DNA of 64,000 nucleotides, from contig CALAOR010000090.1 in assembly GCA_937889595.1 (NCBI GenBank), positions 62,001 through 126,000 on the forward strand, written 5' to 3'. A program made the position numbers and the translations under genes. Below the pieces are notes generated by a model, which saw nothing but the letters and a program-made list of their open reading frames with translations, was not told where the DNA came from and ran no database searches. Of the stretch, positions 1 to 64,000 are shown piece by piece (within the stretch, counting starts at the first letter, position 1; every line of letters starts with the position of its first letter). The stretch is from an uncultured bacterium. GTDB lineage: Bacteria; Oederibacteriota; PGYV01; Palsa-1178.

Positions 1-144
1 CCGGGTGCGTGGAATACGATTATTCTGAATGTTTCCGGGACCACCAATATCAATGACGTGGATACGGTAGCCGTTCAATTGCTTAAGAACGGCGGGGTCG
101 ACTGGTCGGGTACCATTTATGTGGACGATGTCACGGTCAATTAA
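1..144 (+). CDS. C-terminal fragment of a secreted protein with a CBM-like beta-sandwich end (partial at the window edge)
   Basis: Frame 1 is open from base 1 to TAA at 142-144: PGAWNTIILNVSGTTNINDVDTVAVQLLKNGGVDWSGTIYVDDVTVN*; the 'IYVDDVTVN' ending is typical of carbohydrate-binding modules. Confidence 0.6.
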   Translation, partial: PGAWNTIILNVSGTTNINDVDTVAVQLLKNGGVDWSGTIYVDDVTVN

Positions 145-154
145 TGGAGGGCAA

Positions 155-1459
155 ATGAAAATAAAATTATTTTACCGTCTGTTTGCTGTTTTTGCGGCGG
201 TTCTTTTACTGCTGAATGGCTGCGGAAACAACTCCGGCAGGATAAGGGTACTCCACTGGGGCGACCAGATTGAGATGCAGAACGTTAATAAAATAATCAA
301 GGATTTGAAAGACACGAAAGGCATAACCGTGGTGCAGGAACGCGCGCCGGCCGGCAACGCCTATATGGAAAAACTTCTTACCGAAACCTCAGCTGGAATG
401 GCCCCGGACATCGTGTTTGTGGAGGCCAGCAATTTCAAGGCAATGGTCGATAAAGGCATGCTGGTGGATCTTACGCCGTATATAGAGCGGGATAAAGGGA
501 AGGGATTTGACATCAGCGAGTATTATCCGCAGATAGTGGATAGGTTCACCCTGGACAATAAACTTTACGTCATACCAAGGGACATAGCACCCATATGCAC
601 CATATACTACAACAAGAAAATGTTCGATGAAGCCGGTATCAGGTATCCGAAAGACGACTGGAACTGGGATGAATTTCTGGCTACGGCAAAAAAACTTACC
701 AAGGTTGGCAAGGACGGGAAAGTCACGCAATACGGATTCCTTGACGAATGGACCATATGGGATCCGTGGGTTTACTCCAACGGCGGGGCCATCTGTGACG
801 ATATAAAGCATCCGACAAAGTGCGTGATGGATTCACCCGAGGCTATCGCGGGAATACAGTACAGGGCCGACCTTTCCCTGAAGTATAAGGTAGCGCCGTC
901 TCCGGCTGTTATCGGGGCGACTTCGCTCGGCGAGGAAGGCACGGCATCGACGTTCATGAGCGGTTCGGTCGCCATGTTCTATACCGGGTACTGGAAAGCG
1001 GGTTTTTTCCGCTCCATATCGCAGTTTGACTGGGACGTGGTCATGTTCCCCAAGGGTCCCAAGGGCTTAAGGGCGTTCCCATCGGGCGGATCGGGTTATG
1101 CCATCACGTCGCAGTGCAAGGATAAGGATAAAGCATGGGAAGTGCTGAAAAGGTTTACAAATGAACAGGGACAGAGGGACCTGACAAGCCAGGGCGGCAT
1201 GCAGCCGGCCATAATGAAGCTGGCGGATTCCCCGCAGTTCCTGGATAAAGAAAGGCCCATGAACAAAAAAATGATGCTTGAGGCTGTGAAATACATTAAA
1301 TTCAACCCGCTCATTGAGCGCTGGGAAGAGATGAACTTAAGGTACATAGCTCCGGCGCTTGACAGGGTATGGAACGGCAAGTTGACTGCGGAGCAGGTGC
1401 TGAAAAAAGTGGTGCCTGAGATAAATAAGGAATTTTTTGGGAAGAAAACGGAAAAATAA
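155..1459 (+). CDS. Extracellular sugar-binding lipoprotein of an ABC importer (family 1 SBP)
   Basis: ATG at 155 after GGAGG; lipobox-like LLLLNGCG; SBP_bac_1-type motifs (IYYNKKMFDEAGI, GSGYAITSQCKDKDKAWEVLKRF). Confidence 0.85.
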   Translation: MKIKLFYRLFAVFAAVLLLLNGCGNNSGRIRVLHWGDQIEMQNVNKIIKDLKDTKGITVVQERAPAGNAYMEKLLTETSAGMAPDIVFVEASNFKAMVDKGMLVDLTPYIERDKGKGFDISEYYPQIVDRFTLDNKLYVIPRDIAPICTIYYNKKMFDEAGIRYPKDDWNWDEFLATAKKLTKVGKDGKVTQYGFLDEWTIWDPWVYSNGGAICDDIKHPTKCVMDSPEAIAGIQYRADLSLKYKVAPSPAVIGATSLGEEGTASTFMSGSVAMFYTGYWKAGFFRSISQFDWDVVMFPKGPKGLRAFPSGGSGYAITSQCKDKDKAWEVLKRFTNEQGQRDLTSQGGMQPAIMKLADSPQFLDKERPMNKKMMLEAVKYIKFNPLIERWEEMNLRYIAPALDRVWNGKLTAEQVLKKVVPEINKEFFGKKTEK

Positions 1460-1490
1460 TAGGCAGGGTCGTACCCTGTAAATACAAAAG

Positions 1491-1519
1491 GCCCGCGTTT
1501 TTTTATCGCGGGCTTTTTG
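1491..1519 (+). terminator. Rho-independent terminator
   Basis: GCCCGCG-N9-CGCGGGC followed by TTTTTG. Confidence 0.75.
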
Positions 1520-1534
1520 ATATAAAAGGATAAA

Positions 1535-3583
1535 ATGAAAACACTGAACTACTCATGGAAAAGCGTTGTTACAGGCGGAGGCGGGTTTGTGCCCGGCATA
1601 ATCTTCCACCCGAAAGAAAACGGGCTTGTATACCTTCGCACGGACATGGGCGGCGCTTACAGGCGGGATAAAAATTCAAAGGACTGGGTTTGCATAACCG
1701 ATATGTTCGGCAAGGATGAGGCGGGATACAACGGCGTGCTCAGTATGGCTGTTGACCCGGAAAATCCGGATACTGTTTACATGATGAACGGCAAATACAC
1801 AAATGAAGACGCGTGTTTGGGAGCTTTCCATGCTTCAAACGACAGGGGCCTTTCATGGAGGCGCACCATACTGCCTTTTAAGGTCGGCGGCAATGAAAAA
1901 GGCCGCGGCTGCGGCGAGAGGCTGGCAGTCAATCCGGACAACACCTCGGAAATACTGATGGGTTCCACGACGCACGGGATGTGGAAGTCGGCGGATAAGG
2001 GGAAAAAATGGGCGAGGTTAAAAAACTTTGAGGCAAAAAATATAAATTTTATTTCTTACCGTATATCCGGCAATGAAAGCATTGCATTCGCGGCGGCCGC
2101 TGATATCACGGGAAAGAGCCTTTATATATCCCGGGATGGCGGTAAAACGTGGCAGGTTTTACCGGGCCAGCCAAAAGGTTTAATGGCGATCAGGGCGGAC
2201 TTTGCCAACAGCCTGATGTATATTACGTTTTCCGATTCGCCGGGTCCTTATGGCGCAAAGATGGGCGCTTTATGGAAGTATGATATTGATAAAAAAACAT
2301 GGACGGACTTGAAGCCTCCGGCAGGCACGGGTGGATTTTCAGGTGTGTCAATTGACAGACAAAACCCGGACAGGATAATTGTCAGCACATTGAACAGGGC
2401 GGAGCCTTATGATGAAATATTCAGGTCAATTGACGGCGGTAATACGTGGAAACCGATAATAGTAAATTCCATGTGGGACAAAACATATGCCGATTATACA
2501 AAAGCCATGACCCCGCACTGGATGGCTGACGTTAAGATAGATCCTTTCAACGGTGAACGCGCGCTATTTGTGACAGGATACGGCATATGGACAAGCAGAA
2601 AACTTTCGTCAGATAATGTGACATGGTTTTTTGACAACAAGGGCCTTGAAGAAACAGTGCCGATGCAGCTGATAAGCCCGAAAAAAGGCGCGCATTTATT
2701 GTCCGCTATGGGGGACATAGACGGGTTTAAGCACGACAGCCTCGCAAAATCCCCTGCCAAAAGATTTAACCCGCGGGTCGGGACAACGCTCGCGATAGCC
2801 TTTGCGGAAAACAAGCCGTTAAAGATGGTAAAAGCATACAATTCAAAGCAGCCGTATGGCGCGTATTCATATGACGGCGGCGAAAATTGGGTTGATTTTA
2901 AAACATTCCCGCATGGTACGCAGAAGGGCGGTTTAAAGAGCCTGGCAATATCATGCGACGGAAAAACAATAGTCTGGGCGCCAAAGGGCGCGGATATTTG
3001 TGTTTCACATGACAGCGGGGATACATGGGCCAAATGCAAAGGATTGACGCTAAATGAACTGTGGCCATTCGCGGACAAAGTAAACCCGCTAAATTTTTAT
3101 TTATATGACGGCGTAAAGGGCTGTTTGTTCATAAGCCGGGATAAAGGCGTTTCTTTCAGCGGGACAGCAGCGGTTCCGGGTAAAGAAAAGAAATATCCCA
3201 AAGGCGACGGCATGGCCGAGTATTGCGCAGCGTCAGCGCCCGGCCATGAAGGCCACGTATGGATGGCCGCGGGCAAAGGCGGGTTATATCATTACAGCGG
3301 AAATAAGGCGAAAAAAATACAGAGAGTGTCCTCGGCTTTCAGGATAGGTTTTGGAAAGGCAAAAAGCAGGGGCGCGTACCCGGCTTTATATCTTTGGGGA
3401 ACGATAAACAGGATAACAGGATTTTTCAGATCGGATAATACCGGCAAAAGCTGGATGAGGATAAATGACTATTTACACCAGTACGGCTGGATTCATGATA
3501 TTATAGGAGACCCGAGAGTTTTTGGACGCTGTTATATAGGGGTGGAAGGCAGAGGGATCCTTTACGGCGGGGTTAAAGTTTAG
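1535..3583 (+). CDS. GH74-like xyloglucanase/BNR-repeat beta-propeller protein without a signal peptide
   Basis: 682 aa; N-term WKSVVTGGGGFVPGIIFHP...YLRTDMGGAYR typical of GH74; repeated SxDxGxxW (Asp-box-like) motifs; no N-terminal leader. Confidence 0.8.
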   Translation: MKTLNYSWKSVVTGGGGFVPGIIFHPKENGLVYLRTDMGGAYRRDKNSKDWVCITDMFGKDEAGYNGVLSMAVDPENPDTVYMMNGKYTNEDACLGAFHASNDRGLSWRRTILPFKVGGNEKGRGCGERLAVNPDNTSEILMGSTTHGMWKSADKGKKWARLKNFEAKNINFISYRISGNESIAFAAAADITGKSLYISRDGGKTWQVLPGQPKGLMAIRADFANSLMYITFSDSPGPYGAKMGALWKYDIDKKTWTDLKPPAGTGGFSGVSIDRQNPDRIIVSTLNRAEPYDEIFRSIDGGNTWKPIIVNSMWDKTYADYTKAMTPHWMADVKIDPFNGERALFVTGYGIWTSRKLSSDNVTWFFDNKGLEETVPMQLISPKKGAHLLSAMGDIDGFKHDSLAKSPAKRFNPRVGTTLAIAFAENKPLKMVKAYNSKQPYGAYSYDGGENWVDFKTFPHGTQKGGLKSLAISCDGKTIVWAPKGADICVSHDSGDTWAKCKGLTLNELWPFADKVNPLNFYLYDGVKGCLFISRDKGVSFSGTAAVPGKEKKYPKGDGMAEYCAASAPGHEGHVWMAAGKGGLYHYSGNKAKKIQRVSSAFRIGFGKAKSRGAYPALYLWGTINRITGFFRSDNTGKSWMRINDYLHQYGWIHDIIGDPRVFGRCYIGVEGRGILYGGVKV

Positions 3584-3624
3584 GCTTTGAATTTAAAATC
3601 TTTTCAACGGAAAGGGAATATTAA

Positions 3625-6501
3625 ATGAAAAAAAATACGATGTTTTATGTTCTTGTTTTAATGTTTATCGGTTCCTTTGCTGTCGCGGCTGCGGCGCCGG
3701 GCAGGGAAGTTATTAATTTTGACAAAGGCTGGAGATTCGCCAGGCTTGACCAGGCAGGCGCCGAGAAACCCGGATTTGACGACTCAAAATGGAGGGCGTT
3801 AAATGTGCCCCATGATTGGGCCATAGAAGGGTATGTAAAAGAACCGGCTTTGGCGGAAGCGGCGCCGGAAATACCGGTTGTGGAAGGCGAGTGGATGTTC
3901 AGCAAAGGCGACGACCTTGCGTGGAAGGCGCCTGAATTTGACGATACCGGCTGGCAAAAAGTGAAACTCCCGGCCAAGTGGGAGGATCATTCGAAATATT
4001 ACGATGACAATGTTTTTGGTTGGTACAGGCGGGAAATAACCATCCCTGATTCAATGAAAGGCAAAGATATTATTATTAACGCAGGCATGATAGACGACGC
4101 GGATGAAACTTATTTAAACGGCGAATTTATAGGCGCAACCGGCTCTTTCCCGCCAAATTATAAATCCGCGTGGAACGCGCTGAGGGAATACAAAGTCAAA
4201 TCATCGCTCATAAAGTACGGGCAAAAAAATGTTATCGCAGTCCGGGTTTTTGACGCGTATGGCAGCGGCGGCATCTGGGCCTCGAAACCTGAACATCTGC
4301 TGGAAGGGCCATTTGACCGCGGCGCTGACAGCGGAAGCGGCGACGGTTATATGTCCGGAGGGATTGGCTGGTACAGGAAAGTTTTTAAAATTGATGAAGC
4401 ATACAAAGGTAAAACAGTTTCAATGGATTTTGACGGGATATATATGAATTCGGACGTATGGATAAACGGTGAGCATCTGGGCAATCATCCTTACGGTTAT
4501 ACGGGCTTCAGTTATGATATAACCCCTTATCTTAAATACGGCAATGCGGGCAATACGATTGCGGTGCGCGTGAACGTAAAACAGCCGTGCTCCAGGTGGT
4601 ATTCGGGCGCGGGTATTTACAGGCATGTAAGGATGACGGCAGTTGAGCCCCTTCATTTGGCGCGCTTGGGCACATACCTGACAACGCCTGAAGTATCTGA
4701 AAAGCAAGCAAGGATAAAACTTGATATTTCCGTCGAAAACTCCGGCCCTAAAGAAACGCGCGCCACGGTCGAGACCGTCATATTTGACGGCAATAACAGC
4801 GTCTGCGCCAGGGCAAGTTCGGAAGAAAGCTTTGGGTTGGACGGTGTCAAAAAGATAACGCAGGAATTTAAGGTGGAAAATCCGGCGCTGTGGTCGCCTG
4901 ATTCTCCCGTGCTTTACAGGGCCGCGACACGTATAATATCCGGCGGCAGGGAAACAGACTCTTATGATACCGCGTTCGGGATAAGATATTTTGAATTTAC
5001 CATGGACCAGGGATTCTTCCTGAACGGCAAACACGTAAGGATAAAAGGCGTATGCCTGCATCATGACCTCGGCTATATCGGAACTGCGGTGAATAAGAAC
5101 GCGCTGGAGCGCCAGATAAGGATACTCAAGGAAATGGGCTGCAACGCGATAAGGACGAGCCATAACCCTCCCGCGCCGGAACTCCTGGAGTTTTGCGACT
5201 CAATGGGAATGTTGGTCATGGACGAGGCTTTTGACGAATGGAAGCAGAGTAAGACACAGTACGGTTACGGGCTGTTTTTTGACGATTGGAGCGAAAAGGA
5301 CCTTACATCAATGCTCCGCCGCGACAGGAATCATCCGTCCATAATACTGTGGTCAATAGGAAATGAAGTTCTGGAACAGTGGTCGGATGATTACGCGGCG
5401 GCATCGGGCATTGCTAAAAAACTGGCTGATATTTGCCGCAAAGAAGACGCCACGCGGCCTGTCACCTCGGCATGCAACGGCCCCGACAATGTCATTAAGG
5501 ACGGCATTGCGGATCAGCTGGATATTTTGGGCATCAATTACAATATCGGCGCTTATTCGAAATATAAAGGAAAGAAGAAATTATTTGGAAGCGAAACGGC
5601 TTCGGCTTTAAGCACGCGCGGGGAATATAACCTGGTAGAGAATGACGGGGAAATATACCCGGAGGCAAAGATGAATTCCCAGTGTTCTTCATATGACGTA
5701 TGCAAACCCGACTGGGGCAATTCCGCGGAAGAGTCATTAAAAGCCGTGAAAAATTCGCCATGGCTTGCCGGCGAATTTGTCTGGACCGGCTTTGATTACA
5801 TAGGGGAACCGACCCCATATGAATGGCCTTCCTGCATTTCCTATTTCGGCATGACGGATTTGTGCGGATTCCCCAAGGACAGGTACTACATATACCAGAG
5901 CCAGTGGTCCGATAAACCCATGGTGCACATTTTGCCGCACTGGAACTGGCAGCAGTTCAAGGGAAAAAAAATAACCGTCAATGTTTATTCGAACTGCGAT
6001 TCGGTGGAGCTGTTCTTAAACGGCAAATCTCTCGGCGAAAAATCCTTCAAAGGAACGCAGGACATACATTTGTCCTGGGAAGTGCCGTTTGCCAAAGGTA
6101 CGCTTAAGGCATCCGCGAAAAATGATGGAAAGGTCATATGCGAAGACACCGTGACCACCTCGGCTTTCGCGGCAAAGATAGCCCTGTCAGCCGACAGGGA
6201 AACAATTGACGCCGACGGGCAGAGCCTGATCTATGTAACGGCTCAAGTGACCGACGTGGACGGGGTAATTTATCCGGATGCCGCGAATATGCTGAACTTT
6301 AAAATAAAGGGTCCGGTTGAGATAGTTGCCACAGGCAACGGGGATGAGACGAACCACGCGTTTTTCGGCGCGAAAGAATGTAAAGCTTTCCACGGGAAAT
6401 GCCTTGTGATACTCAAGGCCGGGAACACCCCGGGCAAAGTAAAGTTGACCGCGTCCAGCAATGGGCTAATGACAGATGAAATCAAGTTTGAAGTCAAATA
6501 A
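3625..6501 (+). CDS. Secreted GH2-family beta-galactosidase-like glycosidase
   Basis: Signal peptide; FDKGWRFARLD, NVPHDWAIEG, IRTSHNPPAPELLEFCDSMGMLVMDEAFDEW, WSIGNEV, WLAGEFVWTGFDYIGEP motifs. Confidence 0.88.
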   Translation: MKKNTMFYVLVLMFIGSFAVAAAAPGREVINFDKGWRFARLDQAGAEKPGFDDSKWRALNVPHDWAIEGYVKEPALAEAAPEIPVVEGEWMFSKGDDLAWKAPEFDDTGWQKVKLPAKWEDHSKYYDDNVFGWYRREITIPDSMKGKDIIINAGMIDDADETYLNGEFIGATGSFPPNYKSAWNALREYKVKSSLIKYGQKNVIAVRVFDAYGSGGIWASKPEHLLEGPFDRGADSGSGDGYMSGGIGWYRKVFKIDEAYKGKTVSMDFDGIYMNSDVWINGEHLGNHPYGYTGFSYDITPYLKYGNAGNTIAVRVNVKQPCSRWYSGAGIYRHVRMTAVEPLHLARLGTYLTTPEVSEKQARIKLDISVENSGPKETRATVETVIFDGNNSVCARASSEESFGLDGVKKITQEFKVENPALWSPDSPVLYRAATRIISGGRETDSYDTAFGIRYFEFTMDQGFFLNGKHVRIKGVCLHHDLGYIGTAVNKNALERQIRILKEMGCNAIRTSHNPPAPELLEFCDSMGMLVMDEAFDEWKQSKTQYGYGLFFDDWSEKDLTSMLRRDRNHPSIILWSIGNEVLEQWSDDYAAASGIAKKLADICRKEDATRPVTSACNGPDNVIKDGIADQLDILGINYNIGAYSKYKGKKKLFGSETASALSTRGEYNLVENDGEIYPEAKMNSQCSSYDVCKPDWGNSAEESLKAVKNSPWLAGEFVWTGFDYIGEPTPYEWPSCISYFGMTDLCGFPKDRYYIYQSQWSDKPMVHILPHWNWQQFKGKKITVNVYSNCDSVELFLNGKSLGEKSFKGTQDIHLSWEVPFAKGTLKASAKNDGKVICEDTVTTSAFAAKIALSADRETIDADGQSLIYVTAQVTDVDGVIYPDAANMLNFKIKGPVEIVATGNGDETNHAFFGAKECKAFHGKCLVILKAGNTPGKVKLTASSNGLMTDEIKFEVK

Positions 6502-6514
6502 TATGGAGGCACAC

Positions 6515-7528
6515 ATGAAATTGAGCAGTCGTTTTTTAACGGTATTTGCCCTTCTGTCGGCTTTGACCGCCGGGATCATGTTCCTCGCGTCCTGCGCCAA
6601 TAAGCCGGCGTCAAACAAACTCAAAATAGGGTTCATAGTCAAGCAGCCGGAGGAGCCGTGGTTCCAGTACGAATGGAAGTTCGCGGACTTAGCCGGAGAA
6701 AAGTACGGCTTTGAGACCGTAAAGATAGGCGCGGCTGACGGCGAGAAAGTGCTCTCGGCCATCGACAACCTGGCAGCCTCCGGAGCAAAAGGCTTTATCA
6801 TATGCACGCCCGACGTTAGGCTGGGGCCCGCGATAGTTGAAAAGGCAAAGAGCGCGGGCTTAAAGCTCATAGCCGTCGACGACAGGTTCATAGGAGCCGA
6901 CAAGAAACCCATGGAAGACGTCTGCTACTTGGGAATTTCAGCCAGGAAGATCGGCGAAAATGTGGAAAAAACGCTCGCGGATGAGATGAAAAAACGCGGA
7001 TGGGCCGCCGCTGATACGGCTGTGTGCGTGATATCCTTTGACGAGCTCGATACCGCCAGGGAAAGGACTTCGGGAGCCATAGACGGCCTGCTCGCTTCGG
7101 GCTTTGATAAAAAAATGATATTTAACGCCCCCCAGAAAACCTCCGACATACCGGGCGCTTTTGACGCTGCGAACGTTTTACTGACCCAGCACGCCAAAAT
7201 AAAAAATTGGCTCGTATGCGGGATGAACGACAATGCAGTGCTCGGGGCGATAAGGGCCATGGAAGGCAGGGGTTTTACCGCAAAAAATTCGGTTGGTGTC
7301 GGGATAAACGGCACGGAAGCGGTGGCGGAGTTTGAGAAAAAAGACTCCACGGGTTTTTATGGGTCCATGCTGCTCTCGGCCAGGGAGCACGGCTACAAGA
7401 CCGCTGAAATGATGTATAACTGGATAACCACAGGCAAAGAGCCGGAGAAAGACACAAGGACGACCGGCATATTGATAACGAGGGATAATTTTGTCAGCGT
7501 TTTGAAAGAGCAGGGGTTGACGAAATAG
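6515..7528 (+). CDS. Periplasmic arabinose/monosaccharide-binding protein (AraF-like lipoprotein)
   Basis: ATG 6515 after GGAGG; lipobox FLASCA; KIGFIVKQPEEPWFQYEWKFAD; followed by araG- and araH-like genes. Confidence 0.82.
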   Translation: MKLSSRFLTVFALLSALTAGIMFLASCANKPASNKLKIGFIVKQPEEPWFQYEWKFADLAGEKYGFETVKIGAADGEKVLSAIDNLAASGAKGFIICTPDVRLGPAIVEKAKSAGLKLIAVDDRFIGADKKPMEDVCYLGISARKIGENVEKTLADEMKKRGWAAADTAVCVISFDELDTARERTSGAIDGLLASGFDKKMIFNAPQKTSDIPGAFDAANVLLTQHAKIKNWLVCGMNDNAVLGAIRAMEGRGFTAKNSVGVGINGTEAVAEFEKKDSTGFYGSMLLSAREHGYKTAEMMYNWITTGKEPEKDTRTTGILITRDNFVSVLKEQGLTK

Positions 7529-7555
7529 GTTTTTTTCGTTTTTGGGGATGTAGTT

Positions 7556-7684
7556 GTCATTGCGAGGAGCCGTTCTTGATTTACGGCGACGAAGCAATCT
7601 CAGTTCCACCGATAAGCCTTTTTAAACGCAGGTCCAAGTACAGATATTGCTTCGTCGCTGAGGGGCTTGCTCCCCGCAATGATA
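7556..7684. repeat. Intergenic palindromic repeat of the 'CATTGCGAGGAG...GAAGCAATCTC' type
   Basis: gcgacgaagcaatctc and gatattgcttcgtcgc are near-inverse; outer arms cattgcgaggagc / gctccccgcaatg; partial copy at 18427-18516. Confidence 0.7.
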
Positions 7685-7703
7685 GGCAAGAACCGGAGCT
7701 CTG

Positions 7704-9209
7704 ATGGCTGAACCGTTTCTACAGTTTGAATCCATAACCAAGTCCTTCCCCGGGGTCAAAGCCCTTGATAATGTTTCCATCGGCTTTGAGCGCGGGAAAG
7801 TCCACGGCATAGCAGGCGAGAACGGGGCCGGCAAATCCACGCTTTTGAACATATTAAGCGGCATTTACAGGGCTGATTCCGGAGCCGTGCGTATAGGCGG
7901 CAGGGATTGTTCCTTTGGCTCGGCCCATGACGCTTTTATGGCCGGGGTGGCAAAGATACACCAGGAGCTTTTCCTGGTGCCTGAAATGACCGCTGCGGAA
8001 AATCTTTTTCTCGGGCATATGCCCCAGACCTGCGGGGTACTCAATAAGAAACGGCTTTTGGAAAGCGCCCGGGAGGCCCTGTCCGCGGTGGGCGAAGAAA
8101 TGGACCCTGCAACTGGGGTGAAGGACCTTTCAACCGCCCAAAGGCAGATGCTTGAGATCGCCAAAGCGCTTTCCAGGAACGCCGAAATAATAGCTTTTGA
8201 CGAGCCCACCAGCTCGCTGACATCCAGGGAAACAGAGAAACTCTTTTCCGTAATTGATAACCTGAAAAAACACGGCAAGGTCATCATCTACGTGACCCAC
8301 CGCATGGAAGAGGTTTTCAGGATATGCGACAGTCTGACGATCATGAGGGATGGGAATAAAATAGTGACTTTTGACGACTTGTCCGGGATCACTACGGGCG
8401 ATATTATAAAGAAAATGGTCGGCAGGGATATCACGGACATATTCGGATATATGCCCAGGAAAAAAGGCCCGGTAATGTTGGACGTTGACGGCGTCATGGG
8501 CAGGGGGATAAAAAGCCCCGTATCTTTCACGGCCTCGCAGGGCGAGATAACCGGGTTATTCGGCCTGGTCGGGGCCGGCAGGACGGAACTTCTTAAGCTT
8601 ATTTACGGCGCGAATAAGGCATCTTCGGGAACGGTGAAGATAAACGGCGTCCCTGTCAGGATAAACAGCCCGATCGACGCAATAAAAAATGGCATAATAC
8701 TCCTGCCTGAAGACAGGAAAAAAGAAGGTATCATACCGGTCAGGTCCGTCAAAGAAAACATAAACTTAAGCGCCAGGAGGAATACAAGCTTCCTCGGAAT
8801 TGTCATTGACGGGAAATGGGAGGAAAAAAACTCGCGCGAAATGGTTACAAAACTGAAGGTAAAGACCCCTTCGCTGGAACAGCTCATACAAAACCTCTCC
8901 GGGGGCAACCAGCAAAAGGCGATACTTGCCAGGTGGCTTTCAGAGGAGATAAATGTGCTGCTCCTGGACGAACCCACAAGGGGAATAGATGTTGGGGCCA
9001 AAAGCGAGATCTATTCCTTTATATATGACCTGGCGCAAAGCGGCGTGGCTGTCATAATCGTTTCAAGCGACCTGCCCGAAGTTCTCGGCGTGTCGGACAG
9101 GGTTTTGGTCATGTGCGAAGGCGCGATAACCGGGGAACTTTCCAGGCACGAAGCCACAAGCGAAAAAGTGATGAAACTGGCGCTGCCGGGCAAAGCCGGA
9201 ATGCATTAA
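7704..9209 (+). CDS. Sugar ABC importer ATPase with two NBDs (AraG/MglA/RbsA-like)
   Basis: Two Walker A (GENGAGKST; GLVGAGRTE) and signature LSGGNQQKAILARWL; 501 aa. Confidence 0.92.
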   Translation: MAEPFLQFESITKSFPGVKALDNVSIGFERGKVHGIAGENGAGKSTLLNILSGIYRADSGAVRIGGRDCSFGSAHDAFMAGVAKIHQELFLVPEMTAAENLFLGHMPQTCGVLNKKRLLESAREALSAVGEEMDPATGVKDLSTAQRQMLEIAKALSRNAEIIAFDEPTSSLTSRETEKLFSVIDNLKKHGKVIIYVTHRMEEVFRICDSLTIMRDGNKIVTFDDLSGITTGDIIKKMVGRDITDIFGYMPRKKGPVMLDVDGVMGRGIKSPVSFTASQGEITGLFGLVGAGRTELLKLIYGANKASSGTVKINGVPVRINSPIDAIKNGIILLPEDRKKEGIIPVRSVKENINLSARRNTSFLGIVIDGKWEEKNSREMVTKLKVKTPSLEQLIQNLSGGNQQKAILARWLSEEINVLLLDEPTRGIDVGAKSEIYSFIYDLAQSGVAVIIVSSDLPEVLGVSDRVLVMCEGAITGELSRHEATSEKVMKLALPGKAGMH

Positions 9210-9298
9210 GATCAAGAACGTTCAGATAGTAGAAAGTAGATAGTAGATTTTGCAAGCTTGGTAACTATTATGATACTGCCAGTAAAGCCCGCAAGGGG

Positions 9299-9376
9299 CG
9301 GGCAGCATGATATGCTGCCCCTACAAAGACAAAGACAGGTAAATTCTTGTAGGGGCCGAATATTATTCGGCCCACA
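9299..9376. repeat. Inverted pair of GTAG-headed hairpins (REP/BIME-like)
   Basis: Minus strand GTAGGGGCAGCATATCATGCTGCCCG (9324-9299) and plus strand GTAGGGGCCGAATATTATTCGGCCCACA (9349-9376). Confidence 0.65.
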
Positions 9377-9436
9377 ACGATGGTTTTTAAGGGTTTTCGG
9401 ACTCAAAGAGAAAAATGAAAGGAAAGGGAACACTTT

Positions 9437-10387
9437 ATGAAACCGATCAAAGAACGTCTTGCAGCGCTTTTGGATAATGCGGGTATGCTCATTGTTTTCA
9501 TAGTTTTATTTACGGGGCTGTCCATATTTGTGCCGAATTTCTTTTCCGTCGTCAATATGAAAGGGCTTGCTTTGTCCGTTTCCATGGTCGGGATGGCCTC
9601 CTGTACCATGCTGTTTTGTCTGGCTTCAGGGCATTTTGATCTTTCGGTTGAAGCTATTGTCGCGGCGGCCGGGGTCCTTGCCGCCGTGGTCATGAACGCG
9701 ACCGGGTCTATAGCAGCCGGCGTTCTTGCCGGCCTTGGCGGCGGCGCGCTAGTCGGCGTGCTAAACGGCATTGTAATAGCGAAGTTCAGGATAAACGCCC
9801 TCATCACCACGCTTGCCACAATGCAGATAGTGCGGGGGCTTGGATATATAATTTCAGGCGGGCAGGCTGTGGGCATTCAAAACAGCGCTTTTTATGCGCT
9901 CGGCAGCGCGGCTTTTCTCGGCCTGCCGGTCCCGGTCTGGGTAACGGTGGCGTGTTTTATCGTTTTTGGCTTCATTTTAAACTCAACGGTATTCGGCAGG
10001 AACACGCTTGCCATAGGCGGCAATGAAGAGGCCTCCAGGCTTGCCGGCATAAACGTCGACAATACGAAAATAATAATATTCGCGGCGCAGGGGATCATGG
10101 CGGCTTTTGCCGGCATCATCCTTTCTTCGCGCATGACAAGCGGACAGCCCATGACTTCCCAGGGTTTTGCCCTTGAGGTCATGTCCGCATGCGTGCTCGG
10201 CGGCGTTTCCTTAACCGGCGGCATAGGCACCATGACGGGCGTGATAGTGGGCGTCCTGATAATGGGGACGGTCCAGAACGCGATGAACCTGATGAACATA
10301 CCTTCTTTTTACCAATACGTGGTAAGAGGACTGATACTGCTGGGCGCGGTGCTTTTTGACAGGTTGAAGCAGGGAAACAGAAAATAA
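9437..10387 (+). CDS. Sugar ABC importer permease (AraH/RbsC-like)
   Basis: 316 aa multi-TM; MSACVLGGVSLTGGIGTMTGVIVGVLIMG typical of BPD_transp_2. Confidence 0.9.
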   Translation: MKPIKERLAALLDNAGMLIVFIVLFTGLSIFVPNFFSVVNMKGLALSVSMVGMASCTMLFCLASGHFDLSVEAIVAAAGVLAAVVMNATGSIAAGVLAGLGGGALVGVLNGIVIAKFRINALITTLATMQIVRGLGYIISGGQAVGIQNSAFYALGSAAFLGLPVPVWVTVACFIVFGFILNSTVFGRNTLAIGGNEEASRLAGINVDNTKIIIFAAQGIMAAFAGIILSSRMTSGQPMTSQGFALEVMSACVLGGVSLTGGIGTMTGVIVGVLIMGTVQNAMNLMNIPSFYQYVVRGLILLGAVLFDRLKQGNRK

Positions 10388-10410
10388 AATAAAATAAAAA
10401 GGAGAACAAA

Positions 10411-12588
10411 ATGAAAAAGAGTTTACTCGCAGTTTGTCTGGCTTTATCGGTTGTCCTGATCTCATCCTGCGCCGGCGGAATGGTCAAAAACTTCGCCCCG
10501 GCGGCAGGCGAAACGCCCTACGCCTGGAAATCTGTTGTGACAGGCGGCGGCGGCTTCGTACCGGGGATCATTTTTCATCCATCACAGAAGGATGCGGCTT
10601 ACCTGCGCACCGACATGGGCGGAGCTTACAGGTGGAATGCCGGCACAAAAGCCTGGGACTGCGTTACGGACGCCTTCGGCAAAGACGAGTCGGAATATAA
10701 CGGGATATTAAGCCTGGCGCTTGATCCGAATGACGCAAACCGCGTATACATGATGACCGGCAAATATACCAATGCCTGGGCTGGCAAAGGCGCGTTTCAA
10801 ATATCCAATGATAAAGGCAACACCTGGAAAACTATTCAGCTTGAATTGAAAGTGGGCGGCAATGAGAACGGCCGCGGCGCAGGCGAGAGGGTTGCTGTGG
10901 ACCCGAACTTAAGTTCCATAATATATATGGGAAGCACAAAGGACGGTTTGTGGAAGTCGTCTGATTACGGGGAAACATGGTCGCGCGTTATGCAGTTTAC
11001 GCCGGTAAATGTGGATTTTGTGGCGTTTGACGGTTCGTCCGGTAAAACAGGAGCTGAAACAAAAAGGATATTTGCGGCTGCGGATGATAAAGCCGGAAGT
11101 TTATATGTTTCAAACGACGCAGGCGGGTCATGGACTCTTGTCCCGGGACAGCCACAGGGGCTTGTGGCTTTAAGGAACGCAATCGCTGACGGATGGCTTT
11201 ATATGACTTATTCCGATTCAACCGGGCCGAACGGCGCGTCAAAGGGTTCTGTGTGGAAGTACAATATGGAAACGGGCGCATGGGAGGATTTAAAAGTCCC
11301 GGAGGGCCAGGGCGGGTTTTCGGGTATATCGATAGATCCGAAAGACGCAAAGCATATTATTGTGAGCACTTTGAACAGGTGGGCGCCCATGGATGAGATA
11401 TATTTAACTCACGACGGAGGAAAAAAATGGCTTCCGCTCCTGGCAAACGCGGTGTGGGACAGTTCATACGCGCCTTATTCAAAACCGTCGGATAAATTCA
11501 AGCCGCACTGGATAGCGGACGTGAAGATGGACCCATATAACCCCGACCGCGCCTTATTTGTGACAGGTTACGGCATCTGGGAATCAAAGAACATTAATTC
11601 AAAAAAGGTTACCTGGTCATTTAACGACGGCGGAATAGAAGAACCCGTGCCTTTACAGATAATAAGCCCGCCAAAAGGAGCGCGTTTATTCACGGCGCTT
11701 GGCGACATAGACGGTTTCAGGTATGAAAGCGATCCGTCCAAATCCCCGGCAGACCGTTACCAGCCGGCAAAAGGGACCACCTTATCAATAGCGGCCGCGT
11801 GGCAAAACCCGCAGCTCATGGTAAAAACATTCAACAGGCCGCCATTCGGCGCTTTTTCAAAAGACAACGGAAAAACATGGGAGGATTTTTCAAATTATCC
11901 CGGTGACACAAAGCGCGGTGGCAGCAGGTCGATCGCAATATCCTCCGACGGCAAAGCTATAGTCTGGGCGCCGGAAAAGGGCAAAAGCTGGAAAGCGGAA
12001 AACAACAAGCTGTATTATTCCATAAATAACGGTGTTCAATGGGACGTGTGCGCTGGTTTGCCCGACGGAGAATATCACCCCGTGGCTGACACAATAAACC
12101 CGGAAAAATTCTATGTTTTCAGCGGGGCTGAAGGCGCGATGTATGTGAGCGCGGACTCAGGGGTTACATTTGTAAAAACAATGACCGGGCTTCCCGTTCA
12201 GAAAGACGACGGCTGGCAGTTTGCCAACTGTGCTGCCGCGCCTGACAGGGAAGGCGACATATGGTTATCCTCCAATCAGGGTGGGTTTTATCGTTCCTTA
12301 GATTCCGGCAAAACAGCCTCTCTGGTGTCGAGCGTGGACGAAGCTTACAGGTTCGGTTTTGGAAAATCCGCCTCCGGCGCCGGGTATCCGGCCATATACC
12401 TTTGGGGTACCATCCACGGCGTCACAGGCGTATTCAGGTCGGATGATACGGCGGCCACATGGACGCGCATCAACGACAACAGCCATCAATACGGCTGGAT
12501 ACACTCGGTCACAGGGGACCCGATGCAGTACGGAAGATGCTATATTTCTGCGGAAGGCCGCGGAACGTTCTACGGCGATCCAAGGTAG
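10411..12588 (+). CDS. GH74-like xyloglucanase lipoprotein, paralogue of 1535..3583
   Basis: Lipobox LISSCAGG; shared YAWKSVVTGGGGFVPGIIFHPSQKDAAYLRTDMGGAYRW and matching C-terminal YGWIHSVTGDP...YGRCYISAEGRGTFYG. Confidence 0.82.
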   Translation: MKKSLLAVCLALSVVLISSCAGGMVKNFAPAAGETPYAWKSVVTGGGGFVPGIIFHPSQKDAAYLRTDMGGAYRWNAGTKAWDCVTDAFGKDESEYNGILSLALDPNDANRVYMMTGKYTNAWAGKGAFQISNDKGNTWKTIQLELKVGGNENGRGAGERVAVDPNLSSIIYMGSTKDGLWKSSDYGETWSRVMQFTPVNVDFVAFDGSSGKTGAETKRIFAAADDKAGSLYVSNDAGGSWTLVPGQPQGLVALRNAIADGWLYMTYSDSTGPNGASKGSVWKYNMETGAWEDLKVPEGQGGFSGISIDPKDAKHIIVSTLNRWAPMDEIYLTHDGGKKWLPLLANAVWDSSYAPYSKPSDKFKPHWIADVKMDPYNPDRALFVTGYGIWESKNINSKKVTWSFNDGGIEEPVPLQIISPPKGARLFTALGDIDGFRYESDPSKSPADRYQPAKGTTLSIAAAWQNPQLMVKTFNRPPFGAFSKDNGKTWEDFSNYPGDTKRGGSRSIAISSDGKAIVWAPEKGKSWKAENNKLYYSINNGVQWDVCAGLPDGEYHPVADTINPEKFYVFSGAEGAMYVSADSGVTFVKTMTGLPVQKDDGWQFANCAAAPDREGDIWLSSNQGGFYRSLDSGKTASLVSSVDEAYRFGFGKSASGAGYPAIYLWGTIHGVTGVFRSDDTAATWTRINDNSHQYGWIHSVTGDPMQYGRCYISAEGRGTFYGDPR

Positions 12589-12763
12589 AGCAAGAATACC
12601 GATGAGTTTTAGAGACTAAGAGACTGGTTCAGCCGGCAAAAAATACCCGGCTAAAGTTCTGTGCAAACGTTGGAAATGCCCTGTTTTACGGCCTTAATAT
12701 TTATGGACAAAGGTATTTTAAGTAATATAATAAGGTGGAATAAAAAATCACAGGAGGATGAAA

Positions 12764-13351
12764 ATGAAAAAAGGGTTGATGTTTTTGGCTGTGGCAATGA
12801 TGTTTGTGTTTGTTTTTGCGGGCTGCGCGAGCGCGCCGGCGGCTGATGCGGGCAAGGCAGGGGCGGTTGTCACAACAGGTTCGGCCGGAGTACCCCTTTG
12901 GAACTTTGAATCAAACACCACTGACGGCTGGCACGGCAACGGAAAATGGGGAAAAAGGATGACGGTTAACGCCGACCCCAAATTTGTAACCGAAGGCAAA
13001 TATTCCCTTAAGATCGACGCGACAGGCTGCGTCGGCTGGAACCAGGATGTCGCCATATTTGACGGGCCGTTTAACGACAGTTTCGGGAAATTTACGTCGA
13101 TATCCATGGACGTCATAGTCCCGAAAGAATCAATAGCCGGTATTGACTACGCCCAGATATTCGTCGTCATATCGGGCGCCGCGAATTCGTGGTACCAGGT
13201 GCCGCAGGGCCTGAAAGAAGGCGTGAACAAGCTGGTATATGCCATAGATAACTCGAATACAAGCGGGGACCTTTGGCATATGTACCTTGTTTTCAATTCA
13301 GGCAAGCCTTTTACCGGGCCGGTTTACATAGACAACGTAACAGGAAAATAA
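12764..13351 (+). CDS. Small lipoprotein with a CBM-like carbohydrate-binding beta-sandwich
   Basis: Lipobox VFAGCAS; NFESNTTDGWHG...GKYSLKID...GPVYIDNVTG pattern; AGGAGG at 12752 spaced for ATG 12764. Confidence 0.65.
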   Translation: MKKGLMFLAVAMMFVFVFAGCASAPAADAGKAGAVVTTGSAGVPLWNFESNTTDGWHGNGKWGKRMTVNADPKFVTEGKYSLKIDATGCVGWNQDVAIFDGPFNDSFGKFTSISMDVIVPKESIAGIDYAQIFVVISGAANSWYQVPQGLKEGVNKLVYAIDNSNTSGDLWHMYLVFNSGKPFTGPVYIDNVTGK

Positions 13352-13476
13352 TATATAAATATACCCTGGCAAAATAAGCGCCCAGGGAAATTTTGCTGTG
13401 GCAGGGTACGGCTTTCAGGGCCGTATACTGCATGGCATTTACGAAAACCTTCTAATTCTAATAATCAGGAGACCTA

Positions 13477-15624
13477 ATGTCCGAACTCAGATGGAACCCT
13501 TTGCTTGGCACGTGGACCATGGTGGCGTCTTCGCGGCAGAACAGGCCGCACATGCCGGAGGGCAATTGCCCTTTCTGCCCGGGACAGGGTAAACTGAAAG
13601 ACTATGATGTCTTAAAATACGACAATGATTTTCCCGTACTTTCCCCAAACCCCGATACAGTTAAAAGTGCAGGCACGGGCGTATATAAATCCGCCGAAGC
13701 CCGCGGAAAATGCGAAGTAATACTGTATTCATCCGACCATAAACAAAATCTTTATGAGATGAGCCTTAAACACATTGAGAAGATTGTCGGCCTGTGGGCA
13801 AAAAGGGATGAGGCGCTCTCAAAGGATAAAAAGATAAAATATGTTTTTGTCTTTGAAAACAAGGGCGAAGAGGTCGGGGTCACCATGACGCATCCGCACG
13901 GCCAGATATATGCCTATCCGTTCGTGCCTTTAAAGCTGAAAACCGAGCTTGATAACGCCAAAACATACCATAAAACAAACAAGTCATGCGTCATTTGCGA
14001 CATGAATGAGGCGGAAGCAAGGGCCGGCAAAAGGATTATTTATGAGAATAAAAGCTTCCTTGTTTACCTGCCGCATTTCACCGATTACCCATACGGTGTT
14101 TTTATATCAAGCAAGGCGCACATCGCATGTATTTCAGGCCTTGATGAGGCCGGAAAAAAAGACTTGGCAGAGGCCCTGAAAATAACCGAAGGCGCCTTTG
14201 ACAAGATATTTAACAGGCCGTTTCCTTTCATGATGTGCGTGCACCAGCGGCCCGTAAACGACAAAACATACAAAGACAGCAGCAGGTATTTCCACCTGCA
14301 TATAGAATTCTACCCGCCCCTGCGGGCCAAAGACAGGATAAAGTATTACGCGTCTTCCGAGTCCGGAGCCTGGGCCGCCGCAAATACGGCGCTTGTGGAA
14401 GACACAGCCAGGGAAATGATATCGGCAAAGCTGAAATACCTTTCAAGCTGGGATACGCTGCGTTTTAAGGATGAGTTCAATTATGAGTTCATGAAAGTTT
14501 TCGGCATGTCCGGCAATGCGTCAATATTTGCCGCCCCTGCCAGGGTAAACATAATAGGCGAGCATATAGATTACAACGGCGGCATGGTCATGCCGGCCGC
14601 TTTAAGCCTTAATTTTTACTGCGCCATAAGGAAAAGGAAGGACAAAAGAATAGTTCTTAAGGATGTTAACGCCCCTGAAACTGCTGTATTTACGGCAAAT
14701 AAAAAACCTATTTTTAACAAAGAACTCCTTTGGCCAAATTATCCGGCAGGGGTTCTGGACACGCTGATAAAACAGGGCCACATGCTGGATTCAGGTTTTG
14801 AAGTTTTGTTTTTCAGCGAAATACCAATAGGCGCGGGTATATCGTCATCCGCGGCTTTTGAAGTGGCATTCATGTCGGCCATATCCGGAATATACGGGCT
14901 TAATATGGATATGAAAGAAATTGCGATCCTGTGCCAAAAGGCTGAAAATGATTTTGTGGGCGTCAAATGCGGCATCATGGACCAGTTTGCCTCGGCCATG
15001 TCCAAAAAAGGCAGCGCTTTGCTTTTAAACTGCGCGACATTGGAACGCAGGTATATACCTTTTAAATTTGGGGATTACTCCATGGTCATAGCAAATACAA
15101 ATAAAAAAAGGGAGCTTGCCTCGTCCAAATATAATGAAAGGCTCTCCGAGTGCCGTAAAGGCCTGCGGCTGTTAAAGAAAAAATTGCAAATTAAGAACCT
15201 GTGCGGCATGGATATAAATACTTTTGAAAGGAACAAAAAGCTGATCAATGACGCTGTTATATTAAAGAGGGTAAGGCACGTTGTGACTGAAAATATAAGG
15301 GTTAAAAAGGCCTGCGTGGCCATGGAAAAGGGTGATTTAAAGTCTTTAGGAGAGCTTTTGAAGGAATCACACCTGTCCCTGAAAAATGATTATGAAGTCA
15401 CAGGGCAGGAGCTTGATGCATTATTTGAAGAGGCTATAAAAGTGAAAGGCTGCATAGGCAGCCGCATGACAGGCGCTGGCTTTGGCGGCTGCACCATAAA
15501 CATAGTGCGTAAGGACGCAGTATTTGATTTTAAAAACAGCGTAGGTGCGGCTTATAAAAAAAGGACGGGTTTAACGGCGGATTTCTATGTGAGCGGCGCG
15601 GAGGATGGGGCACATCAAATTTAA
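13477..15624 (+). CDS. Bifunctional galactose-1-phosphate uridylyltransferase-galactokinase fusion
   Basis: One 715-aa ORF; GalT half with HPHGQIYAYPFVP and FHLHIEFYPP; GalK half with PARVNIIGEHIDYNGG, GISSSAAFEVA and GSRMTGAGFGG. Confidence 0.88.
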   Translation: MSELRWNPLLGTWTMVASSRQNRPHMPEGNCPFCPGQGKLKDYDVLKYDNDFPVLSPNPDTVKSAGTGVYKSAEARGKCEVILYSSDHKQNLYEMSLKHIEKIVGLWAKRDEALSKDKKIKYVFVFENKGEEVGVTMTHPHGQIYAYPFVPLKLKTELDNAKTYHKTNKSCVICDMNEAEARAGKRIIYENKSFLVYLPHFTDYPYGVFISSKAHIACISGLDEAGKKDLAEALKITEGAFDKIFNRPFPFMMCVHQRPVNDKTYKDSSRYFHLHIEFYPPLRAKDRIKYYASSESGAWAAANTALVEDTAREMISAKLKYLSSWDTLRFKDEFNYEFMKVFGMSGNASIFAAPARVNIIGEHIDYNGGMVMPAALSLNFYCAIRKRKDKRIVLKDVNAPETAVFTANKKPIFNKELLWPNYPAGVLDTLIKQGHMLDSGFEVLFFSEIPIGAGISSSAAFEVAFMSAISGIYGLNMDMKEIAILCQKAENDFVGVKCGIMDQFASAMSKKGSALLLNCATLERRYIPFKFGDYSMVIANTNKKRELASSKYNERLSECRKGLRLLKKKLQIKNLCGMDINTFERNKKLINDAVILKRVRHVVTENIRVKKACVAMEKGDLKSLGELLKESHLSLKNDYEVTGQELDALFEEAIKVKGCIGSRMTGAGFGGCTINIVRKDAVFDFKNSVGAAYKKRTGLTADFYVSGAEDGAHQI

Positions 15625-15649
15625 ATTTTAAAATTATATTGGAGGCGTT

Positions 15650-18388
15650 ATGAAGTACGTCAGAAAGGAAAATAGTTTATCCATAAAACTTGGCAAGGCT
15701 GTGTTAAATCTCGAGGTATTTTCCAAAGATATTATCAGGGTTAATTACCTTAAGGCAAACCTCGCGAAAAAAAGGCAGAGCCTTGTTGTGACATTGGTCC
15801 CGGAAAAAATATTCTGGACGGTTTCGGAAACCGCCAAGGGGCTGGAAATCAACACAGGGGTTATTAAAGTTCTGGTCAATAATGCAGGTGGAGCTGTCAG
15901 CTTTTATGACGCTGCAGGAACGGTATTGCTCGCGGAAAAGCCGGCTTCAAGGGTTGTGATGCCGGCCATAGTTTCAAAGGAAAAAACCTTTAACTGCGGG
16001 CAGGGGTTTATCTGCACGGATGATGAGGCTTTATATGGTCTGGGCCAGTATGAAGAGGGTTTTATGAACTATAAGAACTGCGATGTTTTAATGATACAGG
16101 CAAATAGGGTGATAGTGAACCCGTTTTTGACCTCTACCCGCGGTTACGGGCTGTTGTGGGATAATTACTCCGAGTCAAAATACCACGCCGACAGCGCGGA
16201 TTTTTCATTCTGGTCAGAGGTCGGGGACGGTATTGATTACTATTTTGTATACGGCGGGTCCGTGGACGGCGCTGTAAAACAGTACAGAAAATTGACCGGC
16301 TCGGCGCCCATGTTTCCGAAATGGGCATTCGGATTCTGGCAGTCAAAAGAACGCTACCTGGACCAGGATGAGCTGGTGAATATACTTAAGGAATACCGCA
16401 AACGTAAAGTGCCGATAGATAACATAGTGCAGGACTGGAGATATTGGGGCGAAAATGATGTATTCTCAGGGCTTATGTGGAATGAAAAAAGGTTCCCTGA
16501 CCCCAGGCGTATGATGAAGGAAATACACGCTCAGCATGGGCATCTCATGGCCTCGTTCTGGCCGTCTTTGGGGCCCGAATCAAAAGTACACAAAGAACTT
16601 GATGCCAAAGGCTATATGTTCCCTGGCCCGCACTGGACCGGGTCCAAAGTATATGACGCTTTCAGCAGGGAAGCAAGGGCCATATACTGGAAGCATGTTA
16701 AGAGATCCCTCTATGATATCGGCGTCGACGCGTACTGGATGGACGGCACTGAGCCCGAGTTTGTGTCCGCGGAGGACAGGTTTATACTCGCGGAAACAAA
16801 CAAGGCAAACGGCAGGAATTCCATGGGGACATTCGCCAGGTATTTAAACGCTTTCTCGCTCATGACCACAAAAGGCGTTTATGAAAATCAACGCAAAGTT
16901 TCCGGTGACAGGCGCGTATTTACGCTGACTCGTTCGTCATTCGCGGGACAGCAACGGAACGCGGCAGCGTCATGGTCGGGCGACACGTTCGCGGGATGGG
17001 AAACATTAAAAGCCCAGGTAGCCTCGGGTATAAATTTTTCCATGGCGGGCGTGCCTTACTGGACGTCGGATGTCGGCGCTTTTTATCCGTTCTTTAAGTA
17101 TAAAGAACCATTAAGCGATCCGGCATACAAGGAATTATATTTACGCTGGTTCCAGTATGTGGCTTTCTGCCCGCTGCAGCGCGTGCATGGTACGGCCATA
17201 CCAAGGGAAATATGGAGGTTTGGCGAACCGGGTTCCATCCATTATGATACGCAGGTTAAATTTATAAAATTACGCTACAAAACCATGCCTTATGTGTATT
17301 CTACGGCGTGGAAGGTGACGAAAGAAGGATTTTCTTTTATGCGGCCGCTTGCAGCTGATTTTTCAGCGGATAAAAAAACATTTGGTATCGGTGAACAGTT
17401 CATGTTCGGCCAATCTATGATGGCCTGCCCCGTGACAAAGGAACTTTATACAAAAACAAAGAACACGGGCGACTACATATACCTGCCGAACCTTTTTACA
17501 CCTGACGGCAAAGAGAACGGGCTGATTTACGAGGGTTTCAATAACATGGACCTCACGGACTGCCGGGCAAGGCGCAAACTTGATACTTCAAGCATGGGCT
17601 GGGCCGGCAATATACCGGCGGGTATTGACAGGGAATATTCGCAAAGGTGGACAGGCAGGATACTTTCAAATGAAGCGGGCATGTATGATTTCACGGCCAT
17701 AACCGACGGCAGTTTAAGGATATGGTTTGACGGCAAGCTTGTTGTGGACGCGTGGGACAACAGGGAGGAAAAAAGATTTGATTTTAAAGTGAAATTAAGA
17801 GCGGGTACAAAATACAGCCTAAAGCTCGAGCACCAGCAGTTCAGGATGAAACAGGCGATCATGAGGATGAACTGGTACACGCCCGCCATGAAAAAAAGCG
17901 ACGCGGTAAAATCAATAAATGTCTACCTGCCGCAGGCGGCAAAATGGTTTGACTTCTGGACGGGAAAAACAATAAAAGGCGGACAAACGTTAAAACTTAA
18001 GCCCGCCCTGGATACAATGCCGGTTTACGTGCCGACGGGATCTATAATACCGATGGGACCCGATGTGCAGTATACGACCGAAAAACCCGCGGACCCCATA
18101 GAACTGCGCGTATATGACGGCGCAGACGCAGCCTTTGAACTTTACGAGGATGAAAATGACAGCTATAATTATGAAAAGGGCGTTTATTCGGTAATCCCGG
18201 TTAAATGGAACAACGCGGAAAAGACGCTTACCATAGGAACAAGGCAGGGAACATTCCCGGGAATGCTGAAGAAAAGGACGTTCAAGGTTGTGTTTGTAAG
18301 AACAGGGCACGGGACCGGCATTGAGGACACGAAAAAAGCGGATAAGAGCGTGAAATATACGGGAGAAGAGATAAAAATAAAAGCGTAA
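15650..18388 (+). CDS. GH31 alpha-xylosidase/alpha-glucosidase-like enzyme with a PA14-like insert
   Basis: DAYWMDGTEPEF (nucleophile region), SWSGDTFAGWETLKAQV (acid/base region); SQRWTGRILSNEAGMYDFTAITDGSLRIWFDGKLVVDAW...YSLKLEH resembles PA14. Confidence 0.87.
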   Translation: MKYVRKENSLSIKLGKAVLNLEVFSKDIIRVNYLKANLAKKRQSLVVTLVPEKIFWTVSETAKGLEINTGVIKVLVNNAGGAVSFYDAAGTVLLAEKPASRVVMPAIVSKEKTFNCGQGFICTDDEALYGLGQYEEGFMNYKNCDVLMIQANRVIVNPFLTSTRGYGLLWDNYSESKYHADSADFSFWSEVGDGIDYYFVYGGSVDGAVKQYRKLTGSAPMFPKWAFGFWQSKERYLDQDELVNILKEYRKRKVPIDNIVQDWRYWGENDVFSGLMWNEKRFPDPRRMMKEIHAQHGHLMASFWPSLGPESKVHKELDAKGYMFPGPHWTGSKVYDAFSREARAIYWKHVKRSLYDIGVDAYWMDGTEPEFVSAEDRFILAETNKANGRNSMGTFARYLNAFSLMTTKGVYENQRKVSGDRRVFTLTRSSFAGQQRNAAASWSGDTFAGWETLKAQVASGINFSMAGVPYWTSDVGAFYPFFKYKEPLSDPAYKELYLRWFQYVAFCPLQRVHGTAIPREIWRFGEPGSIHYDTQVKFIKLRYKTMPYVYSTAWKVTKEGFSFMRPLAADFSADKKTFGIGEQFMFGQSMMACPVTKELYTKTKNTGDYIYLPNLFTPDGKENGLIYEGFNNMDLTDCRARRKLDTSSMGWAGNIPAGIDREYSQRWTGRILSNEAGMYDFTAITDGSLRIWFDGKLVVDAWDNREEKRFDFKVKLRAGTKYSLKLEHQQFRMKQAIMRMNWYTPAMKKSDAVKSINVYLPQAAKWFDFWTGKTIKGGQTLKLKPALDTMPVYVPTGSIIPMGPDVQYTTEKPADPIELRVYDGADAAFELYEDENDSYNYEKGVYSVIPVKWNNAEKTLTIGTRQGTFPGMLKKRTFKVVFVRTGHGTGIEDTKKADKSVKYTGEEIKIKA

Positions 18389-18426
18389 TTAATGGTTTGA
18401 TTGGTCTTAGTTGTTATAGGTTTTAG

Positions 18427-18516
18427 TTGTCATTGCGAGGAGGCGTCTTTGTATTATGCCGACGGACTTCGGCTGAGCTCAGTCGAAGCCAAGCAATCTC
18501 AGTTCCACCGATAAGC
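18427..18516. repeat. Partial copy of the CATTGCGAGG intergenic repeat
   Basis: tgtcattgcgaggagg...aagcaatctcagttccaccgataagc matches 7556-7616. Confidence 0.65.
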
Positions 18517-18581
18517 TTTGTTTGTAATGTGGCTATTTACGCCGCTCCGCGGGTAGGCTTTCGTCGCGGAAGGTCTCGCTA

Positions 18582-18759
18582 ATGTGATTTTACAAATAGA
18601 ACAAACATGTTTATATGTGTTGTAGAGAGGGGGCTTGTCCCCCTCTAAAATGCTGGCCCCAGTTATCCGCCCAGCCCAGATTGAGAAGGGGACGAGCCCC
18701 TTCTCTACGAAAATCGTTTTGTTTATAACTATTGTGTTTAGTTACAATAGTGGTTGTAT
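18582..18759. mobile_element. Left-truncated copy of the MITE-like element at 26691-26903
   Basis: Near-identical from TGTGATTTTACAAATAGAACAAA to ACAATAGTGGTTGTAT; left TIR absent; 12-13 nt internal indel. Confidence 0.7.
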
Positions 18760-18825
18760 ATAGTTCGACAGGCTCACTACATGACGGTTGGGTGTAAAAC
18801 AAAGACAAAATCCCGGGAGGCTTTC

Positions 18826-20940
18826 ATGATAACGTTTGACAAAAAGAGATCCATGTTCTGCATAGCCACAAAGGATTCGTCCTATGTTTTCGGCATAAAC
18901 TCAGCCAAAGAACTTTATAACGCGTACTACGGGAAGAAACTCACGCCTAAAGACCTTAAAAAAGCCGGAGAGCCAAAATTTAAGGAGATAGGTTACCACA
19001 GTTCCGACAATAAAAAGTCCAACTTCATGCCGGAATTTAACGCTTACGACGGTTACAATATTTTTGAAAACACGGTAAAAGCCTCTTTTTCCGACGGCAA
19101 CAGGGCCATTGATTGCGTTTATAAGGGACACGTAATAAAAGATGATACGCTTACAGTCACGATGAAAGACAAAAAATACGGGTTTTATATCGACTTAAAC
19201 TACAAAGTCCTTTCCGGGTATAACCTCATAGAAAAATCCATCCTCTACAGGAACAATGAAACGAAAATATCCGTGAACCTGGAAAGCTTTAACTCGGGCG
19301 CCCTTGTTTTGCCGCCCGGAAAATACAACCTCGGTTTTAATCACGGGGGATGGATAAAGGAAATGTCCCTGCGCTTTGAGGAAATATCGCATGGCAAAAA
19401 AGTCTTGGAAAGCAGGACGGGAAATTCGAGCCATATTTTAAACCCGTCTTTTTTCATAACCAGGGATGAAAAAATATCGGAAGACTCGGGAGAGTATTAC
19501 TACGGACAGCTCCTCTGGGGGGGCAACTGGAAATTCACCTTTGAAAAACGGTTCTACGACGCGGTCACTTTTAACGCCGGTATAAATAATTTTGAAGGTT
19601 CGGTTACGTTAAAACCCGGCAAAGAATTCCAAACACCTTCCCTTATACTTGGATTCTCCGGAAGCGGACTGGGTCAGATGAGCCGGGATTTGCACGATTT
19701 TTACAGGCATAACGTGATGCCGCAGTATAAGTTAAATGACCATAAGCGCGTGCTTGTTAACAGCTGGGAAGCTTTTTATTTTGATATAAACGAAGAAAAG
19801 CTTTTAAAACTTGCTGATACGGCCGTAAAGATCGGGGCAGAGATACTTGTCGTGGATGACGGGTGGTTCAGGGGCAGGAACGACGACACGTCCTCTCTGG
19901 GAGACTGGGAGCCGGCAAAAAAGAAATTCCCGCAAGGCATGAAAGTTTTCAGGGACAAAGTAAGGGCAAAGGGGCTGAAATTCGGCATTTGGCTGGAGCC
20001 TGAGATGGTAAACCCGGACAGTGACCTGTACAGGGAACACCCTGACTGGTGTTATCATAATAAAGGCAGGAGCAGGACCCAGATGCGGCACCAGCTTGTC
20101 CTTAACATAGCACGCAAAGATGTTTTTGCTTATTTAAAAGAAATGATACGCCGGGTCATCACTGCGTACGCGCCGGATTATGTAAAATGGGATATGAACA
20201 GGTATATATCGGAAGCCGCGGCTGAAAATATAAAAGATTCCACGGTATGGATAGAACACATGAGAGCCGCGTATGAACTTATGGCGTACTTAAAGAGTTT
20301 AAACCCGCAGATAATCCTTGAAGGCTGCGCGGGCGGGGGCGGCAGGTTTTCCGGAGGCGTTTTAAAATACGTGGACCAGATGTGGACCAGCGACAATAAT
20401 GACCCGTTTTGCAGGCAGTTTATCCAGTACGGAACCTCGCTTTTTTACCCCGCAATTGCCATGTGCTGCCATGTTGCCGACAGCCCATACGGGCTCACGG
20501 GAAGGGCGTCAAAGACGCTGTTCAGGATACGCACGGCAATGGCAGGCAACTTCGGGATAGAAGCTGGCCTTTTAAAATGGAATGATAAGGAACTTAACCT
20601 GCTCAAACAGGAGATCAAGTCCTATAAATCCATCAGGGAAACCGTATATTCAGGGGACCTTTACAGGATGGATTCGCCCTATGACGGCGACAGGGTTTCG
20701 TTTATGTACGTTTCAAAAGACAAGGCTGAAGCGGTTGTATATATATATTTTACCGGCAGACAGGCGGGAAAACCGGGGAAATTAAAATTAAAGGGATTAA
20801 ACAACAGCTTCACATATGAGTATTCCATAAATAACAAGGCGCAGCGAAAAACCGGGAACTTCCTTATGAAAACCGGAATTTCACTGCCGGGTTTGAAATT
20901 CCAGGACAGCATGATACTGCGTCTTAACAGGTTGTTTTAA
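18826..20940 (+). CDS. GH36 alpha-galactosidase (cytoplasmic)
   Basis: LVVDDGWFRGRNDDTSSLGDW, FGIWLEPEMVNPDSDLYREHPDW, YVKWDMNRYI, LEGCAGGGGRFS; ATG 18826 after GGGAGG. Confidence 0.9.
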   Translation: MITFDKKRSMFCIATKDSSYVFGINSAKELYNAYYGKKLTPKDLKKAGEPKFKEIGYHSSDNKKSNFMPEFNAYDGYNIFENTVKASFSDGNRAIDCVYKGHVIKDDTLTVTMKDKKYGFYIDLNYKVLSGYNLIEKSILYRNNETKISVNLESFNSGALVLPPGKYNLGFNHGGWIKEMSLRFEEISHGKKVLESRTGNSSHILNPSFFITRDEKISEDSGEYYYGQLLWGGNWKFTFEKRFYDAVTFNAGINNFEGSVTLKPGKEFQTPSLILGFSGSGLGQMSRDLHDFYRHNVMPQYKLNDHKRVLVNSWEAFYFDINEEKLLKLADTAVKIGAEILVVDDGWFRGRNDDTSSLGDWEPAKKKFPQGMKVFRDKVRAKGLKFGIWLEPEMVNPDSDLYREHPDWCYHNKGRSRTQMRHQLVLNIARKDVFAYLKEMIRRVITAYAPDYVKWDMNRYISEAAAENIKDSTVWIEHMRAAYELMAYLKSLNPQIILEGCAGGGGRFSGGVLKYVDQMWTSDNNDPFCRQFIQYGTSLFYPAIAMCCHVADSPYGLTGRASKTLFRIRTAMAGNFGIEAGLLKWNDKELNLLKQEIKSYKSIRETVYSGDLYRMDSPYDGDRVSFMYVSKDKAEAVVYIYFTGRQAGKPGKLKLKGLNNSFTYEYSINNKAQRKTGNFLMKTGISLPGLKFQDSMILRLNRLF

Positions 20941-20977
20941 ACCTGTTTGGCGTTTTTTCCATTTGAAAAAATGATTA

Positions 20978-21006
20978 TTGACAAAAGCGTTTTCGCAAGT
21001 TATTAT
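20978..21006 (+). promoter_or_regulatory. Sigma70-like promoter
   Basis: TTGACA-N17-TATTAT upstream of the 21057 CDS. Confidence 0.55.
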
Positions 21007-21056
21007 CTTATTTATACCGTCAGAAGAAACAAAATAATAATATAAGGAGAATTCGC

Positions 21057-22091
21057 ATGAAAAAAGTAAGAATCGGCATTATAGGCGCGGGAAAGATCGC
21101 GGAGAGGCTTCACCTTCCGGGATATAAGGACGTTGCGGAAGCTGAAGTTGTGGCCATATGCGATTTAAAAAAGAATAAGGCCGACCGCCTCGCGGCTATG
21201 TTTAAGATCCCGGCGGTATACACGGATTATAAAAAAATGATAAAAGAAGCGGGTATTGACGCGGTTTCAGTATGCACTCCGAACTATCTGCACGCTGAGA
21301 TGGCCATATTCGCCGCAAATAATAAAAAAAAGGTGCTTGTCGAGAAGCCTATGTCAATATCAATACCGGCTATGAAAGCCATGATCGCGGCGGCTAAAAA
21401 GAACAAGGTACTCCTGATGGTCGAACAGAGCCAGCGTTTTGACGCCGCGCACCAGGCTTTAAAGGAAATATTGGACAGCGGTGTACTGGGAAAGTTTGTT
21501 TCTGTCAGGGGCAAGATAGGCCACTCGGGCCCGGAATACTGGTCAGACGACTCCCCGTGGTTCTTTGACAAGAAATCATCAGGCGGCGGCGTGTCCGTGG
21601 ACGTGGGGATACATATTCTGGACCTCATAAGGTATGTCACGGGAAGGGACGTTAAAAGCGTGGCCGCCACCATGGCCAATTTGGTAAAAAAACAATACAA
21701 GCTTGAAGACTCTGTTGAAGCTGTTATTAATTTTAAAGACGGTACAATGGGCGTGTTCTCAACTTCGTGGTGCACCAATCCCTATGAACAGACTATTACT
21801 GTTTACGGAAACAAGGGCCGCGCAACCGTGTGGCACGGCGGCACAGAAGGCGGAAAAAGGTTTTCCGGATGGTATGTGGACGTGAAAAAACCGTACTCGG
21901 GAAATAACGAGATAAAATTAACCATCCCCGAGAAACCCAAAACAGGCGGCCCCATACAGCATTTCGTAAACTGCTGCCAGGGCAAAGCCAAGTGCATAAG
22001 CGATGGAACCTCGGGAATGAAGTCCATGGCAGTCATGCTCGCCGCGTTTAAGTCGGCGAAATCAAAGAAGTTTGAGAAGATAACAGTTTAG
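21057..22091 (+). CDS. Gfo/Idh/MocA family oxidoreductase
   Basis: RIGIIGAGKIAERLHLPGY Rossmann start; VLVEKPMSI; GVSVDVGIHILDLIRYVTG. Confidence 0.9.
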   Translation: MKKVRIGIIGAGKIAERLHLPGYKDVAEAEVVAICDLKKNKADRLAAMFKIPAVYTDYKKMIKEAGIDAVSVCTPNYLHAEMAIFAANNKKKVLVEKPMSISIPAMKAMIAAAKKNKVLLMVEQSQRFDAAHQALKEILDSGVLGKFVSVRGKIGHSGPEYWSDDSPWFFDKKSSGGGVSVDVGIHILDLIRYVTGRDVKSVAATMANLVKKQYKLEDSVEAVINFKDGTMGVFSTSWCTNPYEQTITVYGNKGRATVWHGGTEGGKRFSGWYVDVKKPYSGNNEIKLTIPEKPKTGGPIQHFVNCCQGKAKCISDGTSGMKSMAVMLAAFKSAKSKKFEKITV

Positions 22092-22117
22092 TAGCCGGAG
22101 TGATACAATAATTTAAT

Positions 22118-22160
22118 TCCCGCAGGCGCACCCCGGTGGGACGTAGAGGGTGCGACTACA
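22118..22160 (-). repeat. 43-bp dispersed hairpin repeat, GTAG-headed on the minus strand
   Basis: Exact reverse complement of 46807-46849. Confidence 0.75.
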
Positions 22161-22188
22161 TAACAATTGAAAAAAACGGAGGTACCAT

Positions 22189-23016
22189 ATGGCATTCAAG
22201 CTTTCCGCAATAACCTGGTCCCAGCATTATTCCTATGAACTTAAAAAGATCGACGATTTCGGTCTTATCGACCTTTACGCGAAAAACGGCCTCGGCGGCA
22301 TTGAATTCATCATCGAGCACCTGGCTTCCATGGATAAGGCGCACCTTTTAAAGCTGAAAAAATACGCCACGGACAAAAATCTCGCCATCACCTGCATCTC
22401 GCCCGGAAATAACTTCGGCAACGAGGACGATGCGGCGCAAAGATCAAACGAGGATACTGTCGCGCGTTCAATCGACGCCGCGGACATCATGGGCGCGCCT
22501 GTGGTCAGGGTATTTGCCGGATGGCCGCCTGAGGGGAAAAGAGAAGCGCTTTGGGGCAAAGCAGTCGCTTCCATGAAAAAGGCGGCTCTTTACGCCGAAA
22601 CAAAAGGCATAACGCTTGTTTTGGAGCCGCATAACGGCGGAGGGTTCCTTCCTGATTCAAAATCCGCGTTGAAGTTTTTAAAAGATGTGGATTCGCCGTA
22701 CCTTATGCTCAATGTCGACACGGGAAATTACCATGATAAGGATATTTACGCGGCGATAAAGAAGACCATTAAGTACGCAAAATACGTCCACTTCAAGATA
22801 CACACAATTTCCAAGGACGGCAAAAAGACCTCGGATTTTGACCTGAATAAGACCATGGCCCTGCTTGCGGAATCCGGGTATAACGGGTATATAGCCATAG
22901 AGTACGAGGGCCAGGAATTCATCAAAGCAGAAAAGCCGGCAAAGGCGAAGAACGAGATGGAATTTTTTCCTGTTGCGGTGAAAAGGGTGAAGGAACTGAT
23001 TAAAAAATATTATTAA
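22189..23016 (+). CDS. Sugar phosphate isomerase/epimerase (xylose isomerase-like TIM barrel)
   Basis: LVLEPHNGGGFLPDS, LMLNVDTGNYHD, YVHFKIH, GYIAIEYEG. Confidence 0.85.
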   Translation: MAFKLSAITWSQHYSYELKKIDDFGLIDLYAKNGLGGIEFIIEHLASMDKAHLLKLKKYATDKNLAITCISPGNNFGNEDDAAQRSNEDTVARSIDAADIMGAPVVRVFAGWPPEGKREALWGKAVASMKKAALYAETKGITLVLEPHNGGGFLPDSKSALKFLKDVDSPYLMLNVDTGNYHDKDIYAAIKKTIKYAKYVHFKIHTISKDGKKTSDFDLNKTMALLAESGYNGYIAIEYEGQEFIKAEKPAKAKNEMEFFPVAVKRVKELIKKYY

Positions 23017-23044
23017 AAGTCATATATTTATTGACGGACGGATC

Positions 23045-23078
23045 GAAAAAAAGGACGGTAGAAATACCGTCCTTTTTT
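23045..23078 (+). terminator. Rho-independent terminator
   Basis: AAAAAAAGGACGGTAGAAATACCGTCCTTTTTT. Confidence 0.85.
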
Positions 23079-23245
23079 ATTTTGTGGCTGTTAGCTTTGA
23101 GGAACTCGAGCGACGAAAAGCTTACAGCCACAAATATCCGATCAAGTCCCGTAAGCTACGGCGTCGGGACAAGCGGTATTTATCGCTTGTCAAATACACG
23201 GCTTGATATATAATATGAGGCACTTTATAAAACAGGAGCGTATTT

Positions 23246-24127
23246 TTGAAAATCAGGGACATTTTAAAGGCGAAGAGGTTTGTGTTCTCGCTTGAGGTAT
23301 TTCCGCCCAAGCCGGATACGGACATACGGGTGATATACGACACCATAGAGCAGCTTAAAGAAATAGACCCTGATTTTATCAGCGTGACCTTTGGCGCGGG
23401 CGGGTCAACCAGGGGCAGGACCGTGGAAATAGCGGATAAGCTGACTAATTATTTTAAAATACCCGCCTTGGCGCACTTAACGTGCATAGGCGCCACTTAC
23501 GGTTCGATAATGTCCATACTTAAGGAATTCAAGTCAAAAGGCGTTGAGAACATAATGGCCCTGCGCGGGGATATGCCGGCGGGGGAAAAAGAACCGTTAA
23601 AGGATTTTAAATACGCGGCTGATCTTGTGCGGTTTATCAGGAAAAGCGGGCATGATTTTTCAATAGGCGTGGCATGTTATCCTGAAAAGCACCCTGAAGC
23701 CAGTTCCCATGACGCGGATCTGGAACACCTGAAGGGAAAAGTTGATGCCGGCGCTGATTTTGTCACGACACAGCTTTTTCTCGAAAATAACCACTTTTTA
23801 AAATTCAGAGACAGGATGGAAAAAGCCGGGATAAAAATGCCGCTTCTTGCCGGCATAATGACCGCGACCAAGCTTGTCAACCTTGAAAGGATGGCCGATA
23901 TGTGCGGCGTGGAAATACCGGAGCGGTTCAGGAAAGCGACCTCCAGCTGCGACATTAACGCGTTAGTCTGCGAGGATACGGTGAAATACACAGTGGGCCA
24001 GATAAATCATCTTATAGCCAACGGTGTAAAAGGCATACATTTATATACCATGAACAAAGTGGAGCAAAACAGAAGGATATATGAGGAATCAAAATTAAGG
24101 CAGGCGAGGCAGGCAAATGTTCATTAA
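23246..24127 (+). CDS. metF: 5,10-methylenetetrahydrofolate reductase
   Basis: FSLEVFPPKPDT, FISVTFGAGGST, HLTCIGAT, GVACYPEKHPEA, GADFVTTQLF. Confidence 0.92.
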   Translation: MKIRDILKAKRFVFSLEVFPPKPDTDIRVIYDTIEQLKEIDPDFISVTFGAGGSTRGRTVEIADKLTNYFKIPALAHLTCIGATYGSIMSILKEFKSKGVENIMALRGDMPAGEKEPLKDFKYAADLVRFIRKSGHDFSIGVACYPEKHPEASSHDADLEHLKGKVDAGADFVTTQLFLENNHFLKFRDRMEKAGIKMPLLAGIMTATKLVNLERMADMCGVEIPERFRKATSSCDINALVCEDTVKYTVGQINHLIANGVKGIHLYTMNKVEQNRRIYEESKLRQARQANVH

Positions 24128-24521
24128 CTTTATCCTGGTCATTATCGGCGGGGGACTGGGTTCGGCCGCCAGGTTTGGATTGTCCGCCTGGGTAAACCAG
24201 TTAATGCAGGTAAGGTCCGTATTTCCTTACGGCACATTGACGGTAAATCTCGCCGGCTCTTTCCTGGCCGGGTTGGTATGGGGGCTTTCCACGGAAACAA
24301 CCATGAAGCCCGAGACAAGGATATTCCTGCTGGTCGGTTTCTTGGGCGGGTTTACCACGTTTTCATCCTACGCGCTTGAAAGCTATAACCTGTTCAATAA
24401 CGGTGAAATAAAAAATGCGCTTATCAATATTTTTGTGAACAATATCGGTTCCTTATTGCTTGTAATTGCCGGTGTCATACTGGCAAGGTATATATTAAAA
24501 GGATCAAGAGGAGGGATATAA
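24117..24521 (+). CDS. crcB: Fluoride exporter Fluc/CrcB
   Basis: GGGLGSAARFGLSAW, PYGTLTVNLAGSFLAG, GFLGGFTTFSSYALES. Confidence 0.93.
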   Translation: MFINFILVIIGGGLGSAARFGLSAWVNQLMQVRSVFPYGTLTVNLAGSFLAGLVWGLSTETTMKPETRIFLLVGFLGGFTTFSSYALESYNLFNNGEIKNALINIFVNNIGSLLLVIAGVILARYILKGSRGGI

Positions 24522-24859
24522 TGGAGCTTCCAAGAGAGTCTGCCCTGCTGAGGATAATCGTGGGTGAAAGCGAGAAGTTCGAGGGAAGGCCGGCCTATGA
24601 AGCCATAGTCATGAAAGCCCGCGAATTAAACATGGCGGGCGCGACCGTCACCAGGGGCATCATGGGATACGGCAAGACAAGCAGGATACACTCGGCAAAG
24701 GTCCTTGAAATGTCGGGGGATCTGCCCATGGTGATCGAGATCGTGGATATTGAGGACAAACTTGACAATTTCATCCCCTTGCTTGAGAAGATGATGAAGG
24801 GCGGCCTTGTCACGATGGAGAAGGCAAAGGTAATACATTATAAACATGAGGTAAGGTAA
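24521..24859 (+). CDS. DUF190 family protein
   Basis: LRIIVGESEKFEGRPAYEAIVMKARELNMAGATVTRGIMGYG; adjacent to crcB. Confidence 0.88.
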   Translation: MELPRESALLRIIVGESEKFEGRPAYEAIVMKARELNMAGATVTRGIMGYGKTSRIHSAKVLEMSGDLPMVIEIVDIEDKLDNFIPLLEKMMKGGLVTMEKAKVIHYKHEVR

Positions 24860-24877
24860 TTCAAAAAGGAGCCTTGT

Positions 24878-25678
24878 TTGAAAATAATAGACGTGCATAC
24901 GCACTTTTTCCCAGATGAGATAGGCCCTAAAACCATAGAACACCTTAAAGGTCGCGCCAATGAAGAAATCGCTTCATACGGCGACGGTACCTTAAGATCG
25001 CTAAAAGAATACATGAAGAGGGACGGGGTAAGCATATCGGTCAATTCGCCTGTAGCCACCAAACCCGCGCAGGTAATACACATTAACCGCAGGATGATAG
25101 AACATAATAAGAATGCCGGCAACGTCATATGTTTCGGCGCAATGCATCCGGATTTCGTTGATATAGGAAATGTCGGGGAGGAACTGGAATTTATAGCAAA
25201 AGCCGGCGTTAAAGGCATAAAACTTCATTCTGAATACCAGCAGTTTTATCCCGATGATCCAAAACATTTTAAGATATACGACGCTTGCAGGAAAAACAAC
25301 CTCATTATTCTTTTTCATGCGGGTCTTGACCTGGCTTTTCCCGGCACGCATTCCACGCCGCAAAGAATGGCTGAAGTGGCGAAGATAACCGGCTTAAAAT
25401 CAATTTTTGCGCACATGGGAGGCTACAGGCTGTGGGATGATGTAATGAAATACATAGCGGGAAGGGATGTTTATTTTGATACTGCTTACTGTACGGAAAT
25501 GGACGACGAACTTCTCAAAACAATGATCGTAAAACACGGGCCGGAAAAGGTGCTTTTTGGCACTGATTTCCCGTGGGAAAACGCGGCCAATATAAAGGCA
25601 AAACTTGAAAAACTTCTGCACGGTGATATACAGGAAATGATATACCACAAAAACGCGGAAAAACTCCTGGGGATATGA
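24878..25678 (+). CDS. Amidohydrolase family 2 (TIM-barrel metal hydrolase)
   Basis: IIDVHTHFFP, GVKGIKLHSEYQQFYPDD, VLFGTDFPW. Confidence 0.88.
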   Translation: MKIIDVHTHFFPDEIGPKTIEHLKGRANEEIASYGDGTLRSLKEYMKRDGVSISVNSPVATKPAQVIHINRRMIEHNKNAGNVICFGAMHPDFVDIGNVGEELEFIAKAGVKGIKLHSEYQQFYPDDPKHFKIYDACRKNNLIILFHAGLDLAFPGTHSTPQRMAEVAKITGLKSIFAHMGGYRLWDDVMKYIAGRDVYFDTAYCTEMDDELLKTMIVKHGPEKVLFGTDFPWENAANIKAKLEKLLHGDIQEMIYHKNAEKLLGI

Positions 25679-26481
25679 TGAATATAATTGACATGCATGC
25701 CCATTTTTACACCTGCGAGAGGACGGCAGATGACGTAAAGTATCTGCTGGGGGCGGGTCTTATACTTCCCGGGCCCGAAGGCGCCATAGATGGCCTGAAG
25801 AAATTCATGAAGCAAGACGGTATAAAAATATCCGTAAACGCGCCGTCTGCCCTGTCGCCCAAACAGGCAATTGAAACAAATCGGATGATGATCAAATACA
25901 ATGAAACACAAACAAATGTAATATGCCTCGGAACACTGCATCCCGGCATGGAGGACCCTTCTGAAGAGGCGGCATACATGGCGTCAAAGGGGATAAAAGG
26001 CGTTAAAATGCACCCTCAGGTGCAGGGCTTTTATCCTGATGACGAGGCAATGAAAAAGATATATAAAGCCTGCGATGACGAAGGCCTGTATATCCTTTTA
26101 CATGCGGGCGCGGGTTCCGAGACTGTTTACGATTACGATACCATAAAAGGCACCCCCAAAAGAATAAGTTATGCAGTTGATGAATTTCCGTCGCTAAAGT
26201 TTGTCATAGCGCACTTAGGCGGGCTCAACATGTGGGACGAGGCGAGGAAGTACCTGATAGGAAAGAATATATACCTTGATACGGCCTACTGCACGATAAT
26301 GCCCGATGAAGAGGTTAAGAATATAATAAAACTCCACGGCGCGGATAAAGTGCTTTTTGGGTCTGATTTTCCGTGGATAAGGCAGGCTGACATAAAGGCA
26401 TTGATAGAAAGATGCGTGCCGGATGAAGGCAAAAGGGAACTGATTTTCCACAAGAACGCGGAAAAACTACTGGGATTGTAA
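25675..26481 (+). CDS. Amidohydrolase family 2, tandem paralogue
   Basis: IIDMHAHFYT, GIKGVKMHPQVQGFYPDD, VLFGSDFPW; overlaps the preceding gene by 4 nt. Confidence 0.88.
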   Translation: MMNIIDMHAHFYTCERTADDVKYLLGAGLILPGPEGAIDGLKKFMKQDGIKISVNAPSALSPKQAIETNRMMIKYNETQTNVICLGTLHPGMEDPSEEAAYMASKGIKGVKMHPQVQGFYPDDEAMKKIYKACDDEGLYILLHAGAGSETVYDYDTIKGTPKRISYAVDEFPSLKFVIAHLGGLNMWDEARKYLIGKNIYLDTAYCTIMPDEEVKNIIKLHGADKVLFGSDFPWIRQADIKALIERCVPDEGKRELIFHKNAEKLLGL

Positions 26482-26525
26482 GGCGGTTTTTGTATTTTTT
26501 ATTTTAAATCGTGGAGGATTCTACC

Positions 26526-26687
26526 ATGGGCAAAAACAAAGGCTTCATCATGACGAAAAAATCAAAGAGCACAATAAAAACCGTGACTAAAACCGTGACC
26601 GTTCCCGCGCAGCAAAAAGGCGAGGATATTTACGCGTATTATTTGAGGCTGAAAAAATCGGGGTTAAGGCTGCCGAAAAAGCAGTGA
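26526..26687 (+). CDS. Small basic protein (53 aa), unknown function
   Basis: GGAGG at 26513; MGKNKGFIMTKKSKSTIKTVTKTVTVPAQQKGEDIYAYYLRLKKSGLRLPKKQ*. Confidence 0.5.
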   Translation: MGKNKGFIMTKKSKSTIKTVTKTVTVPAQQKGEDIYAYYLRLKKSGLRLPKKQ

Positions 26688-26690
26688 AAG

Positions 26691-26903
26691 ATTTAAATAC
26701 AACCACTATTGTGATTTTACAAATAGAACAAATATGTTTATATGTGTTTTTTAGAACTCGTAGAGAGGGGGCTTGTCCCCCTCTAAAATGCTGGCCCCAG
26801 TTATCCGCCCAGCCCAGATTGAGAAGGGGACGAGCCCCTTCTCTACGAAAATCGTTTTGTTTATAACTATTGTGTTTAGTTACAATAGTGGTTGTATTTA
26901 AAT
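26691..26903. mobile_element. MITE-like element with 22-bp perfect terminal inverted repeats, containing an inverted GTAG-hairpin pair
   Basis: ATTTAAATACAACCACTATTGT (26691-26712) and its reverse complement at 26882-26903; internal hairpins 26760-26846; no ORF of its own. Confidence 0.75.
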
Positions 26904-26910
26904 TAAGGCG

Positions 26911-28023
26911 TCAACCGGCGAGCACCCTGAATTTCCTGCAATTATCCACGATGTCTGTGCCTGGGGAAAACAGCCCTCCCCCCATTAAAAATACCGCGTC
27001 ATTTCCGTAGAACTTTTTCATGTAAGGTATCCTGTCAAAGGTCATGCCCCCGCCGGGTCCCGGCAGGGCGGGTTTTAATATGCCGAGTTTTTCCCTGCAG
27101 CCTGAAGCGATATGCGCGCATTGCTCTTCCGAAAAAGAAAACCTTCCGCCAAAATTCGGGAATATAACCGCGTCAGCGCCGCACAAGCGGGTCAACTGGC
27201 CGAAGAAGGCATAGTGCGAAATGCCCGAGTCCGGGCTTACAACGTATGACCCGTGAAAAGCAGGGTGATAAAACAGGGGGAGCCCGATGGAATCGTCTTC
27301 CGCTATCATTCTCATGTTTTCAAACCCGGCAAGACCGGGTGAGATTATCAGGCTTTTCGCGCCGGATGCCTTTGCGAATTTGGCCCGTTTGAAGGTATCC
27401 AAACCGTCGGCTGTTATATTAGGGGCATAGAGCGTCTTGAACCCTGTTTCCTTATTTGCCTTGTTTACGGCTTTACAGACTGCCTCTATCCTTTTCTCAA
27501 AAGGGGAGAAAGGCTGGTCCGCGAGCCCATGGTCGTCTTTTATGATGTCAATGCCGCCCAGGGCAAATTTGTATGCCAGGCCCGCAAGTTCTTTTACGGA
27601 CAGCCCCATGGGTTTTAAGGCCGAGCATAATAAAGGCCTGTCATAAATTCCGGTAAGTTTTCTTATGCCTGATATACCAAAGCGGGGGCCTTTTAGTTTT
27701 TTTAATAATACGGTGGGAGGTAACATGCGTTCAACCCTGATGCCGGGTTTTATGGAAGTGTTGCCGAAGACGACATTGAGGAATTGCGTGAGTTCAACGC
27801 CTGCGGTTTCGTTTGCGTAGCTGATCGTGGCGCTGTATTTTTTGCCGAAGGTCTTTATCGATTCAATCCTGCCGACGATTGAGTCCCTGATGTATTTGTC
27901 GGCGACAAGGTTGTATGGGAATTCAATGGTCTGTTCGACACAGATGTTTTTGGCCTTTTCAGCGGCTTCTTTTTTTGAGCCTGTTAAGGAATAAACCACT
28001 GTAAATCTGTTCTTGGATGGCAT
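26911..28023 (-). CDS. RuBisCO-like protein (form IV RLP)
   Basis: LLCSALKPMGLSVKELAGLAYKFALGGIDIIKDDHGLADQPFSPFEKRI aligns by eye to the RuBisCO TIKPKLGLS...GGLDFTKDDENVNSQPF region; FYHPAFHG; VFLMGGGLFSPG. Confidence 0.88.
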   Translation of the reverse strand: MPSKNRFTVVYSLTGSKKEAAEKAKNICVEQTIEFPYNLVADKYIRDSIVGRIESIKTFGKKYSATISYANETAGVELTQFLNVVFGNTSIKPGIRVERMLPPTVLLKKLKGPRFGISGIRKLTGIYDRPLLCSALKPMGLSVKELAGLAYKFALGGIDIIKDDHGLADQPFSPFEKRIEAVCKAVNKANKETGFKTLYAPNITADGLDTFKRAKFAKASGAKSLIISPGLAGFENMRMIAEDDSIGLPLFYHPAFHGSYVVSPDSGISHYAFFGQLTRLCGADAVIFPNFGGRFSFSEEQCAHIASGCREKLGILKPALPGPGGGMTFDRIPYMKKFYGNDAVFLMGGGLFSPGTDIVDNCRKFRVLAG

Positions 28024-28081
28024 TGGATTCTCCGTTTGTGTATTTAAAACAATTACACCGCGAAATACAAAACGTTATTGT

Positions 28082-29089
28082 TTAAAGATCTTCCGGCTTG
28101 AATATGCCGTGCATTACATCCAAAGACACGGATTTAAAATCATCGGCTGTTATGCCGAGTTTTACCCCGGTAACAGACTCCACTTTCGCTGTCAGCGCAA
28201 GCGCGTCAAAGCCGTATTCCCTCATAAGGTATTTTTTGCCTGCACCATGGCCGAATATATCCTGCAGGCCAAGTTTGTATATTTTTTTGCCTGAACCTGC
28301 TTCAGCCATGGCCTCGGATATTATAGTGCCGAGTCCGCCCATGACAGTATGGTTTTCTATGGTTATCACGCCGTACTTTGAAGCGGCAATGGAATCCATG
28401 ACCTGTTTTGCGTTAAACGGTTTTAATGTGGAAACATGATAATGTTCTATGGACAGGCCTTTTGATTTAAGAACTTTTATGGCCTTGATGGCCTCTTCAG
28501 TGCATATGCCTGTTGAAAATATCGTAAAATCGGTCCCACGCGACAACAAACGGCTGACGCCTTTTTTAAACGGTTCATTTTTATCAAATAACCTCGGCAC
28601 GTCGCCGCGCAGCATCCTTATATATACCGGCCCGTTAACTTCCATGACAGGGTCAAGTATGGTCTCTATGTCCGTCGCGTCGCCCGGTTCAAATATGGTC
28701 ATGTTGGGCAGGCTGCGAACCAGCGCGATATCGTCCGTGGCCTGATGGGTGGCACCACCCGGTGTTGTGATGCCGGGCAGGAAACCGAACATCTTAACAG
28801 GCAGGTTTGAATACGCGATTGACATTGCCAGCTGGTCAAAAGCCCTGCGGTATATGAATACGGCGAATGTATGTATGAAGGGCACAAACCCTTCGCGCGC
28901 GAGCCCGGCAGCTACGCTTAACATATTCTGTTCGGCTATGCCAGCGGATATGAACCTGGAAGGAAAGTCAAATTCAAACCTGTCAATCTCGGTTGAGTTT
29001 GTAAGGTCGGCGGAGAGAACGAGGACATTCGGCTTGTTCTTTGCCCATTCCGCCAGGTTATGTGTGTGAGGTTTGCTGACTATTTCCAT
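28082..29089 (-). CDS. Transketolase, C-terminal (Pyr/C) subunit
   Basis: 335 aa; RFISAGIAEQNMLSVAAGLAREGFVPFIHTFAVFIYRRAFDQLAMSIAYSNLPVKM. Confidence 0.9.
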   Translation of the reverse strand: MEIVSKPHTHNLAEWAKNKPNVLVLSADLTNSTEIDRFEFDFPSRFISAGIAEQNMLSVAAGLAREGFVPFIHTFAVFIYRRAFDQLAMSIAYSNLPVKMFGFLPGITTPGGATHQATDDIALVRSLPNMTIFEPGDATDIETILDPVMEVNGPVYIRMLRGDVPRLFDKNEPFKKGVSRLLSRGTDFTIFSTGICTEEAIKAIKVLKSKGLSIEHYHVSTLKPFNAKQVMDSIAASKYGVITIENHTVMGGLGTIISEAMAEAGSGKKIYKLGLQDIFGHGAGKKYLMREYGFDALALTAKVESVTGVKLGITADDFKSVSLDVMHGIFKPEDL

Positions 29090-29096
29090 ATCAACC

Positions 29097-30050
29097 TCAC
29101 ACTACCCCGGGAATACTCAGCCGGGGCGCATCCATTTTTTTTAGTTCAAGTTCAAATAAGTTCTTTTCCTGTTCGCTTTTTATCCTGACATAATGATACT
29201 TTGGCGCGAATTGCTTTAAAAGGGGGATGCCTTCGTACGGGTTTGAGTATGACAGCACCACTGTCGGCCTTCCGTCAGTCGGCGTCTGCGCGGGAGCGGC
29301 AAGTTCGCTGAAATTATGTCCGTATACTTTATATACCCTTGAATTAAAGGCCTCAAAACGTTTGTCTATTGGTTCTATATTCATGACGTCGATCATTTTG
29401 CCGTCACACTGGTAGCCGTTGACGTCCACGTAAACCATCATGTTGTCGAGTTTCCAGTGGGCCATAAACTGTAAAGCTTCCCAGGTCTGCCCTATCTGGA
29501 GTTCGCCGTCGGACAGGAATACAAATACGCGGCCGGGTTCCTTTTTTAATTTGCGCGCAAGCGCAATACCTGCTGCCTGGCTTAAAGCCTGGCCCAAAGT
29601 GCCGTTGGTGACTTCCATACCGGGCGAGTGCTCGGCGCCTATCATCTCGACGGATGAACCGTCTTTGTTGAAATAATCCAGCCCGCTCTCATCCATCCTG
29701 CCAGTCTCAATAAGACAGGCATATAAAGCCAGGGCGTAGTGGGCGGGGGAGAGGATGAACCTGTCGTAATCCGGGGTATGGGGCCCGTTGAATTCTCCGC
29801 CGGTAAAATAATCCTTATTTAGCGGTCCGGGAACGCCGGGAAACGGCCTGGGGATAATTGGTTTTGTAACGGGGCCAAGGTTCATTATTTTTGTGTATAA
29901 CGCGGCTAAAGCCTCGGCAGAAGAACATGCCTGGCTCAAATACCCGCCGCTGTTCTTAAGGGTGTGTATAAGCACCCTTTTCCTGATGCCGTTGGCTGTT
30001 TTTTTAGCCGTTGCCTGCCAGTCTGGGTTTGTCATAAGATTATCAAACAA
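29097..30050 (-). CDS. Transketolase, N-terminal (TPP) subunit
   Basis: 317 aa; FILSPAHYALALYACLIETG, GTLGQALSQAAGIALARKLK, FVFLSDGELQIGQTWEALQFMAHWKLDNMMVYVDVNGYQCDG. Confidence 0.9.
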   Translation of the reverse strand: MFDNLMTNPDWQATAKKTANGIRKRVLIHTLKNSGGYLSQACSSAEALAALYTKIMNLGPVTKPIIPRPFPGVPGPLNKDYFTGGEFNGPHTPDYDRFILSPAHYALALYACLIETGRMDESGLDYFNKDGSSVEMIGAEHSPGMEVTNGTLGQALSQAAGIALARKLKKEPGRVFVFLSDGELQIGQTWEALQFMAHWKLDNMMVYVDVNGYQCDGKMIDVMNIEPIDKRFEAFNSRVYKVYGHNFSELAAPAQTPTDGRPTVVLSYSNPYEGIPLLKQFAPKYHYVRIKSEQEKNLFELELKKMDAPRLSIPGVV

Positions 30051-30164
30051 TTTAAACCTCTTGGATGCGGCGCCAAAAACGCGCGCTTAAAATATATTTA
30101 TAAAACGTAAAAATTTTACATTCTTTCAGGGTTAAAAGCAAGATATATTTGAGGGTTTGATGCT

Positions 30165-30192
30165 TTGATGAAAATAATAGTTGTGTTATAAT
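30165..30192 (+). promoter_or_regulatory. Sigma70-like promoter
   Basis: TTGATG-N16-TATAAT upstream of 30291. Confidence 0.45.
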
Positions 30193-30290
30193 ATCAGCCA
30201 TAATACCGGCTATAAAGATTGATTCAGGAGTCAAATGTATTTTTCTATGGACCGCGGATTGTCAATAAAAATGCATAAGGGAGAAAAAAT

Positions 30291-31529
30291 ATGTGGATGT
30301 TTTTAAAGCTTGCTTACGGCAACCTGATCAAGAACCGCAGGACCAGCCTTACGATCCTGCTGGTGGTTTTTATCTGCGTATTCGTCATGGAGTTCGGTGT
30401 GGCGTTTATGGACGGGTTCAAGCAGAAAATCCTTGGCGATTACCTGAACGATACCGGGCATATAAACATTTATGATTCGCGATTTTATAAGGAAATGGAT
30501 TTCACCATGAATGAATACAATATAGAACTGAAACCCGGGCTGATTGATTCGCTGAAAAACCAGCCCGGCGTGGCTGCGGTCAAGCCCGAGATCAATTTCG
30601 GGGCGATCGCAAATACTCAGACAAAGAACCTTGACTGCATGGTAACGGCCATAGACGCTGAAAGCGCTGCGAAAAAATACGCCAAACTTGCGGCGTCTGT
30701 CATCAAGGGAGGGTTTATCACGAAAAAGGACGATATTTTGGTGGGTGTCCGCGGCGCCGCGCTGCTCAACGTCAATGTCGGGGATAAACTTATCATCCTG
30801 TCCGTGGACCAGTTCGGGTCCGTCAATGCCGCGGAAGGGACCATTGCCGGGATATTCAAAACATTTTCCGCGCAAAAAGACGAGCGCAGCGTTATTTGCG
30901 CACTGCCTTTGGCCCAGAAACTTTTGGGTATGGACAACAGGGTCACAAAGATAACGGTAAATCTCAATGACCCGCTCTCCGCCTCGGGAGCCTCCGCGGC
31001 AATTGGCAAGATCCTTCCTCCGGGCGCTGTCGCGGTACCATGGCAGACAGGGCAGGCGTTTTTGGTGTCTTACATTAAATTATTGGATGTGTCCGGCCTT
31101 TTTATATGTTTCCTGATAATTTTCGGGGCATCTATGGGAATAATAAATTCATTCCTTATGAATATCATGCACAGGCTGCCGGAATTCGGGGCTCTAAGAG
31201 CCATGGGGCTTGGAAAATTGCAGATGTTCCTTATGATCATAGCTGAGTCATTTATTCTGGGAGTGACCGGGACCGTGCTTGCGATAATACCCGGGACGGC
31301 GCTTGTGCTTTACGTACAGGCCCACCCGTTTAATTATGAGAGGATGTTTAAAACCATGCAGGGCACTCCTCTGGGCGGCATGGACGCTTCCATGGGCACG
31401 GTACTTGTGCCGCTTTCAATAGGGGTGGTAATACTCACGGGCATATTGATATCAGTGATTGCGTCTTCCTATCCGGCGTGGATCGCCATATCAAAGAAGC
31501 CTTCCGAGATAATGAGGGTGCTCGAATGA
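30291..31529 (+). CDS. FtsX/LolE/MacB-type ABC permease
   Basis: N-terminal TM after LIKNRRTSLTILL; periplasmic domain; NIMHRLPEFGALRAMGL. Confidence 0.88.
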   Translation: MWMFLKLAYGNLIKNRRTSLTILLVVFICVFVMEFGVAFMDGFKQKILGDYLNDTGHINIYDSRFYKEMDFTMNEYNIELKPGLIDSLKNQPGVAAVKPEINFGAIANTQTKNLDCMVTAIDAESAAKKYAKLAASVIKGGFITKKDDILVGVRGAALLNVNVGDKLIILSVDQFGSVNAAEGTIAGIFKTFSAQKDERSVICALPLAQKLLGMDNRVTKITVNLNDPLSASGASAAIGKILPPGAVAVPWQTGQAFLVSYIKLLDVSGLFICFLIIFGASMGIINSFLMNIMHRLPEFGALRAMGLGKLQMFLMIIAESFILGVTGTVLAIIPGTALVLYVQAHPFNYERMFKTMQGTPLGGMDASMGTVLVPLSIGVVILTGILISVIASSYPAWIAISKKPSEIMRVLE

Positions 31530-32773
31530 GAACACAACTGGCCGGGATAGCCTTAAGGAACGTATTTAAAAACAAGCGCAGGTCCATTCTTAATATGATG
31601 ACCTTTGCCGTGAGCGTATTTGTGCTCCTTATGGGTTTGGGTATGGTTAAGGGGCAGTTTAACGCCATATATGAAAGGATAATCGACCTGCGGACCGGGC
31701 ATTTGAAAATATATAATAAGGCTTATCCGGCTGTAAAGAGCACGCTGCCGCTGGATTTGGCCATAGATGATCCAAACGCAGTGGTGCTGGCCATAAAAAA
31801 TGTCCCGCATATTAAAGGAGCTTCCCCGCGCCTGATCCACGACGGGCTGATAAGCAACATGAAGAAAAAAACAGGGGTTTTGATTAACGGAGTGGACGAG
31901 GCGGCGGAGAAGAATATTCTGACTGTCTATAATAACATTGAAGGTTCGCCCCTTCCTGTTGACGGCGGGCAGGTGCTTATAGGACGCGCTCTGGCAAAAA
32001 TACTGGATCTAAAGCCGGGGTCTCCAGTGCTTCTTTTTTCACAAACAGTCGGGAACATGAATAATCTTGTGGACGCGGGCGTGTCAGGGGTTTATTCAAT
32101 AGGTTTTGATGCCATGGAAAAATCGGAATTGTATGTGCCGCTGGCTTTCGCACAGCGGCTGTGTGATATGGAGAATAAAGCCACGGAAATAATAATCAGG
32201 CTTGACAGGACAAACTCAACGGCAGAAGCGAAAACAGCGGTTGCCGCGATACTTGCCGCCAAATTTCCAGGTCTTACAGTAGTGGACTGGAAAGAGGAAA
32301 ACGCCGATCTTTTTGAGCTTGCAAAGGCAAAGATGTCGAGTATCGGCACATTCGCGGGAATTCTTTTGTTCCTGTCTTTCTTTATAATAGTCAACACCAT
32401 GACCATGAGCGTATTTGAGCGCACTCCCGAGGTAGGTACGCTCCGTGCAATAGGTTTTGACAGGAAAAATGTGCGCGACATGTTCATGATGGAAGGTTTT
32501 TTCCTTTCGATATTCGGGGTGCTTTTGGGATATGTGCTTGCGGCGCCTTTTATATATTATCTGAATGTGCACGGGCTGGTGCTTGACGTGATGAAAGTTG
32601 CAAGCAACAGCAATATGCCTATGACAGATGTCCTGAAAGCGTATAATACACCTTCTGACTGGATCATGTCGGGCCTGGTGTGCATTATAGCGGGTGTCTT
32701 GGGGTCGTACTTTCCGGCTAAGATGGCCTCGGATACGAATATCGTAAAGGCGCTTCAGCGGGGAGTAAGGTAG
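31526..32773 (+). CDS. FtsX/LolE/MacB-type ABC permease (second)
   Basis: ATG 31526 overlaps the upstream TGA; ALRNVFKNKRRSILNMM; SVFERTPEVGTLRAIGFDRKNV. Confidence 0.88.
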   Translation: MRTQLAGIALRNVFKNKRRSILNMMTFAVSVFVLLMGLGMVKGQFNAIYERIIDLRTGHLKIYNKAYPAVKSTLPLDLAIDDPNAVVLAIKNVPHIKGASPRLIHDGLISNMKKKTGVLINGVDEAAEKNILTVYNNIEGSPLPVDGGQVLIGRALAKILDLKPGSPVLLFSQTVGNMNNLVDAGVSGVYSIGFDAMEKSELYVPLAFAQRLCDMENKATEIIIRLDRTNSTAEAKTAVAAILAAKFPGLTVVDWKEENADLFELAKAKMSSIGTFAGILLFLSFFIIVNTMTMSVFERTPEVGTLRAIGFDRKNVRDMFMMEGFFLSIFGVLLGYVLAAPFIYYLNVHGLVLDVMKVASNSNMPMTDVLKAYNTPSDWIMSGLVCIIAGVLGSYFPAKMASDTNIVKALQRGVR

Positions 32774-32845
32774 GGCAGTTCGGAGTTCGGGATGCCGAAT
32801 GCCGAATGCGGATTGATAACAAAAGTTATTATAAGGAGAGCGGAC

Positions 32846-33586
32846 ATGAAAAAGTTATTGTTGTTTACAGTTGTGATGTTGCTTGCGGCAGGGGCCGGTC
32901 TTTTTGCTTTGGATGCGAAGTTTGACAAGGCTTATGCGGAAAAACTTTTAAAGACTGTTGACAAGTCATTGTATCCGCAGATATTCAAGTCATCGCTTAC
33001 CATGACCACTTTTAGGAACGGCAGGGAGCCGCTGGCTTATAAGTATGAAATATATTCAAAAGGGGCCGATAAATCGCTTATGAAGATAGTGTCGCCTGCA
33101 AGGGATAAGGGCAAGAAGATCCTTTTGAACGGCGACAATCTTTGGATGTACATGCCGGACGTTTCAAGGCCCATCAGGCTCTCGCGCAAGCAGGCTTTCA
33201 TGGGGTCCACTTTCTCGAACGAGGACCTTGCTTCTTCGGGCTGGGCCGATAATTATAATGCGGAAATTACGCAGCAAAAAGGCACTCTCATACTGCTTGT
33301 TTTATCCGCGAAAAACAGGGAAGTGGCGTACGCGAAGATTGAAATGTGGATCGACGACAATGCAAAGGTCCCGACAGAAGCCGTGTACTTCGGCTTATCC
33401 GGGAAAGCGATAAAAAAAATGGAGTTTTCAAACCCGCAGACCATAGGCGGGTTGGTCAGGCCGCTGGATATGAAGATGGTGGACCTGATTGAAGAAGGGG
33501 CCTACACCGAGGTGAAGATGCTGACCATGGAGGAACTGCAGTCTGTCCCGGAATATATGTTCGACCAGTCGCAGATGGGACGGTAG
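32846..33586 (+). CDS. LolA-like outer-membrane lipoprotein-sorting family protein
   Basis: Signal peptide; KYEIYSKGADKSLMKIVSPARDKGKKILLNGDNLWMYMPDVSRPIRLS. Confidence 0.82.
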   Translation: MKKLLLFTVVMLLAAGAGLFALDAKFDKAYAEKLLKTVDKSLYPQIFKSSLTMTTFRNGREPLAYKYEIYSKGADKSLMKIVSPARDKGKKILLNGDNLWMYMPDVSRPIRLSRKQAFMGSTFSNEDLASSGWADNYNAEITQQKGTLILLVLSAKNREVAYAKIEMWIDDNAKVPTEAVYFGLSGKAIKKMEFSNPQTIGGLVRPLDMKMVDLIEEGAYTEVKMLTMEELQSVPEYMFDQSQMGR

Positions 33587-33666
33587 GGCGGAGTTCGAAG
33601 TTCGGAATTCGGAGTTATGTTGTAATTGAAAATGATGTGAAATTTTACACGCAAATGAGGTGGAAA

Positions 33667-34767
33667 ATGAAAAGAATTTTGTCGGCAGGTGTTCTGGCAG
33701 CGTTGGTATCTTCGGCCGCGTACGGGATGGATTTTAACCTGGTTGCGCTGACGGACATGACATATACTTCGTATATAAAGAATGACGCCTATAATATTAT
33801 GGCGGAGCATATTACGCCACAGGCTGCGGGAGCATATGAGGAGCTCAGGCTGAAGGCCAAACAGCAGGTGGAACAGGTTAAGTTTGATTTTGTCGGGTGG
33901 ATCAAAGGTTACCCTGGAAGGGAAAGCGTGGATTACGCCATAGACAGCGCCTATTTTTCCGTCGAGAACGGGCCATTTGTGTTGTACGCGGGAAAGCAGA
34001 GGATAAAGTGGGGGACCGGTCTTTTCTGGAACCCGGTTGACTCCCTGCAGCCAAATCCGCTGGATATATACAGGCCCACGGAAGACCTTGAGGGCATCTA
34101 TGCGCTCAGGGCGGAACTATCAAACGATATTGTCACGCCGTCCCTTATCATAACCCCGAAACCCGGGGCTGCTTACAAGGGTCTGGACGCTGCCATACAG
34201 TTGTATAAACTTGTTGGCACGTGCGATATATTTTTAAACTATATCTATGATACGGACATACAGAACATCGGAGCCGCCATATCCTGGGACTTGGGTTTTT
34301 TTGTGCTCAACTGCCAGGCCGCCTTAAAGCAGGTGCCGGGAAGCGGGGAATTTAAGCTCGCTAACAGGGGGTTTAATTCCAGTTACATGGCCGGTTTGAC
34401 CAGGACCATAAGCAATGAACTTTCGGTGGTGGCGGAGTATTACAGGAACAGCGCGGGCATGTCAAACAACGATTACGTAGCCTCAGTCACATCGGGGACG
34501 ATCCCGGTTTTTTTGGGCAAAAAAGACTACCTGGCATACACGGCATCGTATACGTGGAATAATTTATTATCAATCAGTTTTACGGGGCTCCACGGGCTTG
34601 ACGACGGCACGTCTTTTTTGTTCCCGGCAATAAGTTATGTTGAAAATACGGGCTATGACGCGCAGCTGGCCCTGCTTCAAAATATATCGGCCCGTGGCGT
34701 AAAAGAGGGGATAGATTCCGCGCCCATATACAGCACTGTGGAGTTGAGGATAAATGCTTACTTTTAA
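33667..34767 (+). CDS. Outer-membrane beta-barrel protein
   Basis: Signal peptide; LYAGKQRIKWGTGLFWNPVDSLQPNPLDIYRPTEDLEG; alternating strands; terminal YSTVELRINAYF. Confidence 0.7.
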   Translation: MKRILSAGVLAALVSSAAYGMDFNLVALTDMTYTSYIKNDAYNIMAEHITPQAAGAYEELRLKAKQQVEQVKFDFVGWIKGYPGRESVDYAIDSAYFSVENGPFVLYAGKQRIKWGTGLFWNPVDSLQPNPLDIYRPTEDLEGIYALRAELSNDIVTPSLIITPKPGAAYKGLDAAIQLYKLVGTCDIFLNYIYDTDIQNIGAAISWDLGFFVLNCQAALKQVPGSGEFKLANRGFNSSYMAGLTRTISNELSVVAEYYRNSAGMSNNDYVASVTSGTIPVFLGKKDYLAYTASYTWNNLLSISFTGLHGLDDGTSFLFPAISYVENTGYDAQLALLQNISARGVKEGIDSAPIYSTVELRINAYF

Positions 34768-34796
34768 ATGCAATTAATTTACAGGAGGTTAAGAAC

Positions 34797-35480
34797 ATGG
34801 CAAACATAGTAGAGGTCAAGGACGCGAAAAAGGAATATCTGCTTGGAAAAACAAAGGTGCACGCTTTGAACGGTGTGAACCTTGATATCCATGAGAAGGA
34901 TTTTATGTGCATCATCGGGCCATCGGGCTCGGGAAAGACCACGTTATTGAACCTTATCGGCTGCCTGGATTCCCCAACGACAGGGGAGGTGCGTCTTTTT
35001 GACAAATACAACGTTTCCGTCCTGAACGACGGCGACGCGACACGCTTAAGGCGCGATAATATCGGTTTCATATTCCAGACCTTCAACCTTATTCCCGTCC
35101 TGAATGTTTTTGAAAATATCGAGTTCCCGCTCATAATCCAGAACGTGGCGGAAAAAGAGCGTAAAAAACGGGTCGACGTTTTGATAGATGATGTGGGGCT
35201 CCAGGAATTCGTAAAACACAAACCCGACGAACTTTCCGGCGGCCAGAGGCAGAGGATTGCCGTGGCCCGCGCGCTTATCACGAACCCCAAGCTTATCCTG
35301 GCCGATGAGCCGACCGCGAACCTGGACAAGGAAAACGGCCATAACATCATGGAGATCATGAAACGCTTAAACGCGGAACACGGCGTGACGTTCATATTCT
35401 CCACCCACGACCAGCGCGTCATGGAAGAGGCAAAGCGGATAGTGGTGCTAAGCGACGGGGTTGTGGAATCCGACAAGTAG
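34797..35480 (+). CDS. ABC transporter ATPase (LolD/MacB-like)
   Basis: GPSGSGKTT, LSGGQRQRIAVARAL, ILADEPTANLD. Confidence 0.93.
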   Translation: MANIVEVKDAKKEYLLGKTKVHALNGVNLDIHEKDFMCIIGPSGSGKTTLLNLIGCLDSPTTGEVRLFDKYNVSVLNDGDATRLRRDNIGFIFQTFNLIPVLNVFENIEFPLIIQNVAEKERKKRVDVLIDDVGLQEFVKHKPDELSGGQRQRIAVARALITNPKLILADEPTANLDKENGHNIMEIMKRLNAEHGVTFIFSTHDQRVMEEAKRIVVLSDGVVESDK

Positions 35481-35582
35481 GCCGGTCCGGCCGTAACCCC
35501 GGCCGCAACGCAATGGCCTGGAAATTGCATAGAGTTAAGAACACTGTACCTGATGACCAAAAATAAAAAAGAAGGTTAAAAC

Positions 35583-37973
35583 ATGAAAACAAGCACACTG
35601 ACACCGGAATTGCTCCACAAGATCGACGCCTACTGGCGCGCGGCAAACTATCTGTCCGTGGGCCAGATTTATCTTTTTGACAATCCCCTGCTGAAGCGCC
35701 CGCTGGACCTCACGGATGTGAAGCACATGCTGCTTGGGCACTGGGGCACAACTCCGGGGCAGAACTTCATATACGCGCACTTGAACCGTGTGATAAAAAA
35801 ATACGGTCTCGACATGATCTACGTTTCCGGCCCCGGACACGGCGGACCCGCTGTTGTGGCAAATACTTATCTCGAAGGCACTTACAGCGAGATCTATCCG
35901 AATATAAGCCGTGATGAGGAGGGTTTGAGGAAACTTTTTATACAGTTTTCATTTCCCGGCGGTATCCCGAGCCACGCTTCTCCCGAGTGTCCGGGTTCGA
36001 TACATGAGGGCGGGGAACTGGGGTATTCGCTCAGCCACTCGTTCGGCGCGGTGTTTGACAATCCTGAATTAATCGTTGCCTGTGTCGTGGGCGACGGCGA
36101 GGCGGAAACCGGGCCGCTGGCAACCGCATGGCATTCAAACAAGTTCCTTAATCCGATTACCGACGGCGCTGTGCTTCCGATCCTGCATCTTAACAGTTTC
36201 AAGATATCAAACCCGACCATCCTCGCGCGCATCCCGCGCGGGGAATTAGAGCAGTTGCTTTGCGGATATGGATGGACGCCGTACTTTGTCGAGGGCCATG
36301 AGCCTGAGCTTATGCATGAGGCCATGGCAGCGGCGCTTGACACGGCAGTTGAACAGATAAAAAAATTTCAGCAGGACGCCCGTATTAACGGCAATCTGGA
36401 ACGTCCGCGCTGGCCAATGATAGTGCTTAATTCACCAAAGGGCTGGACCGGCCCGAAGATGGTTGACGGCCTGCAGGTTGAAGGCACGTTCCGGTCGCAC
36501 CAAGTGCCGCTTTCAGATCCGGCAGCTCATCCCGAACACTTGAAACTGCTGGAGGATTGGCTGAAAAGTTACAGGCCCGGGGAACTTTTTGATGAAAAGG
36601 GACGTTTAAAACCCGAACTGGCCGAACTGGCGCCAAAAGGCGAAAAAAGAATGGGCGCGAATCCCCACGCTAACGGAGGCATTTTGCTGCGCGACCTTAG
36701 GATGCCGGATTTCCGTGATTATGCGGTTGACGTACCGTCGCACGGAATACTCGGCATAGGCGATACCCATGTGCTCGGACGTTTCCTTCGCGACATTGTG
36801 AGCCTGAACAATGAGTACAGGAATTTCCGGGTATTCGGCCCTGACGAAACACTTTCAAACGGGCTCGAAGCCCTTTTTGAAGTTACAAAACGCCAATGGG
36901 AAGCCGCAACCGTTGATAATGATGAATTCCTGGCCCCGTCCGGGCGCGTGATGGAAATGCTGAGCGAGCACCAGTGTGAAGGCTGGCTCGAGGGATATTT
37001 GCTCACCGGTCGTCACGGGCTCTTTAATTGTTATGAGGCATTCATCCACATAATCGATTCCATGTTCAACCAGCACGCGAAGTGGCTGAAGGTGACTTCA
37101 GGCCTGCCGTGGAGGCGCAATATTGCCTCTTTAAACTATTTGCTTGCTTCTCATGTATGGCGGCAGGACCATAACGGCTTTACGCATCAGGATCCCGGTT
37201 TTATCGACCATGTTGCGAACAAAAAATCCGGGATCGTGCGCGTTTACCTTCCGCCGGACGCAAACTGCCTGCTTTCGACCATGGACCACTGCCTGCGCAG
37301 CCGTCATTATGTCAATGTGGTGATCGCGGGCAAACACCCGGCGCCGCAGTGGCTTACTATGAGCGACGCTGTCAAGCACTGCACAAACGGCATCGGCATC
37401 TGGACCTGGGCAAGCAATGATCAGGACGCGGCGCCCGATGTTGTCATGGCCTGCTGCGGGGACGTGCCTACGCTGGAGACACTCGCGGCCGTATCGATCA
37501 TCCGGGAGCACCTGCCGCAATTGAAGGTCAGGGTTGTCAATATTGTCGACCTGATGAAATTGCAGCCGCAAACCGAGCACCCGCACGGGTTGAGTGACGC
37601 GGATTTTGACGGGCTTTTCACAAAGGATAAACCCGTGATCTTTGCTTTCCACGGCTACCCGTGGCTGATACACAGGCTGACCTACCGCCGCACAAACCAC
37701 GAGAACATACATGTCCGCGGTTACAAAGAAGAGGGCACTATCACCACGGCATTTGACATGACTGTATTAAACGAACTGGACCGCTTTCATCTCGTGATGG
37801 ATACCATAGACAGGGTGCCGCTCTCCGGGGAAAAAGGCGTTTACTTAAAACAGCTGCTTAAGGATAAGCTTATAGAACACAAACTTTACATAAATAAGAA
37901 CGGGCAGGATATGCCGGAGATACTTAACTGGAAATGGAACGGCGGAGGAATGCCCGGCACGGAGGTAAAATAA
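35583..37973 (+). CDS. xfp: Xylulose-5-phosphate/fructose-6-phosphate phosphoketolase
   Basis: [75 protein letters not shown]. Confidence 0.96.
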
Positions 37974-38416
37974 TGCGAATAGGTATAGCCGCAGATCACG
38001 GCGGATTTGAGTTGAAAGTACAACTGACTGCGGCGCTCAAGACCGCGGGTTATGAGGTTGAGGATTTTGGGGCCCATGAATTGGCTGCGGATGATGACTA
38101 TCCGGATTTTGTAGTGCCCCTGGCCAGGGCAGTGGCAAGCGGTAATGTCACCAGGGGTTTGGCCATCTGCGGCAGCGGGGTCGGGGCCTGTGTTGCGGCA
38201 AACAAAGTACCCGGCGCGCGGGCTGCGCTGATCACGGACCCATTTTCCGCCCATCAGGGCGTGGAGGATGACAATATGAATATTATGTGCCTGGGCGGCA
38301 GGGTGACAGGGTATGCCTTATCCTGGGACCTGGTCAGGACGTTTTTAAACGCAAATTTCAAAGGCGAAGAACGGTTTAAGCGCCGCCTTGCGAAAGTGGC
38401 GGCATTGGAAAAATAA
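37973..38416 (+). CDS. rpiB: RpiB/LacA/LacB family sugar-phosphate isomerase
   Basis: RIGIAADHGGFELK, AICGSGVGACVAANKVPGARAAL, NIMCLGGRV; start overlaps xfp stop. Confidence 0.9.
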   Translation: MRIGIAADHGGFELKVQLTAALKTAGYEVEDFGAHELAADDDYPDFVVPLARAVASGNVTRGLAICGSGVGACVAANKVPGARAALITDPFSAHQGVEDDNMNIMCLGGRVTGYALSWDLVRTFLNANFKGEERFKRRLAKVAALEK

Positions 38417-38586
38417 AAAGATAGTGTCGGAAAACATGCCATGTACCTGAGCTACAGCGAATGGTACATGGGCGCTTAAAGTTGTTGGGCGCGAATATTG
38501 TAAACGTTGAAAAGGAGTCTCAAAAATATGTCAAATAAGGGTTTAGGAAGCATTTGGATACTGTCGGAAAAGCCTTAATGATAGGT

Positions 38587-38688
38587 CGTGTCCGGCACGG
38601 ATGAAATTTTTCTATGGATTGTGCGCTTGTATTATAAGGGTTTTAGTGGCGCACAGGCCATAGAAAAATTTCATCCGTGCCGGACACG
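38587..38688. repeat. Long hairpin: 31-bp perfect inverted repeat plus a 7-bp inner extension
   Basis: CGTGTCCGGCACGGATGAAATTTTTCTATGG (38587-38617) and exact reverse complement at 38658-38688; TGTGCGC/GCGCACA inner pairing; 22-nt loop. Confidence 0.85.
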
Positions 38689-38758
38689 ATAAAGAATTTC
38701 ATGGATATATAAGGTGTTCAGGCCGCGTTAAAAAGAGTTTTAATTGCACGGCTTCTGC

Positions 38759-38787
38759 TTGACTTTCCTGCGCCGATTATATATACT
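38759..38787 (+). promoter_or_regulatory. Sigma70-like promoter
   Basis: TTGACT-N17-TATACT upstream of 38830. Confidence 0.55.
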
Positions 38788-38829
38788 TTGATTACCTAAA
38801 TATTAGGAATATGAAATAACGGAGACAAA

Positions 38830-40554
38830 ATGTTCAAACTTTTCAAATATTTAAAACCATATGCGGGCGCGATCTGCGTGATCGTCGTGCTTTTTTTATT
38901 GCAGGCGCTTGTTGACCTGTCTTTGCCCACGTTTCTGGCCGAGATAGTGAATAAAGGCATTGTAAAAGGCGACATTAATTTTATATTGAAAACCGGCGGC
39001 ATAATGCTGGCGCTCAGCCTGGGCGGCGTATTATGCGCTTTTTCAGCGGGATTTATGTCGTCCAGGACCGCCCTTGGGTTCTCTCGCAAAATCAGGTCAA
39101 TAATATTCACTAAGATCGAGAACTTTTCGCTGTATGAATTTGATAAGATCGGCGGTTCTTCGCTTATCATAAGGACCACGAACGATGTGGTCATGATACA
39201 GCAACTTGTCATAATCATGCTCTCCATGATGCTCAGGGCGCCGCTTATGTGCGTGGGCGGGATAGTCATGGCAGTATCCCGCGACCCCCAGCTGTCCCTG
39301 GTGCTGGCGGTTGCGGTGCCGCTTTTAGCCGTCATTATATTTTCCGTCCAGCAGTTCATGATACCGCTTTTTAGGATAATCCAGAAGAAACTTGACGCGC
39401 TCAACCTTGTCATTAGGGAAAAACTCTCCGGGAACAGGGAAGTGAGGGCTTTTGACAGGACGCTTTACGAGAGAAAAAGGTTTGATAACGCGAGTTCCTC
39501 GCTGATGGACACGTCGTTGCAAATGGTTACGCTTATGTCGGTAATAATGCCCGTTGTCATGACGATCATGAACTTCACGATGATAGCCATAGTCTGGGTC
39601 GGGGGCTTAAGGGTGCAGGCGGGCCAAATGCAGGTGGGTGACATCCTTGCCTTTATACAGTATGTGTCGCTTATTTTATTTGCCATTATGATGGTATCCA
39701 TGCTTTTCATATTCATTCCGCGCGCGCAGGTGTCGGCCGACAGGATAAACGAGGTCCTTGATATTGTGCCGGAAATAAATGACCCGGAAAATCCGGTCAG
39801 CCCGCCGTCGGGAGGGAACATAGAATTCAAAAATGTTGATTTTAAATATCACGGCGCCGAACAGCCGGCATTAAGCGGGGTTTCTTTCAAGGCCGGGCCC
39901 GGCGAAGTAACCGCCGTCATAGGCGGGACAGGTTCGGGAAAATCCACGCTTGCCAGCCTGATATTGCGTTTTTATGATGTTGACTCGGGGCAGGTGATGG
40001 TTGACGGGACCGATGTCAGGGAAATTACCCAGCAGGACTTAAGGAACAGGATAGGATATGTGCCGCAAAAAGCCATGCTTTTCACCGGCACAATAGCCGA
40101 TAATATAAGTTTTGGTTCAAAGGAGCATGACGATGAAACAGTGGACGAAGCGTTAAAAACATCGCAATCCGCGGAATTTGTGGACGCGATGGCTGAAAAA
40201 TCCATGTCAATACTGGCCCAAGGCGGGAAAAACCTGTCAGGCGGGCAGAAACAGCGCCTGTCGATCGCGCGCGCCCTTTTCCGCAAACCCGGGATATTTA
40301 TTTTTGACGACAGCTTCTCGGCTTTGGATTTTAAAACAGACGCGGCATTAAGGGCCGCGCTTAAAAATGAAACCAAAAAATCAACCGTTATAATCATAGC
40401 ACAAAGGGTTGCCACTGTTCTTGACGCTGACAGGATAGTGGTCCTTGACGAAGGCAAAACAGCGGGCATAGGCAGCCACAAGGAACTTATGAAAACGTGC
40501 GGCGTGTACAGGGAAATAGTTTACTCGCAGCTGTCGCAGGAGGAACTCGCATGA
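38830..40554 (+). CDS. ABC exporter half-transporter (TMD-NBD)
   Basis: 574 aa; GGTGSGKST, LSGGQKQRLSIARALF. Confidence 0.93.
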   Translation: MFKLFKYLKPYAGAICVIVVLFLLQALVDLSLPTFLAEIVNKGIVKGDINFILKTGGIMLALSLGGVLCAFSAGFMSSRTALGFSRKIRSIIFTKIENFSLYEFDKIGGSSLIIRTTNDVVMIQQLVIIMLSMMLRAPLMCVGGIVMAVSRDPQLSLVLAVAVPLLAVIIFSVQQFMIPLFRIIQKKLDALNLVIREKLSGNREVRAFDRTLYERKRFDNASSSLMDTSLQMVTLMSVIMPVVMTIMNFTMIAIVWVGGLRVQAGQMQVGDILAFIQYVSLILFAIMMVSMLFIFIPRAQVSADRINEVLDIVPEINDPENPVSPPSGGNIEFKNVDFKYHGAEQPALSGVSFKAGPGEVTAVIGGTGSGKSTLASLILRFYDVDSGQVMVDGTDVREITQQDLRNRIGYVPQKAMLFTGTIADNISFGSKEHDDETVDEALKTSQSAEFVDAMAEKSMSILAQGGKNLSGGQKQRLSIARALFRKPGIFIFDDSFSALDFKTDAALRAALKNETKKSTVIIIAQRVATVLDADRIVVLDEGKTAGIGSHKELMKTCGVYREIVYSQLSQEELA

Positions 40555-42422
40555 GCGATGACGGACAGCAGCGGCCTCCCGTAATAAGGCCCGGCGGGTT
40601 TGGCGGCGGAGGCGGCCACAGGGGCGGCCCCATGGGCGCTTTGGGCAGGCCAGTGGAAAAAGCAAAAGATTTTAAAGGCACCATAAAAAGGCTGGCCGGA
40701 TATTTAAAGCCGTATTATTTCGCTCTCACTATGATGTGCGCGCTTATACTGGTAAATACTGCGATAGCGACAGCGTCCCCAAAGATACTGGGAATTGCGA
40801 TAAACGGCATGTTTAAGTTCGTCTCGGGCGCGGGGAAACTTGATATGCCGTTCATAATAAGGATGCTTTCTATCCTGGCGGGGTTATTCGTTTTTAACGG
40901 AATTTTTACCTACATTATGCAGGTAAACCTGTCGGTTATCGCGCAAAAGACGGTTTATAACCTGAGAAAAGAAATGGATGAAAAAATATCCCGGCTGCCG
41001 CTGAAATTTTTCGACACCCGCACTTCCGGCGAGATAATGTCCAGGATAACAAACGACACGGAAAACATAAATAACGCCCTCCAGCAGGGGCTCCCGCAGA
41101 TATTGAGTTCCCTGGCCGGGATACTCGGCGCTGTTGTTATGATGCTGGTCATAAGCCCGCTGCTTACGCTTTTAACCATCATAACCCTGCCGCTTTCATT
41201 CGGGGCCACCATGTTCATAGCAAAAAAATCACAGAAATATTACATGACGCAGCAAAAGTCTCTTGGTGAACTGAACGGGCACGTGGAAGAGATGCTTACC
41301 GGGCACAGGATAGTCCGTGCTTTTTGTTATGAAAAAAAATCCATTGACAGGTTCGAGGAAATGAACGGCACCCTGTATAACGCGGGCTGGAAGGCGCAGT
41401 TCATATCAGGGTTCATATTTCCGATGATGAATTTTATCAACAACCTCGGCTACGTCGTCGTATGCGTGGCAGGCGGGGTTATGGTGGCAAAAAAGGCCAT
41501 TGAGATAGGCGATGTACAGGCGTTTATCCAGTATATAAGGATGTTCACCCAGCCCGTGGCGCAGAGCGCGAGCATGATAAATACACTGCAATCGGCAGTG
41601 GCCTCGGCCGAGAGGATATTTGAGATATTAAACGAACCCGAAGAATCTTCCGATGAAAACTCGGCTGTCGCCCCGGCAAAACCCAGGGGCGCGGTGGATT
41701 TTAACGGGATTAAATTCGGGTACAGCGCGGATAAAATACTGTTTGACGGCCTCAGCCTGAAGATAGAGCCCGGGCACACGATAGCCATAGTCGGCCCCAC
41801 AGGCGCGGGCAAAACAACGCTGGTAAACCTGCTAATGAGGTTTTATGAGCTTAATGCAGGCAATATAACGGTCGATGGGCTGGATATAAGCAAGCTTAAA
41901 AGAGGGAGCATGCGCCGCATGTTCGGAATGGTTCTGCAGGACTCATGGCTTTTTAACGGCAGCATCAGGGATAATATTGCGTACGGAAAAGACAATGCCA
42001 CGCAGGATGAGATAGTGAGCGCGGCAAAGACAGCGCGCGCCGATCATTTTATCCGTGCGCTTCCGGACGGGTATGATACTGTGCTCAATGAGGACGCCTC
42101 AAACCTGTCACAGGGCGAAAAACAGCTGATCACCATAGCAAGGGCCATACTTGCCAACCCGCAGATACTAATACTTGACGAGGCCACAAGCAGCGTGGAT
42201 ACAAGGACGGAACTGCAGATACAAAAAACTTTTGCCGAACTTATGAAGGACAGGACGAGTTTTGTGATAGCACACAGGCTCTCGACCATACGGGACGCGG
42301 AACTGATACTGGTTATGGACCATGGAAAAATAGTGGAAACAGGCCGCCACGAGGACCTGCTGAAAAAGAACGGTTTTTACGCGGAGTTGTATAAAGCGCA
42401 GTTCGCGGGTCTGGCGGTATAG
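40551..42422 (+). CDS. ABC exporter half-transporter, probable heterodimer partner
   Basis: ATG overlaps upstream TGA; GPTGAGKTT, LSQGEKQLITIARAIL, LDEATSSVDTRTE. Confidence 0.92.
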   Translation: MSDDGQQRPPVIRPGGFGGGGGHRGGPMGALGRPVEKAKDFKGTIKRLAGYLKPYYFALTMMCALILVNTAIATASPKILGIAINGMFKFVSGAGKLDMPFIIRMLSILAGLFVFNGIFTYIMQVNLSVIAQKTVYNLRKEMDEKISRLPLKFFDTRTSGEIMSRITNDTENINNALQQGLPQILSSLAGILGAVVMMLVISPLLTLLTIITLPLSFGATMFIAKKSQKYYMTQQKSLGELNGHVEEMLTGHRIVRAFCYEKKSIDRFEEMNGTLYNAGWKAQFISGFIFPMMNFINNLGYVVVCVAGGVMVAKKAIEIGDVQAFIQYIRMFTQPVAQSASMINTLQSAVASAERIFEILNEPEESSDENSAVAPAKPRGAVDFNGIKFGYSADKILFDGLSLKIEPGHTIAIVGPTGAGKTTLVNLLMRFYELNAGNITVDGLDISKLKRGSMRRMFGMVLQDSWLFNGSIRDNIAYGKDNATQDEIVSAAKTARADHFIRALPDGYDTVLNEDASNLSQGEKQLITIARAILANPQILILDEATSSVDTRTELQIQKTFAELMKDRTSFVIAHRLSTIRDAELILVMDHGKIVETGRHEDLLKKNGFYAELYKAQFAGLAV

Positions 42423-42568
42423 GGAACGCATAGGATCAAAACGGCGGGACTGCGGTTCATCGGCCCGTTTCTGCACGTCCCGGCATTGTTTTTATTGATT
42501 TTTTACAAAAAACATAATACACTGTTATATGGATGGCAATTAATTAATAAATACAATGGAGGTTTATA

Positions 42569-43237
42569 ATGAAGAAAATAGCGGTAATTCTCTCGGCAGT
42601 CATCATTTCACTGGTTTTATTATCTTGCGGCTCGGGCACAAAAGGTACTACAGGGCCGTCAGGCCCGACAGGGCCGGCGTCTATAATGTTCAGGCAGGGA
42701 AGTCTGCCAACCAGTACTTTTGCCGGTGCTTATGATACTTTTCTGTACGCGTACAGCTCGTCAACAAATTACGGGACGGCAGCGTCCGGTTATGCAGGCG
42801 ACGCTGGCGGGGCAGAACACATGGCAATACAGTATGTAATAAACGGCGGATATCTGCCTTCGACGGCAATAGTTTCATCCGCGTATCTGACCATGTATTG
42901 CAGTTCGGCAGGTACTCCGGGCAATGTCATAGCTTATTCCCTCAATGAACCATGGCTCGAGGGAAGCGATACATGGAACTCCCTGTCGGTAGCGGGAGGC
43001 TCGCTGTCAGCGTCACCCATAAGCGCCGCAGTTAATGTAACGGCGCCCGGATATTATGATTTCAAACTTGATAACAGCATAGTGCAGGGATGGCTTAACG
43101 GCACAGGTTCAAGTTACGGCGTTGTATTGAGGTCGCAGACCGAGAGCGGTTCCCAGCCGGATGTCGTTTTTCAAACAAAGGAAAGCGCTACAGTTTTATA
43201 CAGGCCCATGCTCACGATTTATTATAATCTCCCGTAA
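42569..43237 (+). CDS. DNRLRE/CBM96-like lipoprotein with a short collagen-like GXX tract
   Basis: Lipobox VLLSCGSG; GTKGTTGPSGPTGPA; DTFLYAYSSSTNYGTA...YLTMYCSS...WLEGSDTWNSL. Confidence 0.7.
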   Translation: MKKIAVILSAVIISLVLLSCGSGTKGTTGPSGPTGPASIMFRQGSLPTSTFAGAYDTFLYAYSSSTNYGTAASGYAGDAGGAEHMAIQYVINGGYLPSTAIVSSAYLTMYCSSAGTPGNVIAYSLNEPWLEGSDTWNSLSVAGGSLSASPISAAVNVTAPGYYDFKLDNSIVQGWLNGTGSSYGVVLRSQTESGSQPDVVFQTKESATVLYRPMLTIYYNLP

Positions 43238-43267
43238 ATAGAATATTTTATTTATCTTGTTTTATAA

Positions 43268-43294
43268 GACGCCCTTTTAGGGCGTCTTTTTTTT
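43268..43294 (+). terminator. Rho-independent terminator
   Basis: GACGCCC-TTTTA-GGGCGTC-TTTTTTTT. Confidence 0.9.
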
Positions 43295-43333
43295 GCGCGG
43301 AGAGGGAACCCTTCCCTGCGGGAAAGGTTTATT

Positions 43334-43361
43334 TTTACATTTGCCGTTTGTGTGTTATAAT
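43334..43361 (+). promoter_or_regulatory. Sigma70-like promoter
   Basis: TTTACA-N16-TATAAT upstream of 43390. Confidence 0.5.
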
Positions 43362-43389
43362 AATGATATAAAATTTCAAGGAGGAACAT

Positions 43390-44103
43390 ATGAAAATTAA
43401 AAATTTATCCGTTCTGTTTATTGCTTTGACCCTCGTTGTTTTTACCGCGTCGGGCTGCGTGAGGGCATATCACGTCCAGATCGATTCCATAAGCGACCGC
43501 ACGGTCCAGCTTAACAAGATCTACCAGATCGTGCCGGGAAATAAGGATACAAACGTGAACGACCTTCAGTTCAAAGAGTTCGCGGGCCTGCTTGTAAACG
43601 CCATGTCATTGCAGGGCTATAAACTGGCCAATGATTCACAGGCGGCGGAAATAGAGGTTTATCTTTCATATGGCGTCGGGGAACCTGAAACCCACACATA
43701 TTCATATACCACACCTGTATGGGGCCAGACCGGTGTGAATACCTATACACAGACAAGCGTGCTCAGGAGCCCGGATCATACAGGCTCAACGCAGTATACC
43801 ACGACATATGAGCAACCGCAGTACGGCGTTACAGGTTTTACAAATCAGACCGCGGAATACACGGCATATAAAAAATTTATCATACTTGACGCTTTTGACA
43901 TAAAGAACGGCAGGCAGGGGGCAAATTTAAATGAGATATGGAAAACCTCGATAACCGGGACAGGCAAATCAAAGGACCTAAGAAAGGTATTTCCGGCATT
44001 TTTAGCGGCCGCGTCAACATACATAGGGGTAAATACCGGGTCTGAAATTACAGTTAACATTGAGGCTGATTCGGTCCTGATAAAGCAGATCGCGGGTAAT
44101 TAA
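43390..44103 (+). CDS. DUF4136-like lipoprotein
   Basis: Lipobox FTASGCV; YQIVPGNKDTNVNDLQFKEFAGLLVNAMSLQGYKLA; EIEVYLSYGVGEP. Confidence 0.6.
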   Translation: MKIKNLSVLFIALTLVVFTASGCVRAYHVQIDSISDRTVQLNKIYQIVPGNKDTNVNDLQFKEFAGLLVNAMSLQGYKLANDSQAAEIEVYLSYGVGEPETHTYSYTTPVWGQTGVNTYTQTSVLRSPDHTGSTQYTTTYEQPQYGVTGFTNQTAEYTAYKKFIILDAFDIKNGRQGANLNEIWKTSITGTGKSKDLRKVFPAFLAAASTYIGVNTGSEITVNIEADSVLIKQIAGN

Positions 44104-44195
44104 AGGCGTAATCACAAATTCCGCTCAAAACGGGAATTTGTAGGCGCGGCCTTTAGGAATTTTATTAGTAGCATGGCTCATGTCCCAAATGTCGC

Positions 44196-44223
44196 GTAGG
44201 GGCGGCACACTGTGCCGCCCGCT
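44196..44223 (+). repeat. GTAG-headed hairpin (REP-like)
   Basis: GTAGGGGCGGCACACTGTGCCGCCCGCT. Confidence 0.65.
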
Positions 44224-44324
44224 GTTGGCTTTAAGAAACGGTTTTGAAGGATCTTGTTGCATGGGATTAAAATATATATTTTAAACTGGCATATTCTCAG
44301 TTCCCGCAATAACCACGTTTTACC

Positions 44325-44353
44325 TTGACCTCCCCCATAAAATCGTCTAAAAT
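44325..44353 (+). promoter_or_regulatory. Sigma70-like promoter
   Basis: TTGACC-N17-TAAAAT upstream of 44425. Confidence 0.5.
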
Positions 44354-44424
44354 ATCATATTCCTTATAGTTTCACCGGAATTAAATCCTGAAAATGCGGT
44401 TTATACCCAATTTAAAGGAGAAAA

Positions 44425-46191
44425 ATGAATACTTACAAAAGGCTTCTGGTTTACATGAAACCCTATATGGACAGGATCATAATAGCAATGATTTTTATGA
44501 TTTTTACATCCGGTTTAACTGCGGCTTCCATGTATATCATCAAGCCTGTCATAGACAAGATACTGGCAAACCCGGACAAGACCGAGGCCATGAAGTGGAT
44601 CAGCATACTCCCGCTCGCTATTATTATAATCTTTGTATTTAAGGGCGTATGCGGTTACATACAGAACTATCTCATCAACTACGTTGGAAGCAAGATAATC
44701 CTGAACATGAGGAAACAGCTTTATGACCACATAACCGGCCTTTCCATGAACTTTTTTAACAACCAGAAGATCGGTGTGCTTATATCCAGGATAACCAATG
44801 ACGTCCAGATGGTGCAGGGCGCGCTTGCCAATTTACTTGGCAACCTGGTCGGGAGCGTTTTGACCATTGCCGGATTGGTCGGGCTCCTTTTCTTTTTAAG
44901 CTGGAAATTTGCCCTGATAACCATGGTCGTTTTTCCACTGGCTGTGCTGCCCATTTCCAAATTCAGCAAAAAGATAAAATCAGCGGCCGGCAATGTTCAG
45001 ATGAAGATGGGGGACATGACTTCGATCTTAAACGAAACATTCAACGGCATACGCATAGTAAAGGCTTTTGGCATGGAAAACTATGAACGCAGAAAATTCA
45101 GCTCCGAGCTTTCCGGCCTTTTTGACCATACCATGAGGGGCACGAGGGCCTATATCATGTCTTCGCCGGTAATGGAATCCATCGGGTCGATAGGCATAGC
45201 TGTACTGGTCTGGGTTGCGGGTACCGCCGTTATCAAAGGCGAGCTTACGGCCGGAACGTTCTTTTCTTTCATCGGCGGGCTTATTGCGCTTTACCCGCAG
45301 ATAAAAAAATTAAACGACATCAACAACGTCGTACAACAGGCGCTGGCGGCCGCTGAAAGGGTATTTTCAATCATTGACACAAAACCGGAAATAATCGAGC
45401 CGGAAAACCCGAAAGAGGTAAATGAATTCGCAGCGTCGGTCGAGTTCAAGAACATAAGTTTTAATTATATTGAAGACCAGGATGTGTTAAGGGATGTGAG
45501 TTTTAAGATAAACAAAGGCGAGATATTCGCCGTTGTAGGGCCGTCAGGCGCGGGAAAGAGCACTCTCGCGGACCTCCTTGCCAGGTTTTATGATGTAAAA
45601 AAAGGTTTGATAACCATAGACGGCACAGACATAAAGGACATAAAGATCGCGTCCCTCCGCAATCTAATAGGCATAGTGACGCAGGAAACCATACTTTTCA
45701 ATGACACCATAAAAAATAATATATCATACGGACAGGAAAGCAATGACATGGCAAAAGTCGAGATGGCCGCGCGCGCGGCAAACGCCGCGGAGTTCATTGA
45801 AAAAATGCCGGACAAATACGACACGCTTATAGGCGACAGGGGGGTAAGGCTCTCGGGCGGCCAGCGGCAGAGGATGGCGATAGCCAGGGCCATACTGAAA
45901 AACCCGCCCATACTCATACTTGACGAGGCAACCTCATCGCTGGATTCGGAATCCGAGATACTCGTGCAGGAAGCCATAAATAACCTGATGAAGAACAGGA
46001 CAACATTTGTAATAGCCCACAGGCTGTCCACGGTAAGGAACGCCGCGAATATAATAGTCGTGGACAATAAAGGTATAGCTGAAGAAGGGGACCACGAGGC
46101 GCTGATGAAAAAGAACGGCGTGTATACCAAACTTTACAACCTGCAGTTTAAGCTCCATAAGGAAATTAAGGCCGATGAGACATCGCAATAA
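44425..46191 (+). CDS. MsbA-like lipid flippase ABC transporter
   Basis: 588 aa; LSMNFFNNQKIGVLISRITNDVQMVQ, GPSGAGKST, LSGGQRQRMAIARAIL; beside heptose genes. Confidence 0.85.
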   Translation: MNTYKRLLVYMKPYMDRIIIAMIFMIFTSGLTAASMYIIKPVIDKILANPDKTEAMKWISILPLAIIIIFVFKGVCGYIQNYLINYVGSKIILNMRKQLYDHITGLSMNFFNNQKIGVLISRITNDVQMVQGALANLLGNLVGSVLTIAGLVGLLFFLSWKFALITMVVFPLAVLPISKFSKKIKSAAGNVQMKMGDMTSILNETFNGIRIVKAFGMENYERRKFSSELSGLFDHTMRGTRAYIMSSPVMESIGSIGIAVLVWVAGTAVIKGELTAGTFFSFIGGLIALYPQIKKLNDINNVVQQALAAAERVFSIIDTKPEIIEPENPKEVNEFAASVEFKNISFNYIEDQDVLRDVSFKINKGEIFAVVGPSGAGKSTLADLLARFYDVKKGLITIDGTDIKDIKIASLRNLIGIVTQETILFNDTIKNNISYGQESNDMAKVEMAARAANAAEFIEKMPDKYDTLIGDRGVRLSGGQRQRMAIARAILKNPPILILDEATSSLDSESEILVQEAINNLMKNRTTFVIAHRLSTVRNAANIIVVDNKGIAEEGDHEALMKKNGVYTKLYNLQFKLHKEIKADETSQ

Positions 46192-46747
46192 AGCCGCGTT
46201 CATAGACCGCGACGGCAACCTCATACATGAAGTGGGGTATATAAGTTCTCTTAAAAAGGTTAAGTTTTATTCCAGGTCCATAGAAGCCTTAAAGCTGCTT
46301 AAAGATAACGGTTATAAAGTAATAGTGGTCACAAACCAGTCAGGCGTTGCGAGGGGATACATCACCGAAGCTTTTGTTGAAAGCGTCCACAAATACATAG
46401 ACGGGCTGCTGAAAAAATACGGGTTAAAAATAGACGCTTACTATTACTGCCCGCATCATGCGAAAAAAGCGGTTATAAAGAAATACCTTATTGACTGCGA
46501 TTGCAGGAAGCCCAAGATCGGCATGATAAAAGCGGCGCAGAAAAAGTTCGGCATAGAACTTAAAGAAAGTTTCATGATAGGCGACAAACTCACGGACGTC
46601 CATATGGGAAAAAATGCGAAAATGAGGACCGCGTTGGTGATGACGGGGTACGGCAAAAAGGAAAAGTTGTTAATAAAGGAAGCATACGACAAACCGGATG
46701 TGCTTGCGAAGGATTTTTATCAGGCAGTTAAGTTGTTAATAAAATAA
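46175..46747 (+). CDS. HAD-IIIA phosphatase (GmhB/HisB-type, D,D-heptose 1,7-bisphosphate phosphatase-like)
   Basis: AAFIDRDGNLIHEVGYI, VTNQSGVARGY, CDCRKPKIGMI, FMIGDKLTDV. Confidence 0.83.
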   Translation: MRHRNKAAFIDRDGNLIHEVGYISSLKKVKFYSRSIEALKLLKDNGYKVIVVTNQSGVARGYITEAFVESVHKYIDGLLKKYGLKIDAYYYCPHHAKKAVIKKYLIDCDCRKPKIGMIKAAQKKFGIELKESFMIGDKLTDVHMGKNAKMRTALVMTGYGKKEKLLIKEAYDKPDVLAKDFYQAVKLLIK

Positions 46748-46756
46748 AAAGGTTTT

Positions 46757-46789
46757 GTAGAGAGGGGGCTTGCCCCCTCTCACAGCGGG
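46757..46789 (+). repeat. GTAG-headed hairpin (REP-like), RAYT-associated family
   Basis: GTAGAGAGGGGGCTTGCCCCCTCTCACAGCGGG, same architecture as 57949-57982. Confidence 0.7.
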
Positions 46790-46806
46790 CTTTAATTGCG
46801 GTTTTA

Positions 46807-46849
46807 TGTAGTCGCACCCTCTACGTCCCACCGGGGTGCGCCTGCGGGA
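46807..46849 (+). repeat. 43-bp dispersed hairpin repeat
   Basis: TGTAGTCGCACCCTCTACGTCCCACCGGGGTGCGCCTGCGGGA; exact reverse complement of 22118-22160. Confidence 0.75.
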
Positions 46850-46916
46850 AAGCAAGCAAAGCATAAACAGTTCTGTGAACAGTCTAATACGTGAGGATTA
46901 TTATCCGTATCTAGGC

Positions 46917-46947
46917 GCGGGCCGGTGGAACGCAGGCCCGCGACTAC
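46917..46947 (-). repeat. GTAG-headed hairpin (REP-like), minus orientation
   Basis: GCGGGCC...GGCCCGC then GACTAC. Confidence 0.5.
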
Positions 46948-46987
46948 ACGAGCGGTTTTGTGTAGTAAATATTTTTAAGGAGATGTT

Positions 46988-47977
46988 ATGAACAAATACG
47001 CGGCAATAATTGAAAAATTCAAGGGCAAAAAAATCCTTGTTTTGGGCGACTTCATCCTCGACGAATACTTATACGGCGAAACAGAACGCATTTCGCGTGA
47101 AGCTCCTGTGCTTATTTTGAAATACAACAAATCCACCTACCTCGCGGGCGGCGGCGCAAACCCCGTCATGAATATTGCCGACCTCGGCGCTTTGGCGGTT
47201 CCGGTTTCGATCGTTGGAACCGATGAATATTCCGAAATATTATTAAGGATGATGGAAGAAAAAGGCGTTGACCCGTCGTTTATAGTACGGACAGGCAGCT
47301 ACAGCGTGCCCGTTAAAACCAGGGTCATGGCCGGTTCGGTCCATACCGTAAAGCAGCAGATAGTCAGGATAGACAGGTATAATGAAGGCGTGCTGGATAA
47401 GAATACCGAGGCTATGCTTATCGAAAACATCAAAAGGGCCGCAGAAAATATTGAAGTCATACTTGTTTCTGATTACGGCAGCGGCATGATAACCGACGGC
47501 GTTATAAAAGCCATAAACGCCCTGGCTAAAAAGGGTAAGAAGGTGGTTGTCGATTCCCGTTACGGCCTTAAAAAGTTCAAATACGTCGCCACGGCAACGC
47601 CGAACGAGACAGAGGCGGGCCCCGCGGTTGATTATGAAAAGTATGAGGAAAAGGATGTGGAGTATATAGTGAAACAGCTTGGCAAAATGATGAAGGCAAA
47701 AGGCATGATAGTGACCCGCGGAAGCCGCGGCATGATAGTGTTTGAAAATAAAAAACTTGTCAAGGTCGCGCCGTTCGGAAGCGACGAGATAGTCGATGTT
47801 TCAGGCGCGGGCGATACCGTATCATCCATTATTTCCATAGCCTTAGCCTGCGGCGCGAAACTCTCCGACGCGGCTTACCTGGCCAATATCGGCGGAGGGC
47901 TTGTGGTAATGAAACGCGGGGTGGCTACAGTCACGGTAAATGAACTCAAAGGAGCGCTTAAAAATGTCAAAGCTTAA
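46988..47977 (+). CDS. HldE1/RfaE1-like heptose-7-phosphate kinase (PfkB family)
   Basis: VLGDFILDEYLYGETERISREAPV, GGGANPVMNIADLGA, VDVSGAGDTVSSI. Confidence 0.87.
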   Translation: MNKYAAIIEKFKGKKILVLGDFILDEYLYGETERISREAPVLILKYNKSTYLAGGGANPVMNIADLGALAVPVSIVGTDEYSEILLRMMEEKGVDPSFIVRTGSYSVPVKTRVMAGSVHTVKQQIVRIDRYNEGVLDKNTEAMLIENIKRAAENIEVILVSDYGSGMITDGVIKAINALAKKGKKVVVDSRYGLKKFKYVATATPNETEAGPAVDYEKYEEKDVEYIVKQLGKMMKAKGMIVTRGSRGMIVFENKKLVKVAPFGSDEIVDVSGAGDTVSSIISIALACGAKLSDAAYLANIGGGLVVMKRGVATVTVNELKGALKNVKA

Positions 47978-48443
47978 AAAAAGGGAAGAACTCGCTAAAA
48001 TAGTGGCAAAGCTGAAAAAACAGGGAAAGAAAGTATCGTTTGCCAACGGTTGTTTTGATATAATTCATGTGGGCCATGTGAGGTTTTTGAAAGCGGCCAG
48101 GGAAAAGGGCGATGTGCTCGTGCTCGGCTTAAACTCGGATGCGTCCGTCAGGAAACTCAAAGGTGAAGGCCGCCCGCTTGTGAACCAGCGCGAGAGGGCG
48201 GAGATAATGTCAGCCTTTGAATTTGTGGATTACATAGTGATATTCAACGAACTGACCGTTGATAAAACACTGCAAATTCTTTTACCGACATATCACTGCA
48301 AGGGGACGGATTATACTGCGGATACTGTGCCGGAGAGGGAGATGGCGAAGAAGTTCGGGATAAAGATCGCCATAGTGGGGGATCCGAAGGATCATTCCAC
48401 CAAAGACATTATAAGGACGATATTGGAAAAACACAAAAAGTAA
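47964..48443 (+). CDS. HldE2/RfaE2-like heptose-1-phosphate nucleotidyltransferase
   Basis: VSFANGCFDIIHVGHVRFL, LVLGLNSDASVRKLKGEGRPLVNQRERAEI. Confidence 0.88.
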   Translation: MSKLKKREELAKIVAKLKKQGKKVSFANGCFDIIHVGHVRFLKAAREKGDVLVLGLNSDASVRKLKGEGRPLVNQRERAEIMSAFEFVDYIVIFNELTVDKTLQILLPTYHCKGTDYTADTVPEREMAKKFGIKIAIVGDPKDHSTKDIIRTILEKHKK

Positions 48444-48496
48444 TGCCGGGTGCAGAATGCCGGATAAAAAAGACAGTTTGAACTGTAAAGGGGTTT

Positions 48497-49477
48497 ATGA
48501 ATAAAATATTGATTTCAAGGACAGACGGCGTAGGGGATCTGTTGCTTACAACCCCGCTTATACATGAGGTGAAAGCGAAATACCCGGAAGCAAAATTAAC
48601 CGTGCTGGTTTCCAAATACGCCGGAGAGCTTCTTTTAAACAATCCGGATGTTGACGGCGTCATAGCCTATGATAAAAATGATCCCAAGTCGCTCCTGTCA
48701 AAATTAAGATCAGAAAAATTCGACGCCGTGATCGCAGCCTATCCGCGGCCCGGGCTTGCGTGGCATTTTTTCATGGCAGGGATACCGCAAAGATACGGGA
48801 CGGCCTCTAGATGGTATTCCATATTTTATAACAAGCCGGTTTGGATGAGCAGGAAAAAATCCGAGAAAAGCGAAGCTGACTATAACATAATGTCCGCAGG
48901 CAGGCTGCTTGACGGGGCGCGGGCAATTAAAGAATACTATTATATCACTGAAGAGGAAAAACAAAAGGGCCTGGAATATTTGCGGTTAAAAGGTTTAAGC
49001 CCTGGTTTTATCATAATCCATCCCGGAAGCAGGGGTTCTGCGTGGAATTTAAGCGAAGCAGCCTATGCCAAACTTACCAATGAACTGCTGAATAATGGTT
49101 ATACCGTGTTGTTGACAGGCGGTAGCCCTGAGAAGTGCATGCTGTTCAGGATCAAAGATTACGCCGTGCAGGTCGGAAAACCTGTCATTATGGAAGAGGA
49201 ACTTTCTTTGAGGGAATTCGCGGGCGTCATATCACACGCGGCTGTTTTGATCAGCGGTTCCACCGGGCCCATGCACATTGCGGCGGCGCTTGGCGTTAAG
49301 ACCCTCAGCTTTTTTCCGCCGGATATTGCCGCGGCGATGAAACCGAAGCGGTGGGCGCCGCTCGGGAACAAACAGGCCATAATACAACCGGACTCAAAAT
49401 TGCCGAAAGTCCGGGCAATGGATTCAATCGGTACGGAACTGATATTATCAAAACTAAAGGAACTCATGGCAAAATGA
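48497..49477 (+). CDS. Glycosyltransferase family 9 (heptosyltransferase-like)
   Basis: ILISRTDGVGDLLLTTPLI, IIIHPGSRGSAWNLSEAAYAKL, LISGSTGPMHIAAALG. Confidence 0.88.
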   Translation: MNKILISRTDGVGDLLLTTPLIHEVKAKYPEAKLTVLVSKYAGELLLNNPDVDGVIAYDKNDPKSLLSKLRSEKFDAVIAAYPRPGLAWHFFMAGIPQRYGTASRWYSIFYNKPVWMSRKKSEKSEADYNIMSAGRLLDGARAIKEYYYITEEEKQKGLEYLRLKGLSPGFIIIHPGSRGSAWNLSEAAYAKLTNELLNNGYTVLLTGGSPEKCMLFRIKDYAVQVGKPVIMEEELSLREFAGVISHAAVLISGSTGPMHIAAALGVKTLSFFPPDIAAAMKPKRWAPLGNKQAIIQPDSKLPKVRAMDSIGTELILSKLKELMAK

Positions 49478-50532
49478 AAAAACAAATCATGCTTTTTGTA
49501 TTGGCGGCGCTTATTTTCGTGTCATGCGCGTCTGCCCCGAGAAAGGTATCCGTGCTTGAAGTCACAAAAAGCGAAAAAATAGTCAGGGCCGCGGCGCAGA
49601 AGGAAGTTGAAAATAATCCGCCCGGCGACTTAAATACTTACTATACGGTCAAAAAAGGCGATACTTTATGGAAAATATCAAAGACAGTTTGCGGCAAAGG
49701 CTCTTACTGGGAAAACATTGCCGCTTTAAACGCGCTTAAAGTCAATGCCGTATTAAGGGCGGGGATGAAGCTTAAAACAACCAATGTGTGCGGCCCGGCG
49801 GAAGATAAAGGAAATACAAAAAATGCCGTAAAAAAGGTTTTCACATACAGGGTTACAGAAAACAAGGCATTTGGAGCGGGTGAAAAGCTTACTTTTGGGA
49901 TTAAATACTTCGGGGTAACGGCGGGTATTGCCGTCCTTGAAGTCAAGGGAATTGAAAAATATAATGACAGGCAGGTTTACCACATAGACGCGACAGCCAG
50001 GACGGCCCCGTTTTTTGAAACGTTTTACAGGGTGAAAGACGTCATATCAACCTACATGGATGTCATGGGGCTGTTTTCGTGGAAGTACTCAAAGAAGCTC
50101 GAAGAAGGCGGATACCGCAACACCACGATAATGGAATTTAACCACGAACAGTCATATGCCGTTAAAAAAAACGGGGACAAGTGCGATATAGTGCCGTTTG
50201 TGCAGGATGTACTGTCGGAATTCTATTATTTCAGGAGCATTTATAAAGGCGAAAATGAAGTCAGGATAGACGTGGCGTCGGACGAATGCAAGACATATCA
50301 GATAGTTGTAAAAAAATTGCGTAATGAGAAAATAACAACCGATGCGGGAGAATTTGACTGTATAGTTGTCCAGCCTTTTTTAAAATATGAGGGTATTTTC
50401 AGGCAAAAAGGCGATGTCTGGCTATGGCTGACAAACGATAAAAACCTGATGCCGGTGCAAATAAAAAGCCAGATAGCGATAGGTACAATAGACGTTATAC
50501 TGCAGGAAGCGGTCGTGGTGAAGGCGGAGTAG
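49474..50532 (+). CDS. LysM plus DUF3108-like lipoprotein
   Basis: Lipobox LIFVSCAS; YYTVKKGDTLWKISKTVCGKGSYWENIAALN LysM; AGEKLTFGIKYFGVTAGIAVLEVKG DUF3108-like. Confidence 0.75.
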   Translation: MKKQIMLFVLAALIFVSCASAPRKVSVLEVTKSEKIVRAAAQKEVENNPPGDLNTYYTVKKGDTLWKISKTVCGKGSYWENIAALNALKVNAVLRAGMKLKTTNVCGPAEDKGNTKNAVKKVFTYRVTENKAFGAGEKLTFGIKYFGVTAGIAVLEVKGIEKYNDRQVYHIDATARTAPFFETFYRVKDVISTYMDVMGLFSWKYSKKLEEGGYRNTTIMEFNHEQSYAVKKNGDKCDIVPFVQDVLSEFYYFRSIYKGENEVRIDVASDECKTYQIVVKKLRNEKITTDAGEFDCIVVQPFLKYEGIFRQKGDVWLWLTNDKNLMPVQIKSQIAIGTIDVILQEAVVVKAE

Positions 50533-50533
50533 T

Positions 50534-50776
50534 GCTTTGTTTGTTCTAAGTTCTATGTTATCTGTTCTTTGTTCTCTGTTCTCTGTTCTCTGTTCCAAGT
50601 TCTACGTTCTATGTTCTGTAACAAAGAACAGAGAACAAAGAACCGAACAGAGAACAGAGAACAGAAAACAGAGAACAGAGAACAGAGAACAAAGAACAAA
50701 GAACAAAGAACATAGAACATAGAACAAAGAACAGAGAACAGAGAACAGAGAACAGAGAACAGAGAACAAACAAAGC
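50534..50776. repeat. Inverted heptamer array A (GTTCTYT units facing ARAGAAC units)
   Basis: Outer arms GCTTTGTTTGTTCT / AGAACAAACAAAGC; inner TGTTCTGTAACAAAGAACA; many tandem AGAGAAC/AAAGAAC 7-mers. Confidence 0.9.
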
Positions 50777-50790
50777 TCTTCGTTTTTCTG

Positions 50791-50820
50791 TTGACTAAAC
50801 CAGCCCAAACCTATTATAAT
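50791..50820 (+). promoter_or_regulatory. Sigma70-like promoter
   Basis: TTGACT-N18-TATAAT upstream of gmhA. Confidence 0.55.
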
Positions 50821-50849
50821 TATATATCCTAAGACAAAAGGGAGCTGTT

Positions 50850-51425
50850 ATGCCGGATTACTTTGAGAAGTCAATTAAGGAAAGCTGCGCTGTAAAGGTG
50901 AAAAGCTACAAGGCAAACAAGTCAAAACTTCAAAAAGCGGTAGACTCCCTATTCACCACCTTCAAAACAGGAAATAAAATCCTCATATTCGGAAACGGCG
51001 GTTCAGCCGCTGACGCTCAGCATATCGCCGCCGAATTCGTTGTGCGTTTAAAACTCGAGCGCAGGGGATATCCCGCGATCGCTTTAACTACGGATTCTTC
51101 GGTACTTACTTCATGCGGAAATGATTACGGGTTCGACAGGGTGTTTGAACGGCAGGTGGAGGCCCTGGGAAGTTTTGGGGATCTGGCTATCGCCATATCC
51201 ACTTCGGGCAACTCCAAAAATGTCGTGCTGGCAATACAGGAAGCCAAAAGAAAGGGCATGCAGGTGATAGGGTTCACCGGCAAAGGCGGGGGAAAGATGG
51301 GCAAACTTTGCGACATACTCGTAGACGTGCAGTCATCCAACACCATGAGGATCCAGGAAACTCACATTACTTATTTCCACGTGATATGCGATCTTGTGGA
51401 AAAAAAGCTTGCGGGGGAAATATAA
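50850..51425 (+). CDS. gmhA: Sedoheptulose-7-phosphate isomerase
   Basis: ILIFGNGGSAADAQHIAAEFVVRLKLERRGYPAIALTTDSS; AISTSGNSKNV; IQETHITYFHVICDLVE. Confidence 0.93.
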   Translation: MPDYFEKSIKESCAVKVKSYKANKSKLQKAVDSLFTTFKTGNKILIFGNGGSAADAQHIAAEFVVRLKLERRGYPAIALTTDSSVLTSCGNDYGFDRVFERQVEALGSFGDLAIAISTSGNSKNVVLAIQEAKRKGMQVIGFTGKGGGKMGKLCDILVDVQSSNTMRIQETHITYFHVICDLVEKKLAGEI

Positions 51426-51426
51426 T

Positions 51427-52410
51427 TTGAACAGGATAAGCAGGAAAACACTGAAAAAATTGGTCGGTAAATTCAAAAATAAAAAAGTGCTTGTCGTAGG
51501 CGACCTTATGATAGACGAATATATATGGGGAAAAGTGTCCAGAATATCTCCGGAAGCGCCCATACCGGTTGTGGAAGTGCAGAAGGAAGATTCCAAACCC
51601 GGAGGCGCCGCAAATGTCATCTTAAACTTGGTGTCCCTGGGCGCAAAAGTCTTTGCCGCGGGCGTGACGGGCAGGGATGACAACGCGAAAAGGCTTAATG
51701 CGTACCTGAAAAAAGTGAAAGTGAATACGTCGGCTGTTGTTGCGGATAAAACCAGGCCGACCACGGTTAAAACAAGGGTTATTGCCCATCACCAGCAGGT
51801 TGTACGCATTGACAAGGAACATAAAGCGGACATTTCGGCCGCCACGGCCCGGAATATTATCAGGAAAGTTTCAAAGATAATAAAAAAGATAGACGCAATA
51901 ATATTTTCCGACTATGACAAAGGGCTGCTGACCGGCTGCCTTGTCGACGGCATCATGAATATGTCAAAAGGCATGATCGTCACGGTTGACCCGAAGCCCG
52001 GCAACGTGGGCATATTCAGGGATGTGACGCTCATATCGCCGAATAAAAAAGAAGCGTCGGAAGCGGCGGGCATACAGATCACAAACGAAGAGGACGTCTT
52101 AAGCGCGTCAAAAATACTAAAAGACATTACAAATTCACAGGCCATACTGATTACCCGCGGGGAGGAAGGCATGTCCTTATATGAGGACGGCCGCATCCGT
52201 TCGGTGCCGACAGTGGCCAGAGAAGTGTTTGACGTGACCGGCGCGGGCGATACCGTTATCTCCGTGGTTACGCTTGCGCTCGCCTCGGGCTCGACATTTG
52301 ACGAGGCGGCAGTGCTTTCAAACATAGCCGCCGGCGTAGTGGTGGCTGAAGTCGGGGTAGTGACGCTTAATCCAAAGGAACTGGAAGCGGCGGTCGATGA
52401 AAGGCACTGA
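51427..52410 (+). CDS. HldE1/RfaE1-like kinase, second copy
   Basis: VVGDLMIDEYIWGKVSRISPEAPIPVVEV, PGGAANVILNLVSLGA, FDVTGAGDTVISV; likely TTG start at 51427. Confidence 0.9.
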   Translation: MNRISRKTLKKLVGKFKNKKVLVVGDLMIDEYIWGKVSRISPEAPIPVVEVQKEDSKPGGAANVILNLVSLGAKVFAAGVTGRDDNAKRLNAYLKKVKVNTSAVVADKTRPTTVKTRVIAHHQQVVRIDKEHKADISAATARNIIRKVSKIIKKIDAIIFSDYDKGLLTGCLVDGIMNMSKGMIVTVDPKPGNVGIFRDVTLISPNKKEASEAAGIQITNEEDVLSASKILKDITNSQAILITRGEEGMSLYEDGRIRSVPTVAREVFDVTGAGDTVISVVTLALASGSTFDEAAVLSNIAAGVVVAEVGVVTLNPKELEAAVDERH

Positions 52411-52885
52411 TAAAGTGATTCTTGACAGGAACAAACTGGCTGCAGCCGTCACTAAACTAAAAAAGCAGGGTAAAAAAATAGTGTTCACAAACGGCTGTTA
52501 TGACCTTCTTCACGGCGGGCATATAAGGTTCTTAATTGCCGCAAAGAAGATGGGCGATGTTTTAGTGCTTGCTTTGAACAGCGACGCTTCGGTTAAAAGG
52601 ATTAAGGGCCCAAAGCGGCCCGTGACCCCGCAGGATGAAAGGGCGGAAGTCATGTCAGCCCTGGAATGTGTGGATATAGTGACTGTTTTTGATGAAAACG
52701 ACCCGTATAATATAATAAAGGACATAGTACCGGATGTGCTGGTTAAAGGCGGGGACTGGGGACTGGATAGGATAATTGGCGCGGATATTGTAAAAGCTGC
52801 GGGCGGAAAAGTAAAAAACGTCCCATATGTCAAGGGTAAGTCGACTACGAATATAATCGAGAAGGTTTTGAAGTACTATAAATAA
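52397..52885 (+). CDS. HldE2/RfaE2-like nucleotidyltransferase, second copy
   Basis: IVFTNGCYDLLHGGHIRFL, VLALNSDASVKRIKGPKRPVTPQDERAEVM. Confidence 0.9.
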   Translation: MKGTDKVILDRNKLAAAVTKLKKQGKKIVFTNGCYDLLHGGHIRFLIAAKKMGDVLVLALNSDASVKRIKGPKRPVTPQDERAEVMSALECVDIVTVFDENDPYNIIKDIVPDVLVKGGDWGLDRIIGADIVKAAGGKVKNVPYVKGKSTTNIIEKVLKYYK

Positions 52886-52886
52886 T

Positions 52887-53011
52887 TTGTTCTCTGTTCT
52901 TTGTTCTCTGTTCTCTGTTCTAAGTTCTGTGTTCTATAACAAAGAACAGAGAACAAAGAACAAAGAACAAAGAACAGAGAACAGAGAACAGAGAACAAAG
53001 AACAAAGAACA
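52887..53011. repeat. Inverted heptamer array B, same family as 50534-50776
   Basis: TTGTTCTCTGTTCTTTGTTCTC...TGTTCTATAACAAAGAACA...ACAAAGAACAAAGAAC. Confidence 0.9.
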
Positions 53012-53025
53012 CTCACGGAGAAACC

Positions 53026-53757
53026 ATGAACATAATCGGCGTAATCCCGGCCCGGTTGAAGTCGACCAGGTTCCCGGAAAAGATGCTTGCGAAAATAAAA
53101 GGCAGGACTTTGATAGAGATGGTATATGCCAATGCAAGGAAGGCAGGTTCCATAAAGCAGTTATACGTGGCAACCGACAATTTAAAGATAAAAAAAGTCA
53201 TAGAGGCGGCAGGCGGCATGGCAATTATGACCCCTGCCTCATGCAAGTCCGGCACTGAACGCGTCAGGGAAGCCTTAAAATCGATACGCGCCAACATGAA
53301 TGATATAGTGGTCAATATACAGGGGGATGAGCCCCTCCTGGAGCCAAAGCTTATTGACAAGGCTGTGAAAGCCCTGATAACTGATAAGTCCTGTGATGCA
53401 TCCACGCTGGCCGCGGTTATTACGGATGAAAAAGAGGTAAACAATACTTCCGTGGTCAAGGTGGTGATAGATTCTTTTTCAAACGCGATGTATTTTTCCA
53501 GGTCTGTAATACCCCATAACCGTGACGGGGTAAAGGCAAAACCGGGGGCATACTTAAAACATATAGGCCTGTACGCGTATAAAAAAAGCGTGCTTGACAG
53601 GTGGCTAAAGCTTGACAGCAGGTATGAAGGAATAGAAAAACTTGAACAGTTAAGGATGTTGGAGAACGGATGTAAAATGAAGGTTGTTGTTGTCAAAAGC
53701 AGGAGCATAGGGATCGACACAAAACAGGACTTTGCGAAACTGAAAAAATTGCTATAA
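53026..53757 (+). CDS. kdsB: 3-deoxy-manno-octulosonate cytidylyltransferase
   Basis: GVIPARLKSTRFPEKMLAKIKGRTLIEMVY, VVNIQGDEPLL, HIGLYAYKKSVL. Confidence 0.92.
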   Translation: MNIIGVIPARLKSTRFPEKMLAKIKGRTLIEMVYANARKAGSIKQLYVATDNLKIKKVIEAAGGMAIMTPASCKSGTERVREALKSIRANMNDIVVNIQGDEPLLEPKLIDKAVKALITDKSCDASTLAAVITDEKEVNNTSVVKVVIDSFSNAMYFSRSVIPHNRDGVKAKPGAYLKHIGLYAYKKSVLDRWLKLDSRYEGIEKLEQLRMLENGCKMKVVVVKSRSIGIDTKQDFAKLKKLL

Positions 53758-53769
53758 AATACAAACGGC

Positions 53770-53806
53770 TTTTAGAAAAGCGGGTTGAAAATTCGCTTTT
53801 CTAAAA
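53770..53806. other. 13-bp perfect-stem hairpin in the kdsB-pyrG intergenic region
   Basis: TTTTAGAAAAGCG / CGCTTTTCTAAAA, 11-nt loop. Confidence 0.6.
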
Positions 53807-53839
53807 ATCCGCAAACCGCAATCATAAAAGAGGTGAACT

Positions 53840-55468
53840 ATGGCAGAGAAAAAGTACATTTTTGTAACCGGCGGTGTTGTTTCCTCGCTTGGCAAGGGTA
53901 TTGCGGCATCATCGATCGGGGCGCTTTTGGAGGCCCGTGGAGTCAGGATTACCATGCAAAAATACGATCCTTATCTGAACGTGGATCCGGGCACCATGAG
54001 CCCGTTCCAGCACGGCGAAGTTTACGTGACCGAGGACGGAGCGGAGACGGACCTTGACCTGGGGCACTATGAAAGGTTCACTAACGCCGTCCTTACAAAA
54101 GAAAACAACGTCACAACCGGCAAAATCTACAGCACCATCATAGACAGGGAACGCCGCGGCGATTACCTCGGAAAAACAGTACAGGTCATCCCCCACGTGA
54201 CAAACGAGATAAAAGACAGGCTCAAAGCCGTTACAAAAGGCAGGGATGTGGATGTTGCCATCATAGAGATAGGCGGCACGGTCGGGGACATCGAGAGCCT
54301 GCCATTCCTTGAGGCGATCAGGCAGATGCAGAAGGATCTGGGCCGCGATAATGTCCTTTATGTCCATCTGACGCTCATTCCTTACATAAAAGCCGCAGGC
54401 GAGATCAAGACAAAACCGACCCAGCATTCTGTAGCCACCCTGCGTTCCATCGGTATCCAGCCGGACGTGCTTTTATGCAGGACCGAGATGAAGATATCAA
54501 AGTCCGAGAGGGACAAAATAGCGCTTTTTTGCAACGTTGACGACAATGCTGTTATCCAGGCTTTGGACGTGCCCAGCATATATGAAGTGCCAAGGATGTT
54601 CCATCACCAGGGCCTGGATGATCTGATTGTCGATAAACTTAAATTAAAGGCCAAAAAGATCAATTTAAAAACATGGGATTCCATCGTAAGGAAAATAAAA
54701 TTCCCGTCAGATGAGGTTACGATAGCCGTGGTCGGAAAATATGTGGAAGTACAGGACGCGTATAAATCCATAAAAGAGGCGATACTTCACGGCGGCATAG
54801 GCAACAACGCAAAAGTTAACATAAAGTGGGTGGATTCGGAAAAAGATATAGAACCATTGATAAAAAAGAACCAGGTCGGGAAAATATTAGGCGGAGTAAG
54901 CGGGGTGCTTGTTCCGGGAGGGTTCGGAACCCGGGGTATTGAAGGCAAGATAGCTTCCATTAAGTATGCCAGGGAAAAGAAAATACCGTTCTTCGGGATA
55001 TGCCTTGGCATGCAGGTTTCTGTCATAGAGTTCGCGCGGGACGTGCTGGGCATGAAAGGCGCCAATTCAACGGAATTTGACGAAAAAACCCGGTATCCCG
55101 TGATATCAAAACTTGAAGAACAAAAACATATAGAGTATATGGGCGCTTCAATGAGGCTGGGCGCGTATCCGTGCAAGGTAAAACCGGCCACAAAATCACA
55201 CTCTGCGTACAGGGAAAAGTTCATATTTGAGCGGCACAGACACAGGTATGAGTTCAACAGCCTATATAGGGACAAGTTTGAGGATAAGGGGTTCATGATC
55301 ACCGGAACATCACCGGACGGATTTCTCGTGGAAATGATCGAGTACACAAAGCATCCGTGGTTCATAGCTGTACAGTTCCACCCGGAATTCAAGTCAAAAG
55401 CCAGCTCGCCGCACCCGCTTTTCAGGGATTTTATAAAGGCGTCGCTGAAAAAAAAGAAGGGCAAATAA
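53840..55468 (+). CDS. pyrG: CTP synthase
   Basis: [76 protein letters not shown]. Confidence 0.98.
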
Positions 55469-55699
55469 ATGGAACCGGATAAACCCGATAGGGATATGCA
55501 GGAAGACCTTTTAAAGTTTGCGAAGGCAAAGTTCCTGTCCTCGCAGGAAAAATACAATGCAATGCAGACCCTGGCAAAGAAATACAATATGCCGCTTGAG
55601 CAGATGATAAAGAAAATAATCACGGAATGGATGACGGAGGCCAAGAGTGAAAAATTCAAGAACGCGGGGAAAAATGCGCCCTTTAAAAAGGTACTCTGA
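55469..55699 (+). CDS. Small charged helical protein, unknown function
   Basis: 76-aa ORF immediately after the pyrG stop; overlaps the kdsA start region. Confidence 0.5.
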   Translation: MEPDKPDRDMQEDLLKFAKAKFLSSQEKYNAMQTLAKKYNMPLEQMIKKIITEWMTEAKSEKFKNAGKNAPFKKVL

Positions 55700-56486
55700 G
55701 ATAACAGGACAAGGGCTTTTTCTGATCGCGGGCCCCTGTGTCATAGAGAATGAAAAGATGGCTTTTGCCGTGGCTGCAAAGCTTAAGGAAATAACGGGGC
55801 GGCTCGGCATTCCTTTTGTTTTTAAAGCGTCATATGACAAAGCCAATCGGAGTTCGATCGGGAGTTTCCGCGGCCCGGGGATTAAAAAAGGCCTGGCTCT
55901 GATGTCAAATATAAGAAAAACCCTTAATGTCCCGGTATTAACGGATGTGCATGAAACCAAGGATGTAATAGAAACGGCGAAAGTCGTTGATATCCTGCAG
56001 ATACCGGCATTTTTATGCAGACAGACGGACCTGGTGGTTGCAGCCGCAAAAACCGGAAAAATAGTGAACATCAAAAAAGGCCAGTTTCTATCCCCGTTTG
56101 AAATGGATAATATAATAAAAAAAGCGGTTTCAACCGGAAATAAGGAAATTATGCTGACTGAACGGGGTTTCTCGTTTGGATATAATAATCTGGTTGTCGA
56201 CCTGAAATCCATAGCCTACATGAAGAACACAGGTTATCCGGTTGTTATCGATGCCACGCATGCCGTGCAAAGACCCGGAGGAGCCGGCGACCGCAGCGGC
56301 GGGGACAGGGAATACATAGAGACAATAGCAAGGGGCGCGGTGGCAGCGGGCGCGTCAGGTGTTTTCATGGAAGTCCATCCCAACCCGGCAAAGGCAATGT
56401 CAGACAGGGATTCACAGTACGCGTTGGATAAGGTGGAACCGGTATTGAGGAAGTTAAAAGAGATTTATGATCTGGTGAACGGATAA
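55647..56486 (+). CDS. kdsA: 3-deoxy-8-phosphooctulonate synthase (start at GTG 55647 or ATG 55674)
   Basis: FLIAGPCVIENEKMA, FKASYDKANRSSIGSFRGPGI, VIDATHAVQRPGG. Confidence 0.94.
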   Translation: MKNSRTRGKMRPLKRYSEITGQGLFLIAGPCVIENEKMAFAVAAKLKEITGRLGIPFVFKASYDKANRSSIGSFRGPGIKKGLALMSNIRKTLNVPVLTDVHETKDVIETAKVVDILQIPAFLCRQTDLVVAAAKTGKIVNIKKGQFLSPFEMDNIIKKAVSTGNKEIMLTERGFSFGYNNLVVDLKSIAYMKNTGYPVVIDATHAVQRPGGAGDRSGGDREYIETIARGAVAAGASGVFMEVHPNPAKAMSDRDSQYALDKVEPVLRKLKEIYDLVNG

Positions 56487-56506
56487 AATAAAATACCAAG
56501 GTTTTC

Positions 56507-56540
56507 GTAGAGAGGCTGCTTGCTGCCTCTCTGACGCGGG
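56507..56540 (+). repeat. REP-like palindrome, type A
   Basis: GTAGAGAGGCTGCTTGCTGCCTCTCTGACGCGGG; identical to 57949-57982. Confidence 0.85.
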
Positions 56541-56559
56541 GTTTTAAACCGAGGGGTGT

Positions 56560-57150
56560 TTGAAATTGAAAAAAATAATAGCAGTGCTTTTATTGTTGGT
56601 TATATGTTCGTGCAATAGTAATAAACCAGAAAATACAATTCTACGAACGTCCGGACTAAAATTAACCAAATTTTTGGAATATTTAAATAAAGCGTATACA
56701 AACACCCCTGTTGGATATGCCGAAGAGAATGCATTTAAAGATACTATTCAAATAAAAAGAACCGTCAATTCTTTTAAAGGTAAAGAATATCAATTGAAAA
56801 GCGGAAAAAAATATTACAAGCATTTATCACTGGTTTATGTTGTATATGATTCAGCCGATAAGTGTGATGCCGAAATTAGGGGGTTTTGTAAAAACAGGAT
56901 GGATTATTGGGACATAGACAGTTTGTTAAAAGGAAAGGAGATAGAACAAGGAAAATCGGTGCCGTTAATAATCGTGGTAAATAAACAGGAAATTGTATAT
57001 ATGGATACGTATTGCGAAAACACTCCGAAAGATTGGACTGATATAAAGAAACAATTTGTTGAATGTTTTTTAGATAAAAATACCGGGCAATCTTATTTTA
57101 TAGAAGCGGAATGCGCCGGTTCCGTTAAGCTGATTAAATCTAGAAATTGA
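56560..57150 (+). CDS. AT-rich lipoprotein of unknown function
   Basis: TTG start; lipobox LLLVICSCNS; visibly lower GC than neighbours. Confidence 0.6.
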   Translation: MKLKKIIAVLLLLVICSCNSNKPENTILRTSGLKLTKFLEYLNKAYTNTPVGYAEENAFKDTIQIKRTVNSFKGKEYQLKSGKKYYKHLSLVYVVYDSADKCDAEIRGFCKNRMDYWDIDSLLKGKEIEQGKSVPLIIVVNKQEIVYMDTYCENTPKDWTDIKKQFVECFLDKNTGQSYFIEAECAGSVKLIKSRN

Positions 57151-57160
57151 GATTAAACGA

Positions 57161-57193
57161 TATAGAGACACTATTTGCTGTTTCTCTGACGCT
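57161..57193 (+). repeat. Degenerate type A REP-like palindrome
   Basis: TATAGAGACACTATTTGCTGTTTCTCTGACGCTG resembles type A. Confidence 0.5.
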
Positions 57194-57283
57194 GATTTTA
57201 GACCGTAGTTGGACTGAAGAACTTAACCATGAACGACAACAAACAGTTATTGTGAAAGACGGGAACCGTTTTATAAAGCCACT

Positions 57284-57366
57284 GTAGAGCGGCAGCAAGC
57301 AGCCGTTGAAACATGCAAAGGCCGTTTATTAAGGCCGTGGTGAGCGGCAGCAAGCAGCCGCTCTAC
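57284..57366 (-). repeat. REP-like element, type B
   Basis: GTAGAGCGGCAGCAAGCAGCCGTTGAAACATGCAAAGGCCGTTTATTAAGGCCGTGGTGAGCGGCAGCAAGCAGCCGCTCTAC. Confidence 0.85.
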
Positions 57367-57406
57367 GGTGAGTGTAATAATTTAACACAAAAACTGAGGG
57401 GTTTTT

Positions 57407-57952
57407 ATGTCTTTATTTCAAAACAAATACCGTATCGAAACGGCACATCTAAAAGACTATGATTATTCGTCCGAAGGGGATTATTATGTCACAATATGTA
57501 CAAATAATAAACAGAACATATTTGGCTTTGTCGAAGACAAAAGAATGGTTTTGAACCCGGCAGGCATAGCCACCGGAGAACATTGGCAACACCTGCCGGA
57601 AGACTTTAAAAACATTACGCTTGGAGATTTTGTAATTATGCCCGACCACATGCACGGGATTATCAGGATAAACAAAAAAACAGTTAAAACCCTGCATAAT
57701 ATGATCAGGGTGTTTAAATCAAAATCAGGAATACAGATTAACAGAATAAACGGGACACAAGGCTCAAAACCATGGCAGACTGGTTTTTATGATAGGGTTA
57801 TAAGAGGGGAAATCGAATACTTCTTCGTGACAGAATACATTCTGAATAATCCTTTGGTTTATGAATTTGGAAAAGAAGGAAAAGAATGGTATGAGCTGTT
57901 TGAAGAAAGAAATAATCAGCAAAACAAACAAAACAACAACGAAACCGCGTAG
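57407..57952 (+). CDS. REP-associated tyrosine transposase (RAYT, Y1/HUH superfamily)
   Basis: YYVTICTNNKQNIFG, FVIMPDHMHGIIRI (HxH), SKPWQTGFYDRVIRGEIEYFFVTEYILNNP; flanked by REP-like palindromes. Confidence 0.93.
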   Translation: MSLFQNKYRIETAHLKDYDYSSEGDYYVTICTNNKQNIFGFVEDKRMVLNPAGIATGEHWQHLPEDFKNITLGDFVIMPDHMHGIIRINKKTVKTLHNMIRVFKSKSGIQINRINGTQGSKPWQTGFYDRVIRGEIEYFFVTEYILNNPLVYEFGKEGKEWYELFEERNNQQNKQNNNETA

Positions 57953-57982
57953 AGAGGCTGCTTGCTGCCTCTCTGACGCGGG
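57949..57982 (+). repeat. REP-like palindrome, type A; overlaps the RAYT stop codon
   Basis: GTAGAGAGGCTGCTTGCTGCCTCTCTGACGCGGG; RAYT stop TAG is 57950-57952. Confidence 0.88.
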
Positions 57983-58023
57983 TTTGTAACGCAGGATGTG
58001 AAACTGTGGGATTAATGCAATGA

Positions 58024-58102
58024 AACGGCAGTAAGCAGCCGTTGAAACATGCAAAAGCCGTTTATTAAAGCCGTGGTGAGCGGCAGCAAGCAGCCGCTCT
58101 AC
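58024..58102 (-). repeat. REP-like element, type B copy
   Basis: Near-identical to 57284-57366 (a few substitutions). Confidence 0.85.
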
Positions 58103-58164
58103 AAAATCTTATATTTTATTGGGGTTTTGTGGCAAAACAACATTCAAAATCCTCCTTTTCCCTG

Positions 58165-58193
58165 TTGCCTTAAGCGGTTTTATCTGTTATATT
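58165..58193 (+). promoter_or_regulatory. Sigma70-like promoter
   Basis: TTGCCT-N17-TATATT upstream of 58232. Confidence 0.5.
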
Positions 58194-58231
58194 CTAATGG
58201 AACAAAAAACAACAAAAAACAAGGAGTTTTT

Positions 58232-58654
58232 ATGACTGAACATGAGAAATACACCGCTTTTATTGACGGTGCGTCCAGCGGCAATCCCGGGCATGCGGGC
58301 ATCGGCGTTGTCATTTATAAAGGAAAAGACCAGGTTCTGGTTGAATCCAAGTACATTGGCACGGCTACCAACAATGTGGCTGAATATACGGCTTTGACGC
58401 ACCTTCTGGATATGGCAAAGAAACACAAGATCAAGGAACTTCACGTTTTTTCCGACAGCGAGCTTATGGTAAAACAGCTGTCCGGTGAATACAAGGTGCG
58501 GGATGAAAAACTCCAGGAGTTTGTAAAGACGGCTTTAACCTTTAAAAAGGACATCAGGTTCGAAGTAACCCATATACCGCGCGAAAAGAATAAGGAAGCC
58601 GACAAGCTTTCCAAGGAAGGCTCAAAAAGGGGAGGCAATATAAGAAATGTATGA
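58232..58654 (+). CDS. Ribonuclease HI-like protein (RVT_3 type)
   Basis: AFIDGASSGNPGHAGIGVVIY, NNVAEYTALTHLLDMA, VFSDSELMVKQLSGEYKV; ATG after AAGGAG. Confidence 0.9.
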   Translation: MTEHEKYTAFIDGASSGNPGHAGIGVVIYKGKDQVLVESKYIGTATNNVAEYTALTHLLDMAKKHKIKELHVFSDSELMVKQLSGEYKVRDEKLQEFVKTALTFKKDIRFEVTHIPREKNKEADKLSKEGSKRGGNIRNV

Positions 58655-58829
58655 GTTTTTAGCCGGTTTATTTTTTATTGTACTGGGTATGGCCGTGTAC
58701 GGCATGGCCAGGTTCGGCTTTAATATAATTTTTTTATACATCCTTTTATTTTCACTGGTTATCGTCATCTGGTCAATTGCCGTGATACGCGAGGATAGAA
58801 AGAAAAAAGATGACAGTTCAATACGGTAA
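58647..58829 (+). CDS. Small two-TM membrane protein
   Basis: 60 aa, hydrophobic; overlaps both neighbours. Confidence 0.5.
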   Translation: MYEFLAGLFFIVLGMAVYGMARFGFNIIFLYILLFSLVIVIWSIAVIREDRKKKDDSSIR

Positions 58830-60168
58830 CATAGCCCGCAGGTTTGAAAACGCGGGTTTTCAAATATGGGACATCTTTGAGGAAACGTCCACATCCACAA
58901 TAATAACTTTTGAAGATAACCGGGTTGATAAGATCATGCCGGGTCTGGATTTCGGGGTGGGGCTCAGGGGCATAAGGGATTTTAAGACTGTGTACGGTTA
59001 TACCAATGACTTAAGCGTCTTGGATAAAACAGCGGAAACCATCTGCGGCGCTGCAGGAGCGGGCGAAGATATTGTTTTCAGCGAAATAAAGCCTTCGATA
59101 ATCCATGAAGTAAAAATACAGCCCGATTCCGTCTCCATGCAAAAGAAAATCGATCTTTTAAAAGGGATAAATGACTCGGTGAGGTCGAAAAGCGGCCTTA
59201 TCAGGCAGGTGACAATAAATTATTCCGAGAAAAAACAGCAGGTTGCCGTCTATAATGATAAAAAAGAACTATCCCGCGAGGACCGGGTTTACACCAACTG
59301 CACCATAATGGTCATCGCGGAGAAAAACGGCCGCATAGAAACAGGATACAGTGTCCTGGCCGCGCGCAGGGGTTTTGAGGTTTTTGAGCTTGAAGATGTA
59401 TTTAAAAAAGCCGATGATGCGGCAAGCCTTGCTTTGCGACTGCTCGACGCGGATAAAAAAATAACCGGCCCCATGACCGCTGTAATATCGTCCAGCGCGG
59501 GCGGGACCATGATACACGAGGCTGTCGGGCATTCTCTGGAAGCAGACCTGGTGCAAAAAGGCCTGTCCCAGTATCAGGGAAAAAAAGGGAAAAAAGTGGC
59601 TTCCGGTATTATCACCGTCCTGGACGACGCGACGCTGCCGAACAGACGCGGGTCCCTGTCATTTGACGACGAAGGAACACTGTCGCAGCGCACTGTACTT
59701 ATCGAAAACGGAATATTAAAGAACTATATGTATGACAGGGAAACCGCGTTAAAGGATAAAACAGAATCGACCGGAAACGGCAGAAGAGAGTCATATAAAT
59801 TCAGGCCCATACCAAGGATGAGGAACACCATGATAGCGCCGGGGACAGGCTTAAGCGCGGACTTGATAAAAGACACAAAAAGCGGCATATTTGTGGTGAA
59901 GATGGGCGGCGGACAGGTAAATACCGTAACCGGAGAGTTTGTTTTTGAAGTCAAAGACGGATACATGATTGAAGACGGTAAAGTCACATATCCGGTACGG
60001 GGCGCGACCCTCATGGGTATTGGAGCGGATGTCTTAAATACCATAGACGCCGTGTGTACTGACCTGGGGTTTGACTCGGGAACCTGCGGCAAGGACGGCC
60101 AGGGAGCTCCGGTTTGCGACGCCCAGCCAACGCTGAGGATACCGACAATACTGGTGGGGAGCAAATAA
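58810..60168 (+). CDS. tldD: TldD/PmbA-family metalloprotease
   Basis: GGTMIHEAVGHSLEADLVQKGLSQYQG (HExxxH); MRNTMIAPG; GMGGGQVNT-like region. Confidence 0.9.
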   Translation: MTVQYGNIARRFENAGFQIWDIFEETSTSTIITFEDNRVDKIMPGLDFGVGLRGIRDFKTVYGYTNDLSVLDKTAETICGAAGAGEDIVFSEIKPSIIHEVKIQPDSVSMQKKIDLLKGINDSVRSKSGLIRQVTINYSEKKQQVAVYNDKKELSREDRVYTNCTIMVIAEKNGRIETGYSVLAARRGFEVFELEDVFKKADDAASLALRLLDADKKITGPMTAVISSSAGGTMIHEAVGHSLEADLVQKGLSQYQGKKGKKVASGIITVLDDATLPNRRGSLSFDDEGTLSQRTVLIENGILKNYMYDRETALKDKTESTGNGRRESYKFRPIPRMRNTMIAPGTGLSADLIKDTKSGIFVVKMGGGQVNTVTGEFVFEVKDGYMIEDGKVTYPVRGATLMGIGADVLNTIDAVCTDLGFDSGTCGKDGQGAPVCDAQPTLRIPTILVGSK

Positions 60169-60214
60169 ATATCACGCTGATGCAATACTAAAAAATTATT
60201 TTTGGAGGTATAAG

Positions 60215-61030
60215 ATGAAAAAGACGGTCTTTGTTGTGTTGGTAACATCATCTTTGTTAATGGCAGGCTCTGTTTTTGCTGCGGATAAAGCCGCTGCAAT
60301 TACAAACACAACCGTGACAACCGCCGCCGCAATTACAATTACACCCATGGCGGCCGCAACTGTTGCCGCCGCAATAACACAAACCGCATCTCCCGCCGCA
60401 ATAACGGCGACTGCCGCGCCTGCAGCGGGCCCTTTTATACAGGGAGTAATGCCGCCGTCAATAGAAGAAGGCGCGTATGAGGAACCAGGGGAACCGGCGC
60501 CCACGGCCGAAGAAGCCGGCCAGGCTGTTGAAAAGAAATCTGAAGTCAGGAAAAAGAAGCATTTTACAATAGAACAGACCCTATACACCCCGAGTTCAAT
60601 AGGCACGAAAATAGGGTATTTTATAAATGAAAACTGGAGGGTAGCTGCCGAGTACTCGACCATCTCGGGGCTGATCGCCAATTCAAACCATGAAAAAAAC
60701 GCGTCATGGGCAATTTCCGGGAACTATTCCCCGGCTGATGATGACTGGTCGCCGTTTTACGGCGCCGGCATTGCCATGATGGACCTTTACTATCACGACA
60801 CGGTGAACAACGACAGCATTTATTTTACGAAGCAATTTACGGGCGGATATATAGACGCGGGCGTTACCTGGATAACGGATTCTATATTCATGGCTTCTTT
60901 GGAATTTGACCTTTACGCCGGAAAGACCAGGCTCAAACAGAAGGATATCACAACTCCGTCAAGCAGCAATGATGTGACAACCGCGACACTTTCTGTCATG
61001 ATAGGTGCGACAGTCGGGTTTTGTTTCTAA
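60215..61030 (+). CDS. Exported protein with Ala/Thr-rich linker and beta-barrel-like C-terminal half
   Basis: Signal peptide; low-complexity TTVTTAAAITITPMAAATVAAAITQTASPAA; C-term SVMIGATVGFCF. Confidence 0.55.
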   Translation: MKKTVFVVLVTSSLLMAGSVFAADKAAAITNTTVTTAAAITITPMAAATVAAAITQTASPAAITATAAPAAGPFIQGVMPPSIEEGAYEEPGEPAPTAEEAGQAVEKKSEVRKKKHFTIEQTLYTPSSIGTKIGYFINENWRVAAEYSTISGLIANSNHEKNASWAISGNYSPADDDWSPFYGAGIAMMDLYYHDTVNNDSIYFTKQFTGGYIDAGVTWITDSIFMASLEFDLYAGKTRLKQKDITTPSSSNDVTTATLSVMIGATVGFCF

Positions 61031-61148
61031 ACCCGCCGGGTAATCTGAAAGCGCAGCGCGTGCGTCTAATATCCGGGAAACGTACAATTGACACAATATA
61101 TGTTATTATGATAATCTGTTAAGGCTCGACTAAAATTACGGAGGAAAA

Positions 61149-61907
61149 ATGAATAAAATTGCGACTATTACGGCTTTGATCTGTGTTTCCCTGGCCGTAT
61201 CCATAATGGCTGCCGGACCGGTAAAACCGGAAAATACGGTTAAACCCAAGGCGGAAACTGCGACAGCAGCCGATGATTCATATATGTATTATCCCGGGCA
61301 TGTTGGAAATATTCTTTATCTTAAGGGCACTAAAAGGAGCGCCCCTGACAAGCTCCTTTATGTGAAAGCTGAGACAAGAGCCATGGAAAAAAGGGACGGC
61401 AGGGATTATTTTTACTTTTACGCACCCCAGGTTGAAATAAGGTACCTGATCGACGTTGACAGGGAAAACGGCATCTCTATGAAGATCATAAAATATCCTT
61501 TTCCGTTTTTCGGCATGTCCATCGAAGTGACTTTAACTCCGGAGATGACCTTCATGAAGTTCCCGCTTAAAGTCGGAGAAAAGTGGACCTATACGGGAAG
61601 AGGCGAAGCAACCCTGCTGGGTTTCATAAAAGTGGGAAGGGACTTAAGAACTGATTTTGAAGTTATGGGAAAAGAAGTTATCAAGACCGAAGCCGGGGAT
61701 TTTGACGCTTATAACATATTGGCAAATGTTGATGAAGGCGACGGCAAGGGTGTAAAAGCGGAAAAGTACTGGTATGCCAAAGGCCTTGGATACGCCATTG
61801 CCGATACAACCGGGCACAGGGCTGATATCGTGGGTTACAAGCTTTATGACGAAGCAACAGGCACATGGAAGGAAAAGCTGCCTGAAGGAGTTGAAAAATA
61901 TGAGTAG
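61149..61907 (+). CDS. Exported protein of unknown function
   Basis: Signal peptide; FPLKVGEKWTYTGRGEATLLGFIKVGRDLRTDFEVMGKEVIKTEAGDFDAYNI. Confidence 0.6.
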   Translation: MNKIATITALICVSLAVSIMAAGPVKPENTVKPKAETATAADDSYMYYPGHVGNILYLKGTKRSAPDKLLYVKAETRAMEKRDGRDYFYFYAPQVEIRYLIDVDRENGISMKIIKYPFPFFGMSIEVTLTPEMTFMKFPLKVGEKWTYTGRGEATLLGFIKVGRDLRTDFEVMGKEVIKTEAGDFDAYNILANVDEGDGKGVKAEKYWYAKGLGYAIADTTGHRADIVGYKLYDEATGTWKEKLPEGVEKYE

Positions 61908-62805
61908 GATCCATAGAGTTGCAATTATAATCACGGCTGCGGCTTTACTGCTTGTTGTATCAGGCGGGTGTTCGCTGAAGAAAACAGTCATTAACTCAAC
62001 CGGGCTTTTCATGGATGACGTGGTTGATGAGTTCTTGGCCGAGTCTGATCTTGAGTTTGCAAGGCAGGCAGGGCCGGCAAACCTGAAACTACTGGACGGA
62101 CTTATCAAAGGCTCAAATTATGAAAACGACGGCCTGCTTATAAAAGGCTGCAAGCTTTACGGCATGTATGCCATGGCATTTTTTGAGGACGACGGCCAGG
62201 ATAAAAAAACGGAAAAAACAAACATGAAAAGGGCCTCTAATTTCTACAAGAGGGCCATGGACTACGGCATGAAAGTAATGCTGAAGAACCCGGATTTTAA
62301 AGCTGCGGCGGCCGGCTCGCTTGATGATTTTGTAAAAGTCATGCCTGCCTTTGGGAAAAGCGATATAGACGCGCTTTTCTGGACAGCCTTTGCGTGGGGC
62401 AGTTACATAAACTTAAACAGGAATTCAGCGGCAGAGGTTGCCGACCTTCCAAAAGTGATCGCCATGATAAACAGGGTCATAGAAATTGACACCGGATATT
62501 TTTACGGGATCCCGCACTTGTTCCTTATTGTTTCATATTCCATGCCCGCCATGTTCGGCGGCGACCTGGAAAAAGCAAAAGCAGAGTACCAGAAGATCAG
62601 GGACATATCAGGAGCCAAGTTCATAATCGCGGATTTTTTCATGGCCAAGTTTTACGCTGTCCAGGCGCAGAACAAGGAACTGTTTGAACAGCTTTTAAAA
62701 GGCATCCAAACCGCGGATGACGACCTGATACCGGAACGCATGTTCACGCAGGTCGCGAAAAAGAAAGCTGAATTTTTGCTGTTAAAGGAAAATGACATAT
62801 TTTAA
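61900..62805 (+). CDS. TatT-like lipoprotein of a TRAP transporter system
   Basis: Lipobox VSGGCSL; helical-repeat protein; directly upstream of dctP-like gene. Confidence 0.75.
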   Translation: MSRIHRVAIIITAAALLLVVSGGCSLKKTVINSTGLFMDDVVDEFLAESDLEFARQAGPANLKLLDGLIKGSNYENDGLLIKGCKLYGMYAMAFFEDDGQDKKTEKTNMKRASNFYKRAMDYGMKVMLKNPDFKAAAAGSLDDFVKVMPAFGKSDIDALFWTAFAWGSYINLNRNSAAEVADLPKVIAMINRVIEIDTGYFYGIPHLFLIVSYSMPAMFGGDLEKAKAEYQKIRDISGAKFIIADFFMAKFYAVQAQNKELFEQLLKGIQTADDDLIPERMFTQVAKKKAEFLLLKENDIF

Positions 62806-62844
62806 TATGAGTTCCATGGTGAAAGTATAAAACAAGGAGGATTC

Positions 62845-63846
62845 ATGAAAAAGATAATGATAACAGTAACTGCAATGCTGCTGGCCGCTGTCATAGCAGC
62901 CGCCCCGGCGAAATACGAGATCAAGTTCGCGTCCGTCGCGCCTGACGGGTCCACGTGGATGAACATTATGAATGAATTAAATGACGAGATAGTCGAAAAG
63001 ACCGGCGGTGAAGTGAAGTTCAAGTTCTATCCGGGCGGCGTCATGGGCGATGAAAAAGATGTTTTAAGTAAAATGAACTTCAAGCAGCTGCAGGCGGGCG
63101 GATTTACATCCCAGGGTTTGGGCGCGGTACTGCCTGAGATCAGGCTATTAAACCTTCCGCTCATATTCCAGTCGTACAGGGATATTGACAGTGTTATGGC
63201 GAAGATGGCGCCGGCCCTTGAAAAAAAGTTCGAGCAAAAAGGCTTTGTTGTCCTGGGCTGGCCCGAGATCGGGTTTGTTTTTGTGTTCACCAAACATAAG
63301 GTGGAAACGCTGGCTGAACTGCAGAAAACCAAGATGTGGATATGGGGGGATGACGTGCTGGTAGGCACACTTTTTAAGAACTTAAAGATCGTTCCCATTC
63401 CATTATCCATAACAGATGTCCTGCAGTCGCTTCAGACGGGCCTGATCGAAGGCGTATATTGTTCCTCGTTATCGGCCATAGCCATGCAGTGGAACACAAA
63501 GGTAAAATACATGCTGGACTTAAAGATAGCAAATGTGCCGGGCGGCATCCTCATCAATAAAACCGCGTGGGATAAGATGCCGGTAAAGTTCCAGGTTATC
63601 CTGAAGGAATTATGTAAAAAGTACTTTGACAGGCTGACACAGATGTCCAGGAAAGAAAATGAGGACGCCTTAAATGTGCTCAAAAAGCAGGGCATAGTAT
63701 TTACCAAGATCCTCAATCCCGAGGATACAAAGTTTTTCGAAGATGCAAGCGTAAAAACCGGCAATGACCTTGTCGGCAAATATTATACCAAGGCCATGCT
63801 GGATGATATGTTAAAGTGCCTGGCGGACGGCAGGAAGGCAAAGTAA
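62845..63846 (+). CDS. TRAP transporter substrate-binding protein (DctP family)
   Basis: IKFASVAPDGSTWMNIMNELNDEIVEKTGGEVKFKFYPGGVMGDEKDVLSKM. Confidence 0.92.
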   Translation: MKKIMITVTAMLLAAVIAAAPAKYEIKFASVAPDGSTWMNIMNELNDEIVEKTGGEVKFKFYPGGVMGDEKDVLSKMNFKQLQAGGFTSQGLGAVLPEIRLLNLPLIFQSYRDIDSVMAKMAPALEKKFEQKGFVVLGWPEIGFVFVFTKHKVETLAELQKTKMWIWGDDVLVGTLFKNLKIVPIPLSITDVLQSLQTGLIEGVYCSSLSAIAMQWNTKVKYMLDLKIANVPGGILINKTAWDKMPVKFQVILKELCKKYFDRLTQMSRKENEDALNVLKKQGIVFTKILNPEDTKFFEDASVKTGNDLVGKYYTKAMLDDMLKCLADGRKAK

Positions 63847-63849
63847 ATC

Positions 63850-64000
63850 TTGAAATTACTTAAGATAATCAATTACAGCATTTACAGGGTCATAAAAACC
63901 GCGGTGGTCGTGCTGTTCCTCGTATTGCTCGCGTTGTCGGCAACACAGGTCCTGCTTAGGCTTATTTTTCACAGCGGGATAAGCAATGCGGAAGGCATGA
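63850..64000 (+). CDS. TRAP transporter small permease (DctQ-like), partial at window edge
   Basis: TTG start; MKLLKIINYSIYRVIKTAVVVLFLVLLALSATQVLLRLIFHSGISNAEGM. Confidence 0.75.
   Translation, partial: MKLLKIINYSIYRVIKTAVVVLFLVLLALSATQVLLRLIFHSGISNAEGM

Follow-up and report, generated by a model that had tools for sequence, protein, structure and literature searches.

A REP-RAYT system with two-ended REPINs and a second RAYT locus in the candidate phylum FCPU426

The REPtrons described from Proteobacteria (PMC2817692; E. coli TnpA-REP, 4er8; group 3, PMC8266576) combine a Y1/HUH protein carrying a Y---NP motif with genome-abundant, GTAG-headed imperfect palindromes on the flanks of its gene, and both features recur at the locus described here. 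Joining of the RAYT 3' end to REP units has also been seen previously among these REPtrons (PMC2817692, PMC8266576). The present system differs from them in belonging to the candidate phylum FCPU426 and in possessing two near-identical, full-length RAYT copies at two loci; the Nunvar 2010 survey found no multiple RAYT copies or changes of location (PMC2817692). REPINs consist of two inverted REPs with outward heads and a short spacer that together form one long hairpin (PMC3116915), an arrangement shared by the units found here, and head-to-head GTAG REP heterodimers with different stems are known, for example, from P. aeruginosa (PMC3733652). With the insertion sequences of the IS200/IS605 family (IS608, ISDra2) the RAYT shares its predicted fold and the HUH/Y1 active-site layout, but it carries the Y---NP motif in place of the Y----Q type, is associated with inverted REP pairs rather than distinct left and right ends, and has a low gene copy number.

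The locus lies in a 64,000-nucleotide stretch of DNA (the window) belonging to the 3.42-Mb genome of an uncultured peatland bacterium, G000 (99% complete, 0.1% contaminated), which was compared with a sister species, G001, and with two related genera, G002 and G003, the latter another genus of the same family. Inspection of the sequence found the palindromes and the RAYT ORF where an earlier sequence-only reading had placed them, in the order A, degenerate A, B, RAYT, A and B'. The features are as follows.

56507-56540, plus strand: REP A, 21 bp 3' of the kdsA stop; G001 has an A end in the same position after kdsA
57161-57202, plus strand: degenerate REP A, head lost (ATAG), 69% identity to A over 42 nt; placed at 57161-57193 by the earlier reading
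57284-57366, minus strand: B block 5' of RAYT, two inverted hairpins with GTAG heads outward; the minus-strand REP B is 57342-57366
57407-57952, plus strand: RAYT gene, 181 aa; HUH is H81-M82-H83, catalytic tyrosine Y144 in Y-ILNNP
57949-57982, plus strand: REP A 3' of RAYT; its GTAG head (57949-57952) supplies the RAYT stop TAG (57950-57952)
57949-58102, no strand assigned: downstream REPIN, A(+)-spacer-B(-), 154 bp, heads outward, one of 32 pairs in the genome
58024-58043, no strand assigned: weaker internal hairpin, AACGGC-8 nt-GCCGTT, seen in the sequence of the downstream REPIN spacer / B' block
58078-58102, minus strand: REP B', outer end of the downstream REPIN; block B' spans 58024-58102

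On the plus strand, REP A consists of GTAG followed by a GAGAGGC...GCCTCTC-type hairpin, and REP B repeats this design on the minus strand with one stem change (GTAGAGCGGC...GCCGCTC); a minus-strand REP closes each B block (CTAC at 57363-57366 and 58099-58102). The two full A copies (56507-56540 and 57949-57982) are, as had been noted, identical over 34 nt, with 95% identity over 42, and B and B' are 96% identical across 77 nt. Because A(+) and B(-) are oppositely oriented with their GTAG heads outside, 57949-58102 is one REPIN. REP A at 56507-56540 corresponds, by sequence comparison, to the A end of the REPIN that lies upstream in G001. Both flanks of the RAYT gene thus bear GTAG-headed palindromes, and the same holds at the second RAYT copy of G000, in G001 and in G003.

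The interval from REP A to the degenerate A contains a gene for a predicted lipoprotein of 196 aa (56560-57150, plus strand). G000 has one copy of this gene and the three nearest genomes have none; in the latter, kdsA is directly followed by a REPIN or by rnhA. A PHROGs search returned nothing for the RAYT or the lipoprotein, an Rfam scan of 56300-58400 at the gathering threshold gave no match, and a search of a plasmid collection yielded no similar DNA.

Sequence and modelled fold confirmed the ORF at 57407-57952 as a RAYT-type Y1/HUH transposase with intact HMH and Y144-ILNNP motifs. The match to Pfam Y1_Tnp lies above its cut-off (26.4 versus 23 bits), and that to NCBIfam REP_Tyr_transpos (NF047646; E 1.7e-17, 63.7 bits) lies under a cut-off of 80, which is a naming threshold and not a functional feature. 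A profile of 42 homologues retrieved E. coli TnpA-REP (4er8) as top match (E 2e-11), and the AlphaFold2 model (pLDDT 89.4) gave Foldseek matches to 4er8, IS608 and ISDra2. H81, H83, N148 and P149 are present in all 42 aligned homologues and Y144 in 41 of them. The catalytic residues, whose loss the sequence-only reading had named as a possible refutation, are therefore kept (H81-M-H83 and Y144) within a protein bearing the RAYT-type Y---NP motif, and its proposal of an intact REP/RAYT system is supported by these residues, by the fold match to 4er8 and by the genome-wide REPs presented below.

A GTAG/GTGG-headed hairpin lying within the gene, in the stretch from HUH to Y, was detected in approximately 29 of 88 homologues, the hairpin test being permissive and the count approximate. 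Such internal REP-like hairpins recall TnpA-REP subclass 2.4, the mark of which is REP insertions at this place in the gene (Quentin 2018, PMC6006769). The window RAYT, a possible member of that subclass, has no REP-like hairpin inside its gene, and its HUH-Y distance is short, at 63 aa, the median of the subclass being 88.

A genome-wide count, suggested by the sequence-only reading as a check, found the palindromes to be abundant elsewhere: GTAGAGNGGCNGCNNGCNGCC, allowing up to 2 mismatches, occurs in G000 at 109 forward and 108 reverse places, compared with 2 and 0 for a reversed-pattern control. Since some palindromes enter these numbers on both strands, the clean figure is 86 exact REP heads; REP positions in G000 derive from pattern searches and fetched stretches. 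Sixty-four of the 86 heads form 32 head-outward pairs, mostly of 85-110 bp, and 25 of these pairs join an A end (GTAGAGAGGC) to a B end (GTAGAGCGGC), above random pairing (p = 9e-4). A representative A+B unit of 95 bp folds into a single long hairpin (-32.3 kcal/mol, z -7.1); REP abundance and hairpin folding are both far above chance. All traits of REPINs were observed, namely inverted REPs, outer heads, a short spacer, a joint hairpin and many dispersed copies (32 pairs). A and B had been proposed to be two palindrome classes; as read from the pairing, they mostly form the opposite, inverted ends of a single composite REPIN (A, spacer and B, together about 85-110 bp) rather than separate elements. 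The A+B units take the form of the known GTAG heterodimers (PMC3733652), but they constitute a sequence family of their own in which 25 of 32 pairs are mixed.

By genomic context, which rests on crude ORF calling, 54 REP units were distributed as follows: tandem gene pairs enclosed 34, convergent pairs 8 and divergent pairs 7; 3 lay inside ORFs and 2 were unplaced. The preponderance of tandem (34 of 54) and convergent (8) positions, together with the stability of the hairpins, would suit palindromes that serve only as transcription terminators or mRNA-stabilising hairpins and adjoin the RAYT incidentally. We consider this highly improbable: a terminator-only role is set aside because a terminator scan did not call the A and B hairpins, REP abundance tracks the presence of a close RAYT, some REPs lie in frame within coding sequence, and the head-outward A+B pairing is unexpected for terminators.

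Further REP sequences were observed in G000. A second, G-rich REP family, GTAGAGAGGGNGCTTGCNCCCTCTC, is represented in the window at 46757 (plus strand) and occupies about 55 places in G000 and likewise in G001 (forward/reverse, 31/24 and 25/30, respectively), with 2/4 in G003 and none in G002; in G003 this family forms the other end of the RAYT-flanking units. Another RAYT-like gene of G000 (L109; contig C32, about 1580-2260) terminates with a stop located in the GTAG head of another kind of REP (GTAGGGGCGGACC...) and contains a REP-like hairpin of that kind. A 358-aa ORF on contig C35 (L016:1144-2220) carries one B and one A REP in frame within its linker, where they encode VERPLAAAH and VERLLAASQ.

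The RAYT stop at 57950-57952 does fall, as had been pointed out, inside the GTAG head at 57949-57952, and it does so because the REP abuts the end of the gene. The same arrangement was found at the RAYT genes of the second copy, of G001 and of G003 (59% identity), and at several distant homologues with unrelated REPs. As a special feature of RAYTs it was largely rejected, given that six REP units in G000 share their TAG with an adjacent ORF and four of these six ORFs are not RAYTs. A stop in GTAG followed by a hairpin was seen in 7 of 63 diverse RAYTs, two of which belong to the present RAYT family itself, and in 10 of 469 long nearby ORFs obtained by crude ORF calling (p = 0.002), while a stop in GTAG alone was not enriched (10/63 RAYTs versus 49/469 ORFs, p = 0.20). 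Di Nocera 2013 (PMC3733652) had already reported that ORFs beside such repeats often take their stop codon from the GTAG terminus. The stop within the palindrome is thus real, but GTAG REPs show it generally, and it is no sign of special coupling.

Candidate division FCPU426 provides the nearest named records, the MAGs palsa_1178 (80% identity) and bog_1181 (60%), whose RAYT loci resemble those of G001 and G003. Among the genomes searched, a RAYT of more than 55% identity occurs only in G000, G001 (80%) and G003 (59%). The REP pattern, with up to 1 mismatch, was found at 48/45 places in G000, 42/41 in G001 and, as a variant, 5/5 in G003, compared with 0-2 places per strand in every other genome searched. 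REP counts thus follow RAYT presence, and high repeat numbers appear to be confined to genomes with a close RAYT, a relationship based on three genomes of one family. In one REPIN orthologous between G000 and G001 the REP ends are nearly unchanged while the spacer and intergenic flank have diverged. The G001 RAYT likewise sits between kdsA and rnhA and has a REPIN on either side; in G002 and G003 the kdsA-rnhA interval is short and RAYT-free, and in G003 it retains GTAACGCAGCCGCTATAC, possibly a scar. The RAYT of G003 is located elsewhere, between genes that are not adjacent in G000. As a separate observation, G028, G034 and G053 each gave 11-14 RAYT-like matches, some of them pieces of one gene, well above the usual low RAYT copy number.

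These features make it very probable that the locus is an intact REPtron, in which the RAYT lies between REP/REPIN units, acts on REPs and helps to copy them. We infer the recognition, cleavage and copying steps as follows. The RAYT would be a single-strand-specific HUH nuclease that recognizes REPs A and B by their GTAG head and hairpin wherever the DNA is exposed as a single strand, as on the lagging-strand template. It would cut beside the hairpin via Y144 and help to spread copies of A-spacer-B units to further sites, chiefly in intergenic DNA.

A second full RAYT copy was found in G000 at C76:179294, with 98% protein identity. At the DNA level this copy resembles the window over 57291-58111, a segment that starts in the upstream B block and runs 9 bp beyond the outer head of B', and immediately 5' of it are the last ~15 codons of another RAYT copy and a REPIN. 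The counterpart site in G001 (C60) has the same genes on both sides and carries neither a RAYT nor a REPIN of the A/B family; the intergenic flanks of the two genomes no longer align there. Because G000 and G001 have the kdsA-rnhA locus in common, and the G000 copies resemble one another more than either resembles that of G001, the C76 copy is most simply read as the newer one. The two G000 copies differ at 18 codons, 14 silent and 4 replacing, and by this comparison the RAYT is under purifying constraint between them. Codons 3-100 are identical and 17 differences lie within 101-177, a pattern that looks like partial gene conversion. The C76 copy carries G134V; valine is found at that position in none of the 42 aligned homologues, so the activity of the C76 protein is uncertain. 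The A hairpin 5' of the C76 copy contains a 22-nt loop insertion, GAAATATGAGCTTGTCGAATGT (L049, about 2600-2640), resembling the TGAGCTTGTCGAA repeat that is present several times in L132.

The comparison of loci offers modest evidence that the RAYT gene can relocate. It appears to have been copied once, together with its downstream REPIN, to the second locus, whether through the REP-directed reaction described above or through recombination between REPINs; sequence alone cannot separate transposition from recombination, and the latter is favoured. The second copy probably arose when dispersed REPINs underwent homologous recombination or gene conversion, the RAYT acting only on REPs and its gene not being transposed: the REPINs are dispersed, similar and present on both sides of the C76 copy, the distribution of codon differences resembles partial gene conversion, and a tandem RAYT tail-REPIN-RAYT-REPIN array is a product of unequal exchange. 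The G001 counterpart, devoid of an A/B-family REPIN, fits this less readily, since a REPIN must then have arrived at the site earlier.

That same RAYT- and REPIN-free site between conserved flanking genes would be accounted for if the REPtron moved whole, in the manner of IS200/IS605 elements with REPs as its ends, the RAYT and downstream REPIN being excised or copied, sometimes in tandem, and then inserted. Such movement would also explain why similarity to the C76 copy stops within 9 bp of the right outer B head, as well as the RAYT-free kdsA-rnhA intervals of G002 and G003 and the different location of the G003 RAYT. We nevertheless hold it to be rather unlikely, as the left end of the C76 array lies inside a RAYT tail and not at a REP, only two copies exist, surveys of other RAYTs saw no IS-like mobility (PMC2817692, PMC6006769), and the differing sites between genera could also reflect loss or horizontal transfer. 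The second copy is the less expected finding.

Taken as a whole, the locus is a genuine REP-RAYT system of a kind already known, found in a little-known phylum, and it extends the known REP-RAYT pairing to the candidate phylum FCPU426. For specialists, two points stand out, namely the additional RAYT copy and the counterpart sites that lack the gene. Having both a shared RAYT locus and a newer one, along with sister sites free of RAYT and orthologous REPINs, the genus is a good natural test case. There is some chance, though a minor one, that the RAYT and REPIN transpose as a unit via a REP-defined end and that the REPtron is not fully domesticated; if so, this lineage would represent an intermediate between IS200-like insertion sequences and REP-copying genes that are immobile.
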